Below, piece by piece: positions 1-34,403 of a DNA stretch of 34,403 nt. Every line of letters begins with the position of its first letter. Within the stretch, counting starts at the first letter, position 1. A model generated the notes under the pieces. That model made no database searches, was not told the DNA's origin, and saw nothing but the letters and a program-made list of their open reading frames with translations. Both the position numbers and the translations under genes were made by a program. The DNA is from Bacteroidota bacterium (GTDB lineage Bacteria; Bacteroidota; Ignavibacteria; UBA10030; UBA8401), in NCBI GenBank assembly GCA_028873075.1, contig JAGWND010000008.1, positions 1 through 34,403 of the forward strand, in the 5' to 3' direction.

Positions 1-1294
1 ACGGAGCAGAAAGAACGGCGGAAAACATTTTCGATGCGTCGTCAAGAGTTCCCTTTGCAATATCAATATCTCCTTTTGAAGCCTGAATGTCCGCCGCCAT
101 CGCATTTCTGGGAATGAACGCGAGCACAGAATCGAACACCCGCACCGCGCCATCAAGATCAAAAAACGAATGATACCGGATGTAGCCGACACGATAGAGA
201 GCTTGTGCGGCAATTTCGGTTTTCGGATATTCCGCCGCTAACGCGATATAGAGTGCAACCGCTCCCTCATACTTCGGTTGCGACTCGAGAGGAAATACTG
301 AAGAATCTTCCCGCTGATTATTTGCTGCACGAGCGGCACTGTCGCCTTGCGCGCTCAGCTCTTCGATGCAACGCGCGTAACCGAACTTTGCCTGCGGAAC
401 ATACGAAAGAGTAGAGCGTTGAGCAATCGCGGCACGGTACGCTTTCGCTGCCACAGTGTACGCTTTTTCGTGAAAGACGCGCTCCGCAAAAGCGAACAGT
501 TCGGCTCCTCCGGAACTGATCATTCCTTCGAGCCGTTCTGCAATTTCAAACGCATCATCGTAGCGTTTTCCCTCCATATACAACCACATGAGCAGCCGCA
601 GCACACCGATATTATTTTTATTTCGCTCAATGGCTGCTTCCGTCACGCGCACTGCTTCCGAGAGCCCGGTACCTTTCGATGTGTAAAGCGACATGCGCGA
701 CTCGATGTAACCGAGCTGGCTGTCGTTTTGCTCAAGCAATTTAAGATATTCTCTCGTTGCGTCCGCATAGTTCATCATCAGCGCGTAGAGCGAGGCAAGA
801 TCGTTCACAAACAGCGAAGGGTCATTCAGCTCTCTGCGCGCGCGAAGATATGTTGCAATCGTTTTATCGAACAAACGGTCCTGCGACTGTACCGAAGCGA
901 TAAGCCGGTACATGCCGAGATTATTCGGCGCGAGAGCAATCACGGCATTCCAGATTGAATCGGCTTTCGTTTCCTCTCCGTTACTGTCATACAAGCTTCC
1001 CAACTCTGCCATCACGTTCGGGTCGTTGTGAAAATGCTGCAAACGTTGAAGGCTAAGCTCGATGGCAGCAGAATAATTTTTCTGCATCGTGTACGAACGG
1101 CGAAGTCCATCGAAATAGACATAATTCGAAGAATCTGTTCCAAGAAGCTCCTGATACATTTGCACTGCGCGGTCGAATTCTCCCGCCTGCTCGAACGCCT
1201 GTGCAAGCCGCAGCTTGTTCGCTACGTCGGGCATTTGAGCGTGCGCGGCTGAAACGGCAAAACATATCGTTATAAGAGCGATGGCAGATTTCAT
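1..1294 (-). CDS. Exported TPR-repeat protein, 3' end outside window
   Basis: Minus-strand reading from the ATG at 1294 is open to the left edge (about 431 codons), so the C-terminus lies outside. The protein begins MKSAIALITICFAVSAAHAQ, a clear signal peptide with an AHA-Q type cleavage site. The mature part is a chain of helical pairs with TPR character, for example LAQAFEQAGEFDRAVQMYQE near residue 30, then repeats at about 34-residue spacing with A/Y/G consensus positions. A later part (YEGAVALYIALAAEYPKTE) resembles the TPR repeats of YbgF/BamD-like envelope scaffolds. TPR proteins bind other proteins; no enzymatic motif is visible. The gene is divergent from the hydrolase at 1423. No Shine-Dalgarno sequence precedes the ATG, but a TATATT box ends 7 nt before it. 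The exact role cannot be named. Confidence 0.85.
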   Translation of the reverse strand, partial: MKSAIALITICFAVSAAHAQMPDVANKLRLAQAFEQAGEFDRAVQMYQELLGTDSSNYVYFDGLRRSYTMQKNYSAAIELSLQRLQHFHNDPNVMAELGSLYDSNGEETKADSIWNAVIALAPNNLGMYRLIASVQSQDRLFDKTIATYLRARRELNDPSLFVNDLASLYALMMNYADATREYLKLLEQNDSQLGYIESRMSLYTSKGTGLSEAVRVTEAAIERNKNNIGVLRLLMWLYMEGKRYDDAFEIAERLEGMISSGGAELFAFAERVFHEKAYTVAAKAYRAAIAQRSTLSYVPQAKFGYARCIEELSAQGDSAARAANNQREDSSVFPLESQPKYEGAVALYIALAAEYPKTEIAAQALYRVGYIRYHSFFDLDGAVRVFDSVLAFIPRNAMAADIQASKGDIDIAKGTLDDASKMFSAVLSAP

Positions 1295-1301
1295 GTAAAG
1301 G

Positions 1302-1329
1302 AATATATCAAATTTTGCCCTGTTTTCAA
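1302..1329 (-). promoter_or_regulatory. Candidate promoter abutting the TPR gene start
   Basis: Reading the minus strand, TTGAAA (1324-1329) and TATATT (1302-1307) are separated by 16 nt. The -10 box ends 7 nt before the ATG at 1294, so transcription would begin at or within a base or two of the start codon. No Shine-Dalgarno sequence is present. See the leaderless-mRNA finding. Confidence 0.4.
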
Positions 1330-1422
1330 CGTACTCACACCGTTACCGCTTGCGGCAAAAATTTGATTCGAGTACATTCTACAAGCCCATTGTTCGATGC
1401 AAACAAAACTTACGGAGTACCG

Positions 1423-2310
1423 ATGAAAACATACGCTGTCTTTATCGCATTGTTATTTGCTGTGGCGCCTTTGCCTTCTCAAACTTTATCAACACGCTAC
1501 GAACGCTACGGCGCGCTGATTGACACGCAGCTTTCAACAGCGCCATTCCCGCATCCACAACGCGCGAACGGCCACATGTACGACAGCACGCTATACTCCG
1601 CTGCCGAACATTACAGCGACAGCAGCGTTGCAATTTTCATTCCAAAAGGATTTCGAAAAACAGGAAGCACAGATTTTGTTGTTCACTTCCATGGCTGGAA
1701 TAACAATATCGATTCAGTATTCGCTCAGTACCGCCTTATAGAACAATTTGCCGCAAGCCGGAAAAATGCGATCCTCGTTGTGCCGCAGGGACCGCGCAAC
1801 GCGCCGGACTCTTTCGGAGGAAAGCTGGAGGACAAAAACGGCTTCAAAAAATTCATGACGGACATAGTAAAGCTCCTTATTAAAGAGAAAAAAATCCGAA
1901 CGGCGAAAATCGGAAACATTGTTTTGTCGGGACACAGCGGCGGCTATCATGTCATTTCGTTTATTCTGATGCGCGGCGGATTGACAAAACATATCAAGGA
2001 AGTGTACCTGTTCGACGCTCTGTACGGCGAAACGGAAAAATTTGTGTACTGGTTCACACACCAAAACGGCAAGCTCATTGACATTTATACACAAAACGGC
2101 GGCACGAAAGGAGAAACAGAAAGCCTGATTGAAGACCTGAACGGCTGGAATATTCCCCATCTTGCGTGCAACGAGGCAGATGCATCGCCGCGTGACTTGC
2201 AAACTCACCGCCTCGTGTTTCTTTTTTCTCCGCTCGTGCACAATGAAGTCGTCAGCGCTCATAACAATTTTGAGCACTACCTTGAGGCAAGCCTTCTGCG
2301 GAGCAAGTGA
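1423..2310 (+). CDS. Exported alpha/beta-hydrolase-fold protein
   Basis: 295 residues from the ATG at 1423, chosen because GGAG lies 6-7 nt upstream and the protein then starts with a signal peptide (MKTYAVFIALLFAVAPLPSQ). An in-frame upstream extension to 1315 has no such features. The alpha/beta-hydrolase pattern is visible: HFHGW at 88-92 (oxyanion-side HG motif), the nucleophile elbow GHSGG at 170-174 with Ser172, a probable acid Asp198 (LFDALYG), and candidate catalytic histidines 273, 280 or 285 near the C-terminus. The fold covers esterases, lipases and peptidases; the substrate is not evident. A periplasmic or secreted location follows from the signal peptide. It stands alone on the plus strand, divergent from the TPR gene and convergent with the helicase gene (38 bp gap). 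Confidence 0.85.
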   Translation: MKTYAVFIALLFAVAPLPSQTLSTRYERYGALIDTQLSTAPFPHPQRANGHMYDSTLYSAAEHYSDSSVAIFIPKGFRKTGSTDFVVHFHGWNNNIDSVFAQYRLIEQFAASRKNAILVVPQGPRNAPDSFGGKLEDKNGFKKFMTDIVKLLIKEKKIRTAKIGNIVLSGHSGGYHVISFILMRGGLTKHIKEVYLFDALYGETEKFVYWFTHQNGKLIDIYTQNGGTKGETESLIEDLNGWNIPHLACNEADASPRDLQTHRLVFLFSPLVHNEVVSAHNNFEHYLEASLLRSK

Positions 2311-2348
2311 GCCGGGGAAAAGCTTCGCAAGCATTTCTTCTAAGGCGA

Positions 2349-4523
2349 CTACACCATCTCAACTAACCGCTGTCTCAGCATCGTGTTCCTCTCACGCACA
2401 TCGTCATTGCGGATTGCGATAGCGAGGGCTTTCATTTCTCCGACAAGGATGAGCTGCTCGCGCGCACGGGTGACGGCAGTGTACACAAGATTCCTTTGCA
2501 GCATGATGTAATGCGCCGTTGAAAGCGGCACGATCACCGCTTTGAATTCATTCCCCTGACTTTTGTGAATCGTCATCGCATACGCGAGCGTGAGTTCGTC
2601 TAAATGCTCGAAATCGTAATCAACTGTTCTGCCGTAAAAATTGACAAGAAGCAATCCGTCTTCTTTATCGACACCGGAAACACGTCCGATGTCGCCGTTG
2701 AACACATCCTTGTCGTAATTATTTTTCGTCTGCATCACTTTGTCGCCGAGAAGAAATTTCCGCTCGCTCCCCTGCCAGCACACTTTTGCGTGTCCGTTCA
2801 ACGCGTGCTGGAGCGCCTTGTTCAACTCACGCACGCCGGAAAGCGATTGGTGCATCGGCGAAAGCACCTGAATATCGTCGAATGCATCGTAGCGGAAATT
2901 TTGCGGAAGAATTGTCGAGCAAAGCGCTACGACTTTTTTCTGAATCTCTTCCTGTTCACGCTCTTCAATCAAACGAAAATCATGCCCGAATTCCGGCATC
3001 GCTCCTTCGTTGAGCCGATGCGAGTTAAGAATGATCGAGCTTTGTTCCGACTGACGAAAAATCGTGTTGAGCCGTACCGTCGGAATTTTCTTTGATTCGA
3101 TCAAATCGCGCAGCACTTGCCCGGGACCGACGGACGGAAGCTGATCAACATCGCCCACCATCACAAGCTGCGATTCCGGTTTCACCGCTTCGAGCAACGC
3201 GGCAAACAATTGAATATCAACCATTGACATCTCGTCAACGATCAGGAAATTACAATCGAGCGGCGACTCGGCATCACGGCGGAAAAGCCCGGATTGCGGC
3301 TCATATTCGAGCAAACGAGGAATTGTTTTCGCCTCGCGGTGAGACAACTCGGCGAGACGTTTTGCCGCGCGTCCGGTCGGCGCACAAAGCAAATAGCGAA
3401 TGCCCAACTCATCCGCAAGCTCGATAATGCCGTTGACACAAAGTGTTTTTCCGGTACCCGGACCGCCGGTGAGAATTGTTACCGGTTGCTGCACGGCATG
3501 AAGAATCGCGTCGCGCTGTTTTACATCGAACGCAATGTTGTGGCAGCGCTCAATGTGAGCGAGCGATAATGATAATTTCTCGCTTGAGAACGGTTTTACT
3601 CCTTTGCGAAGAAGCTGTTCCAGCTTTCGCACCGATTTTTTTTCTGCTTCGTGAAGAGGGAAAGGAAACAGGCGATCGTTCTCCTCAACAAGAACATTGT
3701 TATGAATGCTCGAATCGGCGGCACGCTCGATCTTCGCTTCGTCAACCGCAAGCAGATCCGCTGCACGACGCACAAGTTCTTCTTGCAAAAGATAACAGTG
3801 TCCGGCGGCGCGGCACGCTTCATCGAGTACAAAACGTATTCCCGCTTCCAGGCGAAACAGGCTTTCCCGCTCGACTCCGACTTTCTGCGCAATCGCATCG
3901 GCAATTTGAAACCCGATCCCCGAAATATCCTGCATCAGGTGGTACGGGTTGTTCTGCACAACGCCGATTGCCCCTTTGCCGTATGCTTTGAAAATTTTGA
4001 TCGCATGGCTCGTGCCGATATCGTACGATTTCAGAAAGGCGAGCACATCCTGCATTGCCCGCAACGATGATGCGGCTTCGGTAATCGTCCCCAACTTTTT
4101 TCTGCCGACTCCTTCCACTTCCAACAAACGCTCCGGAGTTTTTTCTAAAATTTGCAACGTCTTCGCGCCGAATTTTCTCACGATACGCGATGCAAATGCG
4201 GGACCGATGCCGCGTATCAATCCGGAAGCAAGGTATTCTTCGATGCCGTGCAATGTCGTCGGCGCATGAATTTCGTATTGTTCGAACTGAAATTGCTTTC
4301 CGTACTTCGCGTGCGTTGTCCACCTCCCGGTGACCGAATACGAATCTCCCTCACGCGGCTGCAGCATATATCCAACAATCGAGATCGTCGCGCCGCCGGT
4401 GTTCAATCCCGCCTGCGGCTGGACTTTCAGCAACCCGATGAGATAGCCGTTCTCATCGTTCTGGTAAATGATTTTGTGAAGAACGCCGCGGAACGTTTCT
4501 GGGTTTTGAGTTTCGAGTTTCAA
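2349..4523 (-). CDS. recD2: RecD2-type ATP-dependent DNA helicase (SF1B)
   Basis: 724 residues, the usual RecD2 length. N-terminal OB-like region (about 10-90), helix-hairpin-helix region (about 95-215), then the SF1 motor: Walker A GGPGTGKT at 353-360, Walker B DEMSMVD at 430-436, motif III GDVDQLPSVGPG at 457-468, FRQ at 489-491, MTIHKSQG at 650-657 and YTAVTRAR at 681-688. Known role of the family: 5'-3' DNA unwinding in repair and recombination, independent of RecBC; no recB or recC is nearby. The start is uncertain. The only usable start codon is TTG at 4523, with no Shine-Dalgarno sequence; an in-frame TGA lies just upstream, and the first codons (KLETQNPE) come from a word-like repeat running from 4503 into the gap. 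It follows the GT9 gene by 71 bp and may be co-transcribed with it. Confidence 0.95.
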   Translation of the reverse strand: MKLETQNPETFRGVLHKIIYQNDENGYLIGLLKVQPQAGLNTGGATISIVGYMLQPREGDSYSVTGRWTTHAKYGKQFQFEQYEIHAPTTLHGIEEYLASGLIRGIGPAFASRIVRKFGAKTLQILEKTPERLLEVEGVGRKKLGTITEAASSLRAMQDVLAFLKSYDIGTSHAIKIFKAYGKGAIGVVQNNPYHLMQDISGIGFQIADAIAQKVGVERESLFRLEAGIRFVLDEACRAAGHCYLLQEELVRRAADLLAVDEAKIERAADSSIHNNVLVEENDRLFPFPLHEAEKKSVRKLEQLLRKGVKPFSSEKLSLSLAHIERCHNIAFDVKQRDAILHAVQQPVTILTGGPGTGKTLCVNGIIELADELGIRYLLCAPTGRAAKRLAELSHREAKTIPRLLEYEPQSGLFRRDAESPLDCNFLIVDEMSMVDIQLFAALLEAVKPESQLVMVGDVDQLPSVGPGQVLRDLIESKKIPTVRLNTIFRQSEQSSIILNSHRLNEGAMPEFGHDFRLIEEREQEEIQKKVVALCSTILPQNFRYDAFDDIQVLSPMHQSLSGVRELNKALQHALNGHAKVCWQGSERKFLLGDKVMQTKNNYDKDVFNGDIGRVSGVDKEDGLLLVNFYGRTVDYDFEHLDELTLAYAMTIHKSQGNEFKAVIVPLSTAHYIMLQRNLVYTAVTRAREQLILVGEMKALAIAIRNDDVRERNTMLRQRLVEMV

Positions 4524-4594
4524 GCTTTGTGTTTTGAGTTTAAGAATTCAAGATTTACTATTTTCCGCTCCTCATACTCCGTACTGCCTGTAGT
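4503..4594 (-). repeat. Word-like degenerate repeat between GT9 gene and recD2
   Basis: On the minus strand the gap contains GGAGTATGAGGAG, then CTTGAATTC, then AAACTCAAAACACAAAG and CTTGAAACTCGAAACTC. These are imprecise iterations of 7-9 bp words. The right part overlaps the first codons of recD2. A related element in the same order and orientation lies at 9556-9650. No gene or clear terminator is seen in this gap. Confidence 0.6.
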
Positions 4595-5653
4595 TTACTG
4601 ACCGCTGATCTCCGGCAACCGCTTCCTCACCGCCTGAAAAACTTCTTCCACCAAAAGAAGCTTCATACACTCCATATAATTTTCTCCTGGGCGGTTGCAG
4701 ACATTGAGATGACATGGGTGACACGGAATATCTTTTCGCAAGGCAATGTGCTTCGGCGAACCGCCGGCAAATTCCGGCGTGTATGGAAACCAAATAGTGT
4801 CTTCGCCGGGTCCGAAAATCCCGACGGTCGAGGCACCAACAGCCGCAGCGATGTGCATCGGACCGCAGTCATTCGTCACAAACACTGAGCATTGAGCGAG
4901 AACCGCCGCTAACTTTCTCAACGGAAGTACAGGAAGCGCTTTAATTTTTTGTGAAGCCGCTTTTTGAACACTCTGCACCTCTGCGAAATCGCCCGTGCCG
5001 GCGGTGAGAATCGTTTCTGCATTCAATTCAGTAGAAATTTTATCGCTTAACCGGGCGAATCGCTCCGGCAGCCATTTTTTGCTGCGCCATGTTGCGCCGG
5101 GATGAATCGCAACAATTCGTTTTGTCACATCAATACCCAGATGCTTCAGGAATTTGTGCGCTTCAGCTTTTTCTTCGTCCGCAAGAAAAATTTCTGTCTT
5201 ATGGTGAAGCGGCTGAATACCTGCTGCTTTTAATGACTGGTAATGAAAATCAATTGCGGACTTCGGCGTACCGTCATCCCGGATGCGGATAGTGTACAAC
5301 TTTCTTCGTCCGCGAAGGTCGCCGCCGACACGTACCGGCGCGCCGGTCGCAAAGGTAAGCAGCGCACTTCGCGGATTGCAGAAAAGATCGATTGCAAGAT
5401 CGAATTTTTTCTTTCTTAAAAGAGACGCGACACGAAGTTGCTCGATGAATGAATTCTTTCTGAAATCGAACGGGATAATTTCATCGAGATACGGGTTGTG
5501 CTCGAGCAGCGAAACGGCTTGTGCATCGCCGAGATATGCAATGTACGCCTCGGGAAACGTATCGCGCAGTGTATGGATGAGCGGCGTCGTCAACACCACG
5601 TCGCCGATAAATTTCATCCGTGTGAGTAAGATGCGGTGGAATGTAGTCGTCAT
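4595..5653 (-). CDS. Glycosyltransferase family 9, heptosyltransferase-like
   Basis: 352 residues from the ATG at 5653, a typical length for ADP-heptose:LPS heptosyltransferases (RfaF/WaaF type). Seen: the N-terminal MKFIGDVVLTTPL at 13-25 (GDxxLTTP motif with the conserved Asp18), HPGATWRSKKW at 184-194 (nucleotide-sugar binding start of the C-terminal Rossmann domain), and TNDCGPMHIAAAVG at 260-273, the family's TxDSGPMHLA signature with Cys instead of Ser. Family role: transfer of heptose onto the inner core of lipopolysaccharide at the cytoplasmic face of the inner membrane. Acceptor and donor cannot be read from sequence. No strong Shine-Dalgarno sequence is visible. It lies downstream of the GWxTD lipoprotein gene (139 bp) and upstream of recD2. 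Confidence 0.9.
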   Translation of the reverse strand: MTTTFHRILLTRMKFIGDVVLTTPLIHTLRDTFPEAYIAYLGDAQAVSLLEHNPYLDEIIPFDFRKNSFIEQLRVASLLRKKKFDLAIDLFCNPRSALLTFATGAPVRVGGDLRGRRKLYTIRIRDDGTPKSAIDFHYQSLKAAGIQPLHHKTEIFLADEEKAEAHKFLKHLGIDVTKRIVAIHPGATWRSKKWLPERFARLSDKISTELNAETILTAGTGDFAEVQSVQKAASQKIKALPVLPLRKLAAVLAQCSVFVTNDCGPMHIAAAVGASTVGIFGPGEDTIWFPYTPEFAGGSPKHIALRKDIPCHPCHLNVCNRPGENYMECMKLLLVEEVFQAVRKRLPEISGQ

Positions 5654-5734
5654 TTTCAGAGATCCTGGGATTCTCGGTTGTTAGTCAATTATCGGGCCAG
5701 CACAAAATCTAGCCTCTGGGATATTGGAATGCCG

Positions 5735-5768
5735 GAATAATGGAATACATCGAAAAATTCCATTATTC
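5735..5768. repeat. 12-bp perfect inverted repeat between GWxTD and GT9 genes
   Basis: GAATAATGGAAT (5735-5746) and ATTCCATTATTC (5757-5768) are exact reverse complements around a 10-nt spacer. The flanks carry further GGAAT/ATTCC words (ATATTGGAATGCCGGAATAA). There is no T-run directly after the minus-strand hairpin, so a terminator is not convincing. It looks like one of the word-type repeats of this genome. Confidence 0.6.
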
Positions 5769-5792
5769 GATAGCTCCAACGTCCCTTTTTGT

Positions 5793-7256
5793 TTACCTCC
5801 AGCGGTCAACAAAATACTGCCACAGATAATCGTTGATGGAATACGGCGCGAGGTCGTAAAACACCGGTTCCCCTTCCGCTGACGGAACGCGCTGAAACGG
5901 AATTGCCAGTGTCGAGTTGCCGGCAGAATAGTACCACATTTCATTCAGCGATGCCTGACAATCAACGGCTTCAGGCGGACCACAGACAAGGTACACGATC
6001 CCCATCGGCGTTTTCCAGCCTTCCATGCACGCCGTGAACAACTCGTTTGCCTCGCGCAGCCGCTGCTGGAACATCTGCATCCGCTCGCCGCCGCCGTGCC
6101 GTTTCCAGAAACCCCCAATCACTCTTAACCGCACGCTGTCTGCCATCGGATGTCTTGCCATCATGTCGCTTGCGCGCACAAGGCTGTCTATTTCAGAGCC
6201 GCGTGCAAGAAACAACATTGCTTCCGCAAGTTCGGCAGGAGCGGTAACATCGGGAAATGACGGATCGCTCACAAACACTCTCAATGAGTTCACCGTGCTG
6301 TCCGATTTCCCTTCGTGCGTACGCACGATTGTTCGAACAATATCAACGTACCGCTGCGGCGGCTTCGGGTAGAACTGGATAAGCTGAACAGTCCCGCCTG
6401 CCTGCCCGGCAGGCAGGTTTGTCGAAGCGACGAACAACGAATCGTTATGATAAACTGTGGAATCGAATTTCAGCGAGCAAGGGCTGAATTGCTGAAAGTA
6501 TCCGAGTGCCGTCAGCTCGGCATAACTGTACAAATGGGGCAAGGCAGTTCTTGCAACTCTGTAGGAAAACGAAGCGCGCAGCGAGTCCCCGCGGTGCACA
6601 TTGTACACTTCCTGAAAAATCCCGAGGGAATCTTTACTTCCGGCGAACTGTGAGAGGAGTGACGGGAACGCCGGACGAAGCGAGATGCCGTTTGTATCAC
6701 GCACAGCATTTTCAAGAAGAAGAAAATCGCTTGCAGAAATTTTCACACGGTGAAAATTCCTCGCCGTAATTTCTTGACGCTCGCTGTACCGCAATCCTGA
6801 ACCGTCATCAACAACATTTGTCTCAAGCGTGTATCGTTCCGCCCGGCGAGTCGAATCTGCCGCCGGGAGCGGGACTGTCAGTAAAAACGCGTCGGCTCTC
6901 GGAGAGACCGATTCGTTATATGTAGGAACAATGATCGAACGCTGTACATCCTTCGTTTGAAGTACATCGTCATTTTCGCTGCGAAGAACAGCGGAAAACG
7001 TATACGACGCGGTAAACCCTCTCTCGTTTTTTTCAAAATGAAGACGACGGTACGGTAAATTGCAATAAATGTCCATCCTGCCGCTGTCTCCCGAAGCGAC
7101 ATTCATAACGTACGACGCGCATACCGGCAGCGCAAGCTTTTTATATTGCCGTGTTATGAAGCAATCCGATACGGCTTCAGAATTCGACGCGCAGCCGTTC
7201 GTCATCATCGCAACGAAAACGACACTTGCCGCTAAAAACGCCCGTCGCTGTTTCAT
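5793..7256 (-). CDS. GWxTD-domain lipoprotein
   Basis: 487 residues from the ATG at 7256. A lipoprotein signal peptide ends in the lipobox TNGC with Cys22, predicting an envelope lipoprotein. The middle is beta-rich without a clear enzyme motif. The C-terminus holds the GWxTD-type segment at about 413: GWKTPMGIVYLVCGPPEAVD, close to the family pattern GWxTDRGxxYIxyGPPD; the usual Asp after Thr is Pro here. The family is common in the Chlorobi/Ignavibacteria region and has no established function. The gene starts inside the stop of the preceding gene (ATGA, 7253-7256), so the two are probably translationally coupled. An in-frame GC-rich palindrome at 6397-6417 encodes part of NLPAGQAGG and looks like an insertion. 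Confidence 0.8.
   Translation of the reverse strand: MKQRRAFLAASVVFVAMMTNGCASNSEAVSDCFITRQYKKLALPVCASYVMNVASGDSGRMDIYCNLPYRRLHFEKNERGFTASYTFSAVLRSENDDVLQTKDVQRSIIVPTYNESVSPRADAFLLTVPLPAADSTRRAERYTLETNVVDDGSGLRYSERQEITARNFHRVKISASDFLLLENAVRDTNGISLRPAFPSLLSQFAGSKDSLGIFQEVYNVHRGDSLRASFSYRVARTALPHLYSYAELTALGYFQQFSPCSLKFDSTVYHNDSLFVASTNLPAGQAGGTVQLIQFYPKPPQRYVDIVRTIVRTHEGKSDSTVNSLRVFVSDPSFPDVTAPAELAEAMLFLARGSEIDSLVRASDMMARHPMADSVRLRVIGGFWKRHGGGERMQMFQQRLREANELFTACMEGWKTPMGIVYLVCGPPEAVDCQASLNEMWYYSAGNSTLAIPFQRVPSAEGEPVFYDLAPYSINDYLWQYFVDRWR
6397..6417. repeat. In-frame GC-rich palindrome inside the GWxTD gene
   Basis: CCTGCCTGCC (6397-6406), one central base, then GGCAGGCAGG (6408-6417): a perfect 10-bp inverted repeat within coding DNA. 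On the minus strand it encodes LPAGQAG inside TNLPAGQAGGTV, a Gly/Ala/Pro segment unlike its surroundings. It keeps the frame. Confidence 0.75.
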
Positions 7257-9550
7257 CGCTGTCTCTCACCATCCCGCGTGGATTTTTCAACAAAACTGCA
7301 TTCGTCAATCCGCTCGTCGATTTCCTGCTGAGTGAATGTCGAAGCCGAAAAATTTTTAGCTTGCCAAAACATTGCCTTTGCTTCCTCGAACGCCCCGCTT
7401 TGATAGCACGCTTTGCCGGCATGCATTGCCGCTGCAAAACGAAGTACGGGGTCATCCACTGCGTTGATTTCACTGCCCCATAATCCCGCCGCGTCCGAAA
7501 AACGCTGCATTCGTTCTAATTCCTCCGCCATCAAATATGTTGCAACGGTGCGCGTCGAGCTTTTCCGTTGAAGCGGGAGAAGCATTGCCTGCCGTGCAGA
7601 GTCGCTCATCTGGGCAAAATAAAAAACCTGAAATGACTGATTCAACAGCGGCCGGCTCACGATCGTTCGCCGCAGCGCTGCCCGCTCCGAGTACTGATCG
7701 CTGACATTCATTTCTTCAACTTTTCGATAGCGCTGAAGCGCGTCATCCGCATTGCCTTCCATCCACAACGCATCGCCGAGAAGCAGGATGACTGCAGGAT
7801 TGAATCTCAGCACCGAGCTGCGGGGCACTTGATTGAACAGGTCGACAACGCGCTGAGGTTTTCTTTGCGCCAGCAGCGATTGGAACAATCCTTGCAGTGC
7901 AAAGGCAGTCGGCGCTTCTTGGTACGAGAGGGAAAATTCATTTTCTGCTAACAAATAATCTTTCACATTTGCCGCCTGGACAGCACGCGCGTTCCGCTCC
8001 GCCGTTACACGCGCGCAGACTTTGCGAAAGATTGAAGGCTGCATGAAGAGCGTTTCTACGGTTTCGCGCGAAAGAGAGGCATCGTCAATACCGCGGAGGA
8101 AATCTTTCCACTCGCCGATCAGCACATCAAGCGGCTCACCGTAAACAATGACAAACGAACCGTCAGGAAAAACGCGCTTGAACCGCTCAACGCCGAAGCG
8201 GTCGATGAGGAAGCGGCAGAAAGAACCGGCAACGACGTACGCGAACGCGCTTTGCTGCGTCATGAATCCCATTGCGGAAAAAAGATTTCTCACTTGCGCT
8301 AATTCGTGTTCTCGCTGTAAAGCGGCGGCGTACTCATGGAGCGAATGATTTCCCCAGTGCCAGTCAATCGCCATCGCAAGCCCTTCATTCAATCCGACTG
8401 CATCGCTTGCACGAATCACCGGCAGTCCAAAATTTCCGGCAAGCGCGTGCACCAATTCATGGCGGAACGTACTACGAAACGACGAAAGCGAGAGATGAAT
8501 TTCCCGCAGCCACGGTTTCGTGATCTCGGTGTTCGCTGTTCCGATGAGGCGGCGCTTCGTTTCATCATCAGGGTAAAGATAGACGGAAATTTTTTCCCCG
8601 TACGGCAGTCGTTCCCGTAAACGTGCCGAGACGACGCTGTACGCAAACTCCGCCTCGGCTTTCAACATTCTTACTTGAGGCGGCGAGATTTGTTCCGGCG
8701 GAAGATAAAAAAAGAAATGTTCGCTCACTGCCATACCGCCGAGCGCACGATGAATATCGTCTGCGGAAAATTCAAAGTTCAGCGTATTGCGCATGAAGTG
8801 TCCTGCGGCAAGAATTGCGGCACAAACGAACGCCGCCGCAAGCAGAATGCTGTCTCCTTTCACCAAATGTAATTGACGAAGATTTTCGAGCAATGTTTGC
8901 CGCCGCGAGAAGTGTGCGAGACTAAAGAAGAAAACGATCAGGAGCAGCACTGCCGCGATAAGAGTAAACTCGCGAAACAACACGAGCGTGGAAATTCCTC
9001 CAAGCGTTTCATCGTACGTGAAACCGGGGAAATAACCGAGAATGAAATTGTATGCAAACAACTGCGGCTTGAAATAGGTGACGTACACGATCTGCAAAAG
9101 AATGGCAATCACGACGAGTGAATACATGATACGCGCATGGCGGAAGAACAACCGGATCACCATTGCAAGCGCGACAGAAAAAATCATCGTACAGGCAGGA
9201 AGGAGAAGATAATAAAGCATTCCTTCCCTGAACGAACAATTCTTCACCGCCAGCGCGTTTACGCTCATCACGAAAAAAGGAACAAGCAGGAGAAGCGTAT
9301 TCACTCTGAGATAGTCGAACGTAACGAAAAGCCACGTGCGGCGCGTGAGCGGCTTGGTAAGATGATCGTTCAAAAAACTGATCACGAGCATGCCGCTGAT
9401 GAACGCTGCGGGAATCGTCATCAGAGCGGAAAATTCAAAGCCGAGATAATTGAACAGCGGAACTTGCGTGAGCATGCCTGCGATGAGAAAATAAATCATC
9501 GCCGCATTTTGCACGGCATGAAGACGAATATAAGAACGAAGAACGCGCAT
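7253..9550 (-). CDS. Multi-pass membrane protein with HELVH peptidase-like domain and TPR tail
   Basis: 765 residues from the ATG at 9550; no Shine-Dalgarno sequence is visible. Residues 1-250 contain about six hydrophobic segments (around 15-35, 40-60, 82-102, 112-135, 143-160, 190-212, plus one near 235-252), resembling an ABC-type permease domain but without a recognised motif. From about 255 a soluble part follows with HELVH at 364-368 (HExxH zinc motif) and, about 20 residues on, LNEGLAMAIDW at 387-397, which places acidic residues where gluzincin peptidases have the third ligand. Residues from about 480 to the end are TPR-like helical repeats. Inferred role: membrane-tethered zinc-peptidase-like protein with a protein-binding tail. 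It overlaps the GWxTD lipoprotein gene by 4 bp, so the two likely work together. The substrate is unknown. Confidence 0.8.
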   Translation of the reverse strand: MRVLRSYIRLHAVQNAAMIYFLIAGMLTQVPLFNYLGFEFSALMTIPAAFISGMLVISFLNDHLTKPLTRRTWLFVTFDYLRVNTLLLLVPFFVMSVNALAVKNCSFREGMLYYLLLPACTMIFSVALAMVIRLFFRHARIMYSLVVIAILLQIVYVTYFKPQLFAYNFILGYFPGFTYDETLGGISTLVLFREFTLIAAVLLLIVFFFSLAHFSRRQTLLENLRQLHLVKGDSILLAAAFVCAAILAAGHFMRNTLNFEFSADDIHRALGGMAVSEHFFFYLPPEQISPPQVRMLKAEAEFAYSVVSARLRERLPYGEKISVYLYPDDETKRRLIGTANTEITKPWLREIHLSLSSFRSTFRHELVHALAGNFGLPVIRASDAVGLNEGLAMAIDWHWGNHSLHEYAAALQREHELAQVRNLFSAMGFMTQQSAFAYVVAGSFCRFLIDRFGVERFKRVFPDGSFVIVYGEPLDVLIGEWKDFLRGIDDASLSRETVETLFMQPSIFRKVCARVTAERNARAVQAANVKDYLLAENEFSLSYQEAPTAFALQGLFQSLLAQRKPQRVVDLFNQVPRSSVLRFNPAVILLLGDALWMEGNADDALQRYRKVEEMNVSDQYSERAALRRTIVSRPLLNQSFQVFYFAQMSDSARQAMLLPLQRKSSTRTVATYLMAEELERMQRFSDAAGLWGSEINAVDDPVLRFAAAMHAGKACYQSGAFEEAKAMFWQAKNFSASTFTQQEIDERIDECSFVEKSTRDGERQR

Positions 9551-9555
9551 ATCGG

Positions 9556-9650
9556 GCTAAAGTCTCAAGTTTCAAGTTCAAAGTTTGTGACTTGTGACCT
9601 CGGAAGCTTCTTTACTCCCTCCTGCTTACTCCTTAATCGGCATTAACGAT
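9556..9650 (-). repeat. Word-like degenerate repeat upstream of the HELVH membrane gene
   Basis: Minus-strand reading gives GGAGTAAGCAGGAGGGAG, then GTCACAAGTCACAAACTTTG, then AACTTGAAACTTGAGACTTT, ending about 6 nt before the ATG at 9550. Further words of the GATTG/GCTGA type occupy about 9645-9677. Word order matches the element at 4503-4594. No promoter or ribosome site is obvious within it. Confidence 0.6.
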
Positions 9651-9677
9651 TGACGCTGCTGATTGCTGACTTCGATC

Positions 9678-10427
9678 TCACGATTTATCTGCGTTACTCA
9701 GAGTTATCGCCGTAGCCACAATCGCAGCAGTCTCCGTCCGCAGTCGCTGTCTGCCGAGAGAGACCTGCACAAATCCGAGACGCTCAGCGATTCCAATCTC
9801 CTCATCAGTGAATCCACCTTCGGGACCGATGACAATCAACACGGACTTCAGCCTTTCCCGATGCTTCATCGCTTCAGCTATGGAAAGCACATGGTCGGTT
9901 TGCTCGTACGGGATCATTTTCAGGTCATACTCGGAAGAATGCTCCAACAAAATTTCAAGCTGCATTATCGGATACATCTGGGGAAGAAACGATCTGCCGG
10001 ATTGTTTCATCGCGGCAATAGCAATGCTTTTCCAGCGCTCCTCTTTTGCCGCGTTTCCGATGACGCGCATTGTGCGAAGCGGAACAAACCGCCGGATGCC
10101 AAGCTCGGTTCCTTTTTCAACAATCCAATCCATCCGAGCCGGATGCTTGAGAAGTGCAACGGCAAGCGTAACATCAACATCCGCTTCGTTCAGCCGCTCC
10201 TCAACATGAAGCACTTCGCACCGCACTTCATGTTGAAAACCCCGTTGAGGCTGATTGACCGCAGTGATCACTGTGTCGTACGCCCTTCCTGCACCGTCCA
10301 CAACCCAGATCATATCGCCGGGGATTTTTCTCAGCACGCGGGCGATATGCTTTGCCTCATCCCCGTCAATGACCAATTCTTTTCCATGTACCGCATCCGG
10401 GCGGACATAAAAGTACTCGCTGCTCAT
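9678..10427 (-). CDS. rsmE: 16S rRNA m3U1498 methyltransferase RsmE
   Basis: 249 residues, the normal RsmE length. The N-terminal PUA-like part includes EAKHIARVLRKIPGD at about 24-38. The SPOUT methyltransferase part has EKGTELG at 104-110, GPEGGFTDEE at 201-210 (SAM-binding knot loop) and LGRQRLRTETA at 224-234, the family's LGxRILRxETA signature. Known reaction: S-adenosylmethionine-dependent N3 methylation of U1498 in 16S rRNA. No Shine-Dalgarno sequence precedes the ATG at 10427. A TTGTTT-N17-TATCAT promoter-like pair ends 6 nt before it, so the message may be leaderless. It is separated from the large T9SS gene upstream by a hairpin-rich gap with a terminator. Confidence 0.95.
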   Translation of the reverse strand: MSSEYFYVRPDAVHGKELVIDGDEAKHIARVLRKIPGDMIWVVDGAGRAYDTVITAVNQPQRGFQHEVRCEVLHVEERLNEADVDVTLAVALLKHPARMDWIVEKGTELGIRRFVPLRTMRVIGNAAKEERWKSIAIAAMKQSGRSFLPQMYPIMQLEILLEHSSEYDLKMIPYEQTDHVLSIAEAMKHRERLKSVLIVIGPEGGFTDEEIGIAERLGFVQVSLGRQRLRTETAAIVATAITLSNADKS

Positions 10428-10433
10428 GATAAA

Positions 10434-10462
10434 ATGATAAAGTAATTTGTCTCAACAAACAA
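10434..10462 (-). promoter_or_regulatory. Candidate promoter abutting rsmE
   Basis: On the minus strand TTGTTT (10457-10462), 17 nt, then TATCAT (10434-10439), with 6 nt to the ATG. Transcription would start at about the first base of the gene. The inverted repeat 10478-10508 lies just upstream of the -35 box. Confidence 0.45.
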
Positions 10463-10477
10463 GTAGCGAACTCACAT

Positions 10478-10508
10478 GATGTCCGACGCCTTAAAGGTGT
10501 CGGACATC
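10478..10508. repeat. Inverted repeat of the GATGTCNGAC family upstream of rsmE
   Basis: GATGTCCGACGCC (10478-10490) pairs with GGTGTCGGACATC (10496-10508) over a 5-nt loop, with a single G-T wobble. Related GATGTCNGAC motifs occur at 15508-15519 and 22294-22328, also just upstream of genes. Confidence 0.65.
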
Positions 10509-10519
10509 TTTACACGAAA

Positions 10520-10554
10520 AAAGCCGCCACGCGCTTTTCACACATGGCGGCTTT
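10520..10554 (-). terminator. Rho-independent terminator after the large T9SS gene
   Basis: In minus-strand RNA the stem is AAAGCCGCCA-UGUGU, a GAAAA loop, then GCGCG-UGGCGGCUUU, followed by further U (six in a row). UGUGU pairs with GCGCG through alternating U-G and G-C pairs. A second copy at 18047-18088 shares the 5' arm and loop but has ACACA in the 3' arm. In the plus-strand RNA the inner stem would be mismatched, so the minus strand is the functional one. It ends the transcript of the 10720-14346 gene before rsmE. Confidence 0.85.
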
Positions 10555-10677
10555 GAAACAAAAAGTCGCAGGACATTTCTTCGGCGCCCTACGACCAGTG
10601 TCAGCTAAGACATCGGATATCTTCTCGAAAGTCCGCCCTTTCCGGTGGAGAGATTTCGTATGTCCGTTTTTTACTAA

Positions 10678-10710
10678 AACCTTGCGAAGGTTTGGAACCT
10701 TCGCAAGGTT
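10678..10710. repeat. 15-bp perfect inverted repeat just after the large T9SS gene
   Basis: AACCTTGCGAAGGTT (10678-10692), a 3-nt spacer, then AACCTTCGCAAGGTT (10696-10710). It begins 9 nt past the TAG stop of the T9SS gene. Each arm is itself nearly palindromic. Between it and the terminator (10590-10660) lies a decayed inverted repeat (GACATCGGATATCTTCTC against GAGAGATTTCGTATGTC). A partial match (CAACCTTGCAAAATTT) follows the other T9SS gene near 18185. Confidence 0.75.
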
Positions 10711-10719
10711 CAGCCTTCC

Positions 10720-13700
10720 CTACTTCATCAACAATAATTTCTTCACAGCCACAAAATGCTTGTTCGGGTCGTTGAGTGAAGTTGCTTCGATGCGGTAGAA
10801 ATAGACGCCCGAAGAAACATTCGGCGACCATTCAACCTGATAATATCCCGCACTCTTTTCCCCTTCCACCAACGTTGCCACGCGCTGACCGAGCGTATTG
10901 ACGATGTAGAGTGTCACTCTGCTACGCGACGGCACGGCGTAAGAAATTGTCGTCGAGGGGTTGAACGGGTTGGGATAGTTTTGGGAAAGAGTATATTCTT
11001 TCGGAACTTCTGCTTCATTGTTCTGCACCGCTGTGACAATATTTGTGGAGCTGACATTTGTTGCCTTTGCTCCTTCATTCCAGCGCAGTTCTTCCAGCGT
11101 TACTTTCGATGTTCCGTTCTTCTTCGCCAAAAAGAAGAGGGAAGCAAACGTCCCTTCGTTTCCGTCCGGAAGAGAGCCGGCACCGGCAAACCGGATAATA
11201 CCTTTTGCTGAATCAACAGAGAGTATAATTGTAAAACTATCAAGCTGCGGCGACCATGCCACTTTCTGCCATGACAAACCGCTGGGATCGAATGAAATTT
11301 TCCCTTCAAACGACAAAATATTATTCCCCTGAGAAAGGTTCAGCGGCACTTCAACAATACCGTTCAGTGAGCTTGAAACGCTGCTATTCATAGACAGTAC
11401 GCCTTGAGCTGTTAACGGACCCATCGTTGCACTGTCCGCCGGAAATGAATTGATCAAATGAACAACATATTTCAGAATTGCTGTTGCATCCAACGCAGAA
11501 ACAAAACCGTTGTTTGTTACATCGGCATTCAGTAACGATTGCGCGTCAAGCGAATCTATACCGACAAGATATTTTAGAATAGCTGCCGCATCGGCGGCTT
11601 GAATCTTGCCGTTCTTGTCAACATCGCCATAGGCCGGTGCAAGTATTGCCTTGACGCCGCCGTTCGCCGTGACAACACTATCGAAGCCTGTATCGAACAA
11701 TGCGTGCTTTATATTAACGGGAATGAATTCTGCAGTAGAGTCCAGGACCCTAAAGCGTGCTTTGAACAACACACCGCTTCCGCTGATGTCCTTTGCACCG
11801 GCTGATGCTGTGAAAACAATCGTGTCGCTCCCGTTCACCTGATACAACCATCCCTGCGAGCCGATAAGCGATGCCGAGGTATCGAGGCCTAAAAACTGTA
11901 AACCGCCTCGGTACCCTGTCAACGTAACCTCTGCCGAGCTGTAGCTACCTCCTTGCGGGAAGATAACACGAAGGGGAACAGTTACTGTGTCTCTCGGATG
12001 CGCCGAGACTGAATCAACGGATAAGAAAATGTCATGTTCTATTGTGACAGAAACCGCGGAAGAACGCGCGCTTTCATTCGTCGAGAGATCTATTGCCGAC
12101 AACGCAAATCTGTACGTCTTCCCGTTGGTCAATCCCGTTACAAAAAACGTGTCAATGGTTGAAACAGAAATAGGTGAGGGTCCTTCATTGGCTCCCGTTC
12201 CACTAAAACCCGTATCGGAAGATGAATAATATATTTTATACCCGGCTAGATCTCTTTCAGTATTCTTATTCCATGTAAGGCGCACTTGTCCAAACTTTGG
12301 TGAGGTCGCACTCAAACCAATCGGCACAGCAGGGGGAATCAGATCCGGAACAAGCACAGCACGTTTAACGTCTTTCACACTCACGTTGCTTCCGCCAATT
12401 TCAATCGTGTACAAATTCAAGCCGGATGAATCTTTCTTTGCTCGTACTTTCCAATCAATTGAAAGCGATCCCTGTCCGGTAATGGAGCTAATCGTCGTGT
12501 CAACCGAGCCTGAGTCAACGGCAAGGCCGTTATGCACAAAGAACTGGATTCTCACATTTTGTGCATCAACGGTCCCGGTATTGAAAATGTCTGCATGGAC
12601 AAGAAACGGATTTGGAACAAGGTTGGTATCCTTAATCCCGAGTGCGGCTGGCGCAGTAACGTACACCGACAAAGGCGGCAAAAGATCCTGGTTCGCTATG
12701 AGCGGTCGAGAAGCAATGTTATTCGACTCATTCGATTCGGTAATTGCATTGTTCGGGTCAACCTTAACATAAATTGAATGATACTGAACGTTAGCGGGAA
12801 CGACATATTCTACAGACCCGGTATAGCTGCCGCCGGTAGAAACCAACGGGGCAGTGAAACTTCCGATTGCCGGCGCAACTCCTACGTCAGGGTTTCCGTC
12901 GTATAGCACCACAGAAATGTTCGAAGCATCAACCGTGCCGTAGTTGTGAACTGTCACCCCGATTTGAATATGCTCACCGGTTTGGTAGGTACTGTCCTGC
13001 GGCGTAAATGAGATATCGCTTTGAGAAACTGCGAGATCAGGAAGATCGAGCGCGTAGCCTAACGGCATGAAATCTGCACCATATCCGCTATTACTTTGAA
13101 GCACCGAAACTCTTCCCGTACCTTCAATTCTAAATACATTATTTCCATAGCCTGCAGAGAAAATATAACCTTCGCCTGCTTGTAGTAGGGTATCTGCAAT
13201 ATGCGTCGGCGACATGTAAGGATATGTCGTGTCTCCAAGGCGCGTTACCACAACGCGGTTATTGTTGTCGTAGGAGAAAATCGAAACTGTACTTTGAATA
13301 GAAGGGACGACGAATGCTTTGCCTGTGTTCGTGCCCGTTGAATCAGCACATCGAGCCATGTACGCATAACTTCCTGTCCAACCTGCAAAAGGAATGTCCG
13401 CTGCAGTTACCGTTCCGGTAGAAACGATTTTCCAGAATGTATCTTTGAAGATTCCGATAGTCTTAACCTGCCACAACCCCAACGTGCCGACAGCTATTGT
13501 GTCACCAGTTGCCAAATTGGTAACGAGCACAGCGTTGTTTTCAGCATAAGAGGTTATCGTGATTGAATTCTCCCAGTTGCCGGAGTAGCCGGAGAACCCG
13601 TAGAAAAGAGTTCCTGCAAACAAACCGTTCGCTGACGGCACGTAATAATCTTGATCGGTGTAGGAAAGAGCGGAAACCGGTTTATTGCTCACAACTTGAA

Positions 13701-14346
13701 GCGCTTTGTCCGAAATGGAGGAAACATTGGGAAAATCAAAATGCTTTCCATGGTCAAGAGTGCCTGCATAAATGATCGCGCCGGTTGCTAAATCTTTTAT
13801 ACTGAATTGCGTACCGTCTTCATAAGCGAAAACAATGAAATGCGGATCGTACGAGCTCGAACCAGAATACATCATCCATGTATTGAGCTTCGTACTTGTT
13901 CCTCTGCCGCTTTGGTCGAGCGCAAAATATCCGTTCACATAATTTGTGATTGCATCGCCGATAAGTACAGCATAAGGCTGATTCCCGTTGATTGTATAGA
14001 TTCCTTGCCCGGGACTGATGGAATAAAGTGTATCTGCTCGCAGCGTATCAGTGCCGACTTTGTTTCCATTGTTGTCAAGGATTGTAACGATCGTATTCCC
14101 AAAATAAGAAAAGACGGTTATGTCGCGAAACGTGAACGTCGTCGTTGAATACTGAGTCGTGTTGATCTTCTTTGGGTGAACAAATCCCATGACGGTTGAA
14201 CGGAGCGGAGATGCTGTGGAACCTAACGGCGCACCGGCAATACCGCCGGTTTGTGAGGACGAGTTCGTTTGCTGTGCCGTCGCAACCTGCGACAGCAGCA
14301 GAGCAAACAAAACCAGCCATCGGCATTTGTAGAGAGAATTTTTCAT
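10720..14346 (-). CDS. Large T9SS-exported modular surface protein with cohesin-like and dockerin modules
   Basis: 1208 residues. The start at ATG 14346 is fixed by AAGGAGG (14354-14360) 7 nt upstream and a signal peptide (about 1-24, ending VATAQQ). Modules seen: an IgGFc-binding-like beta region (about 50-430), two CARDB-like domains (about 436-548 and 554-668, with the typical NxGxxDAxN motif), fibronectin type III (about 671-770), a cohesin-like domain (about 773-895), a dockerin with two calcium-loop repeats (DVDKNGKIQAADAAAILKY at 908-926 and DVTNNGFVSALDATAILKY at 942-960), a second cohesin-like domain (about 982-1105), and a T9SS type A sorting domain (about 1116-1208, NYPNPFNPSTT, ending KKLLLMK). 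T9SS exports such proteins through the outer membrane to the surface. No catalytic domain is visible, suggesting adhesion or scaffolding. A terminator follows. Confidence 0.9.
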   Translation of the reverse strand: MKNSLYKCRWLVLFALLLSQVATAQQTNSSSQTGGIAGAPLGSTASPLRSTVMGFVHPKKINTTQYSTTTFTFRDITVFSYFGNTIVTILDNNGNKVGTDTLRADTLYSISPGQGIYTINGNQPYAVLIGDAITNYVNGYFALDQSGRGTSTKLNTWMMYSGSSSYDPHFIVFAYEDGTQFSIKDLATGAIIYAGTLDHGKHFDFPNVSSISDKALQVVSNKPVSALSYTDQDYYVPSANGLFAGTLFYGFSGYSGNWENSITITSYAENNAVLVTNLATGDTIAVGTLGLWQVKTIGIFKDTFWKIVSTGTVTAADIPFAGWTGSYAYMARCADSTGTNTGKAFVVPSIQSTVSIFSYDNNNRVVVTRLGDTTYPYMSPTHIADTLLQAGEGYIFSAGYGNNVFRIEGTGRVSVLQSNSGYGADFMPLGYALDLPDLAVSQSDISFTPQDSTYQTGEHIQIGVTVHNYGTVDASNISVVLYDGNPDVGVAPAIGSFTAPLVSTGGSYTGSVEYVVPANVQYHSIYVKVDPNNAITESNESNNIASRPLIANQDLLPPLSVYVTAPAALGIKDTNLVPNPFLVHADIFNTGTVDAQNVRIQFFVHNGLAVDSGSVDTTISSITGQGSLSIDWKVRAKKDSSGLNLYTIEIGGSNVSVKDVKRAVLVPDLIPPAVPIGLSATSPKFGQVRLTWNKNTERDLAGYKIYYSSSDTGFSGTGANEGPSPISVSTIDTFFVTGLTNGKTYRFALSAIDLSTNESARSSAVSVTIEHDIFLSVDSVSAHPRDTVTVPLRVIFPQGGSYSSAEVTLTGYRGGLQFLGLDTSASLIGSQGWLYQVNGSDTIVFTASAGAKDISGSGVLFKARFRVLDSTAEFIPVNIKHALFDTGFDSVVTANGGVKAILAPAYGDVDKNGKIQAADAAAILKYLVGIDSLDAQSLLNADVTNNGFVSALDATAILKYVVHLINSFPADSATMGPLTAQGVLSMNSSVSSSLNGIVEVPLNLSQGNNILSFEGKISFDPSGLSWQKVAWSPQLDSFTIILSVDSAKGIIRFAGAGSLPDGNEGTFASLFFLAKKNGTSKVTLEELRWNEGAKATNVSSTNIVTAVQNNEAEVPKEYTLSQNYPNPFNPSTTISYAVPSRSRVTLYIVNTLGQRVATLVEGEKSAGYYQVEWSPNVSSGVYFYRIEATSLNDPNKHFVAVKKLLLMK

Positions 14347-14587
14347 ACTACTTCCTCCTTAAAATGTTTATTTTTTTGTTGCAAAGGTTTTCCATCTAAC
14401 AGTCTCATTCCATCATCCCACACTTTTTGCAGGCATTGCTTATAGCATGGTGGGATTCTCTTGTAGTTTTGCCGTGATAAACAAATAATGAACGAGTTGC
14501 GAACGTTGAGATAGTAGAACATTTTTTCGGAGGAAATGCCTTTTTTATCGGTCAAGGCTGTTCACAAGAATCATTAAGAATGAGGTT

Positions 14588-14621
14588 GTGTAAATGTTAC
14601 ACTTTTCGACACCATTGTCAA
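14588..14621 (-). promoter_or_regulatory. Candidate promoter with palindrome over the -10 box
   Basis: On the minus strand TTGACA (14616-14621), 16 nt, then TAACAT (14594-14599). The palindrome GTGTAA-ATG-TTACAC (14588-14602) covers the -10 box, the position expected for a repressor or activator site. It would drive the large T9SS gene 250 bp downstream. Confidence 0.4.
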
Positions 14622-14764
14622 GAGTATGGAAAGCGGTGTTGTCCTGTATCACTTTTCTATAAGTGAAAGTCAACAGCTGTTTTTGCTCGATTTGCTGAAC
14701 ATTCTTGTTCATTGTGCGCCAGCACTGATGCCTATCACAACGTATCTTCTTTTCATCGAAGTAT

Positions 14765-14787
14765 CAATCACACGAACGTTGTATTTT
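14765..14787. repeat. Direct repeat, copy downstream of the LuxR regulator
   Basis: 23 bp starting CAATCACACGAACG and ending TTGTATTTT. It matches 15558-15580 at 22 of 23 positions (G/A difference at 14774) and the match stops abruptly at both ends. The two copies bracket the regulator gene, 793 bp apart. Confidence 0.75.
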
Positions 14788-14820
14788 GGAAGAGGACGAG
14801 CGGAGGACGGGTAGACTGGC

Positions 14821-14858
14821 GGTGAAAGAGATACAGGATATCTCCGATACCCTTCACC
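14821..14858 (-). terminator. Hairpin directly after the LuxR regulator gene
   Basis: GGTGAA (14821-14826) pairs with TTCACC (14853-14858), with an inner GAGATA/TATCTC stem (14828-14833, 14839-14844). It begins 3 nt after the stop codon. No T-run follows on the minus strand, so it may be a 3'-end stabiliser or weak attenuator rather than a true rho-independent terminator. Confidence 0.35.
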
Positions 14859-14861
14859 TCT

Positions 14862-15491
14862 TCATTGGTGCTGCAGAGTTTTGATAATCGCTTCGGAACG
14901 GGAACGGACGTGAAGTTTTTCGTACATGCGGTGAATGTGTGTGCGGACGGTCTCCACACTAATGAACAGCGCATCAGCAATTTCTTGATAACGGTACCCT
15001 TTAGAAAGAAGGGAGAGGATCTCTTCTTCCCTTTTTGTGAGCGAATTGGCCGCAGTAGGAAACGAGAAAGGCTGACGAAATGCAGTAACAATCTGTCTGG
15101 CAATCTGGGGAGACATCGGAGAACCGCCGCCGTGTAATTCTTTGATCGCTTCAATCAATTTTCCAGACGCGGCACGCTTCACAATGTAGCCGGAAGCTCC
15201 TGCCGCAAGCGATTGAAAAACGCGCTCTTCGTTTTCAAACATCGTTAACATCATACATTCAAGAGCCGGTTGTTTCACTTTGAGAGCGCGCACACAATCA
15301 ATGCCAGACATTCCGGGCAGCTCAATATCCATCAGCACGACATCAACGTGAACATCGGAAAGCCCCCGCAAAGCTTCTTCTGCGGTTCCGTACGACACTA
15401 TACACCGGACGCCGCGGGCGCGGTTGATAAGCGACACGAAGCTCTCCCGGATCTCCTGCACATCTTCCACAATTGCGACTTTGATGGTCAT
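14862..15491 (-). CDS. NarL/FixJ (LuxR-type) response regulator
   Basis: 209 residues. The receiver domain occupies 1-120, with the acidic pair Glu9/Asp10, phospho-acceptor Asp55 in [10 protein letters not shown], Thr83 in MLTMF, and Lys105 in GYIVKRA. A LuxR-type helix-turn-helix follows from about 149: [23 protein letters not shown] with the recognition helix in [16 protein letters not shown]. Such proteins bind DNA as dimers after phosphorylation and act on transcription. It lies 69 bp downstream of the HisKA_3-type kinase gene, the standard partner arrangement. Its target cannot be read, but the next gene downstream is the large T9SS gene. A GATGTCAGACAT motif (15508-15519) lies 17 nt upstream of the ATG, and the gene sits between two copies of a 23-bp direct repeat. 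Confidence 0.95.
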
Positions 15492-15557
15492 ACTTTTTTA
15501 CAAGCCAATGTCTGACATCTTTTTCACTTAAAACATACCGCACATTTCTTGAAGACA

Positions 15558-15580
15558 CAATCACACAAACGTTGTATTTT
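15558..15580. repeat. Direct repeat, copy spanning the kinase stop codon
   Basis: 23 bp, identical to 14765-14787 except one base. It encodes the last kinase codons (NTTFV) and the TGA stop. It is AT-rich with a central AACGTT. Confidence 0.75.
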
Positions 15581-17954
15581 CCTTTTCTCTCTTCATCGGA
15601 ATGTGAAGCTTCACTTCCGTTCCGCGCCGCGGAGATGATGTAATGACACATTCGCCGCCAATGCTGTTCAACCGTTCTTTCATGTTTCTTAATCCGTTGC
15701 TGCTTGTTGAGCGGGCTTTTACCGGAATACCCTTTCCCTTATCTTTGATCACAATCGTGATCCCTGACGCAGTACTACGAATGGAAAATACCGCTTCATC
15801 GGCATAAGAATGTTTAACAACATTATTGACCGCCTCTTTCACGACAAGAAAAATTGCGCGGCGTATTTCGGCAGAAACCGCGAGCCGGCGAACCTCATCG
15901 GGAACATCGGGGCGGCAGCGGATACGGGCGGCAGAGCAGAATTCGACCACGTACTCCCGAAGGTAGGAGACAAGGTCCTGCAGCGAATCGTACCTCGGAT
16001 TCATTGCCCACACCAGCTCATCGAGACTTTGACTGACATCGCGCGCTGTCGTGGAAATTTTCTTCAACGATTGTCTCGTTGTTAAGGGCTTGGCATGCTG
16101 TTCCGCAAGCTCGCTCATAACGGAAATTTTCGTCAGTGCCGCACCGACTTCATCGTGCATGTCCTTCGAGATACGGGCGCGCTCGCGCTCCAACAATGTC
16201 TGGCGGTCCAATTCACTGCGGTACAGTTCCGCTGTGCGAAGCAGTGCGGAAGTCCGCCGCGCGAGCAGTGAAAGAAGCCGTATATCTTCTGCAGAGTAAA
16301 TTTTCTCGGACCGTTTTGCGCCGCACACAAAAAATCCGACAGGCTTTGTTTCGTAGAGAATAGGGACAACAATCTCGAAACCGGCTTTCTCTAATTCATC
16401 ACCCTTCGCTTGCAGTTCTCTCAGCGCAAACGGCTTTTCTTTAAGCAACAGCGACGTAAATTCTTCAGCCGGTGCGTATCCCGACTCCTTCAACAGCTCC
16501 CTTGCGCCATGAATGCCGACAGCCGTATACGGGCTCTTACCCGATCGCAGAAAAAATCCGAACGCCTGAAAATGAAAAATACCGTCGAGCTGCTTCGTAA
16601 TCTCTGCGCAAAGACGATCGCGTCGATAAATTCCGCCGAGCTGCAGTTCAAATTCAACCGCTGCACTCGTTGCGTTGTAATTTTCCCTGTGAAAAAATTT
16701 ATCCACGCGCCGCTGCACCATTTCGCGGATGGGAAGAAAAAGCAGCACCGAAACAACAACGCCGGCGGTTTGTGCGGAAATAAAAAACGCCGAGACAAAA
16801 TGCTGCACAAAGTACACGGAGATGAAGTAGACACCTGTTACCGACAACGTTATGCCGCCATACAGGAAACTTTGCTTGATGAGGATTTCAATATCCCAGA
16901 TGCGGTACCGAAGCAATGCAAAAGAAAATGTTGTAAGCAAGATAACGGACCCGATGGCCCAAGCGAATTCACCGACATACGGAAAATACGGTTCTACCGA
17001 CCACAAAATATCGGGATCTAAACCGAAGATCGTTTCCGGAAGCAGCCCCGCCGCCAAACCGGCAACGACCCATCGCATCTGATTGTGCGTTACGACTTCC
17101 CGAACGGAAAAAAACTTTTTCAGCGCGACTCCCATCGCTGTAAGAAGTGTAAAACCCATCCATGGAAGTGCGGCACGCATTCCGATCATGACTTCTCCCG
17201 ATCTACTTTCCGACGGACGGAGGAGCAGACGGGCATGGAGAACGACCAACATAAACCCGATGAGCAATGAAACAGCATAGGACAGGGAGAGGATAAAGCA
17301 CCGACGCCGGCGCTGAAAACTTTCCTGCGGAAACAAAAGAAAGAAATGAAGCAGCGTTGTTCCGAGAAAAGGGAAGGTGAACACGAAGATGCTTACACGA
17401 AGCAGCCCGAACTCACCGCTTCCATCAATCTGGCTGTTCAGACAAATGCCAAAGACCTGAGAGAACACAAAAAAGATTCTTGCTGATGCGTCCTCCGGCT
17501 TCTTTACGAACACAAAAATGCCGATGAAGAGAACAACGGCTATGAGAAAATAGTACAGCCAATAAAAAGAAGCGTTGCTTGCGAACATAGAGGCGAACGT
17601 AACAGAAAATGTATGATGCGTCCCGCCGCGCAAGATTTCGTACTGAACAGTGGAGCCGGGAGAGAGAGTGTCGAGTGAGGTAATAGAAAAATAACAAAAA
17701 ACCGGCTTGTGGTTTATTGAAAGAATCGTATCGCCGACCTGAAGTCCTGCCCGCTCGCCTGGTCCATTCTTGTCAATGGACTCGATAGAAAGGGAATCCG
17801 TCCCTGACGCCCAGACCGCACCGTCATTGGGAAGGTGATACCAGCCGTAGAGATAGAGCACGCATTCAAACACGGCAATGAGCGTGAAAGTGAGGTACCT
17901 GAATGGTATCCGGTGCATGCTTTGATTGCGATCGAACGGATGTTTTTCAGCCAT
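15561..17954 (-). CDS. PDZ-containing membrane sensor histidine kinase (NarX/HisKA_3 type)
   Basis: 797 residues from the ATG at 17954. A GTG at 17975 also exists, but it lies upstream of the predicted -10 box (17963-17968), so ATG is preferred. Layout: one N-terminal transmembrane helix (about 20-38), a PDZ-like domain (about 53-121, GERAGLQVGDTILSINHKP), a multi-helix membrane block (about 128-410), a GAF-like domain (about 440-575), then HisKA_3 with the phospho-acceptor His600 in SKDMHDEVGAAL. The ATPase part has EAVNNVVKHS (N box), DKGKGIP (G1) and NGLRNMKERL (G2). It senses through an unusual combination of PDZ and membrane domains and would phosphorylate the LuxR-type regulator 69 bp downstream. 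The last codons lie in a 23-bp repeat that recurs after the regulator. No Shine-Dalgarno sequence is visible. Confidence 0.92.
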   Translation of the reverse strand: MAEKHPFDRNQSMHRIPFRYLTFTLIAVFECVLYLYGWYHLPNDGAVWASGTDSLSIESIDKNGPGERAGLQVGDTILSINHKPVFCYFSITSLDTLSPGSTVQYEILRGGTHHTFSVTFASMFASNASFYWLYYFLIAVVLFIGIFVFVKKPEDASARIFFVFSQVFGICLNSQIDGSGEFGLLRVSIFVFTFPFLGTTLLHFFLLFPQESFQRRRRCFILSLSYAVSLLIGFMLVVLHARLLLRPSESRSGEVMIGMRAALPWMGFTLLTAMGVALKKFFSVREVVTHNQMRWVVAGLAAGLLPETIFGLDPDILWSVEPYFPYVGEFAWAIGSVILLTTFSFALLRYRIWDIEILIKQSFLYGGITLSVTGVYFISVYFVQHFVSAFFISAQTAGVVVSVLLFLPIREMVQRRVDKFFHRENYNATSAAVEFELQLGGIYRRDRLCAEITKQLDGIFHFQAFGFFLRSGKSPYTAVGIHGARELLKESGYAPAEEFTSLLLKEKPFALRELQAKGDELEKAGFEIVVPILYETKPVGFFVCGAKRSEKIYSAEDIRLLSLLARRTSALLRTAELYRSELDRQTLLERERARISKDMHDEVGAALTKISVMSELAEQHAKPLTTRQSLKKISTTARDVSQSLDELVWAMNPRYDSLQDLVSYLREYVVEFCSAARIRCRPDVPDEVRRLAVSAEIRRAIFLVVKEAVNNVVKHSYADEAVFSIRSTASGITIVIKDKGKGIPVKARSTSSNGLRNMKERLNSIGGECVITSSPRRGTEVKLHIPMKREKENTTFV

Positions 17955-17962
17955 GACGTAAA

Positions 17963-17991
17963 AATATACTTCCACACAGCGAACTTATCAA
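17963..17991 (-). promoter_or_regulatory. Promoter abutting the PDZ kinase gene
   Basis: On the minus strand TTGATA (17986-17991), 17 nt, then TATATT (17963-17968). This also fits TTG-N20-TAnnTTTT. The -10 box ends 8 nt before the ATG at 17954, so the mRNA would have almost no leader. Confidence 0.55.
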
Positions 17992-18046
17992 CTGGATATA
18001 AAGAACGAGACAGGCTCTTCCTTCGAGGCGGGACTTTTCATTCAAC

Positions 18047-18088
18047 AAAAAAGCCGCCTTGTGTTTTTCACACATGGCGGCTTTTTTT
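18047..18088 (-). terminator. Rho-independent terminator after the small T9SS gene
   Basis: In minus-strand RNA: AAAGCCGCC-A-UGUGU, GAAAA loop, ACACA-A-GGCGGCUUU, then U-run. It shares its 5' arm and loop with the hairpin at 10520-10554; the 3' inner arm differs (ACACA against GCGCG) but still pairs fully. It separates the small T9SS gene from the kinase operon. Confidence 0.9.
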
Positions 18089-18096
18089 CTGAAACT

Positions 18097-18144
18097 TCCG
18101 AGATCTTTTCGCCGATAAAAAGCGGATTTTAAAAAGATCTCGGA
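18097..18144. repeat. 13-bp inverted repeat downstream of the small T9SS gene
   Basis: TCCGAGATCTTTT (18097-18109) and AAAAGATCTCGGA (18132-18144) are exact reverse complements around 22 nt containing a weaker inner pairing. It directly precedes (minus sense) the terminator. The same order, repeat then terminator, follows the large T9SS gene. Confidence 0.7.
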
Positions 18145-18208
18145 TGCCTGCCTTTATCTAAAATCAAAAGCTCGTGAACGTTCTCAACCTTGCAAAATTT
18201 AGCTTCCT

Positions 18209-19303
18209 CTACTTCATCAGGAGCAATCTCTTCGTTGCCGTGTAATTTCCGGATCTCAATGTGTAGAAATACACGCCGCTCGATAATCTGCTTCCGTCAA
18301 ATTGCACTTGGTATGTACCCGGAGATTTTTCTTCGTTCACGAGCGTCGCCACTTTGTCTCCGAGCAGATTGTACACCGCTAGTGTTACATGACTGATCTC
18401 TGACGTACGAAATCTGATTGCTGTCGTCGGATTGAACGGGTTCGGATAATTTTGCTCGAGCGCAAATCCTGAGGGTGCTTCACGATGCGTTCTCACTGCA
18501 GAAACAGGCGTTGTTTCGGAATATGTGACCGACAGCGACGTAAGGTTTACTGTTCCCGATTTCGCGGTATCGGTTTCTACTTCCAGTTTATGCCCTTCCC
18601 GCGTGAACCAGGTAAAAGAATAACTCGTGTAGCTATTAACCAGTGAGGAATTGTAATAAAAATTATGGACGGCTTTCGTTGATTGACGCAAGGCTTGAAA
18701 AGAACCTATCGGCAAGATCAGTGTTCCGAACGCATCAATAGTATTTGTTGATGTCGTTACTTCCAGCGAACCGCCTCCAAAATTTGCTGTATCTGCTGAG
18801 CCGCCGCTATTATTTCCTAACTGTACCGGAAAATGTGCATAAAATTCCGTCGTGTCGTAGATATACACCGTGTCATGCACATAGCCATGATAGGAATAGT
18901 GAAAATGCTCAGCCGAACCGATTCCGAAAAGCGAATCGCTCGAGAGCTTGAAATACTGGTAGATCACGAACGATGAGGAACTGTCGGCATAGTTGAACGT
19001 TTGTGCATACGCCGCTCCTGGGAAATCAGCGGCGTACGGGGTTGCGGACGGCACAACATTATCCATCCTCGATGAATCAGTAAAACTTACAGCAGGAAGA
19101 GTCCATGTTTGAGCCGAAGTGCTGTTCGCTGTTCCCACATCCATAGCGATACCTGTATCCGAATAGACATACATGAACGACGACTTCCCTGCACCAAAAT
19201 AATTCGGAAGATCGGATGTGGTAATCGTGATCTGGGAAAGCCCAACGGAATGAAAAAAGACCGTTAGTACAAGACAAGAAGAAAAATATATAACGCTTTT
19301 CAT
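18209..19303 (-). CDS. Small T9SS-exported protein
   Basis: 364 residues from the ATG at 19303, chosen because GAGGAGGG (19312-19319) lies 8 nt upstream and the protein begins with a signal peptide (MKSVIYFSSCLVLTVFFHSV, cleavage near GLSQ). An upstream in-frame extension to 19384 runs through the promoter. The body (about 25-275) is beta-rich with many Ser/Thr/Tyr and no recognised catalytic motif. The end (about 280-364) is a T9SS type A sorting domain: NYPNPFNPTT, then VYNLLGDKVATLV, then SSGVYFYTL, ending KRLLLMK, closely like that of the 1208-residue protein. Expected location is the cell surface or medium. A palindrome over its -10 box suggests regulation. Function unknown. Confidence 0.88.
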   Translation of the reverse strand: MKSVIYFSSCLVLTVFFHSVGLSQITITTSDLPNYFGAGKSSFMYVYSDTGIAMDVGTANSTSAQTWTLPAVSFTDSSRMDNVVPSATPYAADFPGAAYAQTFNYADSSSSFVIYQYFKLSSDSLFGIGSAEHFHYSYHGYVHDTVYIYDTTEFYAHFPVQLGNNSGGSADTANFGGGSLEVTTSTNTIDAFGTLILPIGSFQALRQSTKAVHNFYYNSSLVNSYTSYSFTWFTREGHKLEVETDTAKSGTVNLTSLSVTYSETTPVSAVRTHREAPSGFALEQNYPNPFNPTTAIRFRTSEISHVTLAVYNLLGDKVATLVNEEKSPGTYQVQFDGSRLSSGVYFYTLRSGNYTATKRLLLMK

Positions 19304-19350
19304 CGTAAACACCCTCCTCACATTAACTGGAAATAGTACACTCTCTATAA

Positions 19351-19384
19351 CGCAAAATGTAATATTTGCGCTTAAAGAAGTCAA
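19351..19384 (-). promoter_or_regulatory. Promoter of the small T9SS gene with palindrome over the -10 box
   Basis: On the minus strand TTGACT (19379-19384), 17 nt, TACATT (19356-19361); also TTG-N20-TAnnTTTT. The inverted repeat CGCAAA (19351-19356)/TTTGCG (19365-19370) is centred on the -10 box, a likely operator. The leader would be about 45 nt and includes the Shine-Dalgarno. Confidence 0.5.
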
Positions 19385-19453
19385 GAAGTATATGCGATGT
19401 AAAAACAGCGATATGGCAGCAATGAATCAATGCGCTCCCTGTGGCACAATCTA

Positions 19454-19485
19454 TTTGCATATCGAGCGAAATCGGAGTACTTTTG
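19454..19485 (+). promoter_or_regulatory. Bacteroidota-type promoter of the OmpR-type regulator gene
   Basis: TTTG (19454-19457), 20 nt, TACTTTTG (19478-19485): an exact match to the TTTG-N19/21-TAnnTTTG consensus known for Bacteroidota. Transcription would begin about 7 nt on, giving a leader of roughly 20 nt to the GTG at 19514. Confidence 0.55.
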
Positions 19486-19513
19486 TTTTATAGCTAAGAA
19501 AGTCGAAGTTCCC

Positions 19514-20179
19514 GTGAAAATTTTAGTCGTTGAAGATGAAAAAAAAGTTGCGGCGTTCATTAAAAAGGGATTAGAGCAGGAACTTTATGCCGTTGATGTT
19601 GCTCATGACGGCGAAGAAGGCACGCGCCGTGCCCTTTCCCAGCAGTACGATCTGCTGATTCTCGACATTCTGATGCCCAAGAAAGACGGCCTTGCATTAC
19701 TGCAGGAGCTTCGCGCCAACAACATTTCTTCCCCCGTTCTTATGATCACGGCAAAAGGAGCGGTGGAAGACAAAGTGAAGGGACTCGACACCGGTGCCGA
19801 CGACTATCTCGTAAAGCCCTTTGCCTTTGCCGAACTGCTGGCTCGTGTCCGATCGTTACTGCGCCGCAGCGACAGTTCCACGCATCTCAGCTGCGGCGAT
19901 TTAACGCTCGACCTTGTCTCGCATAAAGCGAAGCGCGGAGACTGTATTATTGACCTGACGGCAAAAGAATTTATGCTCCTGGAATATTTCATGCGCAATA
20001 AAGATAAAGAACTGAGCAGAACAACGATCGCAGAACACATCTGGCATTACAATTTCGACACCGGCACGAACATTATAGATGTTTTTGTCAATCACCTGCG
20101 CGCAAAAATTGACGGGGTTTCAGGCAAGAGGCTGATTCACACGGTGCGAGGTGTCGGTTATGTGTTGAAGGAAAACTAA
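19514..20179 (+). CDS. OmpR/PhoB-family response regulator
   Basis: 221 residues from GTG 19514, chosen because the receiver domain begins at once (VKILVVEDEKK) and the upstream in-frame extension to 19430 would run through the promoter. Receiver: Glu/Asp cluster VVEDE at 5-9, phospho-acceptor Asp51 in LLILDILMP, Thr79 in MITAKG, Lys101 in DYLVKPF. A winged-helix DNA-binding domain (about 125-221) contains LTAKEFMLLEYFMRNKDKEL and ends VRGVGYVLKEN, typical of the CusR/CopR subgroup. The subgroup often responds to copper or other envelope metals, but the ligand cannot be assigned here. The sensor kinase gene follows after about 130 bp. A weak AG-rich stretch replaces a strong Shine-Dalgarno. 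Confidence 0.93.
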   Translation: MKILVVEDEKKVAAFIKKGLEQELYAVDVAHDGEEGTRRALSQQYDLLILDILMPKKDGLALLQELRANNISSPVLMITAKGAVEDKVKGLDTGADDYLVKPFAFAELLARVRSLLRRSDSSTHLSCGDLTLDLVSHKAKRGDCIIDLTAKEFMLLEYFMRNKDKELSRTTIAEHIWHYNFDTGTNIIDVFVNHLRAKIDGVSGKRLIHTVRGVGYVLKEN

Positions 20180-20245
20180 AACCGCTGTTTGGAAATGAAC
20201 TGATCGAGAACAATTATTTTGGAACTAAAGGGACTTAATCCCCCT

Positions 20246-20263
20246 TTCCCAAAATTTTGGGAA
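20246..20263. repeat. 18-bp perfect palindrome between regulator and kinase genes
   Basis: TTCCCAAAATTTTGGGAA is fully self-complementary. Partial pairing extends outward (CCCCCTT against AAGTGG). It lies in the gap between the OmpR-type regulator and its kinase. No terminator T-run follows. Confidence 0.7.
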
Positions 20264-20307
20264 GTGGAACTGTAGGGATGAGTTCTCCGGCAGGAATTTT
20301 CAACACT

Positions 20308-21831
20308 ATGAAAAAGCCTTTCCACTCAATATCCGGACTGAGCAAATTCTTCCATTCCATCCGCACGAAGCTCACCTTCTGGTATTCGCTCATCGTGTTT
20401 GCAACGCTCGTCGGCTTCGGCGTTACAGCGTACTACTACACGCAGGAAAAGCTCTTCGCCAGTCTCGACTACTCTCTCCGCAACGAAGTTGTCTGGCTGA
20501 AAAGCTTCATCGAGCCGAAAGCGAGAAAGATCAAGCTGAAACGCCCGAACCGCAAACAGATCGTAAACAAAAGGCAGCAAAAGAAAATCCGTAAGTCGCA
20601 CGAAGTGGAAGTGACGAACGAAGATTCGCTCGAAGTGGATCAAATCTGGAATCAAATTTACGAGCACACGCTCCTCAGTCCGAAGAAGCAGATCATTCAG
20701 ATCCGCGACCGCAACGGAGATATTCTCTACAAATCGTACAGCTTGGGAAAAGAAGATTTGTTGTTCGACGACATCCCGTACAACACGATCAAGCTTGTCA
20801 CGCTCTATGATCAATCCGGTCAGGCGCTCCGCCTTGCCGTGACGCAGAATGCGATCATGAAAATCTTCGTCGCGTATCCGGAAGCGGAAGTTTCGGAGGT
20901 GCTCGGCAATCTTTTTTCCATTTTCGTTCTCATGGTGCCTGCCGCACTTGTGCTTTCGCTGTTGGGTGGATGGTTCCTTGCCACGCGCTCGCTGAAACCT
21001 GTTGACCGCGTCACGGGCACGGCACGCGCCATCACGGTACAGAATCTCGATCAGCGCATTCCTCACACCGGCGTTGAGGACGAGATCGGCAGACTGATTT
21101 CTACCTTTAACGATATGATCGAGCGGCTTCAGAGCTCGTTCGAGAAAGTGAAACAGTTCTCCGTTGACGCTTCACACGAGCTTCGTACGCCGCTCACCGT
21201 CATGCGCGGAGAAATCGAGATCGCCCTCCGCGCGAAACAATCCGGCGAAGAATACCGCCGCGTTCTTTCCAGCACGCTCGATGAAATTCTGCGCATGTCC
21301 GCTATCGTCGAAAATCTTCTTATGCTCGCCAAAGGCGATATCGGCAAAGCCGATCTCCATTTCGAGAACGTGTCACTCGCCGGTATTGTGCAGGATTTGT
21401 CCGAGGATGGTGAGATGCTCGCAAAAACGAAAAATATTTCCGTGCACGTCAACACATCTAAAGAAGTTTTCACAATCGGCGACCCAATGCGCCTGCGCCA
21501 GCTCGTCCTCAATCTTCTTGAAAACGCAATCAAATATACGAACGAAAACGGCAGCGTGTGGATGTCGCTCATCCGTGAAAACGGCTCGGTGAAAATCGTG
21601 GTGAAAGACACGGGCATCGGCATTCCGAAAGAAGAGCAAACCAAGATTTTCGACCGGTTTTACAGGATTGATAAAGGGCGTTCGCGCGAGATGGGAGGAA
21701 CAGGGCTGGGGCTTTCCATCGCCAAATGGATCGCCGAATCGCACGGCGGAACTATTTCGGTGGAAAGTGAAGTTAATAAGGGAAGCACGTTTACTGTGGT
21801 TCTTCCGTTAAAGCCAGCTCATCCACACTGA
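20308..21831 (+). CDS. HAMP-containing sensor histidine kinase, CusS-like
   Basis: 507 residues from the ATG at 20308 (AGGAA lies 11 nt upstream). An ATG at 20278 and a TTG at 20257 are in frame, but the extra residues come from the palindrome region and precede the conserved SIRTKLTFWYS helix start. Transmembrane helix about 24-44, a periplasmic domain about 45-200 rich in Lys/Arg, a second helix about 203-225, HAMP about 226-280, HisKA with His290 in SHELRTPLTVMRG, then HATPase with NLLENAIKYT (N box), DTGIGIP (G1), FDRFYR (F box) and GGTGLGLSI (G2). It autophosphorylates and passes phosphate to the regulator encoded upstream. Metal-responsive CusS proteins share this plan; the signal here is unproven. 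Confidence 0.93.
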   Translation: MKKPFHSISGLSKFFHSIRTKLTFWYSLIVFATLVGFGVTAYYYTQEKLFASLDYSLRNEVVWLKSFIEPKARKIKLKRPNRKQIVNKRQQKKIRKSHEVEVTNEDSLEVDQIWNQIYEHTLLSPKKQIIQIRDRNGDILYKSYSLGKEDLLFDDIPYNTIKLVTLYDQSGQALRLAVTQNAIMKIFVAYPEAEVSEVLGNLFSIFVLMVPAALVLSLLGGWFLATRSLKPVDRVTGTARAITVQNLDQRIPHTGVEDEIGRLISTFNDMIERLQSSFEKVKQFSVDASHELRTPLTVMRGEIEIALRAKQSGEEYRRVLSSTLDEILRMSAIVENLLMLAKGDIGKADLHFENVSLAGIVQDLSEDGEMLAKTKNISVHVNTSKEVFTIGDPMRLRQLVLNLLENAIKYTNENGSVWMSLIRENGSVKIVVKDTGIGIPKEEQTKIFDRFYRIDKGRSREMGGTGLGLSIAKWIAESHGGTISVESEVNKGSTFTVVLPLKPAHPH

Positions 21832-21832
21832 C

Positions 21833-21863
21833 TTGACTCTGAGATGGCAAAAACCTAAGTTTG
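21833..21863 (+). promoter_or_regulatory. Candidate promoter of the Lys/Met-rich protein gene
   Basis: TTGACT (21833-21838), 17 nt, then TAAGTTTG (21856-21863), which satisfies both TTG-N20-TAnnTTTG and a looser TTGACA-N17 pattern. It begins right after the kinase stop codon. Confidence 0.45.
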
Positions 21864-21924
21864 TGCAGGAGGTTGCTGTAAGAAACAATCCAATTTTTCA
21901 AAAACAATCTTTTAAGGAGGCTTT

Positions 21925-22221
21925 ATGATCAGCAAAGTATTGCGGCTTATTGTCGCAGGGTGTGTTGCACTTGCCTTCACTCTCCCTGCATTCGCTCAGG
22001 CTCAAGAAGCGAAAAAAGAGCCTGTGAAACAGGAAAAGAAAGAGATGAAGCACGAAAAGATGGGGATGAAGAAGGAAAAGACGAAGATGACGAGTGAGAA
22101 GAAGAGCATGAAAAAGGGAAAAATGGCTCCCGCGAAAAAAACAATGAAGAAAGAAAAGACAAAAAAAACGGAGAAAAAAAAGGAAATGAAAGAAAATCAG
22201 ATGAAGATGGAAAAGAAGTAA
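21925..22221 (+). CDS. Small exported Lys/Met/Glu-rich protein
   Basis: 98 residues, with a strong Shine-Dalgarno AAGGAGG (21914-21920) 4 nt before the ATG and its own promoter and terminator, so it is a real gene. Signal peptide 1-24 (ending LPAFA). The mature 74 residues contain about 30 Lys, 10 Met, many Glu and one His, arranged in degenerate KKEKxKM-type repeats, and are probably disordered or helical with strong positive charge. It directly follows the CusR/CusS-like pair. Met-rich exported proteins often bind Cu(I) or Ag(I), but the near absence of His and the excess of Lys also fit a nucleic-acid, LPS or anion-binding role. No known family recognised. Confidence 0.85.
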   Translation: MISKVLRLIVAGCVALAFTLPAFAQAQEAKKEPVKQEKKEMKHEKMGMKKEKTKMTSEKKSMKKGKMAPAKKTMKKEKTKKTEKKKEMKENQMKMEKK

Positions 22222-22243
22222 TCTCTTCTCCGTTTCCTTTGTC

Positions 22244-22282
22244 AAAAGCCCTGCCCTTGCCATAAGCACGGCAGGGCTTTTT
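22244..22282 (+). terminator. Rho-independent terminator after the Lys/Met-rich gene
   Basis: AAAAGCCCTGCC (22244-22255) pairs with GGCAGGGCTTTT (22270-22281), followed by a T. The 12-bp stem is perfect, the loop 14 nt. It begins 23 nt after the stop codon. Confidence 0.88.
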
Positions 22283-22293
22283 CGTTAATGTGA

Positions 22294-22328
22294 GATGTCA
22301 GACAGATGGAAAAACGCCGTCAGACATC
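22294..22328. repeat. GATGTCAGAC inverted repeat upstream of the membrane protein gene
   Basis: GATGTCAGAC (22294-22303) and GTCAGACATC (22319-22328) form an inverted repeat with one central mismatch over 15 nt. It belongs to the same motif family as 10478-10508 and 15508-15519. It lies 12 nt past the terminator and 60 nt before the next start. Confidence 0.55.
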
Positions 22329-22388
22329 GTTGCCTCCTGCAATTGCACCACACTTCCCTTCTCCGTATCTTGTCAAGAAAAAAATCTT

Positions 22389-23672
22389 ATGCTGCTGCAC
22401 CGCTCAGGGTCAAAGACTTCTTCGGGAAAATTCGGCACAGCTTTTTTTTCTCTCTTTCGCTCGCAACCGCGTCCGCTCGCCGGCGTGTATAACATTCAGG
22501 TCGTCTCGTTACAAGAAGAACTTGACGCCCCGGTATCTCTTCCAAAAGAGCTGCGCTATGCTCTTTTCAACGCCCCATCGTTAAAAGAGCGCCTCGAATC
22601 CGTTTTGCAAAACGGGAAAGCAATCGGCGTGCGGACTGTACAGAAAACCCCGGAGCGCGTGCTCAGCGCTATCAACACTGTTTCGCAATTCAGCCAGCAC
22701 AAAACAATCGTCACATGGCTTCCTGCACTGCTGATACAGCAGAAACTGCCGAACATTCTTCGCTCAGATTATGAGCGCGCACGAGAACAGCACGTTGACC
22801 TCAACCGCGAAATTGCAACGATTCTCGATCATCGGCTCGAGTTCAAAAAATTCATGATCATTGATGACAACCATGTGGGATTGACATCCGAAGACACATC
22901 GCTCATCGCTGATCTCAATGCTCTCATCACACCCATCGTGCTGAAGCATGTCGTCAGCCGCATGACATTCGATAATGCCGATACCCGTACCGAAATTGCG
23001 CAGAGCATTCTCAAAGCGCTGCTCATCATCGGACCGATTACGCAAGTGTTGGAATTGTACACGCGCGGCTTCGGAAAAATCTTTGCTGCGTCAATGGACG
23101 ATATCCTTTCTGAAGTTGCGGAATTGTTTGCACTGCGCGGCTCAGGGTTCGCATGGAAACAGCTGGTGCAACGAATGAAGATCCTTGTTCCCGTCTTTGC
23201 ACTGGCATCGTACGGCGCATATCATGTGGATACGCTGATTGCTGAGAACCATTTGGCTCTTGCAGGAATCCTCTTCGGCGCATCCGCCGTTGCACTCTCG
23301 CTCACTACAGCGCTGCAAAGCATTCGGATGTACAAACAATGTATTGATGCGCTGATTGCCGAAGAAAAATTGCCGCCCGCCTCATCTGTGCGCCGCTGGT
23401 TGTTGGCGCTTCGCCAGGATTTTACCAATCCCGCACGGTTAGGATTATTCACCGGCGCCTTTGTTTCGCCGATTGCCGCAATGATTGTGTTCATCGGACT
23501 TCCGTTTCTTGTTCACAACGGGTGGGCACTTGCCATTCTCGGCACAGCAGAAACGCTCACTGCCGGCTCGTTCGTTGTCATCGCACGACAATTGAATGCA
23601 CTGCGGTTTCAAATAGCGCTCTCCCGCTTGCTATCGAGGCAGTTCGAATTCCATGGTAGCCGCAACCTTTAA
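22389..23672 (+). CDS. Unrecognised membrane protein
   Basis: 427 residues from the ATG at 22389. An in-frame extension to 22290 would cross the GATGTCAGAC repeat and is unlikely. I do not recognise the family. Visible: a soluble N-terminal half (about 1-230) with a charged region including DLNREIATILDHRLEFKKF and no known catalytic motif; then about five hydrophobic segments (around 205-220, 265-282, 292-312, 355-378 and 380-400). No signal peptide is evident at the start, so the N-terminal half is probably cytoplasmic. The spacing of helices does not match a transporter family I know. It sits between the two-component locus and an APC permease on the same strand, with no obvious operon link. 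Codon use looks like its neighbours. Confidence 0.75.
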   Translation: MLLHRSGSKTSSGKFGTAFFSLFRSQPRPLAGVYNIQVVSLQEELDAPVSLPKELRYALFNAPSLKERLESVLQNGKAIGVRTVQKTPERVLSAINTVSQFSQHKTIVTWLPALLIQQKLPNILRSDYERAREQHVDLNREIATILDHRLEFKKFMIIDDNHVGLTSEDTSLIADLNALITPIVLKHVVSRMTFDNADTRTEIAQSILKALLIIGPITQVLELYTRGFGKIFAASMDDILSEVAELFALRGSGFAWKQLVQRMKILVPVFALASYGAYHVDTLIAENHLALAGILFGASAVALSLTTALQSIRMYKQCIDALIAEEKLPPASSVRRWLLALRQDFTNPARLGLFTGAFVSPIAAMIVFIGLPFLVHNGWALAILGTAETLTAGSFVVIARQLNALRFQIALSRLLSRQFEFHGSRNL

Positions 23673-23839
23673 GCTGCGATTGCAAACAAACTGTGCGGAC
23701 GGAGCCTGCGCCTGGCGGTATTGATCTCTTTGGGGACAGCTTTATGGTGTGAGTTGACAGGAAGGTTGCATCTTCACTTCTCAATCGGTATTTTCCGCTG
23801 TCCACTTTAGCCCCATTATTCAGAAAAAGACGGAATGCA

Positions 23840-25282
23840 ATGACACCACAAAACGAAAACTATGCCGGGGCTTCTTCTGCCGCAGGTACTAACACCCCTA
23901 CGCTTGCACGGCGGCTGACGCTCGTTTCTGCCATAACCGTTGTTATCGGCTCGATCATCGGCTCGGGAATTTTTCTGACGCCGCAAAGCATCGCCGCTAC
24001 GATACAAATTCCCGGCATCATGATCTTCGTGTGGATTCTCACGGGAATACTTACGCTCGCCGGCGCACTGACAAATGCTGAAATTGCCGGCTTGGTCCCG
24101 GAAGCCGGGGGGCAGTACGTGTTCTTTCGCGTCACGTTCGGCGAGCTGACGGCATTTCTCTACGGCTGGACGACGTTCATCGTGTACCAAACCGGGTCTA
24201 TTTCAGCGGTAGCGGTTGCGTTTGCCCACTATACCGGTTATTTCATCCACCTTCCCCATCTTGATCCGGCGCTTGAAGCGTGGAAGCTTCCGCTTATCGG
24301 CAACATCCATCCGTTCAACAACATCGGCGTGACGATGGTGGCAATCGCGGCAATTCTTTTTCTCGCAGCAGTGAACTATTTCGGCGTGCAGTTTGGCGGA
24401 TTCGTACAGAATCTTTTTACATTTTTGAAAGTCGCCGCCATCGCCGGCATCATTCTTCTTGCATTCAGCTCAGGCAAAGGAAGCACAGCGCATTTCTTCC
24501 CGCTGTGGGGAACGCCGTCATCCGGCGCACTTCTCGGCGCTATCGGCATTGCGATGATCGCGACGCTGTGGTCGTACGACGGGTGGAACAGCCTTACTTA
24601 TCTTGCGGGAGAAGTGATAGAGCCGCAGCGCAACATCCCGCGCGCACTGATTTTAGGCACCGTTGCCGTCATCATCATTTATGTTCTTACAAATCTCGCG
24701 TACCTCTATATTCTTCCTATCAATGAAATGGCAGCGTCGAAGCTCGTTGCGGCCGATACGATGGAGAGAATTTTTGCAGGCTACGGCGGAGCAATTATTT
24801 CCGCCATGGTGATGATCTCGACATTCGGCACCGTGAACGCAACTTCGATGACGACAGCACGGGTTTATTTTGCAATGGCAAAAGATAAGCTGTTCTTCAA
24901 TGCGCTCGGCGAAGTGCATCCGAAATACCGAACACCGACAAAGTCACTCGTAGTTCAAGCGGCGTGGGCTTCTATTCTCACACTCACCGGAACGTACAAT
25001 CAGATTTTCACGTACGTTATTTTTGCCGGATGGATTTTTTATGCGTTAGGCGCAGCGGCAGTGTTTATTCTACGAAAGAAGATGCCGGACGCGCCACGCC
25101 CGTACAAAGTGCCGGGATATCCGTACGTGCCGGTCGTCTTCATCATCGTCGCCACGTGGTTTGTGTTCAACACAATCGTGCAGCAAACTGCCGATTCGAT
25201 GGTGGGATTGCTTCTCGTCGCGGCGGGAATTCCGTTTTATCTGTACTGGAAGAAGGTCAATACGATGCCACAAAGGCACTAA
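23840..25282 (+). CDS. APC-superfamily amino acid permease
   Basis: 480 residues with 12 predicted transmembrane segments. The first helix has the substrate-binding motif GSIIGSGIF at 37-45 (the unwound GxGIF segment of APC transporters). Also seen: EAGGQYVFFRVTFGELTAFLYGW in the helix 2-3 region, GWNSLTYLAGEVIEPQRNIPRA (helix 6-7, typical of L-amino-acid exchangers/SteT-like proteins), and the RPYKVPGYP motif near the end. Known role of the family: secondary transport or exchange of amino acids across the inner membrane; the substrate is not readable. A GGAA lies 6 nt before the ATG. The final codons (PQRH) fall in a word-like repeat (CACAAAGGCACTAAGGCACA) that continues into the gap. Confidence 0.93.
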   Translation: MTPQNENYAGASSAAGTNTPTLARRLTLVSAITVVIGSIIGSGIFLTPQSIAATIQIPGIMIFVWILTGILTLAGALTNAEIAGLVPEAGGQYVFFRVTFGELTAFLYGWTTFIVYQTGSISAVAVAFAHYTGYFIHLPHLDPALEAWKLPLIGNIHPFNNIGVTMVAIAAILFLAAVNYFGVQFGGFVQNLFTFLKVAAIAGIILLAFSSGKGSTAHFFPLWGTPSSGALLGAIGIAMIATLWSYDGWNSLTYLAGEVIEPQRNIPRALILGTVAVIIIYVLTNLAYLYILPINEMAASKLVAADTMERIFAGYGGAIISAMVMISTFGTVNATSMTTARVYFAMAKDKLFFNALGEVHPKYRTPTKSLVVQAAWASILTLTGTYNQIFTYVIFAGWIFYALGAAAVFILRKKMPDAPRPYKVPGYPYVPVVFIIVATWFVFNTIVQQTADSMVGLLLVAAGIPFYLYWKKVNTMPQRH

Positions 25283-25317
25283 GGCACAAATAGCTTAATG
25301 CATGATTTCCTTAGTGC
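25271..25317. repeat. Word-like repeat and inverted repeat between convergent genes
   Basis: GGCACTAAGGCAC words overlap the permease stop. GCACTAAGG (25276-25284) pairs with CCTTAGTGC (25309-25317) over 24 nt. It lies between convergent genes and could act as a weak two-way terminator, but there is no T-run. Confidence 0.45.
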
Positions 25318-25339
25318 TTGTGTAGTTCTGGGCAAACAA

Positions 25340-28300
25340 TTAAAAATCTTCACCCAGCGAAATGTAATATTTCGGAATTGAGAATCCTGCAATGTTGTAC
25401 GACCATGCAACATCGAATCTCAGCGGCAAACCGAACAGGATAATCCGTACGCCGAATCCTGTCCCCACCAACAAATCTTTCGTTACCGTGCTGCCGGAAG
25501 GACTTTTCGCAAGCCCCTGCCACTTATCGGTGTTTGTCCACGCTGAGCCAACATCGAAAAATGTCACGCCGGTAATATTCTGAAACGCAAGCGGCACACC
25601 TCCTGTCACCAAATACTGGATCAGCGGGAAACGCAATTCGTAATTCATCAGAGCGAACTTCGTTCCGTTCTGTGCATTGTAATTGAAGCCTCGCAGCGGC
25701 AGTGCCGGGGTAAGGAATGCATAATCCGCCACGCTTTGAATCGGAATGGTATTGTTTTCGAACTCGCGGTTGATCCACCCGTCAGTTCCTCCGATGAAGA
25801 ACCTCTGCGGATTCGCCCCCAAGCTTGCGCCTCCCGACCAGCGCACGACAAAATCATAGTTATGCCAGAATGGAAAATACGTTCGGTAATCGAGCGTGAA
25901 GGTCTGGAAGTTCAACGAATTCTGTCCGAGCGACGGGCTGAACATTCCCGAAATATTATACCGTGTGCCGTTGTTCGGCGCCGTGTAGCCCCACAGCGTG
26001 TTATCGTGAATGTAGCTGATTTGCGGAATGATCAACGAACGCCGTTCTGCCGGCTCGAAATTGAAATCGAGATTCTCCATTGAAAGATTCAGCCACATCA
26101 ACTCAACATCCATCCGGTTAAATCTGTCGAACGGATACGACGCCGAGCCGCCAATGCCCCACGTTTGAAAGCGGTACAACGCAGTGCTCAACAAGTTCGG
26201 ATCATCCATGTAGAGAAAACGCGCACTGTGAAATCCTTGGATGCCGAAATCGGTGCGCTTCGGCAGATAATAATAGGCGAACATGTAATCGCTGTTTTTC
26301 AGATCGAGCAGCAGGTTTGTCAGAAAATAAATTTGATGATCACCCAACATGTCGCTGAACGCCATCGCGGTCGTTCCTTCTACTCCATAAAACGTGCTGT
26401 AGCCGGCATTCCCGTAAATGATGTCGGGCGTAAAATTGAGCTTGTATTTGTTCACTTTGTAATTGCCGTTCTCATCCATGTTGTCGGTGAGAGAAAATTT
26501 TTTGTCGTCGGAAGAGCCGAAGAGGTCGAGCTTCTTCTCTTTTTCTTTTCTCGATTCATCGGCAAAAACGTACGTGCCGAAATCAATGCGAACATTCTTC
26601 CCGTACACCCCGCTCGAATCGGCTGCAGAATTGTTCGCGGCAGCCATCGCAGTCGAATCTTTTTTCGCAGCGGTGGAATCCAATGCAGCTGCAACAGACG
26701 GGATCGGCTCGCCGATAAGGCTTTTCATAAATTCAGTCGGTTCAAGCGACGCAATGGAGAGCTTTTTTTCGAACGGAAGCTTCATCACAAAAATATCGAA
26801 TCCCGCATGATCCAGTGCCGAAAAAGCGAGCTTGCTGCCGTCGGTAGAAACCGAAAGCTGGTATACTCCGGCAATGGAATTCGTGATCGGACGATCATCT
26901 CCAGTAACGAGGTTACGCTCATAAATATTGTTGATGCCGTTGCGATCAGAAATGTAGAGCATGGTTTTACCGTCGGATGAAAGTGCGGGAGACGTTTCAT
27001 CGCTGTGCGGATAATCGGTGATGCGACGAATTTCTTTCGTCTGCACATTAATAGCGTAGAGATCTAGCTGCGAAAAATCGTAATGTGCCATCTGGAAATC
27101 CTGCGGTCGGCTTTGCAGAGAAAGATGATTACCGCGGTCCGATGAGAAATAAATCGTCGTTCCGTCAGGCGACCAAACGGGATCGGCATCTGAAAATGCG
27201 TCGTCGGTTAAATTCGTCAATTCTTTCGCCTTCAAATCATACACATAGATATCAGAGCGCTCATCTTTATCGCCGATGAACGTTAACTTATCTCCTTGGT
27301 GCGACCAATTGACGGAGAAAATTCCATCCAAACTGAATTCCAACTGCTCCTTGTCGCCGCTTGCAACATCAACTATGAAAATTGCATCCTGGTCGCCGCT
27401 CTTCACGGCAAGGGCAATTTTCTTTCCGTCCGGCGACCATGTAATTCCAGGTGTCAGCAGATGAAGCTCTTCAAAATTTTTCGTCTGCTGCCCGTTGATG
27501 ATTTTCATTACTCTATGATCAATCGTGGACATGATGTACACGTCGAAATATTCGTCTCGGTCGGAAATGAAAGCAATCTTATCGCCTTGAGGAGAAATGG
27601 CGGGGCTTGTATTGTAAAAATTGCCGTCCTTGTAGTGATCGGTCATACGCGTTGCAAAATCCGCAGGATCGTCACGCTTTGCAATGTCGGGCCAGTACAT
27701 CACCTTCAACTCTTTCTGCCAGCGCTCGTTCAATTCCGAAACGCTCAGGCCGAGCGCGCTTTTGAATCCCTGCTCCACGCTCCGCGTCGCTTTGATACGG
27801 TTGAGAATCTCTCCGATTTTCTGCTCGCCGTATTTGTTCGCGATATAATACCAGACAGATTGCCCGCCGCGGTACGCAAAGTAGCCGTTCAGGTAATCAA
27901 TGGGAACAAGATAGGTGTGAATGGTTGCATCGCGCATGAACATGTCGGAGTTCGTGTCCCATCTCAGCGATTCGTATTCCGCCAGTCCTTCGTTGAACCA
28001 CATCGGTAATTGCAAGCGAATGTTGTTCGAGATGATGGATTGAATGGAGCCGCCATAGAGCATATCGTTCAGTACCGCATGAACAAGCTCATGGTGAATG
28101 ACGTGGCGAAACATCCGGTAGTTTCCTTCAAACGGGAGAACGACTCGGTTTTTGAACAGTTCGGTCACGCCGCCGATGCCTTCCTCAAGATACTCGGAAA
28201 CGACATTCGTTTGCTGAAAGTCGTTGTGAGAATTGTACACCATAATTGAAATCCGGTTGTTGATTTGGTACCGGAAATCTTTGCTGATCATCGCGTATGC

Positions 28301-28501
28301 CGATTCCGCTGCCGCCGCGGTGAAATCTGCGAGATACTCGCCGCCGTCGCTGAAGTAAATATCGAAATGATTCGATTGAATATAGTACCAATTGAATTTT
28401 TTGTATTGGACTTTATTCTTACCGAATTCCGCGTCTTGTGCCAGTGCGTTCACCGCACACAGCGCAAGCAGAATTCCAAGAGACCATTGACGAATGTTCA
28501 T
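25340..28501 (-). CDS. HELVH peptidase-like, TolB-like propeller and Omp85-like barrel fusion
   Basis: 1053 residues from the ATG at 28501 (a GTG at 28507 is in frame but adds only two residues). Signal peptide 1-21 (ending NALAQ). Domain 1 (about 30-260): gluzincin-like zinc peptidase with HELVH at 137-141 and WFNEGLAEYES at 168-178, giving Glu175 as likely third ligand. Domain 2 (about 290-630): PD40/TolB-like beta-propeller with repeats such as WSPDGKKIALA, WSHQGDKLTF and WSPDGTTIYFSSDR. A Ser/Ala-rich linker (about 635-665) follows. Domain 3 (about 690-1053): outer-membrane barrel with the Omp85 marks LRGFNYN and NYELRFPL and a C-terminal Phe. Probable outer-membrane protein with periplasmic domains. 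It follows rnr and tamB. The role is inferred only. Confidence 0.85.
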   Translation of the reverse strand: MNIRQWSLGILLALCAVNALAQDAEFGKNKVQYKKFNWYYIQSNHFDIYFSDGGEYLADFTAAAAESAYAMISKDFRYQINNRISIMVYNSHNDFQQTNVVSEYLEEGIGGVTELFKNRVVLPFEGNYRMFRHVIHHELVHAVLNDMLYGGSIQSIISNNIRLQLPMWFNEGLAEYESLRWDTNSDMFMRDATIHTYLVPIDYLNGYFAYRGGQSVWYYIANKYGEQKIGEILNRIKATRSVEQGFKSALGLSVSELNERWQKELKVMYWPDIAKRDDPADFATRMTDHYKDGNFYNTSPAISPQGDKIAFISDRDEYFDVYIMSTIDHRVMKIINGQQTKNFEELHLLTPGITWSPDGKKIALAVKSGDQDAIFIVDVASGDKEQLEFSLDGIFSVNWSHQGDKLTFIGDKDERSDIYVYDLKAKELTNLTDDAFSDADPVWSPDGTTIYFSSDRGNHLSLQSRPQDFQMAHYDFSQLDLYAINVQTKEIRRITDYPHSDETSPALSSDGKTMLYISDRNGINNIYERNLVTGDDRPITNSIAGVYQLSVSTDGSKLAFSALDHAGFDIFVMKLPFEKKLSIASLEPTEFMKSLIGEPIPSVAAALDSTAAKKDSTAMAAANNSAADSSGVYGKNVRIDFGTYVFADESRKEKEKKLDLFGSSDDKKFSLTDNMDENGNYKVNKYKLNFTPDIIYGNAGYSTFYGVEGTTAMAFSDMLGDHQIYFLTNLLLDLKNSDYMFAYYYLPKRTDFGIQGFHSARFLYMDDPNLLSTALYRFQTWGIGGSASYPFDRFNRMDVELMWLNLSMENLDFNFEPAERRSLIIPQISYIHDNTLWGYTAPNNGTRYNISGMFSPSLGQNSLNFQTFTLDYRTYFPFWHNYDFVVRWSGGASLGANPQRFFIGGTDGWINREFENNTIPIQSVADYAFLTPALPLRGFNYNAQNGTKFALMNYELRFPLIQYLVTGGVPLAFQNITGVTFFDVGSAWTNTDKWQGLAKSPSGSTVTKDLLVGTGFGVRIILFGLPLRFDVAWSYNIAGFSIPKYYISLGEDF

Positions 28502-28549
28502 ACACACTCTATGTTGAGGTTGTTCAAATTAAAAATGGACCGCTGAATA

Positions 28550-28602
28550 TTGAGCATTGAATATTTCCCTTCACGTCAAGCAATGAAATGTTCAATGTTC
28601 AA
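28550..28602. repeat. Imperfect inverted repeat of ATTGAA-type words
   Basis: TTGAGCATTGAATATTT (28550-28566) and AAATGTTCAATGTTCAA (28586-28602) pair at 15 of 17 positions, within word-like DNA (GAATATTGAGCATTGAATA). It occupies the 169-bp gap between rnr and the fusion gene. No gene is seen there. Confidence 0.6.
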
Positions 28603-28670
28603 CTCTCAATTCCCAACGCCTATCAGCTAAACTTTTATACATTTCAACGCATCTATGTTCTGAAAAGTGC

Positions 28671-30887
28671 CTATGTGTGTTTTTGTTTCTTTTTCTTCTT
28701 CGCTTTTGAAGCCGCTTCAGGCACATATGCGAAATCAATTTCGCGGTTTTCCACATCAACGCGCATCACACGAACTCTAATCGGATCGCCTAACCGGAAC
28801 GCACGCCCGTGCCGCTGTCCGACGAGCGAGTATTGTTTTTCATTGTGAATATAATAATCATCGTCAATATTGCGCACGTGGAGCATTCCTTCGACAAGCA
28901 GCTCGTTGATTTCGATAAAGATTCCGAAATGTGTGACACCGGAGATAATTCCATCGAACTCATCGCCCATGTGCTGCTTCATGTATTCCGCCTGCATCAC
29001 TTTCACTGATGCGCGCTCGGCTTCCATTGCAACGCGCTCTCGTTCCGACGACCAGCGGCCCATCTCCGGCAGGCGCGAGATATAATGTTTCCGCCGCGCC
29101 GGCGCCATTCCCCGCGCGTATTCTTCCAACATTCTGTGAACGATCAAATCGGGGTAACGGCGGATCGGCGACGTGAAGTGCGTGTAGTAATCGAATCCTA
29201 AACCGTAGTGCCCTATGTTCTTTTCAGAATATACCGCTTTTGCCATTGACCGTAAAGCGACTTCGGTGATCACATTTTCTTCCGGCGTCCCTTTCACATC
29301 ATTCAACAGCTTCTGCAATGCTTTAGACGAAACAGACGACGACACGTTTAACGCATAGCCGAACTTCTGCACGAAGAGAGCAAGCTCGCGGAGCTTCTCC
29401 ATATCCGGCGCATTGTGAACGCGGTACATAAACGGTAAAATATTCTTTACCTGTTTAGACATCCCGATATGCTTCGCAACGGTTTGATTTGCCATCAGCA
29501 TACATTCTTCCACAAGCTGATGGCTTTTCAGCCGTTCTTTAACGATGATGGCAATTGGCTTTCCCGATGTATCATACCGGAATTTTGCTTCGCGCGTATC
29601 GAAATCAACGCTGCCGCTTTTCATGCGTTTCTTGCGAAGCGTTGAGGCGAGCGACCACACCTGCGATAGCTCGCGGACAAAATCTCCTTCGCCGCTGTCG
29701 AGAATTTTCTCCACTTCTTCGTACGTAAACCGGCGCTTCGAGTTGATGACACTTTTCTCAATCGAATAGGCGATAACTTTTCCTTGCGCAGAAATATCCA
29801 TGAAGCACGTGTATGCCAGCCGGTCAACGCGCGGGTTAAGGCTGCACACATTGTTCGACAATTTTTCCGGCAGCATCGGCACAACTTGATTGGCAAGATA
29901 GACGCTTGTGCCGCGCTTGTACGCTTCGGCATCGAGCGGTGTGTTTTCTTTCACGTACGCGCTGACGTCAGCGATGTGCACTCCCAGGCGGAAGGTTTCG
30001 CCGTCAAACTGCTCGATTGAAATTGCGTCATCGAAATCTTTTGCATCAAAAGGGTCAATCGTAAAGCAAACAAGCGAACGGAGATCGGTGCGGAGCGCAA
30101 TTTCTTCTTCCGGAATTCTCTCCGGGATTTTTCTCACGTATTCTTCCACTTCGTGCGGAAAGCTATTCGGAAGATGAAACGCTTTGATCACCGACGTGAT
30201 CTCCGCGCTCACTTCACCTGCGCGTCCGATAATCTCGACAATTGCTCCTTCAGGATTCAGGAGATCGGACTCCCATGATTCAAACTTCACGACAACTTTG
30301 TCGCCCGGGCGCGCGCCATTGACCTTGTCCTGCGGAATATAAATGTCACGCGGCACGGTATTGTCATCGGGAATAACAAAAAAGAAATTCTTGCTTTGCT
30401 CCAGCGTACCGACAATTTCGGAATTTGCCCGCAGCAGCACGGAAACGATTTCTCCTTCGCGCCGCTCGTCTTTATTCTTCGGATGTTTCTTATGGGCGGC
30501 AAAGAGCGCCACTTCAACCGTATCGCCGCTCATTCCCGTGCCGAGGAACTTCGGGCCGATATAAATCTCGTTGTGCCTATCGCCGTCAACGGAAACAATA
30601 CCGTGACCCTGTTTGAATATCGTCAGCGTTCCTTGTTGAAAACCCCGTTCGGGAATGACAGCCGACGACGAACCCTTTTTGTTTGCAGGCGGGCGGCGGA
30701 AATATCCTTTGCCACGCGTGTGCGACAATACTTTTTCATCCACCATCGAGTGGAGCACGGTGCGCAGTGTTTGAAATGTTTCTTCATCGCGGATGCCAAG
30801 CCGCCGCGCCACTTGACGGGATTTCAGTGCTTGATGCGGATGCGCATCGAAAAATTCTACAACACGTCGTTTGATTGTATCACTCAC
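28671..30887 (-). CDS. rnr: Ribonuclease R
   Basis: 738 residues from the GTG at 30887, with AGGTGA (30895-30900) 7 nt upstream. Layout: winged-helix N-terminus (about 1-65), two OB/cold-shock-like domains (about 80-245), catalytic RNB domain (about 262-590) with the metal-binding cluster DPFDAKDFDDAIS (Asp278, Asp284, Asp286, Asp287) and a conserved HYGLGFDYYTHFTSPIRRYPDL segment, then an S1 domain (about 640-720) and a short basic tail KKKKKQKHT. Known role: processive 3'-5' exoribonuclease that degrades structured RNA and takes part in RNA quality control. It lies 85 bp downstream of tamB and upstream of the barrel fusion gene. Confidence 0.95.
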   Translation of the reverse strand: MSDTIKRRVVEFFDAHPHQALKSRQVARRLGIRDEETFQTLRTVLHSMVDEKVLSHTRGKGYFRRPPANKKGSSSAVIPERGFQQGTLTIFKQGHGIVSVDGDRHNEIYIGPKFLGTGMSGDTVEVALFAAHKKHPKNKDERREGEIVSVLLRANSEIVGTLEQSKNFFFVIPDDNTVPRDIYIPQDKVNGARPGDKVVVKFESWESDLLNPEGAIVEIIGRAGEVSAEITSVIKAFHLPNSFPHEVEEYVRKIPERIPEEEIALRTDLRSLVCFTIDPFDAKDFDDAISIEQFDGETFRLGVHIADVSAYVKENTPLDAEAYKRGTSVYLANQVVPMLPEKLSNNVCSLNPRVDRLAYTCFMDISAQGKVIAYSIEKSVINSKRRFTYEEVEKILDSGEGDFVRELSQVWSLASTLRKKRMKSGSVDFDTREAKFRYDTSGKPIAIIVKERLKSHQLVEECMLMANQTVAKHIGMSKQVKNILPFMYRVHNAPDMEKLRELALFVQKFGYALNVSSSVSSKALQKLLNDVKGTPEENVITEVALRSMAKAVYSEKNIGHYGLGFDYYTHFTSPIRRYPDLIVHRMLEEYARGMAPARRKHYISRLPEMGRWSSERERVAMEAERASVKVMQAEYMKQHMGDEFDGIISGVTHFGIFIEINELLVEGMLHVRNIDDDYYIHNEKQYSLVGQRHGRAFRLGDPIRVRVMRVDVENREIDFAYVPEAASKAKKKKKQKHT

Positions 30888-30972
30888 AAATTTTTCACCT
30901 GTGTAAATATGATAGCCGCAGGCTTTATCTCTGTGAAACCGTGCGGAAGCTAAAGAGTGCGGCTACAATTCC

Positions 30973-33900
30973 TTAAAAAATAATCCTGTAATATAAGCGG
31001 ATGCCGCTCGTCGGCCGTCGGGGATCGCTCGGCTCCACCGACTCGACTTTGCGGTTCACTTCAAGCATCAGATTGCGAAGCTTCTGATCGCCCGTGACCG
31101 AACTCAGCGGCAATTGCACGCTGATGTTCGCATTATTAATGTCGTTGAACACTTTTCCGCCGAACGACCAGTACGCGTCGGCGACCTCGCCGCTCAGCCG
31201 CAAATCTGTTTCCGCGCCGACGGAACGGACTTCCGCACTCGACACGAACGAAATGTTGTTCGAGCGCATAAAATCCATCAACATACCGGAGAGCATTGTA
31301 TTCGCGAAACCGGAAATAACGGAATAGCCGATCGCGCCGCCGACACCTAAATTGTTAGCGATGCCTTGCTTATCGTTCGATGTCAAATCGTCGCGGAATT
31401 TCCCCGGCGTTCCTGCCGATGAAGTCAGCAAAAATGCAATTGCGTCGGCTTCTACGTCGCCGGTTCGCTCCGTTTGAATATTGTTATTGTCAATCGTGGA
31501 AAGACCGATCTTCACTTTCGGCTCGTAGCGCGTTCCGGAGATCACCAGCGAAACAACAACTTTTTCCGTTGTCGAATCGTTTACCAAATGCGTTCCGTTG
31601 TACTGCGCGTTGATGTCTAACTTCGGGTTGTCGGACGGTCCGGTGAATGACAGGCTCCCGCTTGCATCAAATTGTTTGTAGAACTGATAATGTGAACGGT
31701 CGGAGACATTAATCGTCCCCGTTAGACGAACGTCTTTCCCTTCCTTGCTCAAGTTCAACTTTCCGTTCAAATCGGCAAACAGTTCTTCGTTTGTCGCTGC
31801 ATTGAAGATCATCGTGATTTGCACAACACCTTGGGTCTGAATCGTGAGGTCGTACGCAAGTCCGTCAAGAAATGAAGGCTCCGCAATGTACCGCATCGCG
31901 CTCTTTCGCCGGGCAAGCGCTTGAAGGCTCTGCTGAAGCAGCGTCCCAACGTGCTGCTTTGTGGTATCGTCAATAATTGTCACGCTTGCAAATCGTGAGG
32001 AGGCTGACGTTCCGCTCGCAGAGCGGGTCGGCGGAAACACAAGCTGTGCCTGCTTCACGTAGATCGTGCCGGTGACATTCGAATGAACATAGTCGCCTTC
32101 AAACCGAATGCCATCGTCGCCGGTGGAGGCAACGAGATCGCCATAAACCGATGGTGTCGCCGCACGAGACGCTTTCTGCAGCACCATCAATTCCCCTTTC
32201 GCAAGAAGATGAAATGCCGACGGCACAAAACCGCCCATCATCACGGAGCCGTCGAGTGTGACTTTCCCCTTGCGCCAATCATTCTGTGTATTCGAGATCG
32301 TAAACTGTGAAAAGAGAATCGAGCTGTCGCGAAACTGCACGGCACCGTTTACTTGATACACGATGTTGTTCAACATCATTCTGAACTCCCCGTCACTCAG
32401 CAACGTCGAGCCGTTGAAGACCGGGGCTGAAAGGGAGCCGCCGAAGAGAACGGAGCCTGTCATTGTTCCGCTCAATTCCTCAACATCGGGAATGAAAGGG
32501 CTAAGAATGCTGATTTGAAATCCGTTTACCGTGAAGCGAAGATCAAGCCCCGGCAAATCAAAACGATGTTCGACCGCTGCGAGCGAAAGATCTACCGGCA
32601 TTATTCCTGTTAATAGAAGCTGTCGCTCGCTCCCGCTTCCTCCTCCGGCTTGCTCCCGATACAACGCAACTTGAACGTCCGCTCTTTTATCGTGATAGAA
32701 CACAGCGGCATCAATCGTCCCAAAATACGAATCGCGGTAGATAACATCGCCAGCAACGACATGCGCCCGGATGATCGGTTTTTCCATTGTTCCTGAAATC
32801 GTACACGTACCCTGTACCGTTCCTCCGAATGCCAAGGCTTCCTGTTTGAAGCTCTGTGATCCTCCCGCATAATATAAATCGCCGACAGAATAATTCTGAA
32901 GATTCATAAACCCGCTGACGGCACCATGAAAGTTAAGCTCGCCGCCAACGCTCAACCGCTCATCTTGATGAGTGAACACCACGGAATCGAGCCTGACACC
33001 GGCAGGCGTAACTGCCGCCGTGAGCGGAGATGCGTTGTTCAATTCATACCCTTGATAGCGGAGAGAACAGCGATCAAGCTGAAGACGATATCCCGACAGT
33101 TCGGGATGTACTTCAAGATGTCCGCCGAGGCTGACATCGAGCGTCGTATCGAGCGAGCCGGAAATCGCATACTTACCGACACGATTATGATAGACATAAT
33201 CCACCGACGCTTTTCTGAACTGCGTTTCTCCTAAAAAGATATTATCAGCAGCAAGTTTGAGCCTCACAATGGGACCGTCGAAAGAGGAGAGCAAGCTATC
33301 AGGACGAAGATTATTGAAATGAAACAACGCGGTGCCGTTTTCTACAACAAGAAATCCCGATTGGGACGAAAGCGGATAGCGGCCGGAACGAACCGCGATG
33401 TTTCCTTCTGCAGAAAGAGAATCTCTCGTGCCGATCAGTGTGCCGGCGATTGAACCCGTGACAGTGCAGCCGTTTTCGCCGAACAAAAAAACGACCGGCT
33501 CAATGTCCTTCACATCTAATGAGTAATGGAGCCGCTGAACAGTTTGCACGGATTCATCCCGAGCAGAATAATTCTTCTCCCCTGTATCTGTTGAAAGATT
33601 CGCCGCCGTAGAATCGAACATTGCGCGCTGCGCACGATACGTTTTCGAGAAACCCCGCACCTGTGCCCTGATAATCTCGATAAGACTTTGATATGAAAAC
33701 ACGCCGTTCACAGAAAGATCCGCTACGGGAGAATGCAGCTCGATCAACTTCTGGCGAAGAGAATCCTGTGCGACTTTCATCGCCGCTCTGCCCCCTTCAA
33801 AAATGTGCGACCCGAAACGAGAGCGGTCGAATTGCAGCCACGCATCGGCGTTTGTTTCTTCGAGCGAAAGGTTTTTTCCCTGTATGCCGAATGTCAGCGA

Positions 33901-34403
33901 ACAATCGGAACTGAATTGCTCTTCTTTCAAGAACGGAGAGAAATCGAAATGGGTGATGCCGCCGCTCACTGTATAGCTTGCTGCTTCTCTCGCATGCTGC
34001 ATCCCCCCACGGGAAAAATCTACGGTACCGTTAACCGATGCCGAGCCATGCGCTGAAGCGAGCGATATTTCCGTCCGAATAATTTTCTTCTGCACCGAAA
34101 CCGTTACAGCCGCGCGATGCACTTCGATGGAATGAATGAGCGAGGAGTCCACCACGACGGCTGCCGTCGAACTCAAATCGTCCAACGACGTCCCTTCCCC
34201 GCGGATTGACGCTGAAAAATTCACTCGGGAATTGAGAGAAGCTGCCGGAAAGAACCGCGCAAGGTTAACAGCCTCCCCTTTTGCAGTCGCTTCGTATCTC
34301 ATTGCAGCGCCGGTAAGATTCATTGACGCATCGGCAGAGAGAGCGCCGGCGGCCGTTTGAGCACTCACGGTTGCCTGGAAATCGAGCGGCTTTCCGATGT
34401 AAT
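30973..34403 (-). CDS. tamB: TamB/DUF490-family translocation and assembly protein, 5' end outside window
   Basis: At least 1143 residues. The reading frame is open to the right edge, so the N-terminus (signal anchor) lies outside. Long beta-rich repeats of the AsmA/TamB type run throughout, for example SLSAEGNIAVRSGRYPLSS and DGSVMMGGFVPSAFHLLAKG. The last part is the DUF490 domain: LNIDAQYN-like segments (LDINAQYNGTHLVND), VSLVISGTRYEPKVKIGLST, then DAIAFLLTS and a final KVFNDINNANISVQLPLSS, ending LYYRIIF. Known role of the family: inner-membrane-anchored bridge that moves lipids or assists outer-membrane protein insertion, with an Omp85-type partner (TamA). Here the nearest Omp85-like gene is 25340-28501, two genes downstream. 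Confidence 0.9.
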   Translation of the reverse strand, partial: YIGKPLDFQATVSAQTAAGALSADASMNLTGAAMRYEATAKGEAVNLARFFPAASLNSRVNFSASIRGEGTSLDDLSSTAAVVVDSSLIHSIEVHRAAVTVSVQKKIIRTEISLASAHGSASVNGTVDFSRGGMQHAREAASYTVSGGITHFDFSPFLKEEQFSSDCSLTFGIQGKNLSLEETNADAWLQFDRSRFGSHIFEGGRAAMKVAQDSLRQKLIELHSPVADLSVNGVFSYQSLIEIIRAQVRGFSKTYRAQRAMFDSTAANLSTDTGEKNYSARDESVQTVQRLHYSLDVKDIEPVVFLFGENGCTVTGSIAGTLIGTRDSLSAEGNIAVRSGRYPLSSQSGFLVVENGTALFHFNNLRPDSLLSSFDGPIVRLKLAADNIFLGETQFRKASVDYVYHNRVGKYAISGSLDTTLDVSLGGHLEVHPELSGYRLQLDRCSLRYQGYELNNASPLTAAVTPAGVRLDSVVFTHQDERLSVGGELNFHGAVSGFMNLQNYSVGDLYYAGGSQSFKQEALAFGGTVQGTCTISGTMEKPIIRAHVVAGDVIYRDSYFGTIDAAVFYHDKRADVQVALYREQAGGGSGSERQLLLTGIMPVDLSLAAVEHRFDLPGLDLRFTVNGFQISILSPFIPDVEELSGTMTGSVLFGGSLSAPVFNGSTLLSDGEFRMMLNNIVYQVNGAVQFRDSSILFSQFTISNTQNDWRKGKVTLDGSVMMGGFVPSAFHLLAKGELMVLQKASRAATPSVYGDLVASTGDDGIRFEGDYVHSNVTGTIYVKQAQLVFPPTRSASGTSASSRFASVTIIDDTTKQHVGTLLQQSLQALARRKSAMRYIAEPSFLDGLAYDLTIQTQGVVQITMIFNAATNEELFADLNGKLNLSKEGKDVRLTGTINVSDRSHYQFYKQFDASGSLSFTGPSDNPKLDINAQYNGTHLVNDSTTEKVVVSLVISGTRYEPKVKIGLSTIDNNNIQTERTGDVEADAIAFLLTSSAGTPGKFRDDLTSNDKQGIANNLGVGGAIGYSVISGFANTMLSGMLMDFMRSNNISFVSSAEVRSVGAETDLRLSGEVADAYWSFGGKVFNDINNANISVQLPLSSVTGDQKLRNLMLEVNRKVESVEPSDPRRPTSGIRLYYRIIF

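Follow-up and report, generated by a model that had tools for sequence, protein, structure and literature searches.

What does an Omp85-like barrel do when it carries a zinc-peptidase-like domain and a TolB-like propeller and has no visible POTRA domain, and does its place near tamB, whose usual partner is an Omp85 protein, tell us its function? The gene that raises these questions lies in a window of 34,403 bases, the whole of one contig (C105) of a draft genome that has 347 contigs and is rated 100% complete. A preliminary description, made from the letters of the window, suggested that the product may be a lineage-specific TamA substitute that combines quality control with assembly.

The open reading frame occupies 25340..28507 on the minus strand, as do all the features given below, and encodes 1055 aa counted from a GTG at 28507; an in-frame ATG two codons on, at 28501, is the more likely start. 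Residues 1–24 (28436..28507) look like a signal peptide on inspection, end in LLALCAVNALAQ and are modeled as a helix over residues 5–16, and the end of this stretch (AVNALAQ) lacks a lipobox Cys. A predicted gluzincin (Peptidase MA) domain follows at residues 40–284 (27656..28390), with a Pfam Peptidase_MA_2 match over residues 67–267 (E 2.9e-15, 57 bits against a cut-off of 32.4). It contains the zinc-binding and catalytic motif HELVH at residues 139–143 (28079..28093) and, within WFNEGLAEY, Glu173 (27989..27991), presumed from the gluzincin pattern to be the third zinc ligand. With the domain match, the HExxH and the downstream Glu all present, the assignment to Peptidase MA is secure at the level of sequence, and the domain holds every residue expected of an active zinc peptidase. 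Residues 299–576 (26780..27613) form a predicted six-bladed TolB-like propeller, indicated by PD40 repeats (E 3e-24, above the gathering cut-off), by the TolB model TIGR02800, by Foldseek and by the strands of the predicted structure. An Ala/Ser/Asp-rich linker at residues 600–669 (26501..26710), predicted to be disordered (pLDDT <50), leads to a barrel at residues 692–1051 (25355..26434), where the Pfam Omp85 model matches residues 773–1038 (E 6.2e-13, above the gathering cut-off).

The AlphaFold model of the fusion has a mean pLDDT of 80. The gluzincin region is mixed alpha/beta, the last of the six propeller blades has three strands, and the barrel has 16 long strands, an even number, with loop L6 (residues 897–949) between strands 11 and 12. 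Foldseek returned TolB as the best match of the propeller (E 2e-13) and the barrels of BamA and TamA for the barrel (E ~1e-11). Omp85 proteins are defined by a lid-lock that pairs RG(Y/F) at the tip of L6 with (F/G)xDxG on strand 13 (PMC4490367). Both halves are found at the expected loop and strand: PLRGF at residues 937–941 (25685..25699), with R939 in L6, and FxDxG (F983, D985 and G987; 25547..25561) on the strand spanning residues 979–990. Since the key residues R939, G940, F983, D985 and G987 are invariant in 41 of 41 orthologues, we assign the predicted barrel to the Omp85 type. Pfam and AlphaFold thus agree on the three domains first described, as does Foldseek on the propeller and the barrel, and the type of the barrel, which had been set as a test, is borne out by the 16 strands, the full lid-lock and the matches to BamA and TamA. 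The reported absence of POTRA domains also holds, as Pfam gave none at E<=1 anywhere in the 1055 residues and none is evident among the elements of the model.

We aligned 41 full-length orthologues and made a second residue count over 48. H139, E140, L141 and H143 are invariant in both sets, and E173 is invariant in all 48. The two residues whose conservation the preliminary description had proposed to check, His137 and Glu138, are H139 and E140 here; the numbers differ because the earlier count began at the ATG at 28501 instead of the GTG at 28507. Among 50-residue blocks of the protein, 101–150 is the most conserved, with a mean top-residue frequency of 0.86; values for the barrel blocks lie between 0.56 and 0.76. 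This block and the invariant HELVH and E173 imply selection on the active site. Peptidase_MA_2 and PD40 are both matched in 41/41 orthologues, but the barrel is so divergent that no more than 12 of the 41 match the Omp85 model. Elsewhere in the window, at 5793–9550 (-), a 765-aa membrane protein matches Peptidase_MA_2 weakly, at a level under the cut-off (E 0.0025), and its gene is immediately upstream of one for a GWxTD-domain protein.

The genome has eight Omp85 matches, the window fusion included. The others are BamA (C240), a protein with POTRA that NCBIfam matches best to TamL (C249; 201 bits, against 107 bits for TamA), a three-POTRA protein (C27), a patatin-POTRA-Omp85 protein of 994 aa similar to PlpD and FplA (C177, L012:8335-11319), two further barrels, one without POTRA (C159) and one with a single POTRA (C324), and a second peptidase-propeller-barrel fusion (C153). 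A third fusion, C315 (FUS3), combines peptidase and propeller with a diverged barrel that falls below the Pfam threshold and whose lid-lock is degenerate. The genome therefore has three fusions (those of the window, C153 and C315) against one tamB.

Contrary to what had been supposed, the fusion family is not confined to one lineage. It was found in 60/60 sampled genomes of the order, for a few of which only a paralogue is listed, and in 132 of the 198 genomes of a sample of the phylum, among them all those sampled from the class. Named loci with a fusion come from Ignavibacteria, Chloroherpetonaceae, Thermochlorobacter, Rhodothermales and Calditrichota; the family is ancient, widespread and phylum-wide. 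A tree of 58 members separates the window subfamily, C153-like and C315-like groups, a group that carries HExxH and comes from distant genomes in the phylum, and a clade of 20 sequences (18 different; SH-aLRT 100), all of which lack HExxH. Full-length relatives in this clade are L144, L145, L147, L157-L163 and L165-L172. We call it Bacteroidia-like on the basis of its PorU/PorV scores and of kinship labels. The tree places a single loss of HExxH, in this clade; a second apparent change, at row L153, concerns a sequence that does carry HELVH and was missed by a strict text pattern. Where columns could be aligned, RGF is kept in most members of the clade and FxDxG in many. A whole related clade has thus retained the fold and, for the most part, the lid-lock after losing HExxH, which suggests that not every member of the family needs proteolysis.

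Has such an architecture been described before? Omp85 proteins without POTRA domains are an accepted class, and sequence clustering has delineated a WD40-Omp85 subfamily, which was compared with a BamA-BamB fusion (Heinz and Lithgow, 2014; PMC4104836). Compared by description, our protein agrees with that subfamily in its N-terminal TolB-like propeller before a POTRA-less Omp85 barrel, features that it has by both sequence and predicted structure. The 2014 account names no peptidase, the word 'peptidase' having no match in its main text, and differs in this from the family studied here, in which all 41 aligned orthologues of the fusion have an intact gluzincin domain before the propeller. In the open-access literature we found no paper beyond PMC4104836 on an architecture joining Omp85 with Peptidase MA, a propeller, HExxH or a gluzincin. 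We therefore identify the fusion as a peptidase-bearing variant of WD40-Omp85, a sparsely described subfamily to which we assign it by description, and one that by sequence includes a pseudoprotease clade and a paralogue linked to type IX secretion. The Pfam family PF00149 we take to be that of the calcineurin-like phosphoesterases, not a protease family. It defines the 'Metallo' Omp85 subfamily (PMC4104836, section 10); the true zinc-peptidase Omp85 fusion may be the group studied here. BamP of the F. johnsoniae BAM complex was considered as a homologue and rejected, as the text of the paper mentions neither a peptidase nor a propeller.

The reading that we prefer, at a probability of roughly 0.5, is that the fusion is an outer-membrane-anchored periplasmic metalloprotease or chaperone for the quality control of envelope proteins. 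We infer this role as the most likely one and consider it reasonable. The protein would be secreted and then folded into the outer membrane, with the barrel as its anchor. As both ends of the barrel would face the periplasm, the peptidase and propeller would hang there, as the patatin domain of PlpD does. The propeller would bind or select partners or unfolded clients, the peptidase, held near the barrel, would degrade or process outer-membrane or exported proteins that had been misassembled, and the barrel might engage clients through its seam. Its closest functional analogue would be BepA, an M48 metallopeptidase that acts on LptD and BamA at BAM (PMC8423444) and is likewise a zinc protease in outer-membrane quality control; unlike the periplasmic BepA, the fusion has a domain of the MA superfamily and a barrel anchor of its own. 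It would work beside BAM and the TamL-like/TamB pair, not as their replacement.

A broader version of this proposal, which we hold only tentatively, extends it to the whole phylum. Members of the family would be self-anchored outer-membrane proteases whose Omp85 barrel is the site that engages clients, and failed clients of the outer membrane or of the type IX secretion system (T9SS) would be passed to the fused zinc peptidase. The Bacteroidia-like clade would then hold pseudoproteases that kept the barrel motifs, and one paralogue would be dedicated to the porU-porV locus.

Alternatively, the protease could be displayed on the cell surface, the barrel exporting its own peptidase and propeller in the manner of an autotransporter, with the linker in the pore. 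The disordered linker between propeller and barrel, about 70 residues long, could thread the barrel and keeps this explanation in contention, and the C315 paralogue lies beside the surface-anchoring genes porU and porV. We nevertheless regard display as unlikely. Two large folded domains would need to cross, and the FxDxG of the fusion is the form reported for insertases, not the GxDxG of the secretion protein FhaC (PMC4490367). PlpD, in which a hydrolase domain is likewise fused before an Omp85 barrel, was once thought to display its enzyme but keeps it in the periplasm (PMC11116518). The likeness to PlpD ends at the domains themselves, PlpD having POTRA and a phospholipase and the fusion a zinc peptidase and a propeller, and the genome has its own patatin-POTRA-Omp85 protein.

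The propeller invites a different comparison. TolB is six-bladed too and is the best match of the fusion by Foldseek and by sequence, and the genome, at its rated completeness, has no canonical TolB (no TIGR02800 match over cut-off and no TolB_N, PF04052), so that its best matches to the TolB model are the fusions themselves. The barrel-anchored propeller could on this evidence stand in for TolB, binding Pal or OmpA-like lipoproteins and tying the outer membrane to the peptidoglycan, with the peptidase secondary. PD40 propellers are promiscuous, however, and the peptidase block, not the propeller, is the most conserved part of the fusion. No canonical Pal over cut-off was found in the genome either, which leaves the analogy without its partner. 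Nor is a canonical TolB hidden within the fusion, a candidate that we rejected: the TIGR02800 match (8e-46, 156.7 bits) is under the equivalog cut-off of 343.15, and TolB_N is missing. A role as a substitute for TolB is therefore improbable.

The C315 paralogue brings in type IX secretion. It carries HEFTH and WFAEGVAQY (L021:3303-12000; also L180-L191), and its gene stands in the order porU-porV-M6i-fusion at 13/13 loci examined in the order, the window genome included; the same 300-residue gene mostly follows. The cluster of the window genome contains porV (254 bits, cut-off 250), porU as a cut fragment (351 bits, below the 420-bit cut-off) and an M6-like gene over cut-off. In distant genomes, the relatives without HExxH lie within about 3–4 genes of porU at 3 of 6 loci. 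This suggests a role in type IX secretion for parts of the family, with the window gene not directly concerned. It makes the C315 paralogue a candidate accessory protein of that system, pointing to a more specialized role at least for this paralogue. Whether the whole family, window member included, handles T9SS clients is doubtful, as the window subfamily adjoins tamB-rnr or ileS-lspA-rluD-like genes and not T9SS genes.

What, then, of tamB? The three genes are transcribed from the minus strand in the order tamB, rnr, fusion; 85 bases separate the first two and 163 the last two. The shared run of genes with tamB was correctly reported, but the two do not adjoin: the RNase R gene rnr (28671..30887; TIGR02063 781 bits, over cut-off) sits between them. 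Between rnr and the fusion, counts of terminators and promoters were no better than in shuffled sequences. The end of the contig cuts tamB, leaving its C-terminal ~1142 aa in the window (30973..34401); the 5' end, encoding the first ~380 residues, is on contig C49, behind both halves of hldE. PF04357, the TamB/DUF490 C-terminal domain, has no Pfam match on the window copy alone, yet it matches 7 of 14 tamB orthologues, and the TamB model NF047952 matches all 14. Foldseek with the predicted structure returned the TamAB complex (5.6e-8) and also the TamB beta-taco, and sequence and model together confirm the identification of the gene as tamB.

We surveyed the neighborhood in named relatives, taken from GTDB species genomes, at 42 loci with sufficient upstream sequence. 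At 23 of these, rnr precedes the fusion, and tamB precedes rnr in 19/19 rnr-fusion loci whose contig extends that far. The envelope genes around the fusion at such syntenic loci are hldE1-hldE2 (the hldE halves) and tamB, followed by rnr. The remaining 19 loci place the fusion beside different genes, such as a run that on inspection resembles ileS-lspA-rluD. With the tamB-rnr order at only 23 of 42 loci and other neighbors at 19, the adjacency is regional synteny.

The fusion does resemble TamA and TamL in having an Omp85 barrel with the RGF/FxDxG lid-lock and, in some genomes of the order, a location close to tamB. Unlike them, it has no POTRA domain (against three), lacks the lipobox that marks TamL and has an additional peptidase and propeller, and the same genomes have a separate TamL-like gene. 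Matches to the TamL model at E<=1e-20 occur in 60/60 sampled genomes of the order, only 6 of which exceed the NCBIfam cut-off; the fusion itself scores 24.4 bits against a cut-off of 400. The preliminary description had named, as one observation that would refute substitution, a separate canonical TamA encoded next to its partner. This holds only in part: the TamL-like C249 is present, although its gene does not adjoin tamB and its product shows no lipobox. In Bacteroidota, it is usual for tamL and tamB not to share an operon (PMC12045153). In profile comparisons the fusion barrel is about equally near to the POTRA-less C159 (1.7e-7) and the TamL-like C249 (8.9e-7), and farther from BamA (6.5e-4). 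That the fusion barrel is TamB's outer-membrane partner, with the peptidase adding quality control, is consistent with the conserved gene order, the Omp85-type barrel with FxDxG and the single-copy tamB, but the other Omp85 proteins, the distribution of TamL, the synteny, with the fusion kept apart from tamB and across the phylum, the three paralogues, the missing POTRA domains and a barrel that is not specifically TamA-like make it very improbable, and we rejected it as the main reading.

New here are the peptidase motif, invariant in 48/48 orthologues, its single loss in the Bacteroidia-like clade and the paralogue in the porU-porV cluster at 13/13 loci. The Omp85 scaffold has so far been known as an insertase, a translocase and, recently, a lipase anchor. 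If the reading of the fusion as an anchored quality-control protease is true, a zinc protease fused to Omp85 would be a built-in quality-control or processing enzyme of the outer membrane, with an active site that stays invariant in Ignavibacteria, Chlorobi-type and Rhodothermales lineages. For outer-membrane biogenesis in the Bacteroidota there are two testable leads: one clade has lost the active site, and one paralogue holds a fixed position in a T9SS locus.
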